This document shows positions 1 through 64,000 of a stretch of 64,000 bases of DNA, one piece after another. The translations under genes were made by a program, and so were the position numbers. The notes under the pieces are model-generated. The model did no database searches and had not been told where the DNA came from. It was given only the letters and a program-made list of their open reading frames with translations. Origin of the DNA: Bradyrhizobium sp. WSM1417 (GTDB taxonomy: Bacteria > Pseudomonadota > Alphaproteobacteria > Rhizobiales > Xanthobacteraceae). Positions within the stretch are counted from its first letter, which is position 1, and the number at the start of each line of letters is the position of its first letter. Location: NCBI RefSeq assembly GCF_000515415.1, contig NZ_KI911783.1:3648392-3712391 (forward strand). Direction: 5' to 3'.

Positions 1-1287
<1,287 letters not shown>

Positions 1288-1289
1288 CG

Positions 1290-2252
1290 TCAAAACCCGT
1301 ACAGTCGCGCCGGGTTATCGACCAGGATATTTTTGCGCACATCCGCATCCGGCGCCCACACCGGAAGCTGGTTGAGCAGGCGGCCGTCGTCGATCTGGTA
1401 GAGCGGCGCGATGTCGGTGGCTTTGCGTCCCTCGACACGGCTCGAATCCGGATGCGGCCAGTCCGTGCCCCAGACGATGCGGTCCGCATTCGCCGCGATC
1501 AGCGCGCGGGCATACGGCGCCATGTCCTGATAGTCGGGCGCGAGCTTCGAGGAGCGATAGGCGCCGGAAATCTTGACATAGGCCTTGCCGGATTTCACCA
1601 GCGCGACCAGATCGGCAAATCCCGGCTGCTCCAGTCCAAGCGAAGCCTCGAGGCCGCCGAAATGGTCGAATACAACGGGTACCGGCGCCGTCTCGACGAG
1701 GTCCTTGATTGCCGAGATCATGGGGAGCGTGGTGTAAAGTTGCACGTGCCAGCCGCGCGCCTTCATGCGCTCGACTGCGGCGGTGAAGCGCGGTCGGCCG
1801 ACATTGGGGTCGTTGACGCCGCCGGTCGCAAGATTGAGGCGGACACCGCGAAAGCCGTCTGCTTGCATCGCGTCGAGCTGGGCCTCGGTCGTTTTGTCGT
1901 CGATCACGGCCACCCCGCGCGCGGCCGCGCCGCGCGCCTTCATGCCGAACAGGGTGGAGGAATTATCGGTGCCGTAGACGCTCGGCGTCACGATCACAAC
2001 GCGCTCGATATGCAGCGCCTTGTGCAGCGCGGCCATTTCTTCGGGGCTCGCTGGCTCCGGCGTGTAAACGCGGCCCGCGAAGAACGGAAATTTTTCGACA
2101 TCGCCATGGATGTGGGTGTGACAGTCGCAGGCATGCGCCGGGACGTCGAAATTGACAGGCGTCGCGGGCTGCGCGGCACGTGCGTGGGCTTTGTTGGACA
2201 TGGCAACTCCGGCGGCAAGGGAGGCAAGCAGGACGCTGCGTCGGCTGAGCAT
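1290..2252 (-). CDS. Tat-exported amidohydrolase (TIM-barrel, PDC-lactonase-like)
   Basis: A 320-residue metal-dependent hydrolase of the amidohydrolase_2 family, which contains 2-pyrone-4,6-dicarboxylate lactonase and related lactonases or decarboxylases. The chosen ATG gives a twin-arginine leader (SRRSVLLA, then a hydrophobic stretch ending in AHA) and has a GGGAGAG ribosome site just upstream; the frame stays open further 5' but that part looks non-coding. Family landmarks are CDCHTHIHGD near residue 45 (metal ligands), FDHFGG in the middle, and WGTDWPHPD near the C-terminus. The stop lies two bases from the RND gene end, so the two genes converge. The substrate is not evident. The Tat signal implies a folded periplasmic enzyme, which is less usual for this family. 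Confidence 0.85.
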   Translation of the reverse strand: MLSRRSVLLASLAAGVAMSNKAHARAAQPATPVNFDVPAHACDCHTHIHGDVEKFPFFAGRVYTPEPASPEEMAALHKALHIERVVIVTPSVYGTDNSSTLFGMKARGAAARGVAVIDDKTTEAQLDAMQADGFRGVRLNLATGGVNDPNVGRPRFTAAVERMKARGWHVQLYTTLPMISAIKDLVETAPVPVVFDHFGGLEASLGLEQPGFADLVALVKSGKAYVKISGAYRSSKLAPDYQDMAPYARALIAANADRIVWGTDWPHPDSSRVEGRKATDIAPLYQIDDGRLLNQLPVWAPDADVRKNILVDNPARLYGF

Positions 2253-2304
2253 GGTTTCTCTCCCTGTTTTTATCATTTGGCAGTGGCGTCGTGACAATAT
2301 CACA

Positions 2305-2862
2305 TCAGCCCGGCAGCCGCTGCGCTTCGCTGCATAGCTGCTCGACGAGGTCCGCAAGCGGGCGTGAGCCGTCGACGCGCACGACCGGGCAGGGCAGCTT
2401 CGCGAGCCACGCCTCATCTTTTGCGAGACTACGGCCGTCGCGATCCCCGGCTTCGTAGTGCGAGGCCCAGTCGACGAACGACTCCGCCTCCTCATGACGC
2501 CAGCCGCCCTGTGCCACGGCATCCGCTCCGAAATGCGTAGCCTCGCGGTCACGCAGGCGCTGCAAGCGAAGCTCGCGCGGCGTCGTCACAAAGACGACGA
2601 GATCGAAGAATGGGACGAGCTCGTCGCCCCAGCCGGTGACGGTTCCGCTCAGCACCCAATCGAGCCGCGGCAGAAACATCTCGCGCATCAGCCGCAAACG
2701 TTCGGCGGTAGGGCGTGTGGTCTGGTAGGGCGGCGCGGTCGGCAGCCAGAAATAATCATCGCTGTCGTGATGCGGCAGCGCAAGCCGGCCGGCGAGCGCG
2801 CGGCCGATCGTCGTCACGCCGGAGCCGGAGGCTCCCATCAGATGGATGCGGCGGCTTTTCAT
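2305..2862 (-). CDS. Small P-loop kinase/ATPase (FlaR/adenylate-kinase-like)
   Basis: A protein of 185 residues starting at the ATG of MKSRRIHLMG; a TTG three codons upstream is also in frame. The N-terminus has a clear Walker A loop, GASGSGVTT, in the position seen in the AAA-type nucleoside/adenylate kinase-like family often called DNA topology modulation protein FlaR. It also carries the family features DDYFWLPTAPPYQ (substrate lid region) and VLSGTVTGWGDEL. Proteins of this family are soluble and their true substrate is unknown. It lies just upstream of the amidohydrolase on the same strand (52 bases apart), so the two may be co-transcribed. Confidence 0.75.
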   Translation of the reverse strand: MKSRRIHLMGASGSGVTTIGRALAGRLALPHHDSDDYFWLPTAPPYQTTRPTAERLRLMREMFLPRLDWVLSGTVTGWGDELVPFFDLVVFVTTPRELRLQRLRDREATHFGADAVAQGGWRHEEAESFVDWASHYEAGDRDGRSLAKDEAWLAKLPCPVVRVDGSRPLADLVEQLCSEAQRLPG

Positions 2863-2887
2863 CGGCACCAAGCCAGACGATTTGAAA

Positions 2888-4318
2888 CTACTGCCCGGAC
2901 GGCGTGCGCAGGCCGTGCCAGGCGTCGCGGACCTGCTGGTAGTGCACCTCGGGCAGATAGTCCGGCGTGTTCAGGCTCAAGGTCTTGACGTCGAGATGGC
3001 CGACGGCGCTGAGCAGCGTGTAGGAGGCGATCACGCGGTCGCGATTGGCGCCGATGAGGCGGGCCTTGGCCTGAATCAAGTCGGCCTGCGAGTTCAGCAC
3101 GTCCACGGTCGTGCGCTGTCCGCCGGCGGCCTCGCGCTGCACGCCCTGGAGCGCGACGGTCGCCGCCTTCACTTCGGACTCCGAGGCCGAGACCGCGATC
3201 TTGGCGCCTTCATGGACAACCCACGCGCTGACCGCCGCCGTGCGCGCCTGATTGCGCACCTGGTCGAGCACGAGCCGGCTCTGCGCGGTGATCTCCTTGG
3301 CCTGCCGGGTCTGCGCCGCGGCCTGGCCGCCGTCGTAGATCGGGGCGGTGACATTGGCGACGATCGAGGCCTGGTCTTCGGCGAAGGTGCCGAGCGTCGG
3401 GTCGTTGTTGCGGCTCTTGCTGGCGCTGCCCTGGATGCTGGCGCTCGGCAGCAGCGCGCCTTCGGCGACGCGGATGTTGGTCGAAGCGACATCGACGTCG
3501 AAGCCCGCCGCCATCACCGCCGGGTGCTGGCGGATCGCCATCGTCAGCGCGTCTTCGCGGCTCTTCGGCAGATAGCGGTCGACCACGTCGGCAGCGCGAA
3601 GCTGCGACGGCGCATTGCCGATCACCTGCGCGTAGATCGACTGGCTCACCGCCAGGGCGACTTCCGCGGCGTTGAGATCGGAGAGCCCGCGGTTAAGCCG
3701 CGCCTCGGCCTGGGCGCTGTCGGTCGGCGTGACGTCGCCGGCGTTGAGGCGCCGCTGGGTGACCGAAAGCGTTTCGCGCAGGAAGGCGACGTTGGAGCGC
3801 TGCGCCTCGACCAACGACTGGTTGGCGAGCACGTTGGTGTAGGCGGTGACCGCGTCGAGCAGCACGCCCTGGCCGACGTTGCGTAGCGCCTCGCGGCCCG
3901 ATTGTACCTGGAGTTCGGCGGACCGCACGTTGTTGGCGGTGCGGAAACCGTTGAACAGGGTCTGCGTCACGGTGACGCCGATGATCCATGGCTTCAGATT
4001 GGCGGTCTGGATGGTGTTGTTAGGCAGCAGGTTGCGGACCGATTGCAGCCCGGCGCTGAGGCTTGCCACGATCTGTGGCCGGTACCCGGCGAGGGCCTGC
4101 GGCACGTTCTCGTCGGTGGCGCGCTGCCGCGCACGCTCGGCATTGAGCTGCGGATTGGTCTGGTAGGCCTTGGCGAGCGCCTCCGGCAGCGCTTCCGCGC
4201 GTGCGGCGGAGGGCAGGGCGCAACAGAGCGCCAGCGTGGTCCATGTCGCGAGCACAGGAGCCACGCCCGATCGATGCCGCGTCATCACGCGACCAGCTCT
4301 GGCGGCACGCCCAATCAT
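2888..4318 (-). CDS. tolC: TolC-family outer-membrane efflux protein
   Basis: A protein of 476 residues, the usual length for TolC. TolC forms a trimeric beta-barrel with a long periplasmic alpha-helical tunnel and serves RND pumps and type I secretion. A signal peptide ends at SAARA, followed by EALPEALAKAYQTNPQLNAERARQ, the typical first helix of the repeated OEP domain. The second repeat begins near DVASTNIRVAEGALLPSA. The DNA start could be the ATG at 4318 or the one 11 codons later at 4285 (MTRHRSG); neither has a convincing ribosome site. It is a stand-alone gene with no adaptor or pump gene directly beside it on this strand. Confidence 0.9.
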   Translation of the reverse strand: MIGRAARAGRVMTRHRSGVAPVLATWTTLALCCALPSAARAEALPEALAKAYQTNPQLNAERARQRATDENVPQALAGYRPQIVASLSAGLQSVRNLLPNNTIQTANLKPWIIGVTVTQTLFNGFRTANNVRSAELQVQSGREALRNVGQGVLLDAVTAYTNVLANQSLVEAQRSNVAFLRETLSVTQRRLNAGDVTPTDSAQAEARLNRGLSDLNAAEVALAVSQSIYAQVIGNAPSQLRAADVVDRYLPKSREDALTMAIRQHPAVMAAGFDVDVASTNIRVAEGALLPSASIQGSASKSRNNDPTLGTFAEDQASIVANVTAPIYDGGQAAAQTRQAKEITAQSRLVLDQVRNQARTAAVSAWVVHEGAKIAVSASESEVKAATVALQGVQREAAGGQRTTVDVLNSQADLIQAKARLIGANRDRVIASYTLLSAVGHLDVKTLSLNTPDYLPEVHYQQVRDAWHGLRTPSGQ

Positions 4319-4501
4319 GTAATCCGCAAATCCCGGCTGTCCGCCCCCGCCGACGGCGGCTCTCTTAACTGTTTAACCAGCCGAGGTCCCGCAGGCAAAC
4401 TGCCGCGGGGGAAACCCCCATGTATTCCGTGCTTGTTGCAGCTACATCACAGGGATTCTGCGGGAAGGTAGAGTCTTACACCAGCCTGACCGCTCGCCTC
4501 C

Positions 4502-5281
4502 TTACCGGTTCTTGTTCACCGGCTTCCGCTTCTCGATGAACGCCGCCATGCCCTCGGAGCGGTCCTCCAGCGCGAAGGTCGAGTGGAACAGGTTGCGCTC
4601 GACGCTCATGCCCTCGGCGAGCGTGGTCTCGAAGGCGCGGTTGACCGCTTCCTTGGCCATCGCGACCGCCGGCCGCGACATCGCGGCGATCTTCTCGGCC
4701 GCGGCCATCACCTCTTCCATCAGCTTGTCGGCCGGCACGATGCGGCTGACGAGGCCGCTGCGCTCGGCTTCTGCTGCATCCATCATGCGGCCGGTGAGGC
4801 AAAGGTCCATCGCCTTGGACTTGCCGATCGCACGGGTCAGGCGCTGGGTGCCGCCGATGCCGGGGATGGTGCCGAGCGTGATTTCGGGTTGGCCAAATTT
4901 GGCGGTGTCGGCTGCGATGATGAAGTCGCACATCATCGCGAGCTCGCACCCGCCGCCTAGGGCATAGCCCGCGACCGCGGCGATCGTCGGCTTGCGGCAG
5001 CGCGCGACCCGATCGCCGCCGATCGCGGCAAAATCCTCCGAAAACATGTCGATGAAGCCTTTCGGCTGCATCTCCTTGATGTCGGCGCCGGCGGCAAATG
5101 CCTTCTCGCTGCCGGTCACGACGATGCAGCCGATGGCGTCATCGGCTTCGAGATCGTCGACGGCCGCGGCGATCTCGCGGAAGACACCGAACGAGAGTGC
5201 GTTGAGCAGCTTCGGCCGATTCAGCTTGATGATGCCGACCGCGCCTTTGCTTTCGACGATGATGTGTTCGAACGTGCTCAT
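4502..5281 (-). CDS. Enoyl-CoA hydratase
   Basis: A crotonase-fold protein of 259 residues that adds water to 2-enoyl-CoA in fatty-acid beta-oxidation. It starts [20 protein letters not shown]. The oxyanion-hole segments are visible as [11 protein letters not shown] and [14 protein letters not shown], and the two catalytic glutamates fall in GGGCE and in [13 protein letters not shown] (the residue before LGT is E, in QPEITLG). Both acids fit a true hydratase and not an isomerase-only member. It ends in [12 protein letters not shown], a common ending for short-chain hydratases. The gene stands alone, with 160-180 bases to its neighbours on both sides. Confidence 0.93.
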
Positions 5282-5443
5282 GCTCCACCCACGCTTTTGG
5301 TTGAGGGGGCAATGTGCCCGCTGGCGCGGTGGGCTTCAAGAGGCGCTAAAGCCATCGGAGCAGGAACGGCCGGAACACGCGGCGAGATGCGCGTTCCGGA
5401 CGAGGTCCCGCGGGCCGGCGATCAGGCCGTAATCAAGCCAAAG

Positions 5444-6109
5444 TCACGCCATGAACATGCGCGCGGCGGAGGCCAGCGTCAGCAGCGTGCCGACACCGAT
5501 GAAGATCTTTCCGATCAGGGAGCTCTGGTCCCAGGCCGAGCTCTGCTGGCTGCTTGCCATCACCGGCGCCGGACGCGGCTGCGCGTCGGTTGCGGCGATC
5601 ACCGCCTTCTGCGCCGGCGCGTTGTCCTGTTGCAGGGCGCGGTCGATGTCGTTGAGCTGATCGGGTGCGACGACCTGGCTCTCGGGGTTCGGGGCGGCGG
5701 TATTATCGGCCGCGGCCTGGACGTTGTCGTTGGCGCGGCCCGTCATTGCGGAGGCGGCTGCCGCGGTCGGCGTATCGGCGGCGGCGAGCTGCGCATTGGC
5801 GTTGGCGACTTCCGGCGGCATCTGGCTCGAGGCCGGGACCTCACGAGTGTCGGCCTTCGCCTCGTCGGCCGTTGCCGCGGCGTCCTTCTTGTCGGCTTTG
5901 TCGTCGGATTTCTGTGCCGTCTTGGTGCTGTCGCGGTGGCGCGACGTGTGACGCCGCTGCTTGCTTGGCTTGACCTCGTCCGCCTGTTTGCCTGCATTGT
6001 CCGACTTGCTGCTAGCGGCTGAACTCGGGGCCGCCTGTGCAACGCCCCCGAACAGCACGAAAAGCCCGGCCAGGAGAATCAGGGCCGCGCGCCCGCTGGC
6101 TTTCATCAT
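5444..6109 (-). CDS. Hypothetical membrane-anchored protein, low-complexity
   Basis: A protein of 221 residues with no recognised domain. The start at 6109 is chosen because a GGGGAG ribosome site lies eight bases upstream; the next codon is also ATG. The N-terminus is a signal or anchor (RAALILLAGLFVLFGGVAQA). It is followed by a charged region rich in Lys, Asp, Ser and Ala (about residues 25-90), an Ala/Thr/Asn/Gln-rich middle, and a single C-terminal hydrophobic helix (GKIFIGVGTLLTLASAARMFMA). If the signal is cleaved, the product would be periplasmic and tethered by its C-terminus. It is probably a lineage-specific envelope protein. Confidence 0.6.
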   Translation of the reverse strand: MMKASGRAALILLAGLFVLFGGVAQAAPSSAASSKSDNAGKQADEVKPSKQRRHTSRHRDSTKTAQKSDDKADKKDAAATADEAKADTREVPASSQMPPEVANANAQLAAADTPTAAAASAMTGRANDNVQAAADNTAAPNPESQVVAPDQLNDIDRALQQDNAPAQKAVIAATDAQPRPAPVMASSQQSSAWDQSSLIGKIFIGVGTLLTLASAARMFMA

Positions 6110-6315
6110 GTTGACATCTCCCCAAGTCCGCCCGTCCCGGACCGAACAGAGACCCTGGCGCGTGACGACAGCGGGGCAGAAAGTGGGAATCTTCGGGCCA
6201 CACCGGGCAAAAGCGCGGCAAACCCTTGCCGTCCCGGCCGGCCGCGGGTGCGTACGGGACCGATCGGTGTTATGAGCCGTCGCAGATCCTGACGGCCGTA
6301 TCGGTTGCGTGGCCA

Positions 6316-6343
6316 AGCATGATCACGAACTCGTGATCATGCT
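6316..6343. promoter_or_regulatory. Perfect 13-bp inverted repeat (candidate operator)
   Basis: The arms AGCATGATCACGA and TCGTGATCATGCT are perfect complements separated by only two bases (AC). The repeat sits 39 bases upstream of the ECF sigma gene at 6382 and about 200 bases upstream of the divergent gene at 6109. No T-run follows on either strand, so it does not look like an intrinsic terminator. The position fits a binding site for a dimeric regulator acting on the sigma gene promoter. Confidence 0.6.
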
Positions 6344-6381
6344 GCCGCGGGCGTAACAAACTGAAAGAACGGCCGAATTGC

Positions 6382-6942
6382 ATGGTGAGGGCGCGCGTGC
6401 GCGGACGTGAGGACGAGTGGACCGACCTGATGCGGTCGGCCATGGCAGGCGATGACGCGGCGTATCATCGTCTGTTGAAGGCGGTCACGCCTGTGCTGCG
6501 CGCTGCCGCGAGGCGCGGCCTGGCGCGGGCCGGGCAGCCTCCCGATCAGGCCGAGGATATCGTGCAGGAGATTCTGTTGGCGGTGCATTTGAAGCGGCAC
6601 ACTTGGGACAGCGAAGCCCCCTTCGCCCCGTGGCTGTTTGCGATCGGCCGCAACAAGCTGATCGACATGCTGCGGCGACGGGGCAGGCGGATTTTCGTCA
6701 ACATCGACGATTTCGCCGAGATATTGCCGGGCGAGGCGCCGCAGGAGACGGCCTCGGCGGGCGAAGTCGCCAGCCAGCTCAATACGCTGCCGCAACGCCA
6801 GCGCGACGTGTTGCAATCGATCGCGGTCGACAGCACCTCGATCAAGGACACGGCGGCGAAATATTCGATGAGCGAGGGCGCGGTGCGGGTCGCGCTGCAT
6901 CGCGGACTTGCGGCGCTGACAGCCAAACTGCGGGACCACTAG
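6382..6942 (+). CDS. ECF-family RNA polymerase sigma factor (SigF type)
   Basis: A sigma factor of 186 residues. Region 2 runs from about residue 15 to 85 (QAEDIVQEILLAVHLKR, then WLFAIGRNKLIDMLRRRGR, the -10 recognition helix). Region 4 covers about 125-180 (LPQRQRDVLQSIAVDSTSIKDTAAKYSMSEGAVRVALHRGLAAL, helix-turn-helix). The next gene starts two bases after the stop and encodes a DUF1109/NrsF-type membrane anti-sigma. This pairing is the layout of Caulobacter sigF-nrsF, where the sigma factor responds to metal or oxidative stress. A 13-bp palindrome precedes the gene. The target genes usual for SigF are not next door here. Confidence 0.88.
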   Translation: MVRARVRGREDEWTDLMRSAMAGDDAAYHRLLKAVTPVLRAAARRGLARAGQPPDQAEDIVQEILLAVHLKRHTWDSEAPFAPWLFAIGRNKLIDMLRRRGRRIFVNIDDFAEILPGEAPQETASAGEVASQLNTLPQRQRDVLQSIAVDSTSIKDTAAKYSMSEGAVRVALHRGLAALTAKLRDH

Positions 6943-6944
6943 TC

Positions 6945-7583
6945 ATGGATACCGATCAACTCATTCGCTCGCTCGCGGCCGACAACGCCCATCGCCCGCC
7001 GCGCGTCGGCGCGGTACTGACCATGGCGCTGCTGGTCGCCGCGCCGCTGTCGATCCTGATCTTCGCCACCTTCCTCGGTGTGCGCCACGACGTGATGAGC
7101 GCGATGCGCAACCCGTTCTTCGACATGAAGTTCGCGGTCACGCTGTCGCTCGCGATCCCGGCGATCATCGTCAGCCTGCATCTGTCGCGTCCCGAGGCCT
7201 TGCTGCGTGGCTGGGGCTGGCTGCTGCTGCTGCCCGTCGGGCTGCTCGCGGTGGCGATCGGCAGCGAGGCGATGATGGCGCCGGCCATGCCGATGACGAT
7301 GCGATTGATGGGCAAGAATTCCAGGGTGTGCCTGTTTGCAATCCCTGCGATGTCGCTGCCGCTGCTTGCGGGGGCCCTGTTCGGCTTGCGCCACGGCGCG
7401 CCGTCGCATCCCGCGCTCGCCGGGGCGCTCGCCGGCCTGGTGTCGGCCGGGCTCGCCGCGACGCTGTACGCCTCGCACTGCACCGATGACTCGCCGCTGT
7501 TCGTAGCGACCTGGTACACGCTCGCCACCGCGTTGGTGACGGCCATTGGCGCGCTGGTGGGGGCGAGGGTCCTACGCTACTAA
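6945..7583 (+). CDS. NrsF/DUF1109-type membrane anti-sigma factor
   Basis: A protein of 212 residues with about six hydrophobic helices (roughly residues 23-43, 63-80, 88-106, 128-147, 155-175, 188-208) and a short cytoplasmic N-terminus, as in the DUF1109 family. In Caulobacter, NrsF holds SigF at the inner membrane and two conserved cysteines are needed for response to stress. Here Cys129 (SRVC) and Cys179 (SHC) are the only cysteines and lie 50 residues apart, the same spacing I recall for the Caulobacter pair. The start is two bases after the sigma stop, so translation is coupled. The start codon of MDTDQLIRSL is the only good choice. Confidence 0.85.
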   Translation: MDTDQLIRSLAADNAHRPPRVGAVLTMALLVAAPLSILIFATFLGVRHDVMSAMRNPFFDMKFAVTLSLAIPAIIVSLHLSRPEALLRGWGWLLLLPVGLLAVAIGSEAMMAPAMPMTMRLMGKNSRVCLFAIPAMSLPLLAGALFGLRHGAPSHPALAGALAGLVSAGLAATLYASHCTDDSPLFVATWYTLATALVTAIGALVGARVLRY

Positions 7584-7593
7584 CTCGCCAGCT

Positions 7594-8697
7594 TCACGCC
7601 GCCGGCGTCGCGCCCTGCTGCATGCGGTGGAAGCGCAGCACCTGCTGCGCGGTCGAGCTGCGCAGCGCCTCGTAAGCGTCGCGCAGCGTCAGCATGTCGG
7701 TCTGCGGGCCGCCTGAGAGCTTCTCGCGCAGGGCGATGATGGCGCGGACGCTCGACCATTGCATGGCCGCGACCTTGGCGAGGATCATCACGCCCTCGAT
7801 CCGGCTTTCGATCATGATGGTCTCGGCGGTCTCGACTGCGACGCCCGCAAGCGCCGCGAGCCCCGCATTGGTCTCGTCGAACTTGCCCTGCTCTGCGAAG
7901 GTGGCAACCTGGAGCTCGCTGAGGCGCCCGTCCTCGTGCAGCGACTTCACCAGCGCCCGCGCCCTCTCGGTCTGCCAGGTCATGGTGGCGGCGCGGATCC
8001 GCCGGGCCGCTTCCTGGACCACGCTGGACACGTCGTCCGCGAGCTCCGGATGCGCGGCCTCCAGCTTCCGGCGCACGGTCAAGGAGGCCTTCGCGACCAG
8101 CTTCAAATAATGATGGCGGGGCAGGTCGGCCCGCAGGCCGATGCAGCTGGCGAGATCGTCGTCACGTTCGGCGCGGGTCACGAGGTCGGCGAGACTTCCC
8201 TCCGACAGTTGCGCACCCGGATTGCTGACGGTCGATTGCACCACGTCCTCGTCGCCGCGGGTCACCAGCACGTCAGTCAGCGCTTCCGACAGCACCCGCC
8301 GCAGCGAGATCGCCTTGAGATGGGCCTGGCCCCTGGTGCGCGCGATCTCGATCAGGGTCGCCTCGTCCAGCCGTTCGGATTTCGACAGCACCGGGCCGGA
8401 AACCTCGATCACCTCGTCGAGCGCGAGTGTGCGGATGATCTTCGGCGGCGCAGCCGCGATCGATGCGAGGCGGTCGGCGAGCAGCGCCCTGGCGGACGTC
8501 TCGATCCGCTCGATCAGGCATTGGAACACGTCGTCGAACACGCGGACGTGGTCGTCGGAATAGTCCACCGCGTTGCCCACGAACAGATCGGTGACGCGGC
8601 GCAACGTCTCGACCCGGTGCGCAACGGTGCCGTGCGAGAGCGCAGTTTGCAATTCCTCGAGCAGACTCTCGGATGATTTTACGGCTTTGGATCTCAT
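7594..8697 (-). CDS. DUF2336 domain protein
   Basis: A soluble, mostly alpha-helical protein of 367 residues. It matches my recollection of DUF2336 proteins, which are common in Bradyrhizobium and related genera and whose function is unknown. Landmarks are LRRVTDLFVGNAVDYSDDHVRVFDDVF near residue 30, RIETSARALLADRLA, and a helical repeat region to about residue 280. No signal peptide or membrane segment is visible. It converges with the nrsF-like gene (10 bases apart). A diguanylate cyclase gene lies just upstream on the same strand. A second DUF2336 gene lies at 44161-45147. Confidence 0.75.
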   Translation of the reverse strand: MRSKAVKSSESLLEELQTALSHGTVAHRVETLRRVTDLFVGNAVDYSDDHVRVFDDVFQCLIERIETSARALLADRLASIAAAPPKIIRTLALDEVIEVSGPVLSKSERLDEATLIEIARTRGQAHLKAISLRRVLSEALTDVLVTRGDEDVVQSTVSNPGAQLSEGSLADLVTRAERDDDLASCIGLRADLPRHHYLKLVAKASLTVRRKLEAAHPELADDVSSVVQEAARRIRAATMTWQTERARALVKSLHEDGRLSELQVATFAEQGKFDETNAGLAALAGVAVETAETIMIESRIEGVMILAKVAAMQWSSVRAIIALREKLSGGPQTDMLTLRDAYEALRSSTAQQVLRFHRMQQGATPAA

Positions 8698-8760
8698 TGC
8701 CCTGTCCTGGAGCGTTCGGCCCGGCCGCGGCTTCTGTCGCGCCTGGAGAAAATGGATTGG

Positions 8761-9918
8761 TCAGCTGGTTGCAATGCGGTTGCGCCCTTGTGCCTTGGCG
8801 GAATAGAGCGCGCTGTCGGCGCGCACGAGAAACGTGTCGGCAGTATCGTTGTCCCGGAGCGTCACGACGCCCGCGGAAATGGTCACGCGCATGCCCGGGG
8901 AGAATGCGCTCCAGTCCAGATCGGCGACGATGCCGCGCAGCCGATCGAGCATGCGCGACGCCGCATCGCCGTCCATCCCCGGCAGCAGCAGCAAGAATTC
9001 CTCGCCGCCGTAGCGGCCGAAGCAGTCGGCCGGGCGGATGTTGGCGAAAATGGTGATCGCGAAGGTGCGCAGCACCTCGTCGCCGACGGGATGGCCATGG
9101 GCGTCGTTGATGCGCTTGAACCAGTCGAGATCGATCAGCGCGATCGCGCAAGGGGTCGACGTCTGCCGCGATTTTTCGATCTCGTCGTCGAGAAGCCGCA
9201 TGATACAGCGGCGGTTGTAGGAGCCGGTGAGTTCGTCGAGCTCCGCCAGTTCCTCGATGCGCCGATAGGCGGCCTTCAGCTCGATGCTGCGCCGGTACAG
9301 GATCTTGCGCAGCGTGGCGCCGAACAGGCCGAGAAAGGCGCACTGGCCGATCACCAGCACGAAGCACAGCATCGATGCCGCCCGTTGCAGCTGGGTCGTA
9401 ACCGGCAGTCCGATTGGCAAGTCCGAGGCGAGGAAGACCAACGCGAGCCCGCAAGTGGTGAGACCCCAGGTGAGCATCGCCTGGCTCGATGTCATACGAA
9501 GCGTGCCGAAGGCGAAGATTAGAAACAGCACGGCCAGGAACGCGACTCCGACTGTCGGCACCGCGAGCAGGAACAGCAGCTGCAGCGTCATATGCGCCGA
9601 GATCTGGAAGACGGTGAGGTAATGATCCTCGAACCGGTCGCCGAAGCCCGCTTCCGATAGCACGGTAAAGGTACCGATGATCAGCAGGCCGCTGAGCCAG
9701 AACAGCGACGGAACGCCCATGGAGATCACGCCGTCAAAGGCGTAGAGCAGCAGGACGGAGGCGCCGAGCGAGTAGCTCGCCACCTGGCCGACATACATCT
9801 GGCGCCGCTGCCGGATGCGGCGCGCCAGGACCTCGGGTGCCGCTGCCTCGGTCGTCAAGGCGAGATCCGCGGCCTCAGCGGCATTCCTCTCGGGAAAGGA
9901 CGTCGCAGCCGTGCTCAT
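8761..9918 (-). CDS. Membrane-bound diguanylate cyclase (GGDEF)
   Basis: A protein of 385 residues that makes the second messenger cyclic di-GMP. The N-terminal 200 residues contain about six membrane helices (from roughly residue 42 to 203) and act as an unidentified sensor. A short linker helix (residues 208-228) leads to the GGDEF domain, which starts at ELDELTGSYNRR. The active-site motif GGEEF is at residues 304-308. An RxxD inhibitory site (RPAD, 295-298) lies exactly five residues before it, so product feedback inhibition is expected. DLDWFKRINDAHGHPVGDEVL is the conserved metal/GTP-binding segment. No EAL domain is present. It lies 63 bases upstream of the DUF2336 gene on the same strand. 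Confidence 0.92.
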   Translation of the reverse strand: MSTAATSFPERNAAEAADLALTTEAAAPEVLARRIRQRRQMYVGQVASYSLGASVLLLYAFDGVISMGVPSLFWLSGLLIIGTFTVLSEAGFGDRFEDHYLTVFQISAHMTLQLLFLLAVPTVGVAFLAVLFLIFAFGTLRMTSSQAMLTWGLTTCGLALVFLASDLPIGLPVTTQLQRAASMLCFVLVIGQCAFLGLFGATLRKILYRRSIELKAAYRRIEELAELDELTGSYNRRCIMRLLDDEIEKSRQTSTPCAIALIDLDWFKRINDAHGHPVGDEVLRTFAITIFANIRPADCFGRYGGEEFLLLLPGMDGDAASRMLDRLRGIVADLDWSAFSPGMRVTISAGVVTLRDNDTADTFLVRADSALYSAKAQGRNRIATS

Positions 9919-10352
9919 GGTCCCGCCAGTGGTGGATGTCAGCTCAAAAATCTACGTCGCAAGCCTTTAGGTTTGGTATCCTTCGAAACCGAATCCACGC
10001 TGTAGAGCGCGGCAGCAGGGGACGTCGATCGCTCCAGGAATTTGCCGGCGATTAGGTATCGTGTGCGACGCGGTCGAGCCAAAGCAGGGCTTCGGAAGAC
10101 ATATGTCGTGCTAGGCTGCTAAGGTTCCATGCACGTCGGGCCGTCTCTACTGGGACGGCATTGCTCAGGAAAGTGCTTCATTACTATGTTACCGTTCTTG
10201 AGCAAGGCGCCCAGCCGCGGCTGGCAACAGGAAATTTCGCGTATGTGGGGTAGATCACACAGCTTCCCGTATGACTGCGGTAGGTTGAACAATTTTACCC
10301 CTCCCGTCGAACCGTCTGCCGCATCGACCCGACCAACCTTGCGAGACGGTCT
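9919..10352. other. Divergent intergenic region, 434 bases, two short palindromes
   Basis: No convincing gene is present between the diguanylate cyclase and the ECF sigma gene. The region contains a 10-bp palindrome GACATATGTC at 10098-10107 and a 14-bp palindrome CCAGCCGCGGCTGG at 10211-10224. It is richer in A/T than the flanking genes from about 10150 to 10320. I looked for an autoregulatory ECF promoter (GGAAC-type -35 with a -10 about 16 bases later) and found only a weak GGAAAT at about 10230. The promoters of both flanking genes must lie here. Confidence 0.5.
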
Positions 10353-10922
10353 TTGAGCGTGACACAAGCGGCTTCGGACGAGATCCTGATCGCCAGGATC
10401 GCTCAAGGCGACCGGCTCGCCATGCAGGTGCTGTACGGGCGGCACCATGTCAGGGTGTATCGGTTCGGCCTCCGGCTCGTGCGGGACGAGCAGGCGGCGG
10501 AAGACCTCATCAGCGAGGTGTTTCTCGACGTCTGGCGTCAAGCCGGCAAATTCGAGGGCCGATCCGCCGTTTCCACCTGGCTGCTGGCCATTACCCGATT
10601 CAAGGCCCTGTCTGCGCTTCGGCGCAGGAAGGATTTTGAGTTGGACGACGACGCCGCGAACGCGATCGAGGATACGTCCGACAATCCGGAAACGGCGGTG
10701 CAGAAGAAGGATACCAGTGAAGCGTTGCGGGAGTGTCTGACGGGCCTCTCGCCGGACCATCGGGAAATCGTCGATCTCGTCTACTACCACGAGAAGTCCG
10801 TGGAAGAAGTGGCCGAAATCGTTGGCATCCCGGAGAACACTGTGAAGACGCGCTTGTTTTATGCGCGCAAGAAATTGGCCGAACTGCTGAAGGCAGCCGG
10901 CATTGAGCGAGGCTGGCCATGA
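10353..10922 (+). CDS. ECF-family sigma factor (RpoE-like)
   Basis: A protein of 189 residues. Region 2 (about residues 20-95) shows YGRHHVRVYRFGLRLVRDEQAAEDLISEVFLDVWRQ and TWLLAITRFKALSALRRRK. Region 4 (about 125-180) shows LSPDHREIVDLVYYHEKSVEEVAEIVGIPENTVKTRLFYARKKL, a full helix-turn-helix. The start is either the TTG at 10353 or the GTG two codons later; no ATG fits. The stop overlaps the next gene by four bases (ATGA), so sigma and anti-sigma are translationally coupled. A subtilase gene follows 15 bases after the anti-sigma, making a compact three-gene locus. Confidence 0.9.
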   Translation: MSVTQAASDEILIARIAQGDRLAMQVLYGRHHVRVYRFGLRLVRDEQAAEDLISEVFLDVWRQAGKFEGRSAVSTWLLAITRFKALSALRRRKDFELDDDAANAIEDTSDNPETAVQKKDTSEALRECLTGLSPDHREIVDLVYYHEKSVEEVAEIVGIPENTVKTRLFYARKKLAELLKAAGIERGWP

Positions 10923-11614
10923 TGGCTTTGAGCAAGAAGATGCTGGAGCAAGAGCCCGGTGAAATTGAACTGCTGCTGCCGTGGCACGCCGCCGGCACGC
11001 TGAATCCGCGCGATGCGCGCCGCGTCGACGAGGCGCTAGCGCGCGATCCGGAGCTCGCGAAGCAATATGCCGCGATCCGCGGCGAGTATGAAGAGACCAT
11101 CCATCTGAACGAGAGCCTGGGTGCTCCGTCGGCGCGTGCGATGCAGAAGCTGTTCGCCGCGATGGATGCTGAGCCTGCGCGGGCGGCCGGTTCGCTGCCG
11201 CTGTCGGCGCGCATCGCCAGCTTCTTTGCGAGCCTGTCGCCGCGCACTCTGGCCTGGTCGGCGAGCCTTGGCGCCATGGCGCTGGTGCTACAGGCCGGAA
11301 TCATCGGCGCCGTGTTGACGAAGATCCACACTGCGACCTTCCAGACTGCTTCGCTCTCGACCAGCGCTCCGATCACCCGCGACCTCGGAACGACCGTCCC
11401 GCCGGCGCGCGCGCTGGTACGCTTCACGCCCGAGGCGCGCGTCGCCGACATCACGGCATTGCTCGACGGCTACCAGGCTTCGATCATCGGTGATGCCAAG
11501 GGCGGCATGTTCCGCCTCCAGTTCGACAAGGCGATGAGCCGTGACGAACTCACCTCGCTGCTCGGCAAGATGCAGCGCGAGAAGTTCGTCAACCTCGCCG
11601 TCGCAGCGCCATAA
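10919..11614 (+). CDS. Transmembrane anti-sigma factor with prodomain-like outer domain
   Basis: A protein of 231 residues in three parts. Residues 15-60 (LLLPWHAAGTLNPRDARRVD, then LARDPELAKQYAAIRGEYEE) look like an anti-sigma domain, but the CxxC of zinc-binding versions is replaced (DPEL), so it is zinc-free. One membrane helix spans about 112-133. The C-terminal domain, about 160-229, would face the periplasm (ALVRFTPEARVADITALLDG, later GGMFRLQFDKAMSRDELTSLL). Its strand-helix-strand pattern resembles the inhibitory prodomain of subtilisin-like (S8) proteases. The next gene encodes such a protease. The start overlaps the sigma stop by four bases. The prodomain likeness is my reading of the sequence, not a search result. 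Confidence 0.8.
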   Translation: MMALSKKMLEQEPGEIELLLPWHAAGTLNPRDARRVDEALARDPELAKQYAAIRGEYEETIHLNESLGAPSARAMQKLFAAMDAEPARAAGSLPLSARIASFFASLSPRTLAWSASLGAMALVLQAGIIGAVLTKIHTATFQTASLSTSAPITRDLGTTVPPARALVRFTPEARVADITALLDGYQASIIGDAKGGMFRLQFDKAMSRDELTSLLGKMQREKFVNLAVAAP

Positions 11615-11629
11615 GGCGCTTCCAAACCA

Positions 11630-13336
11630 ATGACGCGCAAGTTTGAAAGTGGAGTAAGAGCGGGGGCCTGCGCTTCGTCGGTCGGAGCCGCGCTTCTGCT
11701 CGCCGCCTGTCTCGGCGTCGAGGTCGCGCAGGCGCAGGCGATCATGCGCACGCCGACGATCAGCGTCCCCTCCCGAATGCCGACCGTTTCTCCTGGCATC
11801 GCCGCACGCGTCAGTCCGGGCGTTACCGCCAGAGCGGTGGCCGTCGGTCGCGGTCCCGGCCCGATCGTGACCACGAGGATTTCGGCGCGGATGGGGCCGA
11901 CGCCGGTGCTGCCTTATGCGCGCTACTCCCCGAACCTCTATCCCGCCTGTACTGCGCCCGATCGCGACGCCGCCGGCGAATGCCTGGCGCAGCAGAACGC
12001 AGGCGGCGATGGCTCGGGCAAGTCGGGCAAGAAGACCGCCGCAAAGGGGCGCGGCAACAACACGCCCGTCGCCGCGGATTTGCGCACCTTCGCCGGCGAA
12101 TTCGTCGCCGAGATCGACGGCGGGCTGTCGTTGAGCCAAGCCGACGAGCTTGCGCGTCGCCATGGCCTGACCCGCGTGTCCTCCGAGAATTTTCCGCTGA
12201 TCGGGGCAACGTTCGGATTGTTCCGCATCACCGACGGCCGACCCTCCGCGACGGTGCGGCGTGAATTCGCGGCGGACGGCAGCGTGCGCTCGGTCCAGCC
12301 GAACTTCCGCTACCTGCTTCAGGACCAGAAATCGTCGGTGCCGACCGAGGGGGATCCCGCGCAATATGCGCTGGCCAAGCTCCGCCTGCCGCAGGCACAT
12401 ACTCTCGCGCATGGCGCCAATGTGACGGTCGCCGTGATCGACTCCGGCATCGACGTCCAACATCCCGAACTTGCCAACTCCATTGCCGACAATTTCGATG
12501 CGCTCGGCATTGCCGAGGGCCCGCACATTCACGGCACCGGCATTGCCGGCGCCATCGTGGCGCATGCCAAGCTGATGGGCAGCGCGCCCGAGGCGCGCCT
12601 CATCGCCATCCGCGCCTTCGGCGGCACCACCGGCGGGGCCGAGAGCTCGTCCTACATCATCCTGCGCTCGCTGAATTATGCCGCCGAGCACGGGGCGCAG
12701 ATCGTCAACATGAGCTTTGCCGGTCCGAAAGATGCGGTGATCGAGCGGGCCATCGCGGCGACCGCCGCGCGTGGCCTAGTGCTGATCGCGGCCGCCGGCA
12801 ATGCCGGCGCGAAGTCGCCGCCGCTCTATCCGGCCGCCAATCCCAACGTGATCGCGGTTAGCGCGACCGACCAGCAGGACAGGCTGTTCACCGCCTCCAA
12901 CCGCGGCAACTACATCGCGGTCGCGGCCCCCGGCGTCGATATCTTCCTGCCGGCGCCTGACGGCAAATACCAGATGACGTCGGGCACCTCATTCTCGGCC
13001 GCCTATGTCTCCGGCGTCGCGGCGCTGCTGCTCGAGCGCAATTACGCCCTGAAGCCGGAAGCGCTGCGCACGACGCTGGCGAAGACGGCGCGCGACCTCG
13101 GTTCACCCGGCCGTGATGATCTGTTCGGCGACGGTGAGGCCGACGCGTTTGCCGCGGTCATGGCCGTTCCTGCCGCCGGCGCGACGCCGGTCGCGGCCGC
13201 CTCCGGTACAACAAAACGTGAAGATATCGGGAAGCGTCGCGACGAGCCTGGCGTCCGCGCATTAGAGCAACCTTCGTTGTCGAGCACCGAGGATAAAGCC
13301 ACGGTTTCTCAAGCGGATAGACCGGCGACGCGATAG
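11630..13336 (+). CDS. Exported S8 (subtilisin-like) serine protease
   Basis: A protein of 568 residues. The N-terminus is hydrophobic (GAALLLAACLGVEVAQAQA). The LAAC at 24-27 could be a lipobox, or signal peptidase I could cut after AQA. A Pro/Arg/Ser-rich linker (40-145) and a prodomain-like part (about 150-230, ending VRSVQPNFRY) come before the catalytic domain. The triad is complete: Asp271 (VIDSGID), His301 (HGTGIAG), Ser454 (GTSFSAA), with the oxyanion Asn391 (AAGNAGA). A 100-residue tail with no clear fold follows the catalytic domain. The gene is 15 bases after the anti-sigma gene. It is probably periplasmic or attached to a membrane, and may process the anti-sigma or be a target gene of the sigma factor. 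Confidence 0.92.
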   Translation: MTRKFESGVRAGACASSVGAALLLAACLGVEVAQAQAIMRTPTISVPSRMPTVSPGIAARVSPGVTARAVAVGRGPGPIVTTRISARMGPTPVLPYARYSPNLYPACTAPDRDAAGECLAQQNAGGDGSGKSGKKTAAKGRGNNTPVAADLRTFAGEFVAEIDGGLSLSQADELARRHGLTRVSSENFPLIGATFGLFRITDGRPSATVRREFAADGSVRSVQPNFRYLLQDQKSSVPTEGDPAQYALAKLRLPQAHTLAHGANVTVAVIDSGIDVQHPELANSIADNFDALGIAEGPHIHGTGIAGAIVAHAKLMGSAPEARLIAIRAFGGTTGGAESSSYIILRSLNYAAEHGAQIVNMSFAGPKDAVIERAIAATAARGLVLIAAAGNAGAKSPPLYPAANPNVIAVSATDQQDRLFTASNRGNYIAVAAPGVDIFLPAPDGKYQMTSGTSFSAAYVSGVAALLLERNYALKPEALRTTLAKTARDLGSPGRDDLFGDGEADAFAAVMAVPAAGATPVAAASGTTKREDIGKRRDEPGVRALEQPSLSSTEDKATVSQADRPATR

Positions 13337-13814
13337 CGGCTGTGACAACTTTGCGCGCGGCGCGAAGGTCGAAAAATCAAACGCCGCGTTGAACGTTCGG
13401 CCCGCTGCCACGACCAAATTATGTGGGAGCGGTTATCCCTCCCCATAAGTCATATTAGGCGCGAGCGCCCATCCACCCCAAGCGCCCATATGGCTCGACC
13501 CGTCCGGTTGTCCCCCCGGACGGGTCTTTTCTTTTTGACGTCCAATTCCTCGAAGCCCTACGCGAGATCAGCTTCCGGTTGAGAGATCGTGGCTCACTCA
13601 GCGCGACCGCTCCGCCCGCATGCCGCAAGCGCGCTATGCTTGTGCGAAGCTTGACTCCAAAACCCCTTGAATCTCCGCACGACTACGGAGTTTGGCGACG
13701 AAAACATCGTCGTTGCTGGACAAGTCAAAACTTTTCCACAAAATATTCACGTCGCGTCTAAATTGATTCGTGTGCGTTGCGTCGCGTCCGTATTTTCTCC
13801 TGACGGGCTGATTT
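13337..13814. other. Intergenic region, 478 bases, possible small RNA
   Basis: No protein gene is supported. The first 200 bases contain several small dyads: GGGAG/CTCCC at about 13425-13440, and GGCG/CGCC flanking CGAG at about 13458. These are followed by a strong intrinsic terminator at 13497-13536. A TTGAAC at 13389-13394 could serve as a -35 box. The stretch between it and the terminator could be a small RNA of about 110-130 bases with C-rich single-stranded segments (CCCTCCCC, CCACCCC). Alternatively it is only the 3' untranslated region of the protease gene. The last 270 bases show nothing beyond the likely promoter of the next gene. Confidence 0.45.
13497..13536 (+). terminator. Intrinsic (Rho-independent) terminator
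   Basis: The arms GACCCGTCCGG and CCGGACGGGTC are a perfect 11-bp stem with an 8-base loop, followed at once by TTTTCTTTTT. It is 160 bases beyond the subtilase stop, so it ends either that operon or a small RNA encoded just before it. Confidence 0.9.
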
Positions 13815-14486
13815 ATGACACATCGCCAAGAGGCTATTCGCGACGTTGCCATTGGCCGCGACGTTGCGGCACGCTGGTGCGCTCTCGCCGAGCAGCGGCT
13901 GGTGCATCTCTCCGAGATGTTCGAGACCGGGCGCTGGCGCCGCTATCACTCCGAGATCGCATTTCTCGAAAACATTCAGGAAGCCAAGCTCGCCGTCCAG
14001 ACCTGGCGCGCGCTTGCCACCGGCGCTGATGTCGCCACGGCGGCTGCGAGCGTGTCGCCCGCATTCGGCTGGTCGCCGGCGACAATGCCCCGCATGTTTC
14101 CGCGCGAGCCCCAGGCGCAGACCGTGCAACCGAAGGCCGTGCACATCGCCCCGGAGACCGCCGTCCCGGTCAGGCTCGATCCGAATCCGGGCGTTCTCGC
14201 CGAAATCACCGAAGCCCCGACCGCGCGGGTCGCCGCGCCTGCCGAGATGGCGCCGCTCCAAGTGCCGGCTGCCATGGCGCCGCCCACCGCGCCCGTCACG
14301 ATGACGGGGCCCAAGATGCCGGCCGCGACGGCAGCGCCCAAGGCGCTGGCTGCGATGGCGGCGCTTCTGCCGCAGTTCTCTCCGCCGGCAGCCGAAATTG
14401 TCGCAGCCCCCGAACGCCTGGTTGAGTTCACCTTCAGCCTCGACGGCCTCGAAGCGAAATACCCGCTGCTGCGGAACGCGTTCTAG
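13815..14486 (+). CDS. Conserved hypothetical protein (TIGR03809-like, tentative)
   Basis: A protein of 223 residues. The N-terminal 75 residues are a well-ordered helical domain (WCALAEQRLVHLSEMFETGR, then the segment RYHSEIAFLENIQEAKLAVQ). The rest is a Pro/Ala/Met-rich linker with repeated APxxM-type units (about residues 90-190), ending in FSLDGLEAKYPLLRNAF. I believe the N-terminal domain is the one described as TIGR03809 in Bradyrhizobiaceae, but this is from memory. It converges with a TIGR03808-type gene 30 bases away, which supports the idea. No signal peptide is visible. Function unknown. Confidence 0.6.
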   Translation: MTHRQEAIRDVAIGRDVAARWCALAEQRLVHLSEMFETGRWRRYHSEIAFLENIQEAKLAVQTWRALATGADVATAAASVSPAFGWSPATMPRMFPREPQAQTVQPKAVHIAPETAVPVRLDPNPGVLAEITEAPTARVAAPAEMAPLQVPAAMAPPTAPVTMTGPKMPAATAAPKALAAMAALLPQFSPPAAEIVAAPERLVEFTFSLDGLEAKYPLLRNAF

Positions 14487-14516
14487 CGTTCGAGAGTAAG
14501 AGGCGAGGAACGGCAG

Positions 14517-15887
14517 CTACCGCCGCACCGCATTCCCGCCGACCACCAATTGGGCAAACCGCTGGGCGCCGTCCGCCGACAGGTCGGACGTTACGGCGCG
14601 CGCATGATCGAGCCCGACCACGGCGCCGCGCGGGGTTTCCGAGATCATGTTGTTGTTGACGAGCGCGGTGCCGGCGCCGGGCACGACGGACACGCCGACG
14701 CCTGCCAGTGCCTTGCGGATCACGTTGCCCGTGATGGCGACGTCGCGGAGATATTTGCCCCAGCCGGCGACGATGCCGTAGGACGGCGCGTTCTCGATCA
14801 CGTTGCCGGTGACCGATGAATCCGCCTCGATGTAGATGCCGATGCCGGCATCGTCATCCGGCGCGGTGCCGATCGGCCGCTTCGGGATCAGATTGCGGAT
14901 GATGTTGCCCTGAACCACGGCGATGCGGCCGCCTTCGTTGAAATTGCAGACGGAGACGCCGACGGCGGCGCCGTCCACAATGTTGTTGGCGATCACCGCG
15001 GCCTCGAAAGCGAATTCCGAATAGAGCGCGACCTCGCGCACGTCGCTGACGCTGTTGCCGGTGATGTGGATGTTCGAGGCCGAGTTGCCGCGCACGGCGG
15101 AGTAATCGCAGTTCTTGATGCGATTGCCGCGCACGATGACGTTGCCGGCGCGGAACGCGTTGATGGCGTTGCCGTACTGGCCGGAGCCGCCGGGACCGGC
15201 CTTGATGTCCTCGATGCGGTTATCAGTGACCAGCGTGCCGTCGTCGCCGATGGCGGTGCGCAGGATCTCGATGCCGTTGTCGTTGGTGCCGGTGATGGTG
15301 TTGTGGGAGACGCTGAGTCCCCTGGCGTCGAACGACACCACCGCCGTCACCGCGATGTTGGTAAAGATGTTGCCCGAGATATCGCCGGAGACTTGTTCGA
15401 GCCAGATGCCGCTGCCACCGGAGCCGGTGATCGCGCAATCGGTGATGCGGACGTCGCGTCCGCCTAAGATCTGGATCAGCCCGCGTCGCGTCGGCAGCGG
15501 AATGCCGCTGCCGTCAAAAGTGATGCCGGAAATGCCGATTGCATCGGAGCCGTCGCTCTGGATCGCCGACGCCCCGCCGGTGAAGACGAATTTTGTCGCG
15601 CCGCGCACGCCGATCAGTTGTGCGCCATTTGGCAGGCGCAACAATCCGGTGCGGTAGATGCCGGGTGGCAGCGCCAGCGGCATCTGCGCTCGCGCGGCCT
15701 CGTCGATCGCGCGCTGGAGCGCGCGGGTCTGATCCTCGCTGCTGCCAGGCCGCACGCCATATTGCGTGGCATCTCGGCCGAGCAGCGACGTCAGCGGCGC
15801 CGCACGCGCGGCGTCGGCGGGTATCGCGAGCGCGCCGGCGATGCCTGCGGTCGAAGCTCCGATGAGATGGCGGCGATTGAGGTCCAT
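14517..15887 (-). CDS. Tat-exported parallel beta-helix repeat protein (TIGR03808 type)
   Basis: A protein of 456 residues. It begins with a twin-arginine signal (NRRHLIGASTAGIAGALA). The mature part opens with a pectate-lyase-like segment (YGVRPGSSEDQTRALQRAID). It then continues as about a dozen right-handed beta-helix turns, seen as repeated units such as ITGNSVSDV, VIVRGNRIKN and VTGNVIENAP, each with the N-x-I/V pattern of Pbh1 repeats. This combination is what TIGR03808 describes in Rhizobiales. Such folds usually bind or cut polysaccharides, but no catalytic motif is obvious. It is folded before export and likely periplasmic or secreted. A stop-to-stop neighbour at 13815-14486 may be its usual genomic partner. 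Confidence 0.85.
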   Translation of the reverse strand: MDLNRRHLIGASTAGIAGALAIPADAARAAPLTSLLGRDATQYGVRPGSSEDQTRALQRAIDEAARAQMPLALPPGIYRTGLLRLPNGAQLIGVRGATKFVFTGGASAIQSDGSDAIGISGITFDGSGIPLPTRRGLIQILGGRDVRITDCAITGSGGSGIWLEQVSGDISGNIFTNIAVTAVVSFDARGLSVSHNTITGTNDNGIEILRTAIGDDGTLVTDNRIEDIKAGPGGSGQYGNAINAFRAGNVIVRGNRIKNCDYSAVRGNSASNIHITGNSVSDVREVALYSEFAFEAAVIANNIVDGAAVGVSVCNFNEGGRIAVVQGNIIRNLIPKRPIGTAPDDDAGIGIYIEADSSVTGNVIENAPSYGIVAGWGKYLRDVAITGNVIRKALAGVGVSVVPGAGTALVNNNMISETPRGAVVGLDHARAVTSDLSADGAQRFAQLVVGGNAVRR

Positions 15888-15991
15888 GGACGCGTCCTCC
15901 GGCGGACGCGGGGGCCCGCGCGGACTAGGTAGCGCAGAAATGGGCAGGGACGGCCGGGGCCGTGAGGATTGTTCGCGGTAGGGTTAAATGT

Positions 15992-16645
15992 TTACGCAGT
16001 CGTGTTCCGAGCCTTCCGTGCCAACTGCACCATCTCCATCAGCATCGCTTCCCCGGCGTCCACCAGTTCCTCCAGCGTGATCCGCGGCGCGCCCTTGCGG
16101 CGCACGGCGCCACTGCGCGCGAGCAGGGGAATATGGATGAACGCGGCGAGCTTTGGCCCGCCGCCCCTGACGTTTTCGATCGCGCGCCAGCTCAGGTAAT
16201 TGCAGAGATAGGCGCCGGCATCACGCGAGGGGCGCGCGTCGATGCCGGTGAGGCGGGCGGCGCGCAGCAGCCTTGCGGTGTGCGGGCCGAACGTTATCGC
16301 GTCCGCATTGCCGGCGATGCCGCGCTTGCTCGATCGGCTGTTGGCGGCATCGGGCCACAGCATGGTGACGGCGTTGCGCGCGCGGCTCTCGATGCGCAGA
16401 TAGGGCGTGCGTGCGGCGAGGCCGAACATCAGCAGCGCATCGGGCTTCTCTTTCGCAAGCACCTCCGGCAATTGCCGGTCCACCGCGGCATAGGTGACCG
16501 GGAAGATGTGGCTGGAGATCGCGGCATCGTCGAGTGCGGGACGGCGCAATTGCGCCAGCCGGGCGACCAGCGGCTGGGTCGGATTGTAGGGCGCGCCGGG
16601 AAACGGGCCGAAGCCGGTGAGGAGAATGCGGAGCTTGTCGCTCAT
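15992..16645 (-). CDS. pcp: Pyroglutamyl-peptidase I
   Basis: A protein of 217 residues, a cytoplasmic cysteine peptidase (family C15) that removes N-terminal pyroglutamate from peptides. The three catalytic landmarks are present: Glu in YLRIESRARN, Cys in DAGAYLCNYLSW and His in AAFIHIPLL. The N-terminus LLTGFGPFPGAPYNPT is the family start. Its ATG overlaps the meaB stop by four bases (ATGA), so the two genes are co-translated, although no biochemical link is known. Confidence 0.93.
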   Translation of the reverse strand: MSDKLRILLTGFGPFPGAPYNPTQPLVARLAQLRRPALDDAAISSHIFPVTYAAVDRQLPEVLAKEKPDALLMFGLAARTPYLRIESRARNAVTMLWPDAANSRSSKRGIAGNADAITFGPHTARLLRAARLTGIDARPSRDAGAYLCNYLSWRAIENVRGGGPKLAAFIHIPLLARSGAVRRKGAPRITLEELVDAGEAMLMEMVQLARKARNTTA

Positions 16646-17631
16646 TGCAGCAACTCCAAGATCTTTTCGGCGGCGAGCGCCGGTGTGAGATGGCCGTCGG
16701 CCACCTCAGTCTCGATCTTCCGGACCTTGGTGCGAACCGACGCCTCGCTGCGCAAGCGCGCCAGCATGCGCTGCTCCAGCATCGACCACATCCATTTCAC
16801 CTGCTGCTCGCGCCGCCGTGCGGCGAAATCGCCGGATGCATTCATCGCCTTGCGGTGATCGAGGACCTTCTGCCAGATCTTCGCGACGCCGTCGCCGGTC
16901 AGCGCCGAATAGGTCTCGACCGGCGGATGCCAGTGCTCGGAGCGTGGCGTCAGGATATGCAGCGCGCCGCGATAATCGGCGGCGGTGATGTTGGCGCGCT
17001 TGAGATTGTCGCCATCGGCCTTGTTGATCGCGATCATGTCGGCGAGCTCGACCAGGCCCTTCTTGATCCCTTGGAGCTCGTCGCCGCCCCCCGGCAGCAT
17101 CAGGGCGAGGAAGAAATCGGTCATGTCGCAGACTGCGGTCTCGGACTGGCCGATGCCGACAGTCTCCACCAGCACGACGTCGAAGCCGGCCGCCTCGCAC
17201 AGCAGCATCGCCTCGCGTGTCTTGGCCGCGACGCCGCCGAGCGTGCCCGAGGCCGGCGAGGGCCGGATGAAGGCGTCGTCGGACGCCGAGAGCCGGGCCA
17301 TCCGCGTCTTGTCGCCGAGGATCGAGCCACCGCTCCGCGCCGAGGACGGATCGACCGCGAGCACCGCGACCTTGTGGCCTTGCTCGATGAGATGGGTGCC
17401 GAGCGCGTCGATGGTGGTGGATTTGCCGACGCCGGGCGAGCCGGTGATGCCGACGCGGACCGCCCTGCCAGTATCGGACAAGAGCATTTGCACCAGCTCG
17501 CGCGCCAGCGCCTGATGGTCGCTGCGCCGGCTCTCGACCAGCGTGATGGCCCGCGCCAGCGCCGCGCGGCTGCCGGCGCGGAGGTCATGGGCGAGGGATT
17601 TGATGTCCAGTGAAGGCTTTTTCTCAACCAT
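16642..17631 (-). CDS. meaB: MeaB/ArgK GTPase, methylmalonyl-CoA mutase chaperone
   Basis: A protein of 329 residues of the G3E P-loop GTPase family. MeaB protects methylmalonyl-CoA mutase from inactivation and gates loading of the adenosylcobalamin cofactor. Walker A is GSPGVGKST at about residues 64-72. VDPSSARSGGSILGDKTRM is the Walker A'/switch region, VETVGIGQSE is switch II, and INKADG is the guanine-specifying NKxD loop. The mutase subunits are encoded 4-9 kb upstream on the same strand, with tctCBA in between. The start ATG gives MVEKKPSLDI. Confidence 0.95.
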   Translation of the reverse strand: MVEKKPSLDIKSLAHDLRAGSRAALARAITLVESRRSDHQALARELVQMLLSDTGRAVRVGITGSPGVGKSTTIDALGTHLIEQGHKVAVLAVDPSSARSGGSILGDKTRMARLSASDDAFIRPSPASGTLGGVAAKTREAMLLCEAAGFDVVLVETVGIGQSETAVCDMTDFFLALMLPGGGDELQGIKKGLVELADMIAINKADGDNLKRANITAADYRGALHILTPRSEHWHPPVETYSALTGDGVAKIWQKVLDHRKAMNASGDFAARRREQQVKWMWSMLEQRMLARLRSEASVRTKVRKIETEVADGHLTPALAAEKILELLQ

Positions 17632-17682
17632 GCCCTGCTTTACAACGCCGGCGCGGGGCAGGCGAGGGTTGCTCGCCCGATA

Positions 17683-19197
17683 TCACCGGGATGTCGCCGC
17701 CACCCCCGTCCGCAGCGGTTTCAGCTTCCGCCAGGCCCAGACCATCACCGGCCACAGCAGCGCCCCGATCGCCATGGCGGCGAGGATCGCGGCCACGGGG
17801 CGCTCAAAAAACGGCAAAATGCTGCCGTCCGACTTGATCAGCGAAGTGACGAAAGCCTGCTCGACCATGGTGCCCATGACGATGCCGAGCACCATCGCGG
17901 CGACGGGATAGCCGTTTGCTTCCATGACATAGCCGATCACGCCGAAGGCGGCGACGGTGACGACGCCGAACATGTTGTTGCCGATCGCGAACGAGCCGAC
18001 CGCGCAGCACAGCATAATAACTGGCATGATAGCGGAGCGCGGTGCCAGCAGGATGTAGGCGGCAACCCGGATCATGGCGATGCCGAGCGGGATCATCAAA
18101 ATGTTCGCGATGATGAACATCAGATAGATCGCGTACATGCTCGACGCTTTCTCGGTGAACAGCGTCGGCCCGGGGTTGAGCCCCTTCATGTAGAGCACGC
18201 CGATCGCGATCGCGGCGATGGTGTCGCCGGGGATGCCGAACAGCAATGATGGCACCCAGCCCGAGGCGATGCTGGCATTGTTGCTGGCGCCGGCCTCGAC
18301 CAGGCCCTCGACATGGCCGGTGCCGAACTTCTCCGGTTCCTTGGAGAAGCGCTTCGACATCGCGTAGGACACCCAGGCGGCCATGTCGGCGCCGGCGCCG
18401 GGCAGCACGCCGATGATGATGCCGACGATGTTTCCGCGCGTCATCTGCCAATGGTATTTCTTGGTCAGCTTCCACTGGCCGGCCATGATGCTTCCGAATT
18501 TGCGCCGCGGCAGCGGCGGAGGCTCGGGCGTCAGCATCGCGCGCATCACCTGGGCCACCGCGAACACGCCGACCAGCGCGGGGATCGGCTCGATGCCGCC
18601 GAACAGATCGGTGAGGCCGAAGGTGAAGCGCGGCACGCCGCCGGGATTTTCGATGCCGACGCAGGAGACCAGCAGGCCGAGGAACATGCCGGCGATTGCC
18701 TTTACCGGCGAGGAGCGAGCGACCAAAGTGGCGCACATGAGGCCGAGCAGCGCCAGCCAGAAATACTCGAAGGTCGAGAACGACAGCGCGATCTCGGCCA
18801 GCGGCGGCGCCAGGATCATCAGCGACAGCACGCCGGCGATGCCACCGACGGCCGAGAACCACACGCCGGCCCCGAGCGCCAGCTCGGCCTGTCCCTTGCG
18901 GGTCATGGCGTAGGCCTCGTCCGCATAGGCGGCGGAGGCGGGCGTTCCCGGGATGCGCAGCAGCGCGCCGGGAATGTCGCCGGAGAAGATCGCCATCGAG
19001 GACGCCGCGACGATGGTCGCAATCGCCGCAATCGGCGAGAGGTAGAAGGTGACGGGGACGAGCAGGGCGGTTGCCATCGTCGCCGACAGGCCCGGCAGCG
19101 AGCCGATCACGAGCCCGTACACGGAGGCTGCGAACATCGCGATGATGACCTCCCAGGTGGAGATCAGTGCGAACGCTTCAATCAGGGTTTTTAGCAT
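17683..19197 (-). CDS. tctA: Tripartite tricarboxylate transporter, large permease TctA
   Basis: A protein of 504 residues with about 11-12 membrane helices; the family length is about 500. The conserved GSLPGLSATMATALLVP near residue 32 and VLPGAGADMAAWVSYAMSKR near residue 263 are the two repeat signatures of TctA permeases. It forms the inner-membrane transporter with TctB, fed by a periplasmic TctC (Bug) protein, usually for carboxylates. tctB lies four bases upstream and tctC 88 bases beyond that, so the order is tctC-tctB-tctA in one operon. Confidence 0.95.
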   Translation of the reverse strand: MLKTLIEAFALISTWEVIIAMFAASVYGLVIGSLPGLSATMATALLVPVTFYLSPIAAIATIVAASSMAIFSGDIPGALLRIPGTPASAAYADEAYAMTRKGQAELALGAGVWFSAVGGIAGVLSLMILAPPLAEIALSFSTFEYFWLALLGLMCATLVARSSPVKAIAGMFLGLLVSCVGIENPGGVPRFTFGLTDLFGGIEPIPALVGVFAVAQVMRAMLTPEPPPLPRRKFGSIMAGQWKLTKKYHWQMTRGNIVGIIIGVLPGAGADMAAWVSYAMSKRFSKEPEKFGTGHVEGLVEAGASNNASIASGWVPSLLFGIPGDTIAAIAIGVLYMKGLNPGPTLFTEKASSMYAIYLMFIIANILMIPLGIAMIRVAAYILLAPRSAIMPVIMLCCAVGSFAIGNNMFGVVTVAAFGVIGYVMEANGYPVAAMVLGIVMGTMVEQAFVTSLIKSDGSILPFFERPVAAILAAMAIGALLWPVMVWAWRKLKPLRTGVAATSR

Positions 19198-19201
19198 GGG
19201 A

Positions 19202-19696
19202 TCACCAGGGCGTCGGCAACAGGCCGGCGGGCAGCGGCACGCGCAGCAGCTTGCCGAAGATCAGGTGGATGGCGAACGGCGCCAGCGCAGCGAGCGGCAG
19301 CGCCAGCTTCCACTTCGCCCCCAACGCGGTCGAGGTGACGTAGACCATGATCGCCGCGGTGATGATGAAGCCGAGCCGGTCGGCCGCGACCACGTAGAAC
19401 AGCAGCAGCGCCGGCGGCAGCAGCGCGCGCATGCCGTACAACTTTCCCTGCGGAGGCGGCGCAGCCGCTGCCTGGCCATCCTCCAGCGGGATCAGCTCTT
19501 CCGCCTCCTCGAAGGTGTGGCCGATCCCGAACACGATCGCGAGCCCGCACAGCGCAAGCCCGATGCCGATCACGAGCGGAAATACGTTGGGGCCGACCGG
19601 CTGCCCGGGCACCGGCGGCAACAGCCAGCCGCCATAGGCGGCTGCTGTGCCGAGCACGACGAGAAACGATCCCGTGACCGAGTCGGGAAGACGCAT
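19202..19696 (-). CDS. tctB: Tripartite tricarboxylate transporter, small permease TctB
   Basis: A protein of 164 residues with four predicted membrane helices (about residues 8-28, 38-58, 85-120 as a split pair, 130-150), the usual TctB size and topology. The GQPVGPNVFPLVIGIGLALCGLAIV segment is the typical second helix. It is the small subunit of the TctAB permease. It sits between tctC and tctA with only four bases to tctA. Confidence 0.9.
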   Translation of the reverse strand: MRLPDSVTGSFLVVLGTAAAYGGWLLPPVPGQPVGPNVFPLVIGIGLALCGLAIVFGIGHTFEEAEELIPLEDGQAAAAPPPQGKLYGMRALLPPALLLFYVVAADRLGFIITAAIMVYVTSTALGAKWKLALPLAALAPFAIHLIFGKLLRVPLPAGLLPTPW

Positions 19697-19785
19697 GGGA
19701 GAATCCTATGTGAGGTATGCTCTCTCTCCCCGCGCGGGAGGAGAGAGAGGCGATCAGCGCGTGTAGTCGGGAAATGATCCCAGGG

Positions 19786-20778
19786 TCACGCCTTGCTCAG
19801 ACCCGCCGCCTTCATCGCTTCGCCCATCTGGGCGTCGCCCTTGTCCATGAAGCTTGCGAACTGGCCGGCATCGCCCCACACCGTGCCGAAGCCGCGATTG
19901 CCCATGAAGTCCTTGAACTCGGCGGAGTCATAGACCTTCTGCAGCGCCGCGGTGAGCTTGGTTGCGATCTCCGGCGGCAGGTTCTTCGGCCCGGCGATGC
20001 CGCGCCAGGCGCCGGTCGCGTAGTCGATGCCCATCGCCTCCTTCAGCGTCGGCACGTCCTTGAAGATCGGATTGCGCGCCGGGGCCATGATGGCAAGGCT
20101 CCGGGCCTTGCCGGCCTCGATGATGGCGCGGGCTTCCGGCACCGAGCAGGTGGTGAGGTCGAGGCCGCCGGCGGCGAGGTCCTGCATCGCGGGTGCGGCG
20201 CCGTTCGACGGTACCCAGGCGACCTGGTTGGCGGGCAGGCCCATCGCCTGCATCCAGCCGACCAGCGCGAGATGCCAGATGCCGCCCTGGCCGGTGCCGG
20301 AGGCCTTGAACTTGCCGGGAGGGGCCGCCTTGATGGCTTCCGCGAGTTCCTTCACCGTCTTGTATGGCGAGGAGGAGGAGACCTGGATGCCCGGGGGATC
20401 TTCGTTCATCAGAGCCAGCGGGGTGTAGCTCTTCGGCGCCAGTTCGGTCAGCCCTTGCCAGTGCATCATCGAGATTTCGACCGTGAGCATGCCGATGGTG
20501 TAACCATCGGGCTGCGCGGTCGCGATCGCGGTATGGCCGACAACGCCGGAGCCGCCGGTGCGATTGACCACGTTGAAGGGCTGGCCGAGATCCTTCTCCA
20601 GAAGCGCTGCGACAATGCGTGCAGTCGCGTCGGTGCCGCCGCCCGCGCCCCAGGGCACGATCACGGTGACGGGCCGCGCCGGATAGGCTTGCGCAAGTGC
20701 AGGTGTGAGGCCGAATGCGGCGGATGCCGCGACTGCGGCAGATGAAGCCGCAAAGGTGCGGCGCGTAATCTTGGACAT
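19786..20778 (-). CDS. tctC: Periplasmic substrate-binding protein TctC/Bug
   Basis: A protein of 330 residues. The ATG at 20778 is chosen because a GGGAGG ribosome site lies five bases upstream; a TTG just before it is too close. A signal peptide ends at ALA, with twin arginines in KITRRTFAAS suggesting Tat export. The mature protein starts QAYPARPVTVIVPWGAGGGTDATARI, the family hallmark, with FNVVNRTGGSGVVGHTAIA for carboxylate binding. It delivers substrate, likely a carboxylate, to TctAB encoded downstream. A second, unlinked Bug protein is at 50849-51826. Confidence 0.93.
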   Translation of the reverse strand: MSKITRRTFAASSAAVAASAAFGLTPALAQAYPARPVTVIVPWGAGGGTDATARIVAALLEKDLGQPFNVVNRTGGSGVVGHTAIATAQPDGYTIGMLTVEISMMHWQGLTELAPKSYTPLALMNEDPPGIQVSSSSPYKTVKELAEAIKAAPPGKFKASGTGQGGIWHLALVGWMQAMGLPANQVAWVPSNGAAPAMQDLAAGGLDLTTCSVPEARAIIEAGKARSLAIMAPARNPIFKDVPTLKEAMGIDYATGAWRGIAGPKNLPPEIATKLTAALQKVYDSAEFKDFMGNRGFGTVWGDAGQFASFMDKGDAQMGEAMKAAGLSKA

Positions 20779-20907
20779 CAATGCCTCCCAACGGCGCCCA
20801 TGACGTCAGGCGCTCTTGTCAATGGCGACATTCTAGTCGGCTTTGCAGCGCGGCTGCAAGGTAGCGCTACCAGCGCTCTGCGAGCAGCTTGTCGCTGCTC
20901 AACACGA

Positions 20908-21705
20908 TCACTGCGGCTCGTCCGCGTCGCTCTTCGGCCGCGCGCCGCCGAAGATGCGGGTGCCTTCCGCGGTGAAATAGGGTTTCAGCATTTCCCACGG
21001 CACGAAGGCGACATATTCGCCCTCGGCGTAGGGGCCGACTGCGTAGGGCGGGTAGTGGAAAGTGAGGCCGGAACTCTTGCCCGCTTCGGTTGATGGCGCG
21101 AGCGTCACCGCACCGATCTTGAGCAGGCTCGGTGCGAGCTCCTTAAACCATTCGTCGGTCGCGGTCTCGCCGGCGCCGCGCTTCTTCTTCTCGATTTTCA
21201 GTGAGGCGATCACCGCCTTCACCATCGCCTTCATGGCCGGGCCGCTGTCGGCGGTTTCGGTGAAGAACGGGCGGATGGAGATGCGCTTGTTCTCGGCCTT
21301 GTCCCACAGGACCGTGTTCACGTCGGAATTGGGATGTGCGCCGTGGGTGTCCATGTAGTCGTTGCGGAGAATGCTGACATAGCGGTCGGCGACGACGGAG
21401 CGGACCGCATATTTGCGTTCAAAGTCCCAGCCGCCATCCCTGAAGAACTGCGGATCCTCTTTGCGCGCGGCGGCGGCTTCTGCCGCGTTCTTGTCGATCC
21501 ACTTCCTGCCTTCAGTCAGGCAGTCGGCCGTTAGCGTCGCATCGACCTTGACCTTGTCGTCGAGGAAAACGCGGGCCTCGATGCTCTTGGTCTTGATGAC
21601 GGCGTCGGGCTTGGGGTCGGCGGCATGGGCGGTCGCCAACAATGCGCTGCAAGCTGCGACCACAGCTAGCGCGCGCATGATGCTGGCGCGGAAAATATCA
21701 CGCAC
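20908..21705 (-). CDS. Exported DUF3298 (RsiV-like) protein
   Basis: A protein of 265 residues. The only visible ribosome site (GGAAGG) favours the GTG at 21705; an ATG nine codons later (MRALAVVAACS) is the alternative. Both give a signal peptide that ends at AHA. The mature part has the YDF-like and HPNSDVNTVLWDKAENKRISIRPFFTE features of DUF3298, a periplasmic domain found in RsiV, with HYPPYAVGPYAEGEYVAFVPWEMLKPYF near the end. No anti-sigma domain is present. It lies 25 bases after the mutase large-subunit gene, so the two are likely co-transcribed. Role unknown. Confidence 0.75.
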   Translation of the reverse strand: MRDIFRASIMRALAVVAACSALLATAHAADPKPDAVIKTKSIEARVFLDDKVKVDATLTADCLTEGRKWIDKNAAEAAAARKEDPQFFRDGGWDFERKYAVRSVVADRYVSILRNDYMDTHGAHPNSDVNTVLWDKAENKRISIRPFFTETADSGPAMKAMVKAVIASLKIEKKKRGAGETATDEWFKELAPSLLKIGAVTLAPSTEAGKSSGLTFHYPPYAVGPYAEGEYVAFVPWEMLKPYFTAEGTRIFGGARPKSDADEPQ

Positions 21706-21730
21706 TGTCCTTCCGAAGATCGATGGCGAC

Positions 21731-23887
21731 CTATTCCGCCGCCTCGCTATGCCCGAGCCGGGCGTTCAGCTTGCGGATCAGCTCCTCGGCCGCGTCCGCG
21801 ATCACCGTGCCCGGCGGGAAGATGGCTTCGGCGCCGGCCGCGTAGAGCGCGTCGTAATCCTGTGGCGGCACCACGCCGCCGACGATGATCATGATGTCGT
21901 CGCGGCCCTGCTTCTTCAGCGCGGCTTTCAGCTCCGGCACGGCAGTGAGATGGGCGGCCGCAAGCGAGGAAACGCCGAGGATGTGGACATCGTTCTCGAC
22001 CGCCTGGCGCGCGGCTTCGTCGGCGGTTGCGAACAGCGGCCCGATGTCGACGTCGAAGCCGATATCGGCGAAGGCCGACGCGATCACCTTCTGGCCGCGG
22101 TCGTGACCGTCCTGACCGATTTTTGCGACCAGGATGCGCGGGCGGCGGCCCTCGGCTTCCTCGAAGGCGTCGATGAGCGCCTGAACCTTCTCGACCCGGT
22201 TACCCATGCTGGACGCCTCCCGCTTGTAGACGCCGGTGATGGATTTGATCTCGGCGCGGTGCCGGCCGAACACTTTTTCCATCGCGTTCGAGATCTCGCC
22301 GACGGTTGCCTTCGCGCGCGCGGCATCAATGGCGAGCGCGAGCAGATTGCCGTTGCCTTCGCCGGCCGAGCGCGTCAGCGCGGCGAGCGCGGCCTCGACG
22401 TCCTTCTGGTTGCGTTCGGATTTCAGCCGCGTCAGCTTGTCGATCTGGAGGCGGCGGACATTGCTATTGTCGACCTTGAGGATATCGATCGGAGCTTCGT
22501 CGGTCGGCTTGTATTTGTTGACGCCGATCACCGCCTGCTTGCCGGCGTCGATGCGGGCCTGGGTCTTGGCCGAGGCTTCCTCGATGCGCAGCTTCGGTAC
22601 GCCGGCCTCGATCGCCTTGGCCATGCCGCCGAGCTCCTCGACCTCCTGGATGTGGCCCCAGGCCTTGGCGGCGAGGTCGCGGGTGAGACGCTCGACATAA
22701 TACGAGCCGCCCCAGGGATCGATGATGCGGGTGGTGCCGCTCTCTTGCTGCAGGAAGAGCTGCGTGTTGCGGGCAATGCGCGCCGAAAAGTCGGTCGGCA
22801 AAGCGAGCGCCTCGTCGAGCGCGTTGGTGTGCAGCGACTGGGTATGGCCCTGCGTCGCCGCCATCGCTTCCACCGTCGTGCGCATCACGTTGTTGAAGAC
22901 GTCCTGCGCGGTCAGCGACCAGCCGGATGTCTGGCAATGCGTGCGCAGTGACAGCGAGCGTGGATCCCTGGGATTGAAAGGCTTGAGCAGCTTCGCCCAG
23001 AGCAGCCGCGCGGCGCGCATCTTGGCCACTTCCATGAAGAAGTTCATCCCGGTCGCCCAGAAGAACGACAACCGCGGCGCGAAGCGGTCGACATCGAGGC
23101 CCGCCGCAAGGCCGGCGCGAAGATATTCGACGCCGTCGGCCAGCGTATAGGCGAGTTCGAGGTCCTGCGTCGCCCCGGCCTCCTGCATGTGATAGCCGGA
23201 GATCGAGATCGAATTGTATTTCGGCATTTTTTGCGAGGTATACGCAAAAATCTCCGAGATGATCCGCATCGAGGGCGCAGGCGGATAGATATAGGTGTTG
23301 CGCACCATGAACTCTTTCAGAATGTCGTTCTGAATGGTGCCTGAGAGCTTCTCCGGCGGCACACCCTGTTCCTCGGCGGCAGCAACGTAGAGCGCGAGGA
23401 TCGGCAGCACTGCGCCGTTCATGGTCATGGACACGCTCATCTGGTCGAGCGGAATGCCCGCGAACAGCGTGCGCATGTCGTAGATGGAATCGATGGCAAC
23501 GCCAGCCATGCCGACGTCGCCGCCGACGCGCGGATGGTCGCTGTCATAGCCGCGATGGGTGGCGAGATCGAACGCGACCGAGAGGCCCTTCTGTCCGGCC
23601 GCGAGATTACGGCGGTAGAACGCGTTGGAGTCCTCCGCCGTGGAGAAGCCGGCATATTGCCGCACAGTCCAGGGCTGGTTGACATACATGGTCGGGTAGG
23701 GGCCGCGCAGATAAGGCGCGATGCCCGGATAGGTCTCGAGGAAGTCGAGCCCGGCCAGGTCGGCTTCACCATAGGCGGGCTTCACCAGAATACCCTCGGG
23801 CGTCAGCCACGGCTCGGCGCTGCCTGATGGCGCGGCGCTCGTGGTGCGCTCGAAGGCGATGTCTGCGAAATCAGGAATGCGGCTCAT
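21731..23887 (-). CDS. scpA: Methylmalonyl-CoA mutase, large (catalytic) subunit
   Basis: A protein of 718 residues from the ATG of [10 protein letters not shown]; upstream ATG and TTG codons could add 4 or 9 residues. It interconverts (R)-methylmalonyl-CoA and succinyl-CoA with adenosylcobalamin, in propionate, odd-chain fatty acid and branched amino acid breakdown. The barrel domain (to about residue 550) contains [20 protein letters not shown] and MTMNGAVLP. The B12 domain has DGHDRG at 593-598, with His595 as the lower axial cobalt ligand. The small subunit is encoded upstream on the same strand, with a GFA-family gene between them. MeaB is further downstream. Confidence 0.96.
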
Positions 23888-23910
23888 GGTTTCAACCATA
23901 TCATGGACGC

Positions 23911-24375
23911 TCAATCATGGTCCGGATGCTGATGGCTGACGATGGTCGCCATCTTCTCCGGTCCGTAATTCTGCTGCGTGGTCTGGCTTGGTAGATTGGC
24001 GATCCCGACCACCCAGCCGAGACGGGACTCGGTGCCGAACTGCCGTGTCGGCACCACGTGGTCAGGACGGTCGAACGCGCCGGTCATGATCTCGATCCGG
24101 TCGCCGTCGATGCGGCCAAAGCTCAGCGGCGTGCCGCAAGCGGCGCAATAGCCGCGCTCGGCGATGGACGAGGAGCGGAAGAACGACGGCTTGCCCTTGG
24201 TCCAGGCAAAGTCCGTCTTGTTGATGTCGGCAAAAGAGGCGAACGGCGCGCCGCTGGCCTTCTGGCACATCCGGCAGTGGCAGATCGAAACCCTGTTCGG
24301 CGCCGTCATGACTCCAAAGCGCACTGCCCCGCATTGGCAGCCGCCGGTGAGAACGGGTTTGCCTGCTTCCGTCAT
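23911..24375 (-). CDS. GFA/CENP-V family zinc protein
   Basis: A protein of 154 residues. It shows the zinc ligands of the GFA fold: [10 protein letters not shown], then [15 protein letters not shown], then [11 protein letters not shown]. Family members include a glutathione-dependent formaldehyde-activating enzyme, but most have no proven role. Its ATG overlaps the small mutase subunit stop by four bases, and it ends 23 bases before the large subunit start. It is therefore a third cistron inside the mutA-mutB operon. The frame is open far upstream, but that part is the shadow of mutA. Confidence 0.88.
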
Positions 24376-26243
24376 GGCTGCTCCATCCGTCGATAGGTGT
24401 CTTGCAGCGTGGCAAGCGCATCGGCACCGGCAAAGACGAAGCCGGTGACGCCGGCTGCACGCAGCGCCGCCTCGGCATCGGTCGGGCGGCCTGCCAGATA
24501 GATAAGTCGGGCGCCGGCGGTTTGCAGGGCCTGCGCCGCGGCTTCGGCGTGTTCCGCATAGACCTTGTCGCTGGAACAAAGACAGGCGAGCCCGGCGCCG
24601 GAGGCCTTGAAGGCTGCGGCTAACTGGGCCGGATCGGCGAAGCCCGCGCTGTCGACGGCCTGGATGCCGCCGGTCTCGAACAGGCTTTTGGCAAAGGTCG
24701 CGCGCGCCGTGAAATCGGCGGGCGTGCCGAGATTGGCCAAAAACACTTTCGGTCGCGCCCCGTGTGCCTTCAACGCCGCATCGGATTTGTCGCGCAGCGC
24801 CTCGAACGGTTCTGCAAGCCGGATCGGCGGCAGCGCGTGGAACTTGTATTTTTGCTCGCCATAAGGCGGCAGCGCGATCGGCGTCGCCTTCAGCACCGCA
24901 GTCTCGTTCTCGTGGAGGTTCGGAAACTCGGTGGCGCCGGTCAGCACGTCGCGGCGTTTTGCGATATTGGCGTCGCGGGCTTTTCGCGCGGCCACGACCT
25001 TGCTCTGGAACAGGCCCTGCTGAAGCGCAGCGAAGGCGCCGCCGGCTTTCTCGCTCTCCTGGAACAGCGCCCAGGCCGCCTCGCAGAGCTGGCCCGTCAA
25101 CGTCTCGATGCCCCCTGCGCCTGCCGCGGGATCGCTGACCTTGGCGAGATTGCTCTCTTCCAGCAGCACGAGCTGCGTATTGCGCGCCACGCGCCGCGCG
25201 AACGGATCGGGCAGGCCGAGCGCCAGCGTATGCGGCAGCACGGTGATCGCGTTGGCGCCGGCGAGTCCGGCCGCAAACGTCGCCATGGTCGCGCGCAGCA
25301 TGTTCACATAGGGATCGCGCTGCGTCAGCATGCGCCAGGCGGTATCGGCGGCGATGAACAGCGGTTTTGGCGTGAGCCCGCACGCCGTCTCGATACGCGC
25401 CCACAGCAGCCGCAAGGCGCGGAATTTTGCCATGGTGAGGAACTGATCTGCGTCCGCGGCAAGCCGCGCATAGACCATGCCCCGCGTCTGCTCCAGCGGA
25501 ACGCCCGCGCCCTCGATCGCGCGCAAATAGGCGATGCCGCAGGCGAGCGCGAAGGCGAGCTCCTGCACCTCCGAGCCACCGGCATCGTGGATCACGCGTC
25601 CGTCGGCTGATGCGAACGGTCCCTTGAAGCCGAGCGCGGCGAGGCCCTTGATGCCGCCGGTGACGGCCGGAACGATCTCGTCCCAGGTATAAGGGCTATG
25701 GCCCCACACCGCGCCGGCCGCGAGCGGATCGAGTCCGAAGCGGATGTCGCAGGCCGCGGGATCGATGCCGTTGCTCTTCACATATTCCGCGACGTGGATC
25801 GCCGCCATCCGCGATTGCGGACCGATCTCGAGCTCGAGGCCGATGCCCGCATCGAGATGGACGTCCTTCAAGATCTTTGCGACTGCGTCCGCGGTCGGTT
25901 CCAGACCGAAACCGTGAGCGGCATTAGCGCCGGCGAACACCAGCGCAAGCCCTGTCGCGCCATTTTCGAGATCGGTCAGTGCCTGCGCATTCGCCGCATT
26001 TGCATCGGGATGGTCGATCCGCTGCATGATCTGCCAGGGCGCCGCCGCTGGCCGACCCACCACGGGCGCAACGCCTTTGGCGCGCGGATAGAGCGGATCG
26101 ATCCTGATTCCGTCATAGGTCTTGGCGACCAGCTTCTCGAATGGCGCGCCCTTCAGCACGCCATCGACCAGCTTGCGCCAGTCGTCGACGGTCGCCTTGG
26201 GAAAATCCGCCGCCAGCGGCAGGTCGTCAGTCGCGGAGGTCAT
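24372..26243 (-). CDS. mutA: Methylmalonyl-CoA mutase, small subunit
   Basis: A protein of 623 residues, the non-catalytic partner of the large subunit. It keeps the barrel fold (DPLYPRAKGVAPVVGRPAAAPWQIMQRID, later the segment VIHDAGGSEVQELAFALACG) but its C-terminal domain has lost the cobalamin motif: the DGHDRG position reads GTPADFT within FLANLGTPADFTARA. This is normal for small subunits of bacterial heterodimeric mutases. The gene is the first of a likely operon mutA-GFA-scpA-DUF3298. It lies 81 bases downstream of folK on the same strand. Confidence 0.93.
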   Translation of the reverse strand: MTSATDDLPLAADFPKATVDDWRKLVDGVLKGAPFEKLVAKTYDGIRIDPLYPRAKGVAPVVGRPAAAPWQIMQRIDHPDANAANAQALTDLENGATGLALVFAGANAAHGFGLEPTADAVAKILKDVHLDAGIGLELEIGPQSRMAAIHVAEYVKSNGIDPAACDIRFGLDPLAAGAVWGHSPYTWDEIVPAVTGGIKGLAALGFKGPFASADGRVIHDAGGSEVQELAFALACGIAYLRAIEGAGVPLEQTRGMVYARLAADADQFLTMAKFRALRLLWARIETACGLTPKPLFIAADTAWRMLTQRDPYVNMLRATMATFAAGLAGANAITVLPHTLALGLPDPFARRVARNTQLVLLEESNLAKVSDPAAGAGGIETLTGQLCEAAWALFQESEKAGGAFAALQQGLFQSKVVAARKARDANIAKRRDVLTGATEFPNLHENETAVLKATPIALPPYGEQKYKFHALPPIRLAEPFEALRDKSDAALKAHGARPKVFLANLGTPADFTARATFAKSLFETGGIQAVDSAGFADPAQLAAAFKASGAGLACLCSSDKVYAEHAEAAAQALQTAGARLIYLAGRPTDAEAALRAAGVTGFVFAGADALATLQDTYRRMEQP

Positions 26244-26324
26244 GCGGCGAAGGGCTCCCGAAAATCTTGTTGTTCGCAGGCGAAATTGCCACGGCCGGCC
26301 GTCCCTGCAAACGGTTGTTTTTGG

Positions 26325-26816
26325 TTAACCGGTATCCGGAAGCCGCTCAATGCCTTGTGTCGAGACGCTGGCGAGACCGTCACGGATACGAATGCCTGCG
26401 ATCACCCGGTCGGGCGCGATCTCGGCCAGCGGCACCAGCACAAAGGCGCGCTCGAACAGGCGCGGATGCGGCAGGGTCAGGTCGGGCTTCTGCATCGACA
26501 CATCGTCATAGGCGATCATGTCGAGATCGAGCGTGCGCGGGCCCCAGCGCCGCTCCTTGTCGCGCGAGCGGCCGAATTTCTGCTCGACCTTCTGCATCAC
26601 GAACAGCAGCGCATGCGGATCGAGATCGGTCTCGATCTCGATGCAGGCGTTGATGAAGGGAGCCTGGTCCTCGTCGCCCCAGGGTGGCGTCGCATAGTCC
26701 GACGAGCGCGCGATCAACGCGGCCTGCGCCATGCCGCAGATATGGGCGATCGCCTTTCCGAACGTCGCGCGGACATCGCCGACATTGCCGCCGAGCGCAA
26801 TCAGGACGCTCGCCAT
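26325..26816 (-). CDS. folK: HPPK, hydroxymethyldihydropterin pyrophosphokinase
   Basis: A protein of 163 residues that transfers pyrophosphate from ATP to 6-hydroxymethyl-7,8-dihydropterin in folate synthesis. It opens with VLIALGGNVGDVRATF and contains the signature RRWGPRTLDLDMIAYD, which carries the catalytic Arg and Asp residues. YATPPWGDEDQAPFINACIEIET is the typical substrate loop. It is separated by one base from folB, completing folP-folB-folK. Confidence 0.95.
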   Translation of the reverse strand: MASVLIALGGNVGDVRATFGKAIAHICGMAQAALIARSSDYATPPWGDEDQAPFINACIEIETDLDPHALLFVMQKVEQKFGRSRDKERRWGPRTLDLDMIAYDDVSMQKPDLTLPHPRLFERAFVLVPLAEIAPDRVIAGIRIRDGLASVSTQGIERLPDTG

Positions 26817-26817
26817 G

Positions 26818-27186
26818 TCAGGGGTGCCGCGAGCGCGTCAGCATGATTCCGACGTCGTCGAAGATCGCGGCGATCGGCGCATGCGGCTTGTGCACGGTGA
26901 TCTTGACCGCACGGATGCGCGGAAAGTGCGACAGGATGGCATCGGCCACCGCGCCGGCCGCGCGCTCCAGCAGCTTGTAATTGGTGTTCTTGAAGGCCGC
27001 GGTGGTCGTCGCCACGACGTCGGCGTAAGACACCGTATCGGCGAGCCGATCGCTGCGCGACGGCTCCGACAGGTCGGTATAGAGCTCGAGGTCGATGACG
27101 AAACGCTGGCCGACCTCGGTCTCGTGCTCCATCACGCCGTGGCGGGCATGGATCGACAGGCCGCTTACGAAGATCGTATCGGTCAT
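26818..27186 (-). CDS. folB: Dihydroneopterin aldolase
   Basis: A protein of 122 residues that cleaves 7,8-dihydroneopterin to hydroxymethyldihydropterin. It starts MTDTIFVSGLSIHARHGVMEHETEVGQRF, with the catalytic-region Glu, and has the conserved Lys in the last third (VKITVHKPHAPI). Its ATG overlaps the folP stop by four bases, so folP, folB and folK are translated in series. Confidence 0.94.
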   Translation of the reverse strand: MTDTIFVSGLSIHARHGVMEHETEVGQRFVIDLELYTDLSEPSRSDRLADTVSYADVVATTTAAFKNTNYKLLERAAGAVADAILSHFPRIRAVKITVHKPHAPIAAIFDDVGIMLTRSRHP

Positions 27187-28043
27187 GGCTTGCTCTCGAT
27201 TGCGTGCGCCACTCGCAGGGCCTGCAAGGTCTCGGCGACGTCATGGGTGCGGATGATTTTCGCGCCGCGCTGCGCGGCGATCAGATGCGCGGCGATCGAG
27301 CCGGCGAGCCGCTCTGTCGGCTCCGACGGCGACACCGACGCGATGAAGCGTTTTCGCGAGGCACCGACCAGGATCGGCAGGCCAAACATGTCGAATTCAC
27401 GCAGCCGCGCCAGCGCAATCATGCTCTGTTCGGCTGTCTTGCCGAAGCCGATGCCGGGATCGAGCACGATCCTGTCGCGTGCGATGCCGGCTTTTGCCGC
27501 GATATCCAGCGAGCGCTGAAAGAACGCCTTCATGTCCGCAATGATGTCGATGCCGGGATCGACGCTGTCGCGGTTGTGCATGACGATGACGGGGACGCCC
27601 TTCGCGGCCACCGTCGGCGCCATGCCGGCGTCGCGTTGCAGGCCCCAGACGTCGTTGGCGATCGCCGCGCCCTGATCGAGCGCGAAGGCCACCACTTCCG
27701 CCTTCATGCTGTCGATCGAGACCGGCACGCCGAGCGCCACGACATCCGATAGCACCGGCCTCAGCCGCGCCAGTTCGTCTTCCGCAGTGACAGGCCGGGC
27801 GCCCTTGTAGGGCCGGGTGGACTCGGCACCGATATCGATGATGTCGACCCCGGCCTCGATCATCGCTCGTGCCCGCGCGAGCGCCTGCTCGGGCGCGATG
27901 AATTCGCCACCGTCGGAGAATGAATCCGGGGTGACGTTGAGCACGCCCATGACCGCCGCGATCGGGCGCTCCAGCAGCGTCCGCAGCACGTCAGGCTCGA
28001 CTGAACCGGCCGCTGGGACGGGTGGGGAGGGCGAGGCATTCAT
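27183..28043 (-). CDS. folP: Dihydropteroate synthase
   Basis: A protein of 286 residues that joins p-aminobenzoate to the pterin pyrophosphate; it is the target of sulfonamides. Landmarks are VMGVLNVTPDSFSDGGEF (pterin-binding), DIIDIGAESTRPYKG, and ASRKRFIASV in the last third. The start at MNASPSPPVP adds a 28-residue Pro-rich leader before the barrel; no strong ribosome site is visible, so a later start is possible. Upstream lie 160 bases and then the IS3 element. Confidence 0.95.
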   Translation of the reverse strand: MNASPSPPVPAAGSVEPDVLRTLLERPIAAVMGVLNVTPDSFSDGGEFIAPEQALARARAMIEAGVDIIDIGAESTRPYKGARPVTAEDELARLRPVLSDVVALGVPVSIDSMKAEVVAFALDQGAAIANDVWGLQRDAGMAPTVAAKGVPVIVMHNRDSVDPGIDIIADMKAFFQRSLDIAAKAGIARDRIVLDPGIGFGKTAEQSMIALARLREFDMFGLPILVGASRKRFIASVSPSEPTERLAGSIAAHLIAAQRGAKIIRTHDVAETLQALRVAHAIESKP

Positions 28044-28154
28044 GCGGCCCGCTTTAGCGGTCGGGGAGGGGGGATTCAAGGCGGGATTGGGGGGCGATTC
28101 AGTCGCCCAATGCACTCCGGGGCCGGTGAGGGCGCGATGCTCTTGCCCACACTC

Positions 28155-28205
28155 CGTCATTGCGAGCGTAGCGAAGCAATCCAGGCTGCCGCTGCGGAGA
28201 GACTC
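28155..28205. repeat. Left half of a palindromic REP-like repeat, split by the IS
   Basis: It begins CGTCATTGCGAGCG and runs through GCGAAGCAATCCAG. The other half (TGGATTGCTTCGCTGCGC up to GTGACG) lies on the far side of the IS element at 29468-29496. Joined, the two make a dyad like the intact copy at 35240-35325. The last four bases (ACTC, 28202-28205) are the target-site duplication. Confidence 0.85.
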
Positions 28206-28234
28206 TGATCTTCCCCCAAAAAAGTGGACAGGGT

Positions 28235-29095
28235 TCAAGCCGATTTTAGCTCCATCTCGACCGGGCTGATATAGCCGATAGCCGAGTGCCTTCGGGTCTG
28301 ATTGTAGAAGCCTTCGACGTAAGCGAAGATGTCGCGCTCGGCTTCATTGCGGGTCTCATATTGACTGTGATGGATCAGTTCGGTCTTGAGCGTGTGGAAG
28401 AAGCTTTCCATCGGGGCGTTGTCGTAGCAGTCGGCTCTGCGGCTCATCGAAGGCCGAAAGCCGGCGGCTTGCAGCGCTTGGCGGTACTCGGTTGAAGCAT
28501 ATTGGATGCCGCGATCGGAATGATGGATCAGGCCGGCGCCGGGCTTTTGTCCCTTGATCGCCATTCGTAATGCGGCGAGCGGCAATTCGGCGCGTAGATG
28601 GTCGTCCATTGCCCAGCCCACGATGCGGCGACTGTACAGATCCATAACGGCGGCCAGGTACAACCATCCCTGGCCGGTCCAGACATAGGTGATGTCGGCG
28701 AGCCAAACCTGATTGCGCATGGCGGCCGAGAAGTTCCGGCCGAGCAGGTTCGGCGCGATCGGGAAGCCATGCCCGCTATCGGTGGTGCGGCATCGTCGCG
28801 GCCCGGCGGAGATGGCTCGAACGCCATGACGGCGCATCTGCCGCTCGATCCGGCCACGGCTTGCATGATGTCCCTGGGCTTTGAGCTCGACATGGATGCG
28901 CGGGCTGCCATAGCGGCCATGGCTCTCGCGATGAACCCGCTTGATGCCTTCCAGCAGATCTCGATTGGCCACGGCCCGAGGGCTTTCCGGGCGCGACCTC
29001 CAAGCATAGTAGCCCGCGGGCGAGACGCCGAGCACACGGCACATGATCTTAACCGGATAGTCCGCCCGGCGATCTTCGATGAAACGGAACCTCAT
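28235..29095 (-). CDS. IS3-family transposase OrfB (catalytic part)
   Basis: A protein of 286 residues with the rve/DDE integrase core. The triad is Asp in WLADITYVW, Asp in IHHSDRGIQYAS and Glu in DNAPMESFFHTLKTEL, with the expected 35-residue spacing between the last two. The N-terminal HTH_21 region includes GYYAWRSRPES and HGRYGSPRIHVEL. An ATG at 29095 lets it be made alone, but the active enzyme is expected to be the OrfAB fusion made by -1 frameshifting. Confidence 0.95.
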   Translation of the reverse strand: MRFRFIEDRRADYPVKIMCRVLGVSPAGYYAWRSRPESPRAVANRDLLEGIKRVHRESHGRYGSPRIHVELKAQGHHASRGRIERQMRRHGVRAISAGPRRCRTTDSGHGFPIAPNLLGRNFSAAMRNQVWLADITYVWTGQGWLYLAAVMDLYSRRIVGWAMDDHLRAELPLAALRMAIKGQKPGAGLIHHSDRGIQYASTEYRQALQAAGFRPSMSRRADCYDNAPMESFFHTLKTELIHHSQYETRNEAERDIFAYVEGFYNQTRRHSAIGYISPVEMELKSA

Positions 29096-29409
29096 GTCCG
29101 GGGTCCAGCAAAGATCGCTATCGACTTTTTTAAAATGTCGCGCTCCATGCGCAGCTGTTCGTTTTCCCGCTGCAACCGTGCGACCAGGTCAGCTTGGTCC
29201 GCCGACGGCACCGCCGCTTGCGATGTGGGCGCCACGGCGCTGCCGCCGGCTGCCACCGTGCTCCGATCCTTCACCCATCGGCTCAGCACGGAGCCGTCAA
29301 GCCCGAGCTCCTTCGATACCGACTTCGCCGAGCGGCCGCTCGACAAGACCAGATCGACTGCCTGCCGCTTGTACTCGTCCGAATAGGACCGTCGCTGCCG
29401 TTTCGCCAT
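29092..29409 (-). CDS. IS3-family transposase OrfA (DNA-binding part)
   Basis: A protein of 105 residues from the ATG of MAKRQRRSYSDEYK; the frame is open 12 codons further but that region is the IS end. It contains a helix-turn-helix of the HTH_8/transposase-8 type (EYKRQAVDLVLSSGRSAKSV). A leucine-zipper-like coiled coil follows (VARLQRENEQLRMERDILKK) and mediates multimer formation. Its stop overlaps the orfB ATG. Confidence 0.93.
   Translation of the reverse strand: MAKRQRRSYSDEYKRQAVDLVLSSGRSAKSVSKELGLDGSVLSRWVKDRSTVAAGGSAVAPTSQAAVPSADQADLVARLQRENEQLRMERDILKKSIAIFAGPRT
29125..29131 (-). other. Programmed -1 frameshift heptamer A AAA AAG
   Basis: On the minus strand the heptamer is phased as A AAA AAG in the orfA frame (codons TTA AAA AAG of DILKK). 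A -1 slip leads into an open frame (VDSDLCWTPD) that joins the orfB ATG without a stop. This is the standard IS3-family device for making OrfAB. Confidence 0.85.
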
Positions 29410-29463
29410 CTGACACCTCTCGCTGCCTAAGCTATAGGTGTCCACCGATTTAGGGGAGGCTCA

Positions 29464-29496
29464 ACTCTGGATTGCTTCGCTGCGCTCGCAGTGACG
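29464..29496. repeat. Right half of the REP-like repeat, with target-site duplicate
   Basis: It starts with the duplicated ACTC (29464-29467), then continues TGGATTGCTTCGCTGCGC to GTGACG. It pairs with the left half at 28155-28183 once the IS element is removed. Confidence 0.85.
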
Positions 29497-29540
29497 ACCG
29501 GGAAGGAGCGGTGCTCTATCTGCCCAACCTTGTCCCTGGA

Positions 29541-29948
29541 TCAATACGAAATCTTCGGTGGCAGCTTTTTCGCCTTGGCGATGATGTCGCCGACCGACTT
29601 TTCCGAGGGCAGGATGCGGAGCAGCTTTTTCTTCTCGTTGGCATCCCGCATGCTCTGGGCGAGCCTTGCCGGATTTCGGTAGGCGAGCTCGCGCACGGTG
29701 GTGACGCCGGCGGCGCGGACCAGGCCGACCTTGGCCCTGCCCATGCCGGGGATGCGCATGTAGTCGGAGACGTTGGCCCATTCCAGCAGCAACTGCTCGC
29801 TGATGCCGGTCTTGGCGGAGAGCGCCTTGCGGCCCTTCACGGTCGAAGCCGCCTCGAGCAACGCGTCGGTGGTGCGGATACCCTGCGCCTTCAACTTGTT
29901 GGCGGCAAAGGCCGACAGGCCCTCAATCTCGGAGATCGGATATGTCAT
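29541..29948 (-). CDS. DUF4332 protein (helix-hairpin-helix)
   Basis: A small soluble protein of 135 residues. Two helix-hairpin-helix-like units are visible: ISEIEGLSAFAANKLKAQGI near the start and MRIPGMGRAKVGLVRAAGV in the middle, both with the GxG hairpin expected for non-specific DNA or nucleic-acid contacts. This is the pattern of DUF4332. The C-terminal quarter is Lys-rich (ANEKKKLLRIL, then AKAKKLPPK). It is followed downstream on the same strand only by the IS. Confidence 0.8.
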   Translation of the reverse strand: MTYPISEIEGLSAFAANKLKAQGIRTTDALLEAASTVKGRKALSAKTGISEQLLLEWANVSDYMRIPGMGRAKVGLVRAAGVTTVRELAYRNPARLAQSMRDANEKKKLLRILPSEKSVGDIIAKAKKLPPKISY

Positions 29949-29974
29949 GATACTCGATGTGAAATGCGCAGGCG

Positions 29975-30340
29975 TCAGGCGAACTGGCTGAGGCCCGGGG
30001 TCCCCGCGATGATCTTGCCCATCTGATCCGCTCCGATTTTGTCTCGGCCGAAGCGAAAAAGTTCACGGGCGATGTTCTGAATCTCGGACACGCCAAGTCC
30101 CAGGCCCATCAGGCGCGTGCCCACCGCCATCAGGCCGCCGCCCATCAGCCGCGAAAGTCCTCCGCCGCTGCGGGACGCCTCGATTGCCGCTTCTGCACCT
30201 GGAATCTGGTCGATCAGGACCTGGACGCTGTCGGAAGGACCCTCGTTGCGGAGGAAGCCCAGGATAATGCCGACGGTCTTTTCAGCGACAGCACTATCTA
30301 TGCTGGCGTTTGTCGCCAGCCGCCCGATCAGCTCGTCCAT
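29975..30340 (-). CDS. Small helical protein, DUF2267/DUF2780-like (tentative)
   Basis: A protein of 121 residues. The ATG at 30340 is chosen for its GAGGGG ribosome site eight bases upstream. The first 45 residues (MDELIGRLATNASIDSAVAE, then TVGIILGFLRNEGPS) look like the repeat in DUF2267/DUF2780-type proteins. A glycine/methionine-rich stretch follows (RSGGGLSRLMGGGLMAVGTR), then a C-terminal helix. It has no signal peptide. It is 27 bases upstream of the DUF4332 gene on the same strand, so the two may be co-transcribed. The family assignment is from memory and uncertain. Confidence 0.6.
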   Translation of the reverse strand: MDELIGRLATNASIDSAVAEKTVGIILGFLRNEGPSDSVQVLIDQIPGAEAAIEASRSGGGLSRLMGGGLMAVGTRLMGLGLGVSEIQNIARELFRFGRDKIGADQMGKIIAGTPGLSQFA

Positions 30341-30686
30341 ATGGCCGCCCCTCAGCCGGTTCACATGCCGGAGTATTGCTTTCGAAAATGATCTTGAGCC
30401 GGTGTGATGTGAAATACAAGCGATGAACGCCATCAACGTTCCGATTCATTCTCGAACGCGCGATAAGTGTTGCAGTGATGCAAGAGCGGAGATGAAATCG
30501 GCAGAAAAATGCCGCGATGCGAACGCGTCGCTCCTACTTTCGGCGGATGCCACCTGCATGTTTCCGACGATGTCGCATGCCCGGAGCGCGTTGAATGGTT
30601 TCAATCAGCGCGCGACATGCGTTAAACTACGGAACTGGTGCATTCGAGTTTCGATATGCGAAACAGGGCAGAGAGATCAGGGAATA
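30341..30686. other. Divergent intergenic region, 346 bases
   Basis: It separates the small helical protein gene (minus strand) from the HerA-like ATPase gene (plus strand). The frame of the ATPase is open back to 30423, but the encoded residues are Cys/Ser/Arg-rich and do not resemble the family. A strong ATG with GGGA lies at 30687, so I treat this as non-coding. It is noticeably lower in GC than the flanking genes. No terminator or long repeat is seen. Confidence 0.5.
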
Positions 30687-32315
30687 ATGACCGCACAGGA
30701 CAGCAAGCTCGGTGATACCGACGACAAGATCTTCGTCGGTAAAGGAAACGAGCAGGCATGGCTGACGCTGGCGTTCGCCAATCGCCACGGCCTCGTCACG
30801 GGTGCAACCGGAACCGGCAAGACGGTCTCGCTGCAAGTGATGGCAGAAGGATTTGCGCGCGCCGGTGTTCCAGTGTTCGCTGCCGACATCAAGGGTGACC
30901 TCTCCGGCATCTCCGAGGTCGGAGAAGCCAAAGATTTCATCGTCAAGCGCGCCACCGAGATGGGGCTGACGTTCGAGCCCGACCAGTTTTCGACGGTGTT
31001 CTGGGACGTGTTCGGCGAGCAGGGCCACCCGGTGCGGGCGACCGTCACGGAAATGGGCCCGCTGCTGCTTGCACGTATGCTCGACCTGAACGATGTGCAG
31101 GAAGGCGTGCTCAACGTCGCCTTCCGCGTCGCCGACGACAATGGGCTGACGCTGATCGACATGAAGGATCTGCGCGCGCTGCTCGATGCCATCGTGCCCG
31201 ACGCCGGCAAGAGGGGGGCGGATGCCGAGGAGAGTCCGCTTGCCGAGATCAAGAAGGCGGCGCAGGGTTTTGGCAACGTCACCAAGGCCACGGTCGGCAC
31301 CATCCAGCGCCAGCTTCTGGTGCTTGAGAATCAGGGCGCCACCAAATTCTTCGGTGAGCCGGCGCTGACGCTGAAAGATTTCATGAAGACCGACCGTGAC
31401 GGCCGCGGCATGGTCAACATTCTCGTCGCCGACAAGCTGCTGCAGAGCCCACGGCTTTACGCGACATTCCTGCTGTGGATGCTGTCGGAGCTGTTCGAAG
31501 AGCTGCCCGAGGCCGGTGACCTGCCCAAGCCGAAGCTGGTCTTCTTCTTCGACGAGGCGCATCTGCTGTTCAACGACGCGCCCAAGGCGCTGATGGACAA
31601 GATCGAGCAGGTGGTGCGCGTGATCCGCTCCAAAGGAGTCGGCGTCTATTTCGTCACGCAAAACCCGGTCGACGTGCCCGACCGCGTGCTCGGACAATTG
31701 GGCAACCGGGTGCAGCACGCACTGCGCGCCTTCACCCCGCGCGACCAGAAGGCGGTCGCCGCCGCGGCCCAGACCTTCCGGCCCAACCCGAAGCTCGACA
31801 CTGCCAAGGTGATCATGGAGCTCGGCAAGGGCGAGGCGCTGGTGTCCTTTCTCGAAGGCAACGGCACGCCGGCGATGGTCGAGCGGGTGATGATCCGGCC
31901 GCCATCGGCCCGGATCGGACCGATCACGCCGGAAGAGCGCAAGGCGATCCTGGATGCAAGCCCGGTGAAGGGCAAATACGACACCGCCGTTGATGCAGAG
32001 TCCGCCTACGAGATGATCCAGAAGCGCGTTGCTGGCACGGCTGCGACTGCCGATCCCGGCGCGGCTGGCGGCATTGGGGGCGGCGGCATCCTCGGCCAGA
32101 TCGGCTCGATGGTCGGCACCATCTTCGGCACCAACGTCAAGCGCGGCCGCCTCTCGACGGGCCAGGTCATCGCCCGCGACGTGACCCGATCGGTCACCAA
32201 TCAGGTGATCGGGGGGATGGCCGCGAATATCGGCAAGTCGGTCGCTGGCCAGCTTGGTGGCTCGATCGGCCGCACGCTTGTGCGTGGCGCGCTTGGCGGC
32301 TTGCTGCGCAGGTAG
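30687..32315 (+). CDS. HerA-like ATPase, DUF853 (YjgR type)
   Basis: A protein of 542 residues. Walker A is GATGTGKT at 39-46, Walker B is [12 protein letters not shown] in the middle, and the arginine-containing [18 protein letters not shown] follows. This arrangement fits the HerA/FtsK superfamily, and the family name is helicase HerA-like C-terminal/DUF853. E. coli YjgR is the best known member and has no settled function; it is a soluble ring-forming ATPase. The C-terminus is Gly-rich ([16 protein letters not shown]) and then helical. The ATG has GGGA seven bases upstream. It is a single-gene unit. Confidence 0.9.
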
Positions 32316-32448
32316 GCAGAAAGCCTCGTTTGAGGCAGTTCGTCCGCAGACCCGCCGCTTGTGCGCGGCGGGTACAAATTCGGGTGATCAGGACTCTCCA
32401 AGCGTCCGTTGGTCTGCTAGGTGCTATGGCCCCTGACTGGACCACACC

Positions 32449-33777
32449 GTGACCTCACCTGAATCTTTCGTCCGACCCGGCGCACTCCGAACCCTGTCGT
32501 TGCGTGCGCCGCTCGACCTGCTCTTCCTGCTCTGTTGCTTCATTCTGGCTGCCGATGTCCTTGGTCCCGAGATCTTCGGGCACGGCAAAACCAAGGACTA
32601 CGGCCTGTGGTACTGGGCCGGGCAACAGGTCTTGAACGGTGGGCCGCTCTATCCCGGCGACATCCACGAGTACTTCGAGTTCATCTACCCACCGCTGCCG
32701 GCGATCCTGCTGGCGATCCCGAGCTGGTTCGGCAAGATCGCGCTCTACAGCGTGCTGTCGATCCTGAATATTGCGGCGTGGTGGTACACCGGGATGCTCT
32801 CCAATGCCATGACGGGTTCGGGCCGCACACCTGGCCCCTGGGTGGAGGCGCTGCCCGCTCTCGTCACCGTGACCTTCGTGTTCGACATGTTCGATCTTGG
32901 CCAGCCGAACCTCGTCCTGCTGGCGATGATGCTCTACGGCTTCTGGAGCTTGCAGCATCAGCGTTCCTGGCTCGCAGGCTTCATGTTCGCGCTCGGCACC
33001 GCCATCAAGGTGTTTCCCATTGCGGTGCTGCCCTATCTGGTCTGGCGGCGAAAGTGGGGAGCCGCCGTCGCCACGGTCGCCTTCACCGGCATGCTTCTCT
33101 ATATCGTGCCGGCCCCCATTCGCGGCTTCGAGCGCAACGCCGCCGAGGTCAAGACCTGGTATCAGGGCATGGTCGGGTCGAGCTCGGAAAAAGGATTTGG
33201 CCAGCGCGACGAGCAGAACTGGTCGTGGGTGAACCAGTCACTCATTTCCGTCACGCACCGGCTGGTCCGGCCCATCAACTACAATCAGGAGGATCCCAAC
33301 AAGCCGCCGCGCACGATGAATGTCATCGACGTCGATTACAGGACGGCGAACTGGATCGTGCTGGCGCTGTCGGCCTTACTCGGATTGGGCTTCGTCGCGG
33401 TCATGCCACGGCAAGCGCGGCGTACGGCGCGCTCGGACGCCGAGGAGCTCGGCATCTTGTTCTGCCTGATGACGGTGGCATCGCCCCTGGCGCGGCAATA
33501 CTATTTCATGTGGCTGTTCTTCCCGATGACGGTGCTGATGCATCGCGCCGCCTTCGACGAGCGGGCGAACGTGCGCCTGGGAACCTGGCTCGCCCTTGGC
33601 GCCGCCGGCATCCTCATGCTGCTGGCGCTGCCGTGGTTTCCCAATGTCTTTCAGGCCTGGGGCAATAACCTCGTCGCCACGGCGGTCCTCGCAGCTAGTC
33701 TCGCATGGCACATCCGGCATCCGCCGGTTGCGGCTGGCCCCAACGCCGCGGCAGCGCTAAAAGCCGATAGTTCTTGA
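32449..33777 (+). CDS. Glycosyltransferase family 87-like membrane protein (DUF2029)
   Basis: A protein of 442 residues with about ten membrane helices. GT87/DUF2029 proteins include mycobacterial polyprenol-phosphate mannosyltransferases of the GT-C fold. The segment following the first helix carries conserved acidic and aromatic residues (GKTKDYGLWYWAGQQVLNGG) and FDLGQPNLVLLAMMLYGF is the typical third or fourth helix. The GTG at 32449 is the only sensible start (MTSPESFVRP). The sugar and acceptor are unknown. It is likely alone in its operon. Confidence 0.83.
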   Translation: MTSPESFVRPGALRTLSLRAPLDLLFLLCCFILAADVLGPEIFGHGKTKDYGLWYWAGQQVLNGGPLYPGDIHEYFEFIYPPLPAILLAIPSWFGKIALYSVLSILNIAAWWYTGMLSNAMTGSGRTPGPWVEALPALVTVTFVFDMFDLGQPNLVLLAMMLYGFWSLQHQRSWLAGFMFALGTAIKVFPIAVLPYLVWRRKWGAAVATVAFTGMLLYIVPAPIRGFERNAAEVKTWYQGMVGSSSEKGFGQRDEQNWSWVNQSLISVTHRLVRPINYNQEDPNKPPRTMNVIDVDYRTANWIVLALSALLGLGFVAVMPRQARRTARSDAEELGILFCLMTVASPLARQYYFMWLFFPMTVLMHRAAFDERANVRLGTWLALGAAGILMLLALPWFPNVFQAWGNNLVATAVLAASLAWHIRHPPVAAGPNAAAALKADSS

Positions 33778-33829
33778 GAAGACAGCTTGAGCCCCGACGT
33801 CTTGGGATTCGAACGCAGGGAATACGACA

Positions 33830-35224
33830 ATGGCAAATGCGCAGCTTCAATCCGTGCTCGACCACATCGACAAGGAGTTCGACAACAGCCTGGAGCGTTT
33901 GTTCTCGCTGTTGCGGATCAAGTCGATCTCCGCCGATCCGGCCTTCGCGGCCGATTGCAAGGCGGCGGCCGAGCATCTTGCCAGGGACATCGCGAGCCTC
34001 GGCGTTGCGACTGAAGTGAGGCCGACCGCCGGCCATCCCGCGGTCGTCGGCAAGAGCGTCGCGGGCGGCCGGCCGCATGTGCTGTTCTACGGCCACTATG
34101 ATGTGCAGCCGGTCGATCCGATCGAGCTCTGGCACCGTCCGCCATTTGAGCCTGTTGTCACCGACCATGCCGACGGCCGCAAGATCATCGTGGCGCGCGG
34201 CGCCGAGGACGACAAGGGCCAGGTCATGACCTTCGTCGAGGCCTGCCGCGCCTGGAAGAAGGTGACGGGATCACTGCCGATCGACGTCACGTTCCTGATC
34301 GAAGGCGAGGAAGAAGTCGGCTCGAAGAACTTCGTGCCGTTCATCGAAGCCAACAAGGACGAGTTCAAGGCAGATTACGTGCTGGTCTGCGACACCGGCA
34401 TGTGGGACCGCAACACGCCCGCGATCACGACCTCGCTGCGCGGTCTGCTCTATGAGGAGCTCAAGATCACCGCCGCCAATCGCGACCTGCATTCCGGCGT
34501 GTTCGGCGGCAGCGCGATGAATCCGATCCGGGTGCTGACCAAAATTCTCGGCGGGCTGTTCGACGATGACAGCCGTATCACCATTCCGGGCTTCTATGAC
34601 GGGGTGAAGGACACGCCGCCGGACATTCTCGCGCAGTGGAAGAAGCTCGACTTCACGCCAGACACGTTCCTCAAGCCCGTCGGGCTATCGATACCGGCCG
34701 GCGAGAAGGGCAGGCTCCTGGTCGAGCAGGCTTCCACGCGTCCGACCTGCGACGTCAACGGCATCTGGGGCGGTTACATCGGTGAGGGCTCCAAGACGGT
34801 GATCCCGTCGCACGCCTCGGCCAAGGTCTCGTTCCGGCTGGTCGAAGGGCAGGATCCGCAAAAGATCCGCAAGGCTTTCCGTGAATACGTGACGGCGCGC
34901 ATTCCGGGAGACTGCAAGGTCGAGTTCGGCGACCACTCTGCCGGGCCTGCGATTGCGCTCGACTGGAACATGAAGCCGCTCGCCGCCGCCAAGACCGCGT
35001 TGACCGAGGAATGGGGCAAGGAGACCGTGCTGATGGGCTCAGGCGCCTCGATCCCGATCGTCGCAGACTTCAAGCGCGCGCTCGGGCTCGACTCGCTGCT
35101 CGTCGGTTTCGGCCTCGACGACGACAACATCCACTCGCCGAACGAGAAGTACGACCTCCGCAGCTTCCAGAAAGGCATCCGCTCCTGGGCCCGCATCCTC
35201 GCGGCGCTGGCAGAGGTGAAGTAG
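33830..35224 (+). CDS. M20-family dipeptidase/metallopeptidase
   Basis: A cytoplasmic zinc peptidase of 464 residues in the M20 group that includes CNDP-type dipeptidases. Metal-site motifs are HVLFYGHYDVQPVDP (first His and Asp), ARGAEDDKGQV (bridging Asp), IEGEEEVGS (catalytic Glu pair) and DTGMWDRNTP. The lid domain begins near TSLRGLLYEELKI. ENIHSPNEKYDL, read here as DNIHSPNEKYDL, holds the last His ligand. The length and order match the family. Substrate specificity cannot be read from sequence. Confidence 0.93.
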   Translation: MANAQLQSVLDHIDKEFDNSLERLFSLLRIKSISADPAFAADCKAAAEHLARDIASLGVATEVRPTAGHPAVVGKSVAGGRPHVLFYGHYDVQPVDPIELWHRPPFEPVVTDHADGRKIIVARGAEDDKGQVMTFVEACRAWKKVTGSLPIDVTFLIEGEEEVGSKNFVPFIEANKDEFKADYVLVCDTGMWDRNTPAITTSLRGLLYEELKITAANRDLHSGVFGGSAMNPIRVLTKILGGLFDDDSRITIPGFYDGVKDTPPDILAQWKKLDFTPDTFLKPVGLSIPAGEKGRLLVEQASTRPTCDVNGIWGGYIGEGSKTVIPSHASAKVSFRLVEGQDPQKIRKAFREYVTARIPGDCKVEFGDHSAGPAIALDWNMKPLAAAKTALTEEWGKETVLMGSGASIPIVADFKRALGLDSLLVGFGLDDDNIHSPNEKYDLRSFQKGIRSWARILAALAEVK

Positions 35225-35239
35225 CGGGCGCTCTGTCCT

Positions 35240-35325
35240 CGTCATTGCGAGCATAGCGAAGCAATCCAGAATCTCCCCGCGAAGACAGCCTGGATTGCTT
35301 CGTCGCTTCGCTCCTCGCAATGACG
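35240..35325. repeat. REP-like palindromic repeat (intact copy)
   Basis: The left arm begins CGTCATTGCGAGCATAGCG and the right arm ends CGCTCCTCGCAATGACG. The outer 13 bases pair perfectly and the inner GCAATCCAG/CTGGATTGC pair as well. It is the same family as the split copy at 28155 and 29468. It lies just after the M20 gene stop, the usual place for such repeats. Confidence 0.88.
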
Positions 35326-35337
35326 GGGGCCAAATAA

Positions 35338-35365
35338 AAACGCCGCCCGGAATTGGGCGGCGTTT
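35338..35365 (-). terminator. Intrinsic terminator, best read on the minus strand
   Basis: An 11-bp stem (AAACGCCGCCC / GGGCGGCGTTT) with a 6-base loop. On the minus strand it is followed by a further TTATTT, so it terminates the class II aldolase gene, which ends 57 bases before. On the plus strand only TTT follows, so it may also serve the M20 gene weakly. Confidence 0.85.
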
Positions 35366-35422
35366 CATTCCGAAAATGTGTAGAGGGTGTTGAGACCTAC
35401 CCTACACCAAATCCCGAAAATC

Positions 35423-36202
35423 TCAAGAGCGGTAGCCCGGAAGCTCGCGGTCCAGCTTGCGCAGCAGCGGCGGCCACACGAGGTTAGTGGCGCGCAATTC
35501 GGCGCGGTCGCGGTTAGCGAGCAGCTCGGTGTTCTTGTCGATCGCGACATCGTCGACCGGATAGACCGGCGTGCCCAGCGCGCGCGTACGCACCTGCATC
35601 GAGCAGGCCCGCTCCAGGTGATACATGCGCTCGAAGGCCGAGGCGACCGAGCGCCCGACCGTCATCGTGCCGTGGTTGCGCAGCAGCATGTGGTTGTGAT
35701 CGCCGAGGTCCTTCTGCAGCCGCGGCCGCTCGTCGTGGTCGAGCGCGATGCCTTCGTAGTCGTGATAGGCGAGGTCGTGGGTGACGAGCTGGGCGGTCTG
35801 GTTCAGCGGCAGCAGGCCTTCGGCGCTGCTCGAAACCGCGGTGCCGTCGAGGGTATGGAGATGCAGCACGCAGATGGCGTCCTCGCGCACTTCGTGGATC
35901 GCCGAGTGGATGGTGAAACCGGCGGGGTTGATGCTGTACTCGCTCTCGGAGAGCTGGTTGCCGTGCAGATCGACCTTGACCAGGCTCGACGCCCTGATCT
36001 CGTCGAACATCAGCCCGTAGGGGTTGATGAGGAAATGATGGTCGGGGCCGGGCACGCGCGCTGAGATGTGGGTGTCGACCAAATCGTCCCAGCCGTAGAG
36101 TGAGACGAGGCGATAGCAGGCGGCGAGATTGACCCGTTGCTGCCACTCGGCCTCCGTCATGTTCGACGGCACTTCCTTCAGGCGCGCTTCCGCTGGCGAC
36201 AT
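35423..36202 (-). CDS. Class II aldolase/adducin-family protein
   Basis: A protein of 259 residues with the zinc-binding fold of fuculose-phosphate aldolase. Metal-site signature residues are VLHLHTLDGTAVSS (HxH) and MLLRNHGTMTVGRSVASAF (third His). DTHISARVPGPDHHFLINPYGLMFDE is the conserved N-terminal substrate segment. Many family members act as aldolases or decarboxylases; this version resembles the adducin-like stand-alone group of unknown substrate. It ends at a good intrinsic terminator and is a single-gene unit. Confidence 0.88.
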   Translation of the reverse strand: MSPAEARLKEVPSNMTEAEWQQRVNLAACYRLVSLYGWDDLVDTHISARVPGPDHHFLINPYGLMFDEIRASSLVKVDLHGNQLSESEYSINPAGFTIHSAIHEVREDAICVLHLHTLDGTAVSSSAEGLLPLNQTAQLVTHDLAYHDYEGIALDHDERPRLQKDLGDHNHMLLRNHGTMTVGRSVASAFERMYHLERACSMQVRTRALGTPVYPVDDVAIDKNTELLANRDRAELRATNLVWPPLLRKLDRELPGYRS

Positions 36203-36291
36203 GGCTGATCTCTCCGAACATCATTGTTTCGGGGAGGGAGCGTAGTCTTGCCGCGAGCTGCCAGCAAGGCACACAAAGCGCGGCAGTCCAG

Positions 36292-36365
36292 CGTAGCCCG
36301 CATGAGCGAAGCGATATGCGGGGCTGCCTGATAGGCCCCGGATGTCGCTGCGCTCATCCGCTACG
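36292..36365. repeat. Palindromic repeat of a second family
   Basis: The left arm runs CGTAGCCCGCATGAGCGAAG then CGATATGCGGGG; the right arm is CCCCGGATGTCGCTGCGCTC then ATCCGCTACG. The arms are complementary at most positions, with a 12-base loop. It lies between the class II aldolase start and the glycosyltransferase end. It resembles the TAGCCCGGATGAGCG repeats I recall from Bradyrhizobium genomes. Confidence 0.75.
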
Positions 36366-36380
36366 GTCGGGAGGAATTTG

Positions 36381-38030
36381 TTACGGCGCCGGGATCGACA
36401 GCAGGCTGGAAATGCTGCTGCCGCGGATATCGTAGACGCGGGCGAACACCACGTCGTCGCGCTTGATCTCGACCAGCACGGGCGCGGTGAGGCCCTTGCA
36501 GTAGAACTCACCGAGGGTCATGGCGAAATCGGCGGCATTGGAATCCCAGCCGATGGTGAAGTCGGGACCGAGCGCGACCTGGGCGGGGCGCTGCGGACCG
36601 CACACGGCGACCTTCCATTTGCGGTTGCGTGGCGGCACTTCCTGGCGTTCGACCAGCTGCTCGCGCAATTCGTCCGAGGCCTGCTTCAGCGCCAGACCCC
36701 AATAATCCAGCATGAAGCGGTCGTCGGCGCCGCGCACGGTGCCGGCGATGTGGTTGAAGTGGGTGTATTGATAGGGATGCAGCCGGATCATCTCGGCGAG
36801 CGAGAGCGCAAGGCCAAAGCAGAAGGTGGCGAGCACGACCGGTTGCCAGGTGCGGTGATTGGCGCGCAGGCGCTCCATGGCCCAGCCAAAGGCGACGCCG
36901 CCCAGCACCGCCATCGGCGGGATCACGAATACGAAATGGCGGATGCCGTTGTACAGCGCCGGCCGCTTCACCATTGCGATCGCGAGCGGCAGGGTCGCTG
37001 CGAGCGTGAGCATCAGCATGATGGTCTTGCGGCGGGCGGGAACCTGGCGACGCGGCAGCAGTGCGAAGGTGCCGATCACGGCGCCGAACATCAGCACCAG
37101 CATCACCTCGGGCAACTGAAGCGCGAACAGCGTCGGGAGGTAGGACCAGGGCATGTCGGGCACGGACACGATCGCGCCGTCGAACATCTCCTTCCAGGGT
37201 TTCTCGAAGAAGTGCGAGAAGTAGGTCAGCGCCTCGAAGGGATTGCCGGGCTCCATGATCGACCACGGCCAGATCAGCCCCATCACGAGGTAGCCAAGCA
37301 CGAGGCCGGGCAGCAGCACGTAGACGACATAAGCGAAGCGTCGGACCGACTCGCGGAGGCCCTCGCTACGCAGTTCCTCCAGGAACAGCGGCATGAAGCC
37401 GATCACGGCATAGACCAGCGCCAAGCCGCCGAGGATGCGGGTGCCGAGCGAGAGGCCGGCACCAAGGCCGACGATCAGGATCGTGCGCGGCGAAGGCTGC
37501 GGATATTCCTCGGCGAGGCGGACGAGGCCCAGCATCAGGATGATCATGGCCACTGCGAAGGGCGCATCCTTCGGGTTCATGAACATGTGGCCGTAGAAGA
37601 TCGGGCAGAGCGCGAGCAGCAGGAGCGAGGCAAGTCCCGCAAGGGGGCCACCGACCCGGCGGCCGAGCCGCCACGTCACCGCAAGTCCGATCACGCCGAC
37701 GACGGCGCCGACCAGACGTCGCGTCTCGAACAGCTCGAGCGGAATCACCTTGTGCAGGAGCGCCGCGATCATGTCGAAGCCGCCGCCATACATATAGAGG
37801 TTGGCGAAGGAGAGTGCCGCGGTGTCCTTGAAACCGGAACCGAACATGCGCAGCAGCAGGTCGGCATATTCGGCGTGGGTGTAGTCGTCCCAGCCGAGCC
37901 CGTAGTCGCGGAAGGTCAAGCCTGCAATGACGACGACCGCAGCCAGCACCAGCATGGCGAGATCGTCGCAAGTCCGTTCAACCGAGCGCCGCAGGGGCGT
38001 GTCGATCGCCGAAGTCGTGATGGATGTCAT
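36381..38030 (-). CDS. Glycosyltransferase family 39-like membrane protein
   Basis: A protein of 549 residues with about 11 membrane helices in the first 420 residues and a soluble C-terminus. The first loop carries FRDYGLGWDDYTHAEYADLL, with the acidic residues expected at the active site of GT-C (PMT/ArnT-like) enzymes. Such enzymes move a sugar from a lipid-phosphate donor onto a protein or lipid. KDAPFAVAMIILMLGLVRLAEEYP follows the typical second acidic loop. The ATG gives MTSITTSAIDTPLRRS. It has no obvious partner gene. Some members are only annotated as hypothetical. Confidence 0.8.
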   Translation of the reverse strand: MTSITTSAIDTPLRRSVERTCDDLAMLVLAAVVVIAGLTFRDYGLGWDDYTHAEYADLLLRMFGSGFKDTAALSFANLYMYGGGFDMIAALLHKVIPLELFETRRLVGAVVGVIGLAVTWRLGRRVGGPLAGLASLLLLALCPIFYGHMFMNPKDAPFAVAMIILMLGLVRLAEEYPQPSPRTILIVGLGAGLSLGTRILGGLALVYAVIGFMPLFLEELRSEGLRESVRRFAYVVYVLLPGLVLGYLVMGLIWPWSIMEPGNPFEALTYFSHFFEKPWKEMFDGAIVSVPDMPWSYLPTLFALQLPEVMLVLMFGAVIGTFALLPRRQVPARRKTIMLMLTLAATLPLAIAMVKRPALYNGIRHFVFVIPPMAVLGGVAFGWAMERLRANHRTWQPVVLATFCFGLALSLAEMIRLHPYQYTHFNHIAGTVRGADDRFMLDYWGLALKQASDELREQLVERQEVPPRNRKWKVAVCGPQRPAQVALGPDFTIGWDSNAADFAMTLGEFYCKGLTAPVLVEIKRDDVVFARVYDIRGSSISSLLSIPAP

Positions 38031-38341
38031 GGCTATTGGTGACCCGGAATCCCCTCTTGGCCCTGCTGGTGCGCGCGGGCCTGCTCCCCGGAATCCCTAT
38101 AGCGCAGTTCCATTAGCAAGTAATTGGGCATTATGGCTAATTCCTGATGCGACGCAGCAAATCCGGCCAACTTGAGAGCGGCCTAAAGTAGCGAGCCGTA
38201 GCTGAAGGGAATGTGAATAAGTCCCTGATTTCCTTTCCTTTAGGAACGCAGGTTATAATTCGACGTTGGCGTGGAACACCGGATGACGGTATCGTGGCGT
38301 GACGAGGGTCGCGTGTGGCTGCGCGGCTAGGGGTGAGTTCG
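38031..38341. other. Divergent intergenic region, 311 bases
   Basis: It separates the GT39-like gene (minus) from the Pro-rich membrane protein gene (plus). A lower-GC core lies at about 38110-38265 and includes TTATAATTCGACG near 38250, which could be a -10 region for the plus-strand gene. No open frame, repeat or terminator stands out. Confidence 0.45.
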
Positions 38342-39214
38342 ATGGCGTTGGCATTGTTGATCGCGGGGATTTTCGCCGTTTTGGCGGGCCTCCTTGCGAT
38401 CCTGTTCGGCTTCACCGTCAGGGAATTCAGTCTCGGCAGCACCCTCATAATCTCCGGCACCATCGGCGTCTGCTCCGGAATGTTACTGGCCGGCCTCTAC
38501 GTCGTGGTCGCGGAATTGAAGGGCTTGGCCCGCCGGCTCGCTGGATCCATCGCGCCGTCCGACGTTCGGGTCAGGCCCGTGCTTCCGGGTCTCGGCTTGC
38601 CTGGAACGCCTGCCGCCGCCCCTGAGCCGACGGGCGCAGAGAAGATGGAGCCGGCGCCGCCATTGCCGGCCGCAGGCCCGCCGCCGTGGCAGAGCGAAGC
38701 AGCCGCGCGCGAGCGTCCGCGCGTCGAACCTCCGCCACCGCCGGAAGCTCCGAGCCCGCCTGAGGTTCCGGAACCGCCGCGCCGGCGCAACCTGTTGTTC
38801 GCCTCGACCTCCCGCAAGGAGCGAGAGCGCGCGGAGGCGAAGACTGGCGAGGGCGTGCCGCCGCTGCCGCCTGCCGAGCCGTCGGCGGAGCCTGCCCCGG
38901 AGGCGCCGCCTGCGAGCTTTGACGACGCTTGGCCGAAGCCGGACCGTATGAGGCCTGCAGAGCCGCCGGCCGCCTCGCGGCGACCGCCATCGCGCTCGCC
39001 GTCGACCTTCGCGGAGGCTGCTCCGCCACCTGCGCCGGAGCCGGCGGCCGCGGCCGAGCAGGCGCCCGTGACAGTGCTCAAATCCGGCATCGTCGACGGC
39101 ATGGCCTATTCGCTCTATTCCGACGGCTCGATCGAAGCCCAGATGCCGGAGGGGATGATGCGCTTTGCCTCGATCGACGAGCTGCGCTCCCACCTCGACC
39201 AGCGGGGCGCTTGA
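38342..39214 (+). CDS. Hypothetical membrane protein with Pro-rich domain
   Basis: A protein of 290 residues. I chose the ATG at 38342 because an AGGGGTGA ribosome site lies six to eight bases upstream; a GTG nine codons earlier is also possible. Two membrane helices come first (residues about 1-22 and 30-52: LIAGIFAVLAGLLAILFGFT and STLIISGTIGVCSGMLLAGL). A 180-residue Pro/Glu/Ala-rich region follows. The last 45 residues form a small ordered domain (KSGIVDGMAYSLYSDGSIEA, then ASIDELRSHLDQRGA). That C-terminal motif is common in Bradyrhizobium membrane proteins of unknown function. Confidence 0.72.
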   Translation: MALALLIAGIFAVLAGLLAILFGFTVREFSLGSTLIISGTIGVCSGMLLAGLYVVVAELKGLARRLAGSIAPSDVRVRPVLPGLGLPGTPAAAPEPTGAEKMEPAPPLPAAGPPPWQSEAAARERPRVEPPPPPEAPSPPEVPEPPRRRNLLFASTSRKERERAEAKTGEGVPPLPPAEPSAEPAPEAPPASFDDAWPKPDRMRPAEPPAASRRPPSRSPSTFAEAAPPPAPEPAAAAEQAPVTVLKSGIVDGMAYSLYSDGSIEAQMPEGMMRFASIDELRSHLDQRGA

Positions 39215-39389
39215 AGAGCGGGCGCAGGCAAGTCTGGCGCAGCCAAGTAAAGCGCTGGCGTTCTTGTTGGTTCGTCAGTAAATCCGCCCATACGCCTCAG
39301 TGGTCCCATTTCAGCCAAACGTATTGTTGACACGGAATACTCTGACGTCGTCTCTCCCGTGAGACGCAAGGTGGAGAAGGGCGGGGCCG

Positions 39390-39806
39390 ATGTCGGATGC
39401 CGGGGCGAAGAATTTCATTGAGCTGACGGCGAGCATCGTGTCGGCCTATCTCAGCAATAATCCGACGCCTGCGGCTGAGATTCCGAACCTGATCAGCCAG
39501 GTGCATGGCGCGCTGGTGCGCGTTTCGTCGGGCCGCACCGAGACGGTGCCGCTCGAGCCCGCGAAGCCGGCGGTCTCGCTGAAGAAGTCGATCGCGCCCG
39601 ATTATCTGGTCTGCCTGGAAGACGGCAAGCGCTTCAAGTCGCTGAAGCGCCATCTGCGCACCCAGTACAACATGACGCCGGAGCAATATCGCGAGAAATG
39701 GGGCCTGCCGGCCGACTATCCCATGGTCGCGCCGAACTATGCGGTGGCCCGCTCGCAGCTTGCGAAGCAGATGGGACTGGGACAGCAGCAGCGGAAGCGG
39801 AAGTAG
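39390..39806 (+). CDS. mucR: MucR/Ros-family transcriptional regulator
   Basis: A protein of 138 residues, the usual MucR length. MucR/Ros proteins bind AT-rich DNA and control exopolysaccharide, motility and cell-cycle genes in Rhizobiales. The zinc-finger-like segment reads CLEDGKRFKSLKRHL, followed by NMTPEQYREKWGLPADYPMV. Only Cys75 and His88 of the four Ros zinc ligands are present; Asp78 replaces the second Cys and Tyr93 the second His. Similar variants exist in Mesorhizobium and fold without zinc. A TTGACA at 39327-39332 may be part of its promoter. Confidence 0.93.
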   Translation: MSDAGAKNFIELTASIVSAYLSNNPTPAAEIPNLISQVHGALVRVSSGRTETVPLEPAKPAVSLKKSIAPDYLVCLEDGKRFKSLKRHLRTQYNMTPEQYREKWGLPADYPMVAPNYAVARSQLAKQMGLGQQQRKRK

Positions 39807-39811
39807 ATCTT

Positions 39812-40243
39812 CTACGAGGCTTCCGCGAGAGCCTCTTTCGCGTCGGTCTTGATGCGCTCGACCATCGAGCGCAGGCCGTTGGAACGCTGCGGCGTCAGAT
39901 GATCGCGAAAGCCGAACTCGTCGAATACGGCAATGGCGTCGGTCGCAAGAATCTCCTGCGGCGTGCGGCCTGAGTAAAGCGACAGCACGATCGCGACCAG
40001 CCCGCGCACGATATGGGCGTCACTGTCGCCGCGATATGTCAGGATTGGCGCGCCGCCATCGCGATGATCGATCAGCTTCTGAAGCCAGACCTGGCTGACA
40101 CAGCCATTGACCTTGTTCTCGGCCGAATGCTCAGCCTCGGACATCGGTTCCAGGGTGCGGCCGAGCTCGATGACGTACCGATAGCGGTCGTCCCACTCGT
40201 CCAGAATCTCGAAATTATCCCTGATTTCGTCGATCGTCGTCAT
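39812..40243 (-). CDS. sufE: SufE-family sulfur acceptor
   Basis: A protein of 143 residues from the ATG of MTTIDEIRDNFEILDEWDDR; the frame is open further but family homology begins here. SufE accepts persulfide sulfur from the cysteine desulfurase SufS for iron-sulfur cluster assembly. The active-site Cys is in NKVNGCVSQVWL, and DGGAPILTYRGDSDAHIVRGLVAIVL is the conserved core. It converges with mucR, five bases apart. SUF genes are not nearby, as is common for stand-alone sufE. Confidence 0.93.
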   Translation of the reverse strand: MTTIDEIRDNFEILDEWDDRYRYVIELGRTLEPMSEAEHSAENKVNGCVSQVWLQKLIDHRDGGAPILTYRGDSDAHIVRGLVAIVLSLYSGRTPQEILATDAIAVFDEFGFRDHLTPQRSNGLRSMVERIKTDAKEALAEAS

Positions 40244-40311
40244 GCTGGCCCAAAGTTCCCGTTCAGGCCAATATAGGAACGCAAGCGCGTGAAATCGATA
40301 GGGTTTAGGCG

Positions 40312-40737
40312 CTAATTCGCCGGTGCGAGCGCCGGGCCGCGCCATTCCAGCGCGAGGTCGTCCTGGGACAGGGTGTCGCGCGGCGCCTCGCTCGCAGCAA
40401 GATCGCCTTCGCCGGCCATCGCGATCGAGCCGGTGTGGTCGGGCGCCTTCTTGTCGGGCTTCTCGAGCTGCTCTTTCTTGTCGTTGATGATCTGATAGAT
40501 CTTCTTCGCGCCGTCCTGCGCGCGCTGGCCGATGATGGTCGCGGCCTGTCCGCCGACCTCGCAGGCCGCCGGCTGGCGCTTGCAGAACTGAGTCATGTCG
40601 GAGACGGCCGCGGTCGCAGCCTGCACCGCGTCGGCAGCGCCGATCTGCGGCAGCTTGTCCGATTCGGGCGTCTTGTCCCGCGGCAGGAGCACCAGCACCA
40701 GCCCGAGCCAGAATGTGATGCGAAGCAGAAAGCGCAT
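40312..40737 (-). CDS. DUF5330 protein, exported/membrane-anchored
   Basis: A protein of 141 residues. It starts with a short membrane helix (FLLRITFWLGLVLVLLPRD) which is the family hallmark. Two Cys residues follow (TQFCKRQPAACEVGG), then a helical region, and a Pro/Asp/Ser-rich tail ending LALEWRGPALAPAN. It matches DUF5330 proteins of Rhizobiales as I recall them. The function is unknown; most of the protein should lie in the periplasm. Confidence 0.75.
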   Translation of the reverse strand: MRFLLRITFWLGLVLVLLPRDKTPESDKLPQIGAADAVQAATAAVSDMTQFCKRQPAACEVGGQAATIIGQRAQDGAKKIYQIINDKKEQLEKPDKKAPDHTGSIAMAGEGDLAASEAPRDTLSQDDLALEWRGPALAPAN

Positions 40738-41121
40738 CTTGCGACCTGTATGTTAGACCCCGTCGCGGCGATCTCCGCGGATGTCGGACCTAGCAACTCT
40801 CGATAAATCGCAAGTGATTGCCTTCCGCTTAATTCGCGGAAAATTGACTCAAGAATCTTTGCAATCGACGGTGTCGTAAATTTTCGATTGACGTCCGTGC
40901 CGTGAGCTCTGCCGCCACGCCCGTCCACCCTTTCGAAACCATGCGGATCACGGTGAAACCCTGTGTTCACCATCCTCGCCGATGACGTCGCCAAATCGTC
41001 TAAAAAGCCCTGCGATGACGCGGTGTCCGGCGGCGCGCCGCGCTGCCTTAGTGTTCGTTTAAGGTCGCTCTGACACGGTGGCTCAACGATAAGGAGGCGT
41101 TCCGGCGCGTCTTCCCGACGA
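40738..41121. other. Divergent intergenic region, 384 bases
   Basis: It separates the DUF5330 gene (minus) from the histidine kinase gene (plus). From about 40790 to 40890 the sequence is AT-rich compared with neighbours. Two GANTC methylation sites lie three bases apart, 40846-40850 (GACTC) and 40853-40857 (GAATC). A degenerate TTAA-N7-AAAA near 40830 resembles half of a CtrA box. No gene is supported. Confidence 0.5.
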
Positions 41122-43053
41122 ATGAGCCGAAGCGCGAGACCCGTGACAGTTTTGAGTATCATCCGCGATTGTCTCGATGCGCTGCTGCATCCCTCCGCGC
41201 GTTACGACGCGCTGACGCGAGCGCGCCATCGTGCCTTCATGGCCCCGCGGCTGCTCGGCAGCCTGGCCGCCTTCGCCGCATTCCCGGTCTATCTCGCCAT
41301 GCGCGGCGCGCCGAGCGCGATCGAGGTCGCAGCCTTCGCCTGGCTGATTGCGCCGATCCTGTTGTCCTGGTTCCTGTCGCGCACCGGCCGTTACGAAGGC
41401 GCGCATGTGCTGTCGTCGCTCGCGCTCACGGGTCTGATCATGGCCGTTGCGGTGACGACCGGCGGCATCGAATCATTCGCCGCGATCTGGCTGGTTGTGG
41501 TCCCCCTCGAAGCTGCGCTGTCGGCGTCGCGCCGCGTCGCGGCCTTTGCATCGCTGCTGGCGCTGTCCTGCGCCGGCATCCTGATTCTCTTCGGCCAGCT
41601 CGGCTGGCTGCCGATTGGCGACACCAGCGCCGCGGAACGCAGCGTGCTGATGGCGTTCGGCGTCGCCTCTGCGACGCTCTACGCCGCGGGCCTGGCTTTC
41701 GGTGCGGAATCGCTCGCGCGCACCAGCGTTGCGCTGCTGTCGCGCGAGGAAGAGCGTTACCGCCTCCTGGCGCGGAACATGAGCGACGTCATCTCGCGGC
41801 ATCAGCGCAACGGCGCGGTGCAGTTCATTTCACCGGCGGTGGAAGCCATGCTCGGCGTGCCCGTCGCGCAACTGCTCGGCCACGGCCTGTTCGATCGCGT
41901 CCATGTCGCCGATCGGCCGGCGTATCTGACGGCGCTGTCCGATGCCGCGCGCGGCGACGTGCGCAGCGTCGAGTTCCGGTTGCGCCGGGAGCGGGCCGGC
42001 TCGGAGCGCGCCCAGGTTGATTTCATCTGGGTCGAGATGCGCTGCCGCCCGCTCGATCAGGATATGGGCCGTGATGCCACGCGCGAGGCCGATGTCGTCG
42101 CCGTGATGCGCGATGTCACCGACCGCAAGCTCGGAGAGCAGGCGTTCGACGAGGCACGCAGCGCTGCAGAGGCGGCGGACGCCGCCAAGACGCGCTTCCT
42201 TGCCACCATGAGCCATGAGCTGCGCACGCCGCTCAACGCCATCATCGGCTTCTCCGAGATGATCACGCAGGAGCAGACCTTGATGCTGGGCGCGGCCCAG
42301 CGGAGGGAATACGCGCAGCTCATCAACGATTCCGGCCAGCATCTGCTCTCGGTCGTCAACGGCATCCTGGACATGTCCAAGATGGAATCGGGCAATTTCG
42401 AGATGGCGTCGGAACCGTTCGCGCCGCGTGCATCATTGATGCATTGCTGCAATCTGCTGGCGCTGAAGGCGCGGGAGAACGGCGTCGATCTCGTCACCGA
42501 TGCGCCGCAGGACCTGCCCGTCATGACCGGCGATCCGCGCGCCTTCAAGCAGATCGTGCTCAACCTCGTCGCCAACGCGGTCAAGTTCACCGAGCGCGGC
42601 GGTCAGGTCACCGTCACAGCCGCGGTCTCGGGTTCGCAGCTTGCGCTGCGCGTCAGCGACACCGGTATAGGCATCGCGCCTGACGATCTCAAGCGCATCG
42701 GCGCGCCGTTCTTCCAGGCCGGCAAGACCTATCAGCGCCGTCACGAAGGCACCGGCCTCGGACTTTCGATCGTGAAGAGCCTGGTGGCGTTGCATCTCGG
42801 CGAATTGACGGTACAAAGCAGGCTCGGCGAGGGCACTGCCGTCACCGTCAAGCTGCCGCTGGTCTACACGCCGCAGGCCAAGACGTCTGATATGAAGACT
42901 TCTGATGGCAAGATGTCCGACAGCAAGGCGAGCGAGAGCAAGATCGCGACCTTGACGCCGGTGCTGCGCCAGGAACTTCAGGACCACGAACTTCAGGACC
43001 ACCCTCACGACCAAGTTCAGGACCAACCCGCTCTGGTGAAGAAAAGTGCCTAA
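41122..43053 (+). CDS. PAS-domain sensor histidine kinase (DivJ/PleC-like core)
   Basis: A protein of 643 residues. About six membrane helices (residues 45-200) form an N-terminal sensor, followed by a PAS domain (about 210-340, RYRLLARNMSDVISRHQRNG). The kinase core has the H-box FLATMSHELRTPLNAIIGFSEMI with the phosphorylated His, then N-box NLVANAVKFT, G1 DTGIGIAPDDL and G2 GTGLGLSIVK. The H-box sequence is that of the DivJ/PleC/PdhS cell-cycle kinases of alphaproteobacteria. No receiver domain is attached. The C-terminal 60 residues contain short repeats (KTSDM KTSDG KMSDS and ELQDHELQDH). Its stop overlaps the next gene by eight bases. Confidence 0.9.
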   Translation: MSRSARPVTVLSIIRDCLDALLHPSARYDALTRARHRAFMAPRLLGSLAAFAAFPVYLAMRGAPSAIEVAAFAWLIAPILLSWFLSRTGRYEGAHVLSSLALTGLIMAVAVTTGGIESFAAIWLVVVPLEAALSASRRVAAFASLLALSCAGILILFGQLGWLPIGDTSAAERSVLMAFGVASATLYAAGLAFGAESLARTSVALLSREEERYRLLARNMSDVISRHQRNGAVQFISPAVEAMLGVPVAQLLGHGLFDRVHVADRPAYLTALSDAARGDVRSVEFRLRRERAGSERAQVDFIWVEMRCRPLDQDMGRDATREADVVAVMRDVTDRKLGEQAFDEARSAAEAADAAKTRFLATMSHELRTPLNAIIGFSEMITQEQTLMLGAAQRREYAQLINDSGQHLLSVVNGILDMSKMESGNFEMASEPFAPRASLMHCCNLLALKARENGVDLVTDAPQDLPVMTGDPRAFKQIVLNLVANAVKFTERGGQVTVTAAVSGSQLALRVSDTGIGIAPDDLKRIGAPFFQAGKTYQRRHEGTGLGLSIVKSLVALHLGELTVQSRLGEGTAVTVKLPLVYTPQAKTSDMKTSDGKMSDSKASESKIATLTPVLRQELQDHELQDHPHDQVQDQPALVKKSA

Positions 43054-43753
43054 GAAGTCTGCCAAGGACGAAGCCGCTCCGCGCCGCCGTGGCGCCAAGG
43101 CCGCGGTCATCGATGTCGAGACCGAGCGCAATCTCGTGCTGCGCGTGCTGCTGCATAGCCCCAAGGATACGCTGGCCGGTCTCGTCGCCGTTGCCGCCAT
43201 CGGCGCGATCGTTGCCAATGCGCTGTTCCTGCAGACCGGCCGGCACCCGGCGCCGATGTTCGGTACCGTGATCAATCTTCCCGCACCGTCGTCCATGGCG
43301 CTGTCGAACCCATTGCCCCGTCCGCGTCCCGTCGGAGCCGATACCTCTCCGCTCGAGCCGAGAGCGACGGAGTTTCGTGCCGAGCCCAGACCTGCGGAGC
43401 GCGCCGCCGAGAAGTCGCCGGAGAGGCCCGTCGAGGCGACCGCATCGACGCCGCGCTCGGGCGATCCCATGACCAACCTGGTCAAGCAAACGATTTCGGC
43501 ACCGCCCTCCGTCGCGCGACCGCCGGCGCCGATTCCCCTGCAGCAGAGCGCGGCCGCGCGGCGCATCGCCGGCGTGCAGCGCGCGCTCTCCGAATACGGC
43601 TACGGGAATTTGAAGATCACGGGCGCGATGGGCGCCGAGACCCAGTCCGCGATCCAGAAATTCGAACGCGAGCACAAGATGCAGGTCACCGGCCAGCTGT
43701 CCGACCGGCTGCTCCGCGAGCTCGGCGCCGCGATCGGCCACCCCGTCGAATAG
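43046..43753 (+). CDS. Membrane protein with peptidoglycan-binding domain
   Basis: A protein of 235 residues that starts with GTG inside the last codons of the kinase gene. A cytoplasmic basic leader (MPKKSAKDEAAPRRRGAKAA) and one membrane helix (TLAGLVAVAAIGAIVANALF) anchor it. A Pro/Arg-rich linker follows. The C-terminal 65 residues are a PG_binding_1 domain (IAGVQRALSEYGYGNLKITG, then ETQSAIQKFEREH), which binds the cell wall. The overlap with the kinase suggests that the two act together, for example in sensing the envelope. Confidence 0.85.
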   Translation: MPKKSAKDEAAPRRRGAKAAVIDVETERNLVLRVLLHSPKDTLAGLVAVAAIGAIVANALFLQTGRHPAPMFGTVINLPAPSSMALSNPLPRPRPVGADTSPLEPRATEFRAEPRPAERAAEKSPERPVEATASTPRSGDPMTNLVKQTISAPPSVARPPAPIPLQQSAAARRIAGVQRALSEYGYGNLKITGAMGAETQSAIQKFEREHKMQVTGQLSDRLLRELGAAIGHPVE

Positions 43754-43819
43754 TCGACGCTTCGCCGAGAGAAGCCTGAAGGCTGGTGCTCATTGCAGCA
43801 CTGGCTTATCGTGCGCTCC

Positions 43820-44164
43820 ATGCGTTTGAAATCAAACATCTGGGTCTCAGCCTATCTGCGCCGGTGCCAGACCGAGGGCGTGTACGGCGCGGTGCGCCGC
43901 CGCGGCGCGGAGGAGGCGGGTGCGGTATTCGTGAAGGTGTCGCTGCTCGACGGCAATGCGATGCTCTATGTGCCCGCGCCGCAGACCTCTTATGACGACG
44001 GTCGGCCGGTTGATCGCTTCTTCGTGCCGCTTGCGCCGCAGCCGATGCCGGAGCCCGCGGTGGAGGAGCGTCTGACCAAGGAGATCCGCTTCGACTCCGA
44101 CATCTGGATCGTCGAGACCGAAGACCGCGCCGGGCGGCATTTCCTCGAGCTGGCGAAGACCTAA
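43820..44164 (+). CDS. DUF1491 protein
   Basis: A soluble protein of 114 residues with the DUF1491 opening MRLKSNIWVSAYLRRCQTEG and the segments VFVKVSLLDGNAMLYVPAP and DSDIWIVETEDRAGRHFLEL. The ATG at 43820 is preferred to a TTG nine codons earlier because the family begins at MRLKSN. The function is unknown. The stop overlaps the stop of the convergent DUF2336 gene. Confidence 0.85.
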   Translation: MRLKSNIWVSAYLRRCQTEGVYGAVRRRGAEEAGAVFVKVSLLDGNAMLYVPAPQTSYDDGRPVDRFFVPLAPQPMPEPAVEERLTKEIRFDSDIWIVETEDRAGRHFLELAKT

Positions 44165-45147
44165 CGATCCGATCCGTCAGTCCCCGTCCGCACCGCAGGC
44201 GCGGAGCCGGGCTGCACGCCCGGACGCGTCTGGCTTGCGCCCGCGCGTGCGCGCTGGCGCTCGCTGTCGTGCAGCGACGGCTGGTACTTGGCACGGGTGA
44301 CGGCAAGCGTCGAGCCGCGCCAGGCGGCCAGCATCACCAGCGCCGCGCGGTCGCTGAGGCGATCGTAAAGCCGCGACAGCCGGTACACATCGGTCACGGA
44401 GTTGCCGATCTCGGGCTTGAAGAACAGCAGGATGCGCTGGAACACCGGGCTCGGCATGTCGAGCGCGCGCGCGGCGACCGCGAGCGCTTCGCCGCTTGCG
44501 TCGTCGACGATCTGGGCTGCGACGCGCGAGGGCAGGATCAGGCTGTCGCCGAGCTCGGAGGTGAAATTCTCGACATCGCCCGCGATCGCGGCCATCTCGA
44601 GGATCTGGATCGCGCGCTTGGCGCGCACCGTCGGAATCCGCGGCGCGGCCTTCAACGGGGTCTGCGCCAGATTGTGCAGGATCAGCGCGCGCTCGGAGGC
44701 GCCGGCGCGGAAGAACATGTCGTGGATATCGGCCGCGTCCTTTGGCTGCATCGCCATGTTCGAGGCCATGCGCAGCTCGGCGTCGGTTGGCGTGCGAACC
44801 GGCAAGGGGGCAGGAGGGGCGGCAAGGGCGGGCGCCGGGATTTCGCGCGCGAGCGGGACCCTCCGACCCTCCTGCGCGGCCGACAGTCCGAGCTTCTGCA
44901 TGATCGGCGCGGGCGTCGACGGATAGATCGCAAGCCGCGCCTTGACGGCCGCGCGCGTCGCGTCGTCGACCTGGTCGATCAATCGTGTGGCGAGCTCGAC
45001 GAACTGGCGCTGCTCGTCGTCGCTATGGGTGCTCGACTGGACATAGAGGTCGGTCAGCACGCGCAGCAGCGTCGGACGAACATCGACGCCTTCGCGACGG
45101 GAGAGGGTCATCAGCCCGTCGAATCCTGGAAACAACGACTTGGTCAT
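44161..45147 (-). CDS. DUF2336 domain protein (second copy)
   Basis: A protein of 328 residues. The N-terminal 100 residues carry DVRPTLLRVLTDLYVQSSTHSDDEQRQFVELA, as in the protein at 7594, with the same DLY/DLF start of the helical repeat. A Pro/Ala-rich linker (about 95-120) precedes a helical region with IHDMFFRAGASERALILHNL. The C-terminus is disordered and Arg/Ser-rich. No membrane segment is seen. It converges with DUF1491, four bases overlapping. Function unknown. Confidence 0.7.
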   Translation of the reverse strand: MTKSLFPGFDGLMTLSRREGVDVRPTLLRVLTDLYVQSSTHSDDEQRQFVELATRLIDQVDDATRAAVKARLAIYPSTPAPIMQKLGLSAAQEGRRVPLAREIPAPALAAPPAPLPVRTPTDAELRMASNMAMQPKDAADIHDMFFRAGASERALILHNLAQTPLKAAPRIPTVRAKRAIQILEMAAIAGDVENFTSELGDSLILPSRVAAQIVDDASGEALAVAARALDMPSPVFQRILLFFKPEIGNSVTDVYRLSRLYDRLSDRAALVMLAAWRGSTLAVTRAKYQPSLHDSERQRARAGASQTRPGVQPGSAPAVRTGTDGSDR

Positions 45148-45400
45148 GGAGAGATACGCGACCTGGAAGAGATACTCGCCGTCAGCCTATCGCGGGCTCC
45201 TTTAAAGGCTCGTTAAGGAAAACGAGGCGTGAAGCCGAACGGGCAATTTGAAGCGTTCTCGTGCCGCAACGGGACGGCGGGTCCCGCCCGTGCGGTTACG
45301 GTCCCGCCGGCACGTTTACATCCCGTTAACCATGAACTGATCTTAATGAATGCATGTTGCAGAGGCGCGCCGGGTCGCGCGGCAATTGAAGAGAGCTGAT

Positions 45401-45589
45401 ATGGGGACCATCATCGAATTTCCGGCCGGTCGCCGGGTGAGCGCGTCGGGGGACGTGGCTCCGCGCGCGGACATGGGCACGATTTTGATCCTTCCCGTGA
45501 TCCGCATCGAGCGCGAGAGCGACGAAACCAGCGGCGATCACGGGCCGGAGCAGGGCACAGCGCCGGGGCGCCGTCGTCGTCGCCGCTAG
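45401..45589 (+). CDS. Small conserved-looking hypothetical protein
   Basis: A protein of 62 residues from the ATG of MGTIIEFPAGRRVS, with GAGAG-like purines upstream; a longer frame begins at 45350. It contains two similar hydrophobic turns, MGTIIEFPAGRR and MGTILILPVIRIE, each preceded by an AD(M) pair. It ends in a run of six Arg. It lies 14 bases before the lipoprotein gene, so it may be the first gene of that operon. I do not recognise a family. Confidence 0.5.
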   Translation: MGTIIEFPAGRRVSASGDVAPRADMGTILILPVIRIERESDETSGDHGPEQGTAPGRRRRRR

Positions 45590-45603
45590 CCTCGGCCTTT
45601 GCA

Positions 45604-46365
45604 ATGCCGGAGAACCTCCGCCAGATCCGGCCCACCGTAACGGCCGTCACGCTCGCAGTGCTGGGCGCGGCGCTTGCCGCCTGTAGTGGCGGTGATTTCG
45701 GCCGGACCCGCGCCGACATGCGCAGCGACGACATGCATCGCTGGCTGGGCGCGGAAGTCACCTCCAGCGTCGGCCTCAAGCCATCCCAATTCCAGCTCAC
45801 CGACGAGGAGCGCCAGCTTCGCGACCTCGCCTATCCCCTGATCGAGCCGCCGCTGTCGCGGCCTGCCTGGAAGAGCGTGTTCGGCGACTACAAGGCGCTG
45901 CCCTCGCCCTGGCGGCAAAAGGTCGTGTTCGACCGCACCATGTACGGTCGCACGCTGATCGACGAGCCGCACCGTTCGCATTCTTCGCGCTATACGCAGC
46001 TGATGGAGGACGTGCGCAACGACATCACCCGCTTCGAGCCGTTCTTCGCCTCCGCGATCCGCGTCATCGACCTCGACAAGAAGCGCAATGCCAGCATGGC
46101 GCGTGTCTCCTCCCTCTCGCCGCAGGAGAAGGAGGACGCGGTCCAGCGCATGCAGGAGAATTCGCTGATCATCCAGTGGGTGCAGCAGTGCCTCGAGCAG
46201 CGCGTCTCGTCCTACCGCTGGGGGCTGGAGCGGCTGGTGATCCAGGCGCCCGACGGCATGGCCGCCGATGCCGACCGTCTGATCGGCGAACTCGCCGCCC
46301 AGACCGCCAACCCGCCGGTCGCGGCCCAGCCGCCCTACGGTCGCGCGGTCGTCTCCAAAGGCTGA
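45604..46365 (+). CDS. Hypothetical lipoprotein
   Basis: A protein of 253 residues. The signal peptide ends in the lipobox LAAC (TLAVLGAALAACSGG), so Cys27 should be lipidated. The mature part is mostly helical, with a conserved-looking segment DEPHRSHSSRYTQLMEDVRNDITRFEPFFA in the middle and QQCLEQRVSSYRWGLERLVIQAP near the end. I recall similar proteins as uncharacterised in Bradyrhizobium. It is probably periplasmic, bound to the outer or inner membrane. No partner is evident. Confidence 0.75.
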   Translation: MPENLRQIRPTVTAVTLAVLGAALAACSGGDFGRTRADMRSDDMHRWLGAEVTSSVGLKPSQFQLTDEERQLRDLAYPLIEPPLSRPAWKSVFGDYKALPSPWRQKVVFDRTMYGRTLIDEPHRSHSSRYTQLMEDVRNDITRFEPFFASAIRVIDLDKKRNASMARVSSLSPQEKEDAVQRMQENSLIIQWVQQCLEQRVSSYRWGLERLVIQAPDGMAADADRLIGELAAQTANPPVAAQPPYGRAVVSKG

Positions 46366-46472
46366 TCGTTTCTAGGGTTGATCATTTTCGGCAGCGCGCC
46401 GGCGCTTGATTGCGTCGGTTAAGCGCTGCTTCAGCAGCTTCCCGACAAATCCTTCAGCGCATCGTGTGCTCG

Positions 46473-47078
46473 TCAACGCTGCCCGTCGTGCACGGAGATG
46501 GCGGATGCCGCGAGGCCCCCAATGCGCGCGTGAGGCCGGCCGCCGGTCGCCATCACCAGCCCGAAGGCAATCTCGTCGCGCCGCGGTGAATCCCATAGCG
46601 TCATCTCCGCGGTGCCGAAATGGCTGCGGACATAGGCGGCGTGAATGTGCCCGAGCGGAATCATGAGCCGCGTGCCCGGACCGCCGATGGTTTTCGCCGC
46701 CGGGACGATCGCCTTGGGCTGACCGAGCACCTCGCGCATGCCCTGGCCGCCGGCTTCGTGCCAGACCGCGCCATGCTCGAGCTCGCCGTCCTCGCCGACG
46801 ATGATGCCCTTGCCATAAGCCTCGATCCGTGCGGCGCCGCCGAGCTGTGCGATCAGCCGCGTTGCGAGCTCACGCCCGAGCTCGCGCAAGGATGCCTGAA
46901 ACGGCATCAGGTCAGGTTCGAAGCGGCCGGCGAACGGATTGCGGATCACCGCGACGGCCGTTCCGACCAGCAGCGGCTTCTCCAGCCGGGGACCGCGCTC
47001 GTGCCAGATGGTCTCGACGCTGAGCGCGGTCTTGCGGATGTCATAGGACACGTCTTGGGCCACCTCTTGGGACGACAT
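46473..47078 (-). CDS. DUF1185 ('amino acid synthesis') family protein
   Basis: A protein of 201 residues. Family landmarks are IRKTALSVETIWHERGP near the start, VAVIRNPFAGRFEPDL, and GGPGTRLMIPLGHIHAAYVRSHF. This is the PF06684 family, named from weak genetic evidence and without a defined reaction. It is 9 bases downstream of an FAH-family gene on the same strand, so the two form an operon. The GntR regulator lies further upstream. A role in the breakdown pathway encoded by this cluster is likely. Confidence 0.85.
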   Translation of the reverse strand: MSSQEVAQDVSYDIRKTALSVETIWHERGPRLEKPLLVGTAVAVIRNPFAGRFEPDLMPFQASLRELGRELATRLIAQLGGAARIEAYGKGIIVGEDGELEHGAVWHEAGGQGMREVLGQPKAIVPAAKTIGGPGTRLMIPLGHIHAAYVRSHFGTAEMTLWDSPRRDEIAFGLVMATGGRPHARIGGLAASAISVHDGQR

Positions 47079-47087
47079 GCACAGGCT

Positions 47088-47951
47088 CTATGCTTCGTCG
47101 ACGACGGGATTGCGCAGCACGCCGATGTTCTCGATCTCGACCTCGACCACGTCGCCGGGCTTGAGGAAGACCGGCGGCTTGCGGGTGAAGCCGACGCCGG
47201 CCGGCGTGCCGGTGGCGATGACGTCGCCGGGGACGAGATCGAAGATGGTCGAGCTGTACTCGATCAGCCGCGGGATCGAGAAGATCAGCATCGAGGTGTC
47301 GGAGGATTGCACCACCGCGCCGTTGACGCGCGTCTCGAGCTTCAGCTTGGTGGGATCGCCGATTTCGTCCGGCGTCACCAGCCATGGTCCGAACGGGCCG
47401 GTGCCGACGAAGTTCTTGCCGGAGGCGATCTGCTGGGCGTGACGCTGCCAGTCGCGCACGCTGACGTCGTTGTAGATCGAATAGCCCGCCACGTGATCCC
47501 AGGCGTTGGCCTGGCTGATGTGACGGCCGCCCTTGCCGATGACGACAGCAAGCTCGCCCTCCCAGTCGAAATTGTCCGAGACTTTCGGCCGGATCACGGG
47601 CGCGTCGTGCGCGACTTGGGAGCGCCAGACCCGGAGGAAGATCGGCGGAAACTCCGTGATCTCGCGCTTCATGCCGAACGCCACGGCTTCATTGTGGTGG
47701 TCGAGATAATTGCGCACGGCGCAGACGATCTTTTCCGGACGCGGGATCACCGGAAGATATTTGACGTTGCTCAGCGCCATTGTGGGCTTGTGCCCGGCGA
47801 CGATGGCCTCGCGCCGCGCATAGTCGTCGCTGCCGAGGAAGTCCGCGAGAACAGGGTACTGGGGCAGGGCGCGACCGAGATCCACGACGCCATTTTCGAC
47901 AACGGCGCCCCAGCTTTCCCGATTTCCGTCCAAGAACGACAGCAGCTTCAT
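47088..47951 (-). CDS. Fumarylacetoacetate hydrolase-family protein
   Basis: A protein of 287 residues with the FAH fold, which cleaves C-C bonds or decarboxylates beta-diketo acids and aromatic ring-fission products. The divalent-metal site is seen in PIFLRVWRSQVAHDAPVIRPK (approach), DNFDWEGELAVVIGKGGRHI (E and D ligands) and GDVIATGTPAGVGFTRKPP. It is the promoter-proximal gene of the pair with DUF1185. A candidate GntR operator lies at 47973-48003, 22-52 bases upstream. The substrate is presumably a ring-cleavage or keto acid product made by the dioxygenase-like enzyme at 49868. Confidence 0.93.
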   Translation of the reverse strand: MKLLSFLDGNRESWGAVVENGVVDLGRALPQYPVLADFLGSDDYARREAIVAGHKPTMALSNVKYLPVIPRPEKIVCAVRNYLDHHNEAVAFGMKREITEFPPIFLRVWRSQVAHDAPVIRPKVSDNFDWEGELAVVIGKGGRHISQANAWDHVAGYSIYNDVSVRDWQRHAQQIASGKNFVGTGPFGPWLVTPDEIGDPTKLKLETRVNGAVVQSSDTSMLIFSIPRLIEYSSTIFDLVPGDVIATGTPAGVGFTRKPPVFLKPGDVVEVEIENIGVLRNPVVDEA

Positions 47952-47972
47952 GGTTTCGTCCCAAAGGTTGGT

Positions 47973-48003
47973 ATTTTCGATCTTCCCTATTATTTTCGAA
48001 AAT
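47973..48003. promoter_or_regulatory. Candidate GntR operator, upstream of the FAH-family gene
   Basis: It contains the perfect palindrome ATTTTCGAAAAT (47992-48003) and a second ATTTTCG (47973-47979) 19 bases before it. The same arrangement occurs at 48805-48834 in the GntR/dehydrogenase promoter region. The position, 22-52 bases upstream of the FAH gene start, fits repression of its promoter. Confidence 0.7.
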
Positions 48004-48045
48004 CAGGCGGGACGCAAGCCCACGGCGATAAAAAGCCGGTGCAGC

Positions 48046-48759
48046 CTATTCGGTATCGAGCAGGTGTGCGGCGTATGTCGCGACGTTGGAGGCGGTCGAG
48101 CGGATATGCGTCTCGATCAGCTGCACCGCGAGATCCGGATTGCGCGAGATGGCGGCCTGCATGATCGCCTGGTGCTCGCCGGCCTTGTCGCGCGGACGCG
48201 GCCGGAAATTGGCCGACAGATGCCGATAGCGCTCGGCGCGATCGAACAACTCGGCGCGAATGGCCAGGAGTGTCGCGGAGCCGCAGGCGGAGACCAGCGC
48301 CTGGTGGAATTGGCGATGGGCGATCTTCCATTCGGGATCGCGCAGCGGATGTTCGGGGTCGCGCTGCTCGATTCGCTTTAATCTATGCAGTGTCGAGATC
48401 ACGGCGATTTCCCAATCGTCGTCGCCCCGCTCGATCGCGCGGCGGATCAATTCCACCTCGATCAGCACCCGCGCATCGGTGACCTCCACCAGATCCTGGC
48501 GGCTGACCGGCGCCACGCGAAACCCGCGCTGCTCCTGCGCGTCGACCAGGCCTTCGGCGGTAAGCGCCGTCAGCGCCTCGCGCAGCGTCGTGAAACTGAC
48601 GCCGAATCGTTCGCGCAGGACGTCGAATCGCAGCGGCTCGCCCGGGGCCAGGCCGCAGGCGATGATCTCCTCGCGCAGCCGATGGGTGATGTCGGCGGCA
48701 ACGGTCTTGCCGAATTCCTTGCGGGGGCGAATGGCGCTGTCGGACATGGTTTCTGTCAT
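48046..48759 (-). CDS. GntR-family regulator (FadR/FCD type)
   Basis: A protein of 237 residues. An N-terminal winged helix (about 20-85: DITHRLREEIIACGLAPGEP, then LRERFGVSFTTLREALTALT) binds DNA. The C-terminal FCD domain (about 95-230) has the metal/ligand residues D, H, H in ADARVLIEVELIRRA, HRQFHQALVSACG and EHQAIMQAAI. Such regulators usually repress carboxylic or aromatic acid catabolic genes and release DNA on binding the substrate. It sits between the two halves of the cluster and divergent from the dehydrogenase gene. The matching palindromes in both promoter regions are its likely targets. Two ATGs (48759, 48747) are possible. Confidence 0.92.
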   Translation of the reverse strand: MTETMSDSAIRPRKEFGKTVAADITHRLREEIIACGLAPGEPLRFDVLRERFGVSFTTLREALTALTAEGLVDAQEQRGFRVAPVSRQDLVEVTDARVLIEVELIRRAIERGDDDWEIAVISTLHRLKRIEQRDPEHPLRDPEWKIAHRQFHQALVSACGSATLLAIRAELFDRAERYRHLSANFRPRPRDKAGEHQAIMQAAISRNPDLAVQLIETHIRSTASNVATYAAHLLDTE

Positions 48760-48804
48760 TGAATCGATATCTCAACATGGCGCGCTAACGAGCATCTTGC
48801 AATA

Positions 48805-48834
48805 ATTTTCGTAAAGGATATGATTTTCGAAAAT
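48805..48834. promoter_or_regulatory. Candidate GntR operator, GntR/dehydrogenase promoter region
   Basis: It has ATTTTCG at 48805-48811 and the perfect palindrome ATTTTCGAAAAT at 48823-48834, 18 bases apart from start to start. It lies 46-75 bases upstream of the GntR gene and 25-54 bases upstream of the dehydrogenase gene. It would allow joint control of both directions. Confidence 0.72.
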
Positions 48835-48858
48835 ATGGCTTGGGAGGCGTGTGACAAC

Positions 48859-49851
48859 ATGAGAGCGGTGCTAGTGCGTCAGCCGGGTGGGCCGGACGCA
48901 CTCGAAGTGGTCGAGCTTCCGATGCCTGTGCCCGGACCCGGCCAGGTGCAGATCCGCGCCGAAGCATTCGGCGTCGGGCAGCCCGATGTGCTGATCCGGC
49001 GTGGCGTCTACAAATGGATGCCGCCGCTGCCGGCCAATCCCGGCAACGACGTCGCCGGCCGCATTGCCGCGCTTGGGTCCGGCGTCGAGGGGCTTGCGAT
49101 CGGCCAGAAGGTGCTGCTGAGCGCGCGCGACCTGCCGCAGCGCGGCGGCTGCTACGCCGACTATGTGGTCGCGCCCGCGGACGCCATTCACGTGCTGCCC
49201 GACAATGTCGATCTGCAAGCGGCCGTGTGCCTGTCGAACTATCAGGTCGCCTACGCGCTGCTGCACGAGTGCCGCCATCCGCGTGCACCGGCGAGCGTGC
49301 TGGTGATCGGGGCTGCCGGTGGTGTCGGCACCGCGCTGGTGCAGCTCGCCAAGCTCGCGCAGATGAATGTCATCGGCACGGTCTCCACCGACGAGAAGGC
49401 CGCATTCGCGCGCGGCAACGGCGCCGATCATGTCATCTACTACCGCCGCGAAGACGTGGTGGCGCGGACCCGCGAGCTGACCAATGGCGAGGGCGTCGGC
49501 CTCGTGCTCGATCACGTCTGTGGGCCCGAGTTCACCGGCTATCTCGGCGCGCTCGGCAAATGGGGGACGCTGCTGTCGTACAACGCCTTCGCAGGATTGC
49601 CGGAAGAAAACCTGATGGCGGCGATGCGAGACCATCTCGACATCTGCCCGGCGATACGCTGCTTCTCCTTCCACATCTACGACCACGATCGCGACGGGCG
49701 TCGCGCGCTCATGCGCAACGTGATCGACGCGCTGAGCCGCAATGCGATCAAGCCGGCCATCTCGGCGGTCCTGAAGCTCGACGAGGTCAGGCAGGCCCAC
49801 ACGCTGCTCGAGCAAGGCTCGGCGCTCGGCAAGATCATCATGACGCCATGA
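48859..49851 (+). CDS. Zinc-binding-type dehydrogenase / quinone oxidoreductase (MDR)
   Basis: A protein of 330 residues from the ATG of MRAVLVRQPGGPDALEV, which is the family start; an upstream ATG at 48820 would overlap the operator. It is a medium-chain reductase: GroES-like domain with GVGQPDVLIRRGVYKWMPPLPANPGNDVAGR, then the nucleotide-binding VIGAAGGVGTALVQLAK. No structural zinc Cys cluster is visible, which fits the NADPH:quinone reductase (QOR) subgroup. It is followed at 16 bases by the dioxygenase-like gene. Confidence 0.88.
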   Translation: MRAVLVRQPGGPDALEVVELPMPVPGPGQVQIRAEAFGVGQPDVLIRRGVYKWMPPLPANPGNDVAGRIAALGSGVEGLAIGQKVLLSARDLPQRGGCYADYVVAPADAIHVLPDNVDLQAAVCLSNYQVAYALLHECRHPRAPASVLVIGAAGGVGTALVQLAKLAQMNVIGTVSTDEKAAFARGNGADHVIYYRREDVVARTRELTNGEGVGLVLDHVCGPEFTGYLGALGKWGTLLSYNAFAGLPEENLMAAMRDHLDICPAIRCFSFHIYDHDRDGRRALMRNVIDALSRNAIKPAISAVLKLDEVRQAHTLLEQGSALGKIIMTP

Positions 49852-49867
49852 GGGGGTGGATTGCACG

Positions 49868-50773
49868 ATGACGACACAAGCACCCATTGCACGCTTCACC
49901 CGGCTTCGTCACGCGAGCTTTGCCTCGCCCGATCCCGAGCGGTTGCTCGACTATTACCGCGCCGTGATCGGTCTTGGCCTCGTCGGCCGCGACGGCAACC
50001 GCAGCTTCCTCGCCAACGATTCCGAGCAGCTTTCGCTGGTGATCGAACCCGGCGACGTGGCGCTGACGAGCATTGCCTTCGAGATATCTCCTGATGTCCA
50101 GATCGAGGCGCTGGGCGCCGCGCTGAAGCAGGCCGATCTGCGACCCGAACTGAAAAGCGATCCCCTGCCTGGCGTTTCCAACTCGCTGTCGTTCAGCGAT
50201 CCCGAAGGCACACGCTTCGAGTTGATCCAGGGCTGGAAGCCGACGCCCGCGCAGGAGCGCATCGGTGCGCTTGCCGTCAGCAAGCTCGGCCATGTCGCCC
50301 TTCGCACGCCCGATCCGCGCGCGGCCTCTGAGTTTTACGCGAACATGATGGGCCTGCGGGTCTCCGACTGGATCGAGGACCGCTTCGTCTTCATGCGCAG
50401 CGGCTATGAACATCACACGCTGAACTTCGCGCGCGCGCCCGGCCGCGGCCTGCATCATGTCGCGTTCGAGCTGCGGGGGCCGACCCACATGCAGCAGGCG
50501 TGCGATCATCTCGCCCGACATAAGCTCCCGGTGCTCTGGGGACCGGTACGTCACGGCCCCGGCCACAACACGGCGATCTATCATCGCAATCCCGACGGGC
50601 ATCTGGTCGAGCTGTTCCACGACCTCGACCGCATGACCGACGAGGCGCTCGGCTATTTCGAGCCGCGTCCCTGGCATCGCGATCGACCGCAGCGGCCAAA
50701 AGTCTGGGTCGGTCTGCCGCGCGACGTCTGGGGCATGCCGCCATCGCCTGAATGCACGGAGTTCGCCCGTTAG
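49868..50773 (+). CDS. Two-domain VOC protein, extradiol dioxygenase-like
   Basis: A protein of 301 residues from the ATG of MTTQAPIARF (a GTG four codons earlier is possible). Two vicinal oxygen chelate domains are present, residues about 10-125 and 137-255, as in type I extradiol dioxygenases (BphC-like). Iron ligands are expected at His142 (KLGHVALRT), His196 or 197 (GLHHVAFEL) and Glu248 (GHLVELF), all in the C-terminal domain. The enzyme would open a catecholic or similar ring, giving products for the FAH-family hydrolase. A tail of about 40 residues ends PPSPECTEFAR. The cluster context supports aromatic catabolism; the substrate is not known. Confidence 0.88.
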   Translation: MTTQAPIARFTRLRHASFASPDPERLLDYYRAVIGLGLVGRDGNRSFLANDSEQLSLVIEPGDVALTSIAFEISPDVQIEALGAALKQADLRPELKSDPLPGVSNSLSFSDPEGTRFELIQGWKPTPAQERIGALAVSKLGHVALRTPDPRAASEFYANMMGLRVSDWIEDRFVFMRSGYEHHTLNFARAPGRGLHHVAFELRGPTHMQQACDHLARHKLPVLWGPVRHGPGHNTAIYHRNPDGHLVELFHDLDRMTDEALGYFEPRPWHRDRPQRPKVWVGLPRDVWGMPPSPECTEFAR

Positions 50774-50848
50774 CGGATTCAAACTCGACTTGAAGAACGC
50801 CGCCTCGTCGCGGCCAACGATAGAACAATCAAAAGGGAGGACGCATCC

Positions 50849-51826
50849 ATGCGAAGGATGAAGCGGCTTGCTGCGGCGATTTTTCTGTTTGGCGGTTGTC
50901 TCGCAACCACTCCGGCGTCGGCCGACAATTATCCGTCGCGCCCGATCCGGCTGCTGCATGGATTTGCCGCCGGGGGCGCGGCCGACACGCTGTCGCGCAT
51001 CATCGCCGACGGGCTCTCGAAAAAGCTCGGACAACCGACCATCGTCGAGGCCAAGCCCGGCGCCGGCGGCAACATCGCCGCGGATGCCATCGCGAAAGCG
51101 GCGCCCGACGGCTACACGATCGGGCTCGTCACCGGCGCTCACGCCATTTCCGCGGCGACCTACAAGAGTCTCGCATACCAGCCGGCCGAGAGTTTCGAGA
51201 TGATCTCGACGCTGGTCTATTACGCGCTCGTCATCGCCGTGCGCAGCGACTACCCGGCAAAATCGCTGGGCGAGCTCGTCGCCATGGCAAAGCAGAAGCC
51301 CGGTGCGCTCTCCTTCGGATCGGTCGGTTTCGGCAGCACCCATCATCTTGCAGGCGAGCTGTTGAACGCAGCCGCCGGCGTCGAGATCGTGCACGTGCCT
51401 TATCGCGGCGATTCTCAATCGATCACCGCGCTGCTCGGCGGAGAGATTCCGGTAATCGTCGGCACGCCGGTCCTGCTCGCCCCGCAGATACAGGCGGGCG
51501 CGATCCGCGGCCTGGCGGTGACCTCGCCGACCCGCACCGCATTGTTGCCCGATGTGCCGACGGTTCAGGAAGCTGGTATCAAGGGATATGACGTGCGCAC
51601 CTGGGCCGGCCTGCTGGCCCCGAAGGGAACGCCGCCCGCCATCATGGCCGCACTCAATGCGGCGACGTTGGACGCTCTTAGGGATCCCGACCTCAAGCAA
51701 CGTCTGGAGACCGCCGTCGGCGGCGAGGTTCGCGGCAGCTCGCCGGAGGACATGAAGAAGCTGATCGAGACCGAGATCAGCAAATGGACCGGCGTGGTGG
51801 AGCGGGCGAAGATCCCGAAGATCTGA
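50849..51826 (+). CDS. Bug-family periplasmic binding protein (TctC-like)
   Basis: A protein of 325 residues, with a signal peptide ending at ASA. The mature protein starts DNYPSRPIRLLHGFAAGGAAD, and IVEAKPGAGGNIAADAIAKAAPDG is the carboxylate-binding loop of the family. A GGGAGG ribosome site lies upstream. No tctA or tctB gene is adjacent, so it is an orphan that either uses a distant permease or acts as a sensor. It is the last gene on the plus strand of the catabolic cluster, so it may bind the cluster's substrate. Confidence 0.92.
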   Translation: MRRMKRLAAAIFLFGGCLATTPASADNYPSRPIRLLHGFAAGGAADTLSRIIADGLSKKLGQPTIVEAKPGAGGNIAADAIAKAAPDGYTIGLVTGAHAISAATYKSLAYQPAESFEMISTLVYYALVIAVRSDYPAKSLGELVAMAKQKPGALSFGSVGFGSTHHLAGELLNAAAGVEIVHVPYRGDSQSITALLGGEIPVIVGTPVLLAPQIQAGAIRGLAVTSPTRTALLPDVPTVQEAGIKGYDVRTWAGLLAPKGTPPAIMAALNAATLDALRDPDLKQRLETAVGGEVRGSSPEDMKKLIETEISKWTGVVERAKIPKI

Positions 51827-51839
51827 TCCCAAATAAGCG

Positions 51840-52241
51840 CTATCGCGCTTCGACCACCTCGCCATCCTCCTTCACGAACCGGCCGACGGGATTATCCAGG
51901 AGATCGATCACGGCTTCCGAGGGACGGCACAGGCGTGTGCCCTTGGGCGTCACCACGATCGGACGGTTGATCAGGATGGGGTGCGCGAGCATCTGCTCGA
52001 TCAGCTCGTCGTCCGACCATTTCGGGTCATCAAGGCCGAGCTCCTTGTAGGGCGTGCCTTTCTCCCGCAGCAACTCGCGAACGGAGATGCCCAGAGCCTT
52101 GACGAGCTCGACGAGCTTTTCGCGGGATGGTGGCGTCTTCAGATATTCGACGACGAGGGGTTCGACGCCGCTCTGCCGGATCATCGCCAACGTGTTGCGC
52201 GAGGTGCCGCAGGCGGGGTTGTGATAGATCGTGACGCTCAT
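51840..52241 (-). CDS. arsC: Arsenate reductase, glutaredoxin type
   Basis: A protein of 133 residues that reduces arsenate to arsenite with glutathione and glutaredoxin. It closely follows the R773 enzyme: YHNPACGTSRNTLAMIR carries the catalytic Cys11, and HPILINRPIVVTPKGTRLCRPSE holds the arginines that bind the oxyanion. Its ATG overlaps the acr3 stop by four bases, and it ends the operon arsR-acr3-arsC. Confidence 0.97.
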   Translation of the reverse strand: MSVTIYHNPACGTSRNTLAMIRQSGVEPLVVEYLKTPPSREKLVELVKALGISVRELLREKGTPYKELGLDDPKWSDDELIEQMLAHPILINRPIVVTPKGTRLCRPSEAVIDLLDNPVGRFVKEDGEVVEAR

Positions 52242-53293
52242 GATCGGACCTCAACCGCAGTGGCCGCCTTGCCGGCGCCTGCTTCGTACCAGCCTCTGGT
52301 CGCCTTCACGATGCGGACAACGGATAGCATCACCGGCACCTCGACAAGAACGCCGACCACAGTTGCAAGCGCTGCGCCGGAGTCCAGGCCAAACAAGCTG
52401 ATCGCGGCCGCCACTGCCAACTCAAAGAAGTTGCTCGCGCCGATCAGCGCTGCTGGAGCGGCGACGCACCAGGCCACGCCAAACCTCCGGCTGAGCCAAT
52501 ACGCCAGGCCCGCATTGAAATAAACCTGGACCAGGATCGGCACTGCGAGGATCGCGATCACGCCCGGCTGCCTGACGATCTGCTCTCCCTGAAAGCCGAA
52601 CAGGAGAACCAACGTCGCCAGCAACGCAACGAGAGAAAGAGGTTGCAGCGTTCGCAGGCTGCGGGCCAAAGCATCGCCGCCCTTTTGCAGCAGCACTCGT
52701 CGCCACACTTGCGCGACGATCACGGGGACCACGATGTATAGCAAGACTGACAGAAGCAATGTGCCCCAGGGGACGCTGATGGAGGCCACCCCGAGCAGCA
52801 GTCCCACGAGCGGTGCGAACAGGAAGACCATGATCAAATCGTTGAGCGCGACCTGGCTCAAAGTGTAGTGAGGCTCCCCTTCGCACAGGTTGGACCATAC
52901 GAACACCATAGCGGTGCAAGGCGCGGCGGCCAGCAGGATCAGGCCCGCGATGTAGGACGAGATCTGGCCCGGCGGCAGCATTGGTGCGAACACATGGCCG
53001 ATGAAGAAAGAGCCCAGCAGCGCCATCGAGAATGGTTTTACGGCCCAATTGATGAAAAGGGTCACGCCCACGCCGCGCCAATGCTCGCGGACCTGGGCCA
53101 ACGAGCCGAAATCGATCTTCAGCAACATCGGCACGATCATGAGCCAGATCAGCGCCGCAACCGGCAGGTTGACCTTGGCAACCTCAGCGGTCGCGACCGC
53201 AGCAAAGAAGCCTGGCATGACATGTCCCAGCGCGACGCCGGCCACGATGCAAAACGCAACCCAGAGAGTAAGGTATCGTTCGAAGAATCCCAT
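52238..53293 (-). CDS. acr3: Arsenite efflux transporter Acr3
   Basis: A protein of 351 residues with ten membrane helices of the BART superfamily; it exports As(III). The family motif PCTAMVFVWSNLCEGEPHYTL contains the essential cysteine in the fourth helix, and GASNFFELAVAAAISLFGL is the ninth-helix signature. It is more similar in these motifs to bacterial ACR3 than to ArsB. The gene is 127 bases downstream of arsR and overlaps arsC by four bases. Confidence 0.96.
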   Translation of the reverse strand: MGFFERYLTLWVAFCIVAGVALGHVMPGFFAAVATAEVAKVNLPVAALIWLMIVPMLLKIDFGSLAQVREHWRGVGVTLFINWAVKPFSMALLGSFFIGHVFAPMLPPGQISSYIAGLILLAAAPCTAMVFVWSNLCEGEPHYTLSQVALNDLIMVFLFAPLVGLLLGVASISVPWGTLLLSVLLYIVVPVIVAQVWRRVLLQKGGDALARSLRTLQPLSLVALLATLVLLFGFQGEQIVRQPGVIAILAVPILVQVYFNAGLAYWLSRRFGVAWCVAAPAALIGASNFFELAVAAAISLFGLDSGAALATVVGVLVEVPVMLSVVRIVKATRGWYEAGAGKAATAVEVRS

Positions 53294-53420
53294 GGGCTAG
53301 GCCACATCGTTATTGCAAAGGGAGGCGCCATCGGAGCGGCCGATCTCGCGCAGCTTGGTGCCAAGGGACAGCTTGTCGATGCTCCTCAGCGGAGGTTCAC
53401 AAAGGCAGCAATCCTGTTCT

Positions 53421-53783
53421 TCAGGCACGGCTTCGCTCCTTTCGTTTTGGCGAGCAGCAGGCCTGAAGGCTCTCGACGACCGGCTCGCAAACTTCCGGCC
53501 GCCCGCCGCAGCAATCTCGCAGCAGGAAGACCGCGACGTCGCGGAATTCGGCAAGGTTGGCGCGGTAGACGATCGAGCGGCTGTGTCGCTCGGAGGTGAC
53601 AAGGCGCGCGCGTGTCAGGATCGACAGATGCGCCGACAGCGTATTCGATGGGACTTCCAGCAGGCGAGCGAGATCGCCGGCCGCAAGCCCGTCGGGCTCG
53701 TGCCTGACGAGGGTCCGGAACGCCTCCAGACGGGTCGACTGGGACAGGGCTGCGAGCGCGAGGACTGCTTCTTCGGTTTCCAT
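53421..53783 (-). CDS. arsR: Arsenic-responsive repressor ArsR (copy 1)
   Basis: A protein of 120 residues from the ATG of METEEAVLALAALSQSTRLEA. The winged helix is GDLARLLEVPSNTLSAHLSIL. The As(III)-binding cysteines are at the C-terminal end (RDCCGGRPEVCEP and a further CC), the arrangement of the Acidithiobacillus ArsR type rather than the CxC in the recognition helix. It is the first gene of arsR-acr3-arsC. A dyad containing TATTTCCA overlaps its start region. Two paralogous ArsR genes lie further right. Confidence 0.94.
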   Translation of the reverse strand: METEEAVLALAALSQSTRLEAFRTLVRHEPDGLAAGDLARLLEVPSNTLSAHLSILTRARLVTSERHSRSIVYRANLAEFRDVAVFLLRDCCGGRPEVCEPVVESLQACCSPKRKERSRA

Positions 53784-53805
53784 ATATCCAGATTGATGGA
53801 AATAT
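53782..53805. promoter_or_regulatory. Candidate ArsR operator at the arsR-acr3-arsC promoter
   Basis: The arms ATATATCCA (53782-53790) and TGGAAATAT (53797-53805) match at eight of nine positions around a 6-base spacer. The dyad touches the arsR start codon, so a bound repressor would block translation start and transcription together. The half-site TATTTCCA also occurs before arsR copy 3. Confidence 0.55.
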
Positions 53806-53872
53806 AGAAGCCTTGTCAATCTGAAATCCCGATAGTCGGCCTCGCGTCACAAGGCGCTATTGGCAAGGGTCA

Positions 53873-55126
53873 TTACCTTCCCTTTGGATTCGGCTCCGCG
53901 GCCGAGGAGGGGCGTTTGACGGCAAGTGCCCCGGCGCCGCAGACAATACACAGTGCGCAGCAGCCGATCAGGACGGCCGCATAACTTCCCGTCCAGTCGA
54001 CACTAACCGCAAAAGGCAGTGGGCCGAACGCGGCGCCGGCAATCCCGAAGACGGACGACGCGCCCCTGATTGCGCCCAGATGATCTCGGCCGAAGTATTG
54101 CGCGTAGCCGGCTGCGTTTATCGCTTGTTGCGAGCCGTACGCCGCACCGATATTCAGCGCGTACAATACACTTATGGCGCTTCCGCTGCCAAACACAGGG
54201 AGGGCCGACGCCAGCGCAAGCATGGACATCGAAAGTGGCACCAGGTGCCGCGGTTCATAGCGATCCACCAGAAATCCGGTACCGAGTGTGGCAACAGCCT
54301 GAACACCGGCGAGTAGCGACAACAGGAGCAGCGCGCTGCTGTGTGCGATCCCCGCCGTCCGCATGAGTGAGAAGTGATTGAGTAGGAGAGCGGTGCCGAT
54401 GGCGTTGGTCAGAAAGCCTGCCGCACAGAGCAACCAGAATACGCCCGTACGGAGCGCCTGTTCGCGCGTAAACGATGGCTCCGCCCGTGGATGTTCTGAG
54501 GCTGGCACGAGCCCGGCGTCCGTGCTGAGGCCGAATTTTTCCGGCCGATCGCGAAACAGCGCGGCAGCGACCGGCAGAATGGTAAGTGCGACAATTCCGG
54601 CAAGCGCGATGTAGGCACCTCGCCAACCGTAGTGCAAGATCAGTACATCAATGAGTCCCGGAAAGATCATGGAGCCGGCCGCGAGCCCGAGACTGGCCGC
54701 CGCAGCGGCGATCCCGCGCCGCCGCACAAACCAGAGATTGACGACCTGTTGACTGACGAGGCTCAGGCCGCCGATGGCGGCGCCGCGCAAGAGTGCGAAA
54801 CCGATGAGCAGCGTCATCGTGGACTGAATAGTCGCCATCAGAGCGCAGGCTACGGCAAGACCGCCGGCGATGATGGTCGCCGTCAGGCGAGGTCCGCGGC
54901 GGTCGATCCAGCGACCGATCAGTGGGGCCGGCAGAATTCCCGCAAGCGTTCCAAATGCATAGGCCACCGAAGCCGATGTGCGTGAGATACCAAGATCGGC
55001 TGTGATGGGTTCGAAGAAGACTGAAACGCCCGCCGTTTGGCCGGGCAGCGTCATGAACGAGCCGAAGGTGCCGGCGCCCAATATGATCCAGCCGTAGTGG
55101 AGAGCCGATCTTTGGGGACTCGCCAT
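53873..55126 (-). CDS. MFS transporter, arsenic-island copy 1
   Basis: A protein of 417 residues from the ATG of MASPQRSALHYGWIIL; a GTG 14 codons upstream would overlap arsR copy 2. It has 12 membrane helices. The first loop GRWIDRRGPRLTATII is the MFS motif A (G-x-x-x-D-R/K). It is 10 bases downstream of an arsR gene, so both form an operon. MFS proteins called ArsK and others of this kind export arsenite or organoarsenicals; a link to arsenic is inferred only from position. Confidence 0.88.
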   Translation of the reverse strand: MASPQRSALHYGWIILGAGTFGSFMTLPGQTAGVSVFFEPITADLGISRTSASVAYAFGTLAGILPAPLIGRWIDRRGPRLTATIIAGGLAVACALMATIQSTMTLLIGFALLRGAAIGGLSLVSQQVVNLWFVRRRGIAAAAASLGLAAGSMIFPGLIDVLILHYGWRGAYIALAGIVALTILPVAAALFRDRPEKFGLSTDAGLVPASEHPRAEPSFTREQALRTGVFWLLCAAGFLTNAIGTALLLNHFSLMRTAGIAHSSALLLLSLLAGVQAVATLGTGFLVDRYEPRHLVPLSMSMLALASALPVFGSGSAISVLYALNIGAAYGSQQAINAAGYAQYFGRDHLGAIRGASSVFGIAGAAFGPLPFAVSVDWTGSYAAVLIGCCALCIVCGAGALAVKRPSSAAEPNPKGR

Positions 55127-55136
55127 CCGCGAGGGA

Positions 55137-55469
55137 TCAGCTCGCTCGGCGCGTGGTCGCCAAATCACTCTCGAATCCCTCGCAGCAATGTTCGCGCAAG
55201 AATTCCACGACTCCGTCCATGCGATCGTATTGAGCGCGGCAGGTCACCGTACGCCCATTTTTTTCCTGGGCGACCAGACCTGCGCTGACCAGCCCGCGCA
55301 AATGAAAGGCGAGCGTCGATGCCGGTACCTCGAGGCGAGTTTGGATATCGGTGATGTTGAGGCCCCGCGGCCCGGCCCGTACCAGCAGCCGATAAATGTC
55401 CAGTCGGGTCAAATTGCCCAATTCGGCCAAGCAGCGCGCGGCGATCTTACGGTTCATGCCTGTCCGCAT
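55137..55469 (-). CDS. ArsR-family regulator (copy 2)
   Basis: A protein of 110 residues with the winged helix ITDIQTRLEVPASTLAFHLRGLVSAGLV. The C-terminus has adjacent Cys residues (REHCCEGFESDL), a likely As(III) site. The start may be 55469 (MRTGMNRK) or the ATG 12 bases later. It is about 45% identical to copy 3, which is divergent and 140 bases away. The MFS gene follows at 10 bases on the same strand. Confidence 0.86.
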   Translation of the reverse strand: MRTGMNRKIAARCLAELGNLTRLDIYRLLVRAGPRGLNITDIQTRLEVPASTLAFHLRGLVSAGLVAQEKNGRTVTCRAQYDRMDGVVEFLREHCCEGFESDLATTRRAS

Positions 55470-55547
55470 ACCTTAAACTCGAACGAATTACAACTATAAA
55501 ACTAGTTATGCAGATCTATCGCAATCGAATATCCCAACGCGGCCACC

Positions 55548-55571
55548 GTATTTCCAATATTCCAGAAATAC
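55548..55571. promoter_or_regulatory. Dyad GTATTTC-N10-GAAATAC, upstream of arsR copy 3
   Basis: The 7-bp arms are perfect. It ends two bases before the -35 box of the strong promoter at 55574. Its left part GTATTTCCA shares TATTTCCA with the dyad before arsR copy 1, so both may be ArsR sites. Confidence 0.5.
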
Positions 55572-55573
55572 CG

Positions 55574-55601
55574 TTGACTGCGGGGGTAATTGGCGTATGA
55601 T
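55574..55601 (+). promoter_or_regulatory. Strong sigma-70-type promoter of arsR copy 3
   Basis: TTGACT (55574-55579) and TATGAT (55596-55601) are 16 bases apart, the best -35/-10 pair in the window. The expected start of transcription (about 55608) is only a base or two before the ATG at 55610, so the message is nearly leaderless; no ribosome site is seen. Confidence 0.7.
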
Positions 55602-55609
55602 GGCGCTCC

Positions 55610-55927
55610 ATGAAGATCGACGACGCAGCAGCACGCCTGGAGGCTCTGGGAAACCGGACCCGGCTTCAGATCTATCGGGCCCTGGTCCGGGCCGGGCACT
55701 CCGGCATGCCCGTCGGTCGCTTGCAGGACAAGCTGAAGATCCCGGCCTCGACGCTGTCGCATCACATCAAGACCTTGGTCTCGGTCGGGCTCGTCAGCCA
55801 GGTTCGGGAATCGACGACACTGATCTGCCACGCGAACTTCGACGCGATGCGGGGCCTAGTCGATTTCCTGGCGGCGGAGTGCTGCGCAGACGAAGTTGGA
55901 TGCAAGACGACGCAAACGGCGGCGTGA
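55610..55927 (+). CDS. ArsR-family regulator (copy 3)
   Basis: A protein of 105 residues. The winged helix is VGRLQDKLKIPASTLSHHIKTLVSVGLV, and the C-terminus has AAECCADEVGC, three Cys residues able to bind As(III). It probably starts at the ATG right after the promoter. It is the first gene of a plus-strand operon with the flavoprotein and an MFS gene. Similarity to copy 2 suggests that the pair came from duplication. Confidence 0.9.
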   Translation: MKIDDAAARLEALGNRTRLQIYRALVRAGHSGMPVGRLQDKLKIPASTLSHHIKTLVSVGLVSQVRESTTLICHANFDAMRGLVDFLAAECCADEVGCKTTQTAA

Positions 55928-55978
55928 TCTTTTTTGACTCGAGTTGTTCGATGATTCTAGAAGTATGGGAGAAGCCGA

Positions 55979-57346
55979 ATGAACGCTAAGACGGTCGCCA
56001 TCATCGGGGGAGGGCCTGTCGGCCTCGCAGCAGCTGCGCACGTCCTGGAGCGTGGCATGTCACCCATCGTTCTGGAAGCAGGATCCGAAGCGGGGCACGC
56101 GGTGCGCCAGTGGCAGCAGGTCCAGCTCTTCTCGCCGTGGGAGTACAATATCGACAAGGCCGCAGCGCGTCTGCTCGCGCCAACGCGATGGAATTCGCCG
56201 GACCCGAGCGCCTATCCGACCGGCGGCGAGCTGCTCGATCGATATTTGACGCCGCTTGCGACGCGAACGCCATTGCGTGAGGCGATCCGGACATCCAGCC
56301 GCGTCACGGCCATCAGCCGCGTCGGCTTCGACAAGGGGAAGACCAAAGGGCGTGAGCAGGCGCCTTTCGAAATCCGCTACCAGAACGGCAAAGGTCCTGA
56401 AATACTGCGCGCGGATGCCGTGATCGATACGTCAGGCACATGGTTCTCGCCCAATCCGGCCGGAGGTAATGGTCTGCCCGCGATCGGCGAGCGTGAATGT
56501 GCCGGCCACATTGCCTATGGCATGCCCGACGTCCGCGGTGCCGGCCGCGCCAGATATGCCGGCAAGACCGTTGCGGTGCTCGGCGCCGGCCACTCCGCGG
56601 TGGGCACCCTGATCGATCTGGTGCATCTCGCGGACGAGGTGCCGGGGACGCAAGCGATCTGGCTGTTGCGCGGCGCCGATCCCGCCAAGGCGTTTGGCGG
56701 CGGCCGGAATGACAAGCTCGCTGCACGCGGAGAGCTCGGCAGCGCGTTCGCCGCGCTCGTTGCAGCCGGGAAGATCAGGGTCGAAACGGAATTCGGCGTC
56801 ACGCATCTGTCGGACTCCGATGGCCGCCTCGAGATCGCGGCCGGCTCGGGCTGCGGTGGACGGAGCGTGATCGTGGACGAGCTGATCGTCTCGACGGGCT
56901 TTCGTCCCGACTTTTCGTTCCTGTCCGAATTGCGCCTGCGGCTCGATCCCGCCATTGAGGCGCCGGTGGCCCTGGCACCGCTGATCGATCCCAACGAGCA
57001 CAGCTGCGGGACGGTGCGCCCGCACGGCGCGCGCGAGCTCGCGCACGACGAGCCGGGCTTCTACATGGCGGGCATGAAGTCGTATGGCCGCGCGCCAACC
57101 TTTCTCATGATGACGGGATATGAGCAGGTGCGCTCGATTGCGGCCGATCTCGCCGGCGACAAGAAAGCCGCCGCAAGGGTGGAGCTCGTGCTGCCGGAGA
57201 CCGGCGTCTGCTCGCGCGGTGGCGTGGAAGCCGCCGGAGCCGCATCAGGATGTTGCGGTGGGCCGGCGAAGCAGGAACCAACGGCGTGTTGCGCCGCCGA
57301 CGAAGCGGCAAAGAAGGCCGGCGCTTCGGGCTGCGGTTGTTCATGA
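55979..57346 (+). CDS. Flavoprotein monooxygenase-like, ArsO type, Cys-rich tail
   Basis: A protein of 455 residues. Two Rossmann motifs are visible: FAD-binding IIGGGPVGLAAAAHVLERG at the start and NAD(P)-binding VLGAGHSAVGTLIDL near residue 200. This fits flavin-dependent oxidoreductases known as ArsO in arsenic operons, whose reaction is not settled. The C-terminal 45 residues are Cys-rich (ASGCCGGPAKQ, then TACCAADEA, then GASGCGCS), with seven Cys in the last 36 residues. Such a tail could bind As(III). It lies between arsR copy 3 and an MFS gene. Confidence 0.85.
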   Translation: MNAKTVAIIGGGPVGLAAAAHVLERGMSPIVLEAGSEAGHAVRQWQQVQLFSPWEYNIDKAAARLLAPTRWNSPDPSAYPTGGELLDRYLTPLATRTPLREAIRTSSRVTAISRVGFDKGKTKGREQAPFEIRYQNGKGPEILRADAVIDTSGTWFSPNPAGGNGLPAIGERECAGHIAYGMPDVRGAGRARYAGKTVAVLGAGHSAVGTLIDLVHLADEVPGTQAIWLLRGADPAKAFGGGRNDKLAARGELGSAFAALVAAGKIRVETEFGVTHLSDSDGRLEIAAGSGCGGRSVIVDELIVSTGFRPDFSFLSELRLRLDPAIEAPVALAPLIDPNEHSCGTVRPHGARELAHDEPGFYMAGMKSYGRAPTFLMMTGYEQVRSIAADLAGDKKAAARVELVLPETGVCSRGGVEAAGAASGCCGGPAKQEPTACCAADEAAKKAGASGCGCS

Positions 57347-57398
57347 ATTTGGGTCTTGCAGCTGAAGCCGGAGAGTTGCCCATTGTGGTGGGTGCGCC

Positions 57399-58640
57399 GT
57401 GTCAGGGGGGCGGGAGGACAGCATTCGTAACTTGAGCGGCCGGTCTCTGATCGCGGTGATGTGCATCGGCCAGGTCGGCAATCTGCTGCCGCATGTGACG
57501 CTGTCCGCGAATCTGGCGCAGCATCTGATGCCGGCATGGGGGCTTTCCGCGGCCGAAGGCGGCTTGATGGCGAGCGGTTACGCGTTCGGCTACATGCTCG
57601 CCGTGCCCGTGCTGACGACATTGACTGACCGTATCGACGCACGGCTCGTCCTGCTCTGGGGTTCGATCGTCAGCGGGCTGGCGACCATCGCGTTCGGACT
57701 CTTCGCGCAAGGGTTTTGGTCCGCGACCGCGATCTGGTCCCTGGCAGGACTTGGATTTGCCGGCGCCTACATGCCGGGCCTGAAGGCGCTGACGGACCGG
57801 CTTCCCGCCGGCGACACCTCGCGCGCCGTCACGCTGTATACGTCGAGCTTCTCGGTCGGCGTCGGCCTGTCGTTCCTGATCGCGCAAGTGATCGCCGACC
57901 GTTGGGGGTGGCGGGCCGCCTTTCTTGTCACCGGCTTCGGTCCGATCGCAATGGTCGTCGCGTGTCTTCTGATGCAGGCGCAGCGGCCCGCGCCGAAGGC
58001 GGGACGGCTCTTGAACTTCGCGCCCGTCTTCGCCAACCGCGAGGCGCTCGGATACATCTTCGGTTACGGCGCCCATTGCTTCGAGCTCTACGGTATCCGC
58101 ACCTGGCTGGTCGGGTTCTGGACCTTCGTCGTCGCCCACCAAGGCGCGCCGTCATGGTTGAGCCCCGTCGTGCTGAGTTTCTGCTTTGCGGTGATCTCGA
58201 TGCCGGCCAGCATCCTCGGCAACGAGGCCGCCCTGAAATTCGGCCGTCATCGCGCGATCACGGTCGTGATGATCACGTCGGCCTGCGTCGCGCTGGTCAT
58301 CGGGCTCAACGCGACGGCCCCGGCATGGGTGCTCGCGCTGCTGCTGCTTGCCTATGGCCTGACCGTGCCGGCGGATTCGGGCGCATTGACCGCCGGCATG
58401 TCGGCGGCGGCTGTGTCCGAACATCGCGGCGCGACCCTGGCCCTGCATTCGACGGTCGGCTTCGGCCTGTCGGCGGTCGGCGCCTGGGGCACCGGCGCCG
58501 CGCTCGACGCAGCCGGCGGCCCGCAGAGCGCGACCGGCTGGCTCTTGGCATTCATCGTCCTCGCGGCTGGGATTGCGCTGGGGCCGCTGGCGCTGCTGTG
58601 GGCACGGAAGGGCCAGTCTGTTCGGGCGCAGTCGATGTGA
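57399..58640 (+). CDS. MFS transporter, arsenic-island copy 2
   Basis: A protein of 413 residues with 12 membrane helices. Motif A-like sequence is TTLTDRIDARLVLLWG. It has GAYMPGLKALTDRLPAGDTS after helix four, common in NarK/CynX-like families. The start is uncertain: a GTG at 57399 or a TTG at 57432. It is the last gene of the operon arsR-flavoprotein-MFS, 52 bases after the flavoprotein. The cargo is unknown; by position it may be a modified arsenic species or a substrate of the flavoprotein. Confidence 0.83.
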   Translation: MSGGREDSIRNLSGRSLIAVMCIGQVGNLLPHVTLSANLAQHLMPAWGLSAAEGGLMASGYAFGYMLAVPVLTTLTDRIDARLVLLWGSIVSGLATIAFGLFAQGFWSATAIWSLAGLGFAGAYMPGLKALTDRLPAGDTSRAVTLYTSSFSVGVGLSFLIAQVIADRWGWRAAFLVTGFGPIAMVVACLLMQAQRPAPKAGRLLNFAPVFANREALGYIFGYGAHCFELYGIRTWLVGFWTFVVAHQGAPSWLSPVVLSFCFAVISMPASILGNEAALKFGRHRAITVVMITSACVALVIGLNATAPAWVLALLLLAYGLTVPADSGALTAGMSAAAVSEHRGATLALHSTVGFGLSAVGAWGTGAALDAAGGPQSATGWLLAFIVLAAGIALGPLALLWARKGQSVRAQSM

Positions 58641-58652
58641 GGTCGCGCAATT

Positions 58653-59453
58653 CTACTCGGCAGTGGAAATTCGATCGAGGCATAATCGATGCCGGTGATC
58701 GGTGAGAAGGCGAGCGCCTCCCATCACGGCAGCGAGCGTTCCCAATCCCGTCCCGCCGGCGATCAAGAACATGATCAAGAGTTGATACTTGACGGCGTCG
58801 ATCGGTTCGACGCCTGCAAGGATTTGACCGGTCATCATCCCCGGCAAAGAGACAAGGCCGATCGCGGCCATGCTGTTCATGATTGGCGTGAAGCCGCTTC
58901 TCAATGCGTCCCGCAGGACCGGCAGCAACGCCTGATACCTGGTCCCGCCAAGAGCAAGGCAAGCTTCGACGGCTGCTCGTTCGCGCACCAGTGTATTCGT
59001 CAGCACGTCCAGGCCCAGGCTTATTCCTGTCATGGTGTTGCCCAGGATCATGCCCAACAATGGCAGCGCATAGCGCGGATGATACCACGGATCCGGACGT
59101 AGCTCCGTCAGAAGCGCGAACATCGTGACGGTGCCGGCCGCGAGCAGCATGCATCCCGCTCCCAAGCCATAGCTCCAGATACCCGGCAGGCGTCGCTTTT
59201 GCCGAGCGACGATTTCCCGTGATGCGAACAGAACCATGATGAAGGCGGCGAGGGCGGTCCAGAGCGGCGAGACCGCGGCGAACAGGAACGTCAATACGTA
59301 TCCGACGAGCACCAGCTGAAGCACCATTCGCACGGTGGCGATGGCCAGCTGCTTTTCAAGCTTGAGGCGAAGAGCAAGCGAGAGAGCGCCGTCCATGACG
59401 ACAAGGAGCGCGGGCAGAACCAAATCGCCGTAGGCCAAGTGAATGTAACTCAC
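58653..59453 (-). CDS. fetB: FetB-like ABC permease (UPF0014)
   Basis: A protein of 266 residues with about seven membrane helices. The start is the GTG of the sequence read MSYIHLAYGDLVLPALLVV, which overlaps the ATPase stop (GTGA). ALGGTRYQALLPVLRDALRSGF and GLVSLPGMMTGQILAGVEPIDAVKYQ are UPF0014 signatures. In E. coli FetAB exports iron and helps against peroxide. It is the last gene of the Cj0069-FetA-FetB operon. Confidence 0.9.
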   Translation of the reverse strand: MSYIHLAYGDLVLPALLVVMDGALSLALRLKLEKQLAIATVRMVLQLVLVGYVLTFLFAAVSPLWTALAAFIMVLFASREIVARQKRRLPGIWSYGLGAGCMLLAAGTVTMFALLTELRPDPWYHPRYALPLLGMILGNTMTGISLGLDVLTNTLVRERAAVEACLALGGTRYQALLPVLRDALRSGFTPIMNSMAAIGLVSLPGMMTGQILAGVEPIDAVKYQLLIMFLIAGGTGLGTLAAVMGGARLLTDHRHRLCLDRISTAE

Positions 59454-60046
59454 GGCCCGTTTTCCTCGATTCCGCCCTCGGCATTCATCACAAGGACCCT
59501 CGACCCGACGCGGCGGGCCTGGGCGTTGTCGTGAGTGCTCCAGACGACACTCGTTCCATTCGAAATGCGTTCCGCGATCAAGGATTCCACGGCCGCCGTC
59601 GATGCCGAATCGAGGGCCGAAGTCGGCTCGTCCAGGAGAAGAACGCGCGACCGCAGCATCAGCGCCCGCACCAGCCCCAGCCGTTGTCGCTCGCCGGTCG
59701 AAAGTCTTTGGATCGGCCAGGGACCACAACTGCGCGGTAACCCCAGTCTCGTGACCAATGGCAAGGCATCATCCCAGCCATCGAAGTGATCTTGTACGGT
59801 CTCCGACCACCAGCCCGGCTCGGCAGCGAGGTAGGTCACTCGCCTACGCCAGGCCGGGGCGGGCATGGCCTCCCTGAGCGTTCCGTCCAGTTTGACCATT
59901 CCTTCGTTGGGATCGAGATCCGCGATCGAGCGAAGCAGCTGGGTCTTGCCTACGCCGGAGGGCCCTTGCAGGGCGACGCATTCGCCGTCCTGCAAGTCGA
60001 ATGAAACGGAGATGTGCAAGCGCTTGAGCGCGCGGACCGTCAGCAT
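59450..60046 (-). CDS. fetA: FetA-like ABC transporter ATPase
   Basis: A protein of 198 residues, short for an ABC ATPase as FetA is. Walker A is GPSGVGKT (28-35), the ABC signature is LSTGERQRLGL, Walker B is VLLLDEPTSALD, and the switch His is in WSTHDN. It powers the FetB permease encoded downstream with a four-base overlap. The Cj0069-type gene ends three bases before its start, so all three are co-transcribed. Confidence 0.9.
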   Translation of the reverse strand: MLTVRALKRLHISVSFDLQDGECVALQGPSGVGKTQLLRSIADLDPNEGMVKLDGTLREAMPAPAWRRRVTYLAAEPGWWSETVQDHFDGWDDALPLVTRLGLPRSCGPWPIQRLSTGERQRLGLVRALMLRSRVLLLDEPTSALDSASTAAVESLIAERISNGTSVVWSTHDNAQARRVGSRVLVMNAEGGIEENGP

Positions 60047-60049
60047 ATG

Positions 60050-61084
60050 TCAAAGCTTGCGCTGGAGCCGGTCGGCAACCCGCCTCGCGATCTCCACCGG
60101 CGCCTCGTCCGGATAAGGATGCACCGAGCTGACATTGATCTCACCGAGGACATAGCTGTCGGTCCCGTCGGGAAGGACCGGGCCAAGCATGAAGTCGGCG
60201 TCCCAGATCATTGGCAGGTCATCTCGCGCGATATCTAGCAACGAGGTCAGCTCCGGCGTCCACTCATCTTCCATCAACCGACGCAGCCGCTGGAAGCGCG
60301 GGTCTGCGTTGGACGAATAGAGCCGTGGTCCGGCCTCGGCGCGTGCGGCCGGCGAGTCGATCAGGGCTTTGACCTTGTGATAGCCGAAGCCGGCGCAGCG
60401 ATCGCCCGCCATGTAGCAACGTACGACGCCCTCGCTCAGGCGAGGCTGGAATGGCTGATCGACCACGCTGCCATTTTCGTAATACTCCGCGCAGCGACGG
60501 AGAAAATCATCCAGTGTCAGTTCCTCAGGCGCGTCCTTGGTCGCGTCCAGCACCTTTATCATGGAGGAGGTCGGCAGACTCTCGACCTTCCAGACGCCTT
60601 GGCCGCCATTGCCCCGGTTGCGCTTGATCACGCGCGGACCAGCGGCGAGCCGCGTCGGTAACTCGGCGCGCATCGCCGCAGCGGTTTCATATAGCGCCGT
60701 GTCGCTTCCCCAGCCCATCGAGCGGGTACGATACAGTACCTCCTTGGTGCCCATCTTGAGAATGACCTCCGGATGAGCGCTGACCCACACGCCCCGTGCG
60801 GCGACATCGCGCAGCAAGGCGTCGAGGCCAATGCGACTTCGACCGTCCTGAATGGGGTTAACCCAGACTAGCACGCCGTCCACCGCGAGCAATTGTTCAC
60901 GGACCTCCTCGGCGTAGCTTTCGTCATAGATCGCCGGCCGGGCTTCAATGCCGACGGCGGCGAGCGCTTCGAAAAGGTGCGCGAAGCGGCTGTTTTGCGC
61001 CGTCACGTCCCGCCGCGCGGCAGCGTCTCCGCGTGAGAGGATGGCGACGGTGTGTTGGTGAGAAGGGTGTCGTTCGGTGTCCAT
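60050..61084 (-). CDS. Cj0069-family protein, ATP-grasp-like
   Basis: A protein of 344 residues from the ATG of MDTERHPSHQHTV, which has GGAG eight bases upstream. I recognise the Cj0069 family, which is uncharacterised but has ATP-grasp features. RVIKRNRGNGGQGVWKVES is the flexible glycine loop that covers ATP, and DADFMLGP with YVLGEINVSSVHPYP fits the metal-binding acidic end of the fold. An enzyme of this kind would join a carboxylate to an amine or thiol. It is the first gene of the operon with fetA and fetB, which suggests a product or cofactor that is exported or that protects against metal stress. Confidence 0.8.
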   Translation of the reverse strand: MDTERHPSHQHTVAILSRGDAAARRDVTAQNSRFAHLFEALAAVGIEARPAIYDESYAEEVREQLLAVDGVLVWVNPIQDGRSRIGLDALLRDVAARGVWVSAHPEVILKMGTKEVLYRTRSMGWGSDTALYETAAAMRAELPTRLAAGPRVIKRNRGNGGQGVWKVESLPTSSMIKVLDATKDAPEELTLDDFLRRCAEYYENGSVVDQPFQPRLSEGVVRCYMAGDRCAGFGYHKVKALIDSPAARAEAGPRLYSSNADPRFQRLRRLMEDEWTPELTSLLDIARDDLPMIWDADFMLGPVLPDGTDSYVLGEINVSSVHPYPDEAPVEIARRVADRLQRKL

Positions 61085-61560
61085 GCGCAAGCTCCACAAA
61101 TGGCGTGCTGCGCAGAGCTTGGACCGAGGCCTCACGGGGAGTCTGCTTTGTCCCCACGACAAGGACAGTAGCGAGCCCGTCCGCGAGTTTCAAGACGTGG
61201 CTGGCGCGGTTCCGCGGAGCGGTGAACTCTTTGTGACGGCCGCCGGCGACTTCGGTGGGCCGCCCGAAGCACGCGCCCGTTGACAGCCCCCGCCCTCGGG
61301 TTTTTACTTGGGGCTCGGGGACGTGCGATCTCCCCGTGAGGCGACATGCCCAAGCATCGCGTCCTGATCACGAAGGGCGCAGCATGTCATCATACATCCC
61401 CGATTTCATCCGTCACACTGGCTCGACTTTTCGGCGCGGCGTCCGCGCCGGTTGCATCGCTGTGCGCACCGATGCCCGCGGCCTCCGCCTTGTGGGCATC
61501 GCGTAGGGGAGGATCGCGAAACGGACTTCACCTGGGGCAGGACAAACCAGGAGAACGATC
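61085..61560. other. Divergent intergenic region and leader, 476 bases
   Basis: It separates the Cj0069-FetAB operon (minus) from the secretome operon (plus). A good promoter at 61280-61308 leaves about 245 bases of untranslated leader before the ATG at 61561. AGCCCC at 61284-61289 and GGGGCT at 61310-61315 could pair around the -10 region. The leader has several possible stems but no T-run. Frames in this region have unlikely composition and no ribosome site, so I call no gene. Confidence 0.5.
61280..61308 (+). promoter_or_regulatory. Sigma-70-type promoter of the secretome operon
   Basis: TTGACA (61280-61285), a 17-base spacer and TTTACT (61303-61308). The -35 box is perfect to consensus. 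Transcription would begin near 61315. Confidence 0.6.
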
Positions 61561-61794
61561 ATGCGAACACGAACAATCTTCCGCACGGTCCTGTTGCTCG
61601 CGGTCGCGGGCGGGCTGTCGAGTGTGCACGCTCTGACGCAGGAGGAACTCGTCGCCAGGATCCAGGCGGCCGGTTACGCGCAGGTGAGCGATATCAAGTC
61701 GACGGCCGAAGGCATCACCGCCAAGGCGGTGAAGAACGGCAAGGCGGTGACGCTCGTCGTCGACAGCAGCGGCCAGGTCAAAGAGCGAAACTGA
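61561..61794 (+). CDS. Small exported PepSY-like protein
   Basis: A protein of 77 residues; AGGAG lies seven bases before the ATG. The signal peptide ends VHA (residues 1-24: FRTVLLLAVAGGLSSVHA). The mature 53 residues (LTQEELVARIQAAGYAQVSD, then VKNGKAVTLVVDSSGQVKE) follow the alpha-beta-beta plan of a PepSY domain, in which the last strand pair often ends G-x-V/I. It would be periplasmic. It is the first gene of the operon, 17 bases before the DUF1259 gene. Confidence 0.75.
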   Translation: MRTRTIFRTVLLLAVAGGLSSVHALTQEELVARIQAAGYAQVSDIKSTAEGITAKAVKNGKAVTLVVDSSGQVKERN

Positions 61795-61811
61795 AGGTGA
61801 GGAGTAGGACG

Positions 61812-62711
61812 ATGAAAAGAAACATCTGGGCCATGGTCGGCGCCTGCCTTCTTGCATTTCGTTTCGGTCCCGTCCCCGCATACGCGCAAGACGCCGAATG
61901 GCAGAAGGTGGACGAGACATTGGGGCGCAAGCCCGCCATCTCGGACGACGTCCGCCGCTACGGTTTTCCCCGTAGCGATCTCTCCGTGACTCTGGACGGG
62001 ATTTCGATCAGGCCGGCGCTGGCGCTGGGCGGTTGGCTTGCGTTCAAGCCTGCGCATGGCGGTGCCATGGTCATGGGCGACCTCGTGCTGCTCGAGACCG
62101 AGATCAATCCCGTGATGGCGAAGATGATCGCGAGCGGGCTCGAGATCACCGCCGTACACAATCATCTGCTGCGTGCGAGTCCGGCCACGTTCTACATGCA
62201 CATCGCCGGACACGGCGACGCCGTCAAACTGGCCTTGGCGATCCATGATGGGCTTGCCGAAAGCAAGACCCCGCTGACGGTCACGGCGCCGGCGAGCCCG
62301 CCGCCCGCCATCGACCTCGACACCGCGAAGCTCGACCAGATCATCGGAGTGAACGGGAAAGCGAACGGCGGCGTCTACCAGTTCAACGTGAAGCGGCGCG
62401 ATCCGATCACGCAAGACGGCATGTTGCTGACGCCCGTCGCCGCGATGGGCGTCGCGATCGCCATCAATTTCCAGCCAACGGGCGCGGGGAGGGCGGCCAT
62501 CACCGGCGACTTCGTGCTGACCAGCGACGAGGTGAACCCCGTCATCCTGGCGCTTCGGACCCACGGCATCGAGGTAACGGCGCTGCACAGCCACATGCTG
62601 GACGAACAGCCGCGGCTCTTCTTCATGCACTTCTGGGCCAATGACGATGCCGTCAAGCTCGCCGAGGGCCTCCGCGCAGCGCTCGACAAGACGGCGAGCA
62701 CGAAGGGCTGA
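61812..62711 (+). CDS. Exported DUF1259 (LppY/LpqO-like) protein
   Basis: A protein of 299 residues from MKRNIWAMVGACLL, with AGGAG upstream and a signal peptide ending AYA. The mature part is a tandem duplication of about 120 residues: MGDLVLLETEINPVMAKM and TGDFVLTSDEVNPVILAL align, as do AVHNHLLRASPATFYMHIAG and ALHSHMLDEQPRLFFMHFWA. Each half has three His (HxH and a later MH), a possible metal site. DUF1259 has no known function; the founding LpqO/LppY are mycobacterial lipoproteins. It stands between the PepSY-like and DUF1080-like genes. Confidence 0.85.
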   Translation: MKRNIWAMVGACLLAFRFGPVPAYAQDAEWQKVDETLGRKPAISDDVRRYGFPRSDLSVTLDGISIRPALALGGWLAFKPAHGGAMVMGDLVLLETEINPVMAKMIASGLEITAVHNHLLRASPATFYMHIAGHGDAVKLALAIHDGLAESKTPLTVTAPASPPPAIDLDTAKLDQIIGVNGKANGGVYQFNVKRRDPITQDGMLLTPVAAMGVAIAINFQPTGAGRAAITGDFVLTSDEVNPVILALRTHGIEVTALHSHMLDEQPRLFFMHFWANDDAVKLAEGLRAALDKTASTKG

Positions 62712-62714
62712 TGC

Positions 62715-62774
62715 ATGGACAAGCTCATGAACAAGCTCATGAACAAGCTCTTGGACAAGCTCATGGGCAAGCTT
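62715..62774 (+). repeat. Five tandem 12-bp repeats, each with a start codon
   Basis: The unit is ATGAACAAGCTC, with copies at 62715, 62727, 62739, 62751 (TTG in place of ATG) and 62763 (ATGGGCAAGCTT). All are in frame with the DUF1080-like gene. Changes are one or two bases per copy. Confidence 0.95.
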
Positions 62775-63410
62775 GCGCTGGCATGCATGCTGGCTTTGTT
62801 AATGGGAGGGAACGCCATGGCCGAGACCTTGAATTTCGACAACACTGCTGCCGGAACTTCGCCCGACGGGTGGACTTTGACGATGACCGGCAAGGGACAG
62901 CCGAAATGGACCGTGGAGGCCGAGTCCACAGCGCCAAGCAAGCGGAACGTTCTCAAGCAATCCGGCCGCGCAACTTTTCCCCTCGCTATCAAACGCGATA
63001 CGTCCATCCGTGACGGCTTCGTCGAGGTGAAATTCAAGGCCGTCGCAGGCTCGGAGGACCGCGCGGCGGGAGTCATCTGGCGTGCGAAGGATGCCGACAA
63101 TTACTACGTGGTCCGGGCGAACGCGCTGGAGGACAATGTCGTGCTGTACAAGACGGTCGATGGCGTTCGAACATCACTGGAGATCGTGGGTCGCAGAGGC
63201 GGCTATGGCGTCAGCGCGCCGGTGTCATCCGGGCAATGGCACCTGCTGCGCTGCGACTTCGCGGGACGTCGGTTCAAGGTGAGCTATGACGGCAAGCAAT
63301 TGTTCGAGGTGGAAGACGCCACCATTGCGGACGCGGGCATGATCGGCCTGTGGACCAAGGCAGATAGCGTGACCCTGTTCGACGATCTGACATATGGTGA
63401 GATCAAATAG
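62715..63410 (+). CDS. Exported DUF1080-like lectin-fold protein
   Basis: A protein of 231 residues. The N-terminus is unusual: five tetrapeptide units of the type M-D/N/G-K-L come before the hydrophobic core (ALACMLALLMGGNAMA), because the DNA has five 12-bp repeats. The mature part has a beta-sandwich of the concanavalin-like/3-keto-disaccharide hydrolase (DUF1080) type, with RDTSIRDGFVEVKFKAV, AGVIWRAKDADNYYVVRANA and GQWHLLRCDFAGRRFKVSYD. Such domains bind or cleave glycans. The true start may be any of the repeats; the last is MGKLALACML at 62763. It follows the DUF1259 gene by three bases. Confidence 0.82.
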   Translation: MDKLMNKLMNKLLDKLMGKLALACMLALLMGGNAMAETLNFDNTAAGTSPDGWTLTMTGKGQPKWTVEAESTAPSKRNVLKQSGRATFPLAIKRDTSIRDGFVEVKFKAVAGSEDRAAGVIWRAKDADNYYVVRANALEDNVVLYKTVDGVRTSLEIVGRRGGYGVSAPVSSGQWHLLRCDFAGRRFKVSYDGKQLFEVEDATIADAGMIGLWTKADSVTLFDDLTYGEIK

Positions 63411-63439
63411 GCGTTTGGTCACCTATGCCGGAGATTGTC

Positions 63440-63940
63440 ATGAACGTTCGATGCCTGTCGGTCGCGACGGCCCTGCTGATTGCGTCCATCTACCCGGTAC
63501 GGGCGGAGGAAAGCTTGGTCGCCTACAAATCGCTCGGTCCCGAACTGGCGCTCGATCTTGCGCGCGCTGCGTTGGCGAACTGCCGGACCCGCGGATACCA
63601 GGTTGCAGTTGCCGTGGTCGATCGCTTTGGCGTCACGCAAGTGATGTTGCGCGACCGCTTTGCAGGCCCTCACACGCCCTCGACGGCAGCAGGCAAGGCG
63701 TGGACGGCCGCCTCGTTCAAGACCAGCACGACCGAGCTGAATGCGATCAGCCAGCCGGGCATGATGCAGGCGGGCATTCGCAACCTTCCCGGAGCGGTCG
63801 TCATCGCCGGAGGACTGATCGTCGAAGCCGGCGGCTCCCTGGTCGGAGCGGTCGGCGTGTCCGGCGCGCCGGGCGGCGACGCGGACGAAGCGTGCGCGAA
63901 AGCCGGAATTGACGCCATACGCGACAAGCTGGACTTCTGA
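63440..63940 (+). CDS. Exported GlcG/HbpS-family heme-binding protein
   Basis: A protein of 166 residues. The ATG at 63440 has GGAG six bases upstream; another in-frame ATG lies at 63425. The signal peptide ends VRA. The mature protein has the HbpS/GlcG pattern: LALDLARAALANCRTRGYQV, DRFGVTQVMLRDRFAGPHTPSTAAGKAWTAASF, and PGAVVIAGGLIVEAGGSLVGAVGVSGAPGGDADEACA. Family members bind heme or iron, often in two-component sensing or stress. It closes the four-gene secretome operon; only 60 unremarkable bases remain to the window end. Confidence 0.9.
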   Translation: MNVRCLSVATALLIASIYPVRAEESLVAYKSLGPELALDLARAALANCRTRGYQVAVAVVDRFGVTQVMLRDRFAGPHTPSTAAGKAWTAASFKTSTTELNAISQPGMMQAGIRNLPGAVVIAGGLIVEAGGSLVGAVGVSGAPGGDADEACAKAGIDAIRDKLDF

Positions 63941-64000
63941 GGCGTTGTTCGCGAGCCGGGCGGCCGTCTGATCCACAGGGATGAGCAGACGCGCCGCCTT

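Follow-up and report, generated by a model that had tools for sequence, protein, structure and literature searches.

The window analysed here comprises 64,000 nucleotides of Bradyrhizobium sp. WSM1417. As the first-pass annotation had described, three genes are packed into one locus between positions 10353 and 13336, all on the + strand. Their products are an ECF sigma factor, an anti-sigma factor with a single membrane pass and an S8 (subtilisin-like) protease that is exported. The sigma-factor gene (10353..10922) has a TTG start and encodes 189 amino acids, all of which (residues 1–189) are covered by the NCBIfam model NF009168 with a score of 350.6 bits (cut-off 236). Regions 2 and 4 match Sigma70_r2 (PF04542) and Sigma70_r4_2 (PF08281) above cut-off and, together with a promoter-like site in front of its own operon, identify the protein as an ECF sigma factor. 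This site (10309..10333, + strand) consists of GAACC (10309–10313), 16 bases and CGAC (10330–10333). The anti-sigma gene (10919..11614) overlaps the sigma gene by four bases and is followed by the protease gene (11630..13336). The source genome contains a single clear copy, and among the best 120 of 7807 matches listed, the nearest homologues that bear a name come from Bradyrhizobium.

The anti-sigma factor (231 amino acids) consists of a cytoplasmic anti-sigma domain, one membrane span, a linker and an outer domain. Domain searches identify it only weakly, by a match to zf-HC2 (E = 0.013, 16.0 bits, below the cut-off of 22.2), to which the N-terminal domain of class I (ZAS-like) anti-sigma factors is related, and by weak matches to NCBIfam anti-sigma models. 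Of its 89 aligned relatives, 58 match zf-HC2 at E ≤ 0.05, and relatives above the cut-off exist, for example L275 with 46.2 bits. Judged by eye, the HxxxCxxC zinc motif is absent from the protein of the window and present in some of the outer relatives. A match to TetR_C_31 (22.8 bits, cut-off 27.4) lies within the anti-sigma domain, recurs in four of the 89 relatives and is considered a chance hit. The hydropathy maximum, a 19-residue stretch that begins at residue 115, places the predicted membrane span at about residues 115–133 (11261..11317). About ten residues past this span lies the juxtamembrane motif FQTAS (residues 141–145; 11339..11353), and the outer domain occupies residues 163–231 (11405..11611).

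The protease (568 amino acids) matches PF00082 with 154 bits. Its Asp-His-Ser triad is intact: Asp271, His301 and the oxyanion residue Asn391 are present in all 42 aligned relatives and Ser454 in 41 of them, as in an S8 peptidase, and a signal peptide can be recognised by eye. The prodomain of the enzyme itself, previously placed at about residues 150–230, is located at residues 153–229 (12086..12316) in blocks of the model with pLDDT values of 91–98; its strand runs on to residue 229 and a linker follows. The Pfam family PF22148 is matched by 26 of the 42 relatives at E ≤ 1. Downstream of the protease gene, a covariance model detects a Rhizobiales-2 RNA (RF01723) at 13425..13526 on the + strand (96.6 bits, gathering score 40), with an intrinsic terminator at its 3' end (13497–13526 plus a T tract). 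This RNA is preceded by a second promoter-like site (13391..13418, + strand) made up of GAAC (13391–13394), 16 bases and CGACCAAA (13411–13418).

A strand–helix–strand pattern reminiscent of a subtilase prodomain had been claimed for residues 160–229 of the anti-sigma factor. AlphaFold2 places the corresponding elements at residues 164–229 (mean pLDDT 88.1) and predicts a β-α-β-β-α-β arrangement like that of solved prodomains, so that a structural match exists and the claimed resemblance stands. Foldseek retrieves nothing for the outer domain below E = 0.001; RRM domains head its ranking and the PC1/3 prodomain comes fifth. The fold is therefore not taken as sole proof of kinship with prodomains; by itself it proves little.

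Profile comparison is more informative about the sequence relationship. With hhalign, the profile of the outer domain aligns to that of the partner S8 prodomain with a probability of 93.4% and a score of 38.8, compared with at most 2.9% and 16.0 for 200 column-shuffled controls, at an aligned identity of about 5%. An independent set of 18 outer domains from outside the order gives 87.8% against the S8 prodomain and no match (2.2%) against only five of its own protease N-terminal parts. Among the families compared in this way, the prodomain of the partner protease is the best. PF22148 is the Pfam family with the most members matched (14 of 88 outer domains at E ≤ 1, best 5.7e-5); full-length scans of the anti-sigma factors give five of 89 at E ≤ 0.05, and one of ten distant relatives scanned, L275, exceeds the cut-off (24.7 versus 21 bits). 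The outer domain of the window has no match in Pfam. In a PF22148 search of 11 genomes, both the protease and the anti-sigma factor of the window fall short of E = 0.1, and the one match (L205 in G314) lies within another S8 protein. At E ≤ 10, single-sequence searches with the S8-prodomain profile pick up 28 of 232 anti-sigma frames versus 12 of 16150 others; these matches are weak, with a best E value of 0.08, and several lie outside the domain. Against the sequences of solved structures, the outer-domain profile gives three matches up to E = 10, none of which is a prodomain, the best being an RNA-processing protein (E = 0.08). In 69 of the 89 aligned sequences the domain ends exactly three residues past its final strand, and the longest tail has ten residues; a C-terminal tail reaching the protease active site is absent from the 89 aligned anti-sigma factors. 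It is therefore classed as prodomain-like and not as a prodomain. At profile level it is remotely related to the fervidolysin-type prodomain of the partner subtilase.

Homologues of the anti-sigma factor (E ≤ 0.01) are found in 79 of 119 genomes of the family and 53 of 199 of the order, and the loci fetched are part of all these matches. Among the 112 fetched loci, the S8 gene lies directly downstream in 87 and upstream in two, is missing in 18 and cannot be placed in five where the sequence ends too soon. A further 12 locus identifiers fall outside this count: eight short copies that were fetched again, the non-homologue L002 and the weak or cut loci L183–L185. The three-gene order that was expected to be conserved is thus kept in 87 of the 107 determinate loci, while the absence of S8 beside the pair, named in advance as the contrary outcome, applies to the minority of 18, one of which (L200) is doubtful, with only 973 bases of downstream sequence. 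S8 is also downstream in all 80 named contigs, 79 of which are titled Bradyrhizobium or Bradyrhizobiaceae and one Frankia (L093). At E ≤ 1e-5, matches occur in 17 of 289 genomes across the class and 39 of 398 across the phylum. All 14 fetched in-class loci from outside the order that have the outer domain (L237–L247 and L275–L277) have S8 near; five other in-class matches (L248–L252) have no S8 and, by eye, no outer domain. The gene set also extends to other classes, with S8 near in five of six fetched loci (the exception is L278) from six of 13 such genomes. Related genomes are non-independent observations. At L246 the anti-sigma gene lies on the opposite strand.

The loci that have no S8 gene fall in several separate branches of the tree. 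A whole-genome search of 15 genomes with no adjacent S8 gives no match at E ≤ 1e-5 in six (G028, G067, G072, G076, G089 and G093) and a near or weak S8 relative elsewhere in the remaining nine. The outer domain is kept in these lineages. In eight comparisons, in one of which S8 was relocated rather than lost, the ratio of distances without S8 to those with S8 ranges from 0.99 to 1.33 for the outer domain, whereas the cytoplasmic domain gives 0.96 to 1.52 and has the higher ratio in six; these comparisons do not show the outer domain evolving faster once S8 is lost. Persistence of the outer domain after loss of S8 therefore implies some use without the protease, or a need for it in folding or stability, and no other result argues as strongly against a role purely as ligand of the protease.

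The juxtamembrane motif behaves differently. All 80 Bradyrhizobium contigs with S8 have [FY]xTAS. The link with S8 was first noticed in the earlier loci, a looser pattern was then fixed and two related genera with S8 losses were fetched afterwards. In the earlier wider set, on which this pattern was formed, it occurs in 58 of 69 loci with S8 versus one of ten without (Fisher 7e-6, exploratory); the 69 loci with adjacent S8 lack strict FxTAS in 29 cases and the loose pattern in 11. Among the ten S8-less loci, four make less clean cases: weak S8 relatives occur elsewhere in the genomes of L173, L197 and L198, and the genome of L172 has a second module with S8 (L142). In the two related genera, where S8 status refers to adjacency only and L412 was set aside as its sequence ends too soon, strict FxTAS is found in six of six loci with adjacent S8 and in none of 17 without; for the looser pattern, the new loci alone give three of three versus three of 12. 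FxTAS is changed in S8-less branches that are scattered across the tree, and it is retained with no adjacent S8 at two loci, L151 and L424 (a Bradyrhizobium). FxTAS largely tracks S8, better than the outer domain does, and this is a new observation.

Of 108 loci, 86 have the sequence GAACC-N16-CGAC, with exact spacing, upstream of the sigma gene, where about 0.3 are expected from shuffled sequences; the count leaves out 79 of the 80 named contigs (mostly Bradyrhizobium). It replaced a first pattern, GAAC-CGTC, for which 16 of 110 loci were found versus 4.9 after shuffling. The extended form GAACC-N16-CGACYAA occurs 114 times in total in nine Bradyrhizobium genomes versus 11 times for the reversed control. 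Some sites fall within coding sequence, and an identical site in several genomes (L317) was discarded as it lies inside that of a cold-shock protein. Other candidate sites in the source genome include those before the genes of a Band 7 protein and of an exported peptidoglycan-binding protein, as judged from translations and from Pfam searches with partial sequences. Nine S8 copies are situated away from sigma genes. Three of these (in G053, G079 and G100) are second behind a GAACC-N16-CGAC site; they are orthologous, from one genus, and count as one event. The other six have no such site upstream, including the further S8 copies of the same three genomes and L347, which ends at the contig end.

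The promoter-like site of the RNA is similar to that of the sigma operon, which for this orphan family is a new observation. GAAC-N16/17-CGAC ends 10–11 bases 5' of the RNA in all 24 operon copies that can be read (mean 0.06 after shuffling), L425 being too short, and in none of the five second RF01723 copies that were read. A scan of 20 module loci detects the RNA in 16, among them S8-less loci, where it lies 3' of the anti-sigma gene; the four loci in which it was not found (L139, L145, L161 and L199) are from other genera. In eight of the 16 RNA-bearing loci (L137, L150, L159, L177, L197 and L403–L405) the second promoter element is TGAC or altered. Copies that score at least 93 bits occur in each of 25 Bradyrhizobium genomes and in none of 16 genomes from other families, and S8 is nearby in 24 of these 25 loci, the exception being L424. 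The promoter motifs suggest that the sigma factor probably transcribes this RNA. The 2010 paper that proposed the family lists Rhizobiales-2 in a table of candidates (PMC2864571). The orphan family now gains a likely transcription factor.

The module is real and widely conserved, and its anti-sigma factor has a prodomain-like outer domain. Such wide conservation of the gene set makes it probable that the protease takes part in setting or reporting the sigma switch. We assign a probability of roughly 0.4 to the reading in which S8 engages the anti-sigma ectodomain and would cut it near FxTAS. The sigma factor would transcribe its own operon, as the motifs suggest, yielding the anti-sigma factor and exported S8. 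The anti-sigma factor is predicted to cross the inner membrane once with its outer domain outside, and mature S8 may bind this domain via the surface that its own prodomain had occupied. As the anti-sigma domain stops short of a blocking tail, S8 would remain active and able to act on the juxtamembrane FxTAS segment. A cut there would be the first one on the way to freeing the sigma factor, which would then give more protease and RNA. In favour of this reading are the conserved operon and its promoter-like site, the prodomain relationship, the three relocated S8 copies behind such a site and the tracking of S8 by FxTAS. Against it speak the persistence of the outer domain at ordinary rates after S8 loss, the FxTAS motifs of L151 and L424, the S8-bearing loci that lack the motif, the six relocated copies with no such site and the low sequence identity to the prodomain. 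A more specific version is tentative: the tail-less prodomain relative might serve as a docking handle, S8 as a dedicated operon-encoded site-1 protease, and the maturation of S8, with loss of its own prodomain, as the signal that switches the sigma factor on, giving more protease and Rhizobiales-2 RNA.

The same components could also work in the opposite direction. Free S8 would bind the outer domain and shield the anti-sigma factor, keeping the sigma factor off, until envelope damage occupies S8, other proteases reach the anti-sigma factor and the sigma factor is freed to make more S8. Such homeostatic feedback fits the position of S8 within the operon of the sigma factor, a usual place for a feedback product, and the established binding of prodomains to their proteases; the outer domain has no blocking tail, and therefore binding need not stop proteolysis. 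Loss of S8 would, however, leave such a system permanently on, yet the S8-less lineages retain both sigma and anti-sigma factor, and the tracking of FxTAS with S8 is left unexplained. We consider this arrangement rather unlikely. We are about equally doubtful that S8 is a mere regulon member acting as an envelope protease, with an outer domain that serves another ligand or protease and shares only ancestry with prodomains, and with an FxTAS link that reflects shared history or another partner. The ordinary rates at which the outer domain is kept without S8, the six of 15 tested genomes in which no S8 match remains, the motif sites before other envelope genes and the retention of FxTAS at L151 and L424 all speak for it. 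It accounts poorly for the partner's own prodomain being the best profile match among the families compared, for the recurrence of the gene set across classes and for the altered FxTAS in several separate S8-less branches. A SPOR-type identity, in which the outer domain would bind peptidoglycan and read the state of the cell wall, is very improbable. At E ≤ 1, PF05036 matches ten of the 88 members (best 9.3e-5), and SPOR domains have a similar overall fold, but the profile match covers just 33 columns at 56.7% and falls to 24 columns at 5.4% with the outside-order set of 18, and full-length scans at E ≤ 0.05 find it in one of 89 members versus the five for PF22148.

Many membrane anti-sigma factors have neither a known outside signal nor a known first protease. 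Under the preferred reading, in which S8 would cut near FxTAS, this widespread three-gene set offers candidates for the protease, for its docking domain and for the region that is cut, and the lineages that lost S8 are natural controls. Regulated proteolysis of membrane anti-sigma factors, with an autoregulated ECF sigma factor and a first cut outside the membrane, is known from RseA/DegS/RseP and RsiW/RsiP-type systems. The present module resembles these in its membrane-bound anti-sigma factor, its autoregulated ECF sigma factor and the expected outside first cut; it differs in that the candidate first protease is a subtilase from the same operon and that the anti-sigma factor carries a relative of its prodomain. 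In eukaryotes, the SREBP site-1 protease (S1P) is a subtilase that makes the first cut of a membrane regulator, to which the proposed role of S8 can be likened by analogy only, and we know of no prodomain-like part on an S1P substrate. Stand-alone I9 proteins such as POIA1 act as inhibitors. The outer domain is like these and like subtilase prodomains (the fervidolysin type PF22148, PC1/3 and subtilisin) in fold, with a remote sequence relation, but here it sits on a separate membrane-anchored regulator and has no inhibitory C-terminal tail.

A sigma/anti-sigma pair with a prodomain-like domain and a subtilase was not found described in those parts of the open-licence PMC literature that were covered, and may be mentioned elsewhere. 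For RsiP, site-1 cleavage by signal peptidase is reported (PMC8844934). Subtilase genes lie close to ECF54-type sigma factors, and PMC8999054 proposes them for systems without an anti-sigma factor; the present module shares the subtilase near an ECF sigma factor, whereas here an anti-sigma factor is present and carries the prodomain-like domain. The clostridial RsgI anti-sigma factors have a dedicated outer sensor domain that senses carbohydrates, according to PMC12484212 and PMC3990059, and self-cleavage appears in the title of a reference cited in the literature on RsgI. As far as these sources extend, RsgI and the present anti-sigma factor are alike in bearing an outer sensor domain, and RsgI differs in relying on carbohydrate sensing and self-cleavage instead of a partner protease.

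The operon of the ECF sigma factor, its anti-sigma and the exported S8 protease is followed directly by an orphan Rhizobiales-2 RNA (RF01723), and a promoter-like site of the type seen in front of the sigma operon (there GAACC-N16-CGAC) lies 5' of this RNA, the site and the RNA together spanning 13391–13526. The RNA is therefore probably a sigma-dependent small RNA.

Additional sites of the longer form GAACC-N16-CGACYAA are found at five other loci of the same genome (L312, L316, L319, L321 and L322). The genes behind them encode a Band 7 protein, an exported peptidoglycan-binding protein, a membrane protein, an exported TPR protein and an unknown protein, and may constitute an envelope regulon.

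The S8 gene is not always found next to the sigma genes. At the Bradyrhizobium locus L424 (genome G314) the anti-sigma gene is followed by the RNA with no S8 gene in between, perhaps through recent loss. The juxtamembrane motif is retained there as FETAS, and G314 encodes a different S8 protein elsewhere, at L205. Five further anti-sigmas without an adjacent S8 gene, from two genera (L150, L153, L159, L164 and L177), contain long linkers rich in proline and alanine and measure 274–304 amino acids, compared with 231 in the window; those of S8-bearing relatives in the same two genera are likewise long (233–267 amino acids). At three loci of one genus (L352–L354) the promoter-like site GAACC-N16-CGAC precedes a conserved protein of about 220 amino acids of unknown role, which is followed by a relocated S8 gene. 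Other S8 genes (L348–L351) lie within open frames of 1675–1754 codons, which may encode proteins of that length.

A Bradyrhizobium-like module (88% identity) is present on a contig titled Frankia sp. RB7 (L093), and this record is therefore probably mislabelled or contaminated. At 6382–7583 the window itself carries another ECF-like sigma gene and, behind it, a gene for a multi-span membrane protein, which we take to resemble anti-sigmas of the NrsF/DUF1109 type.
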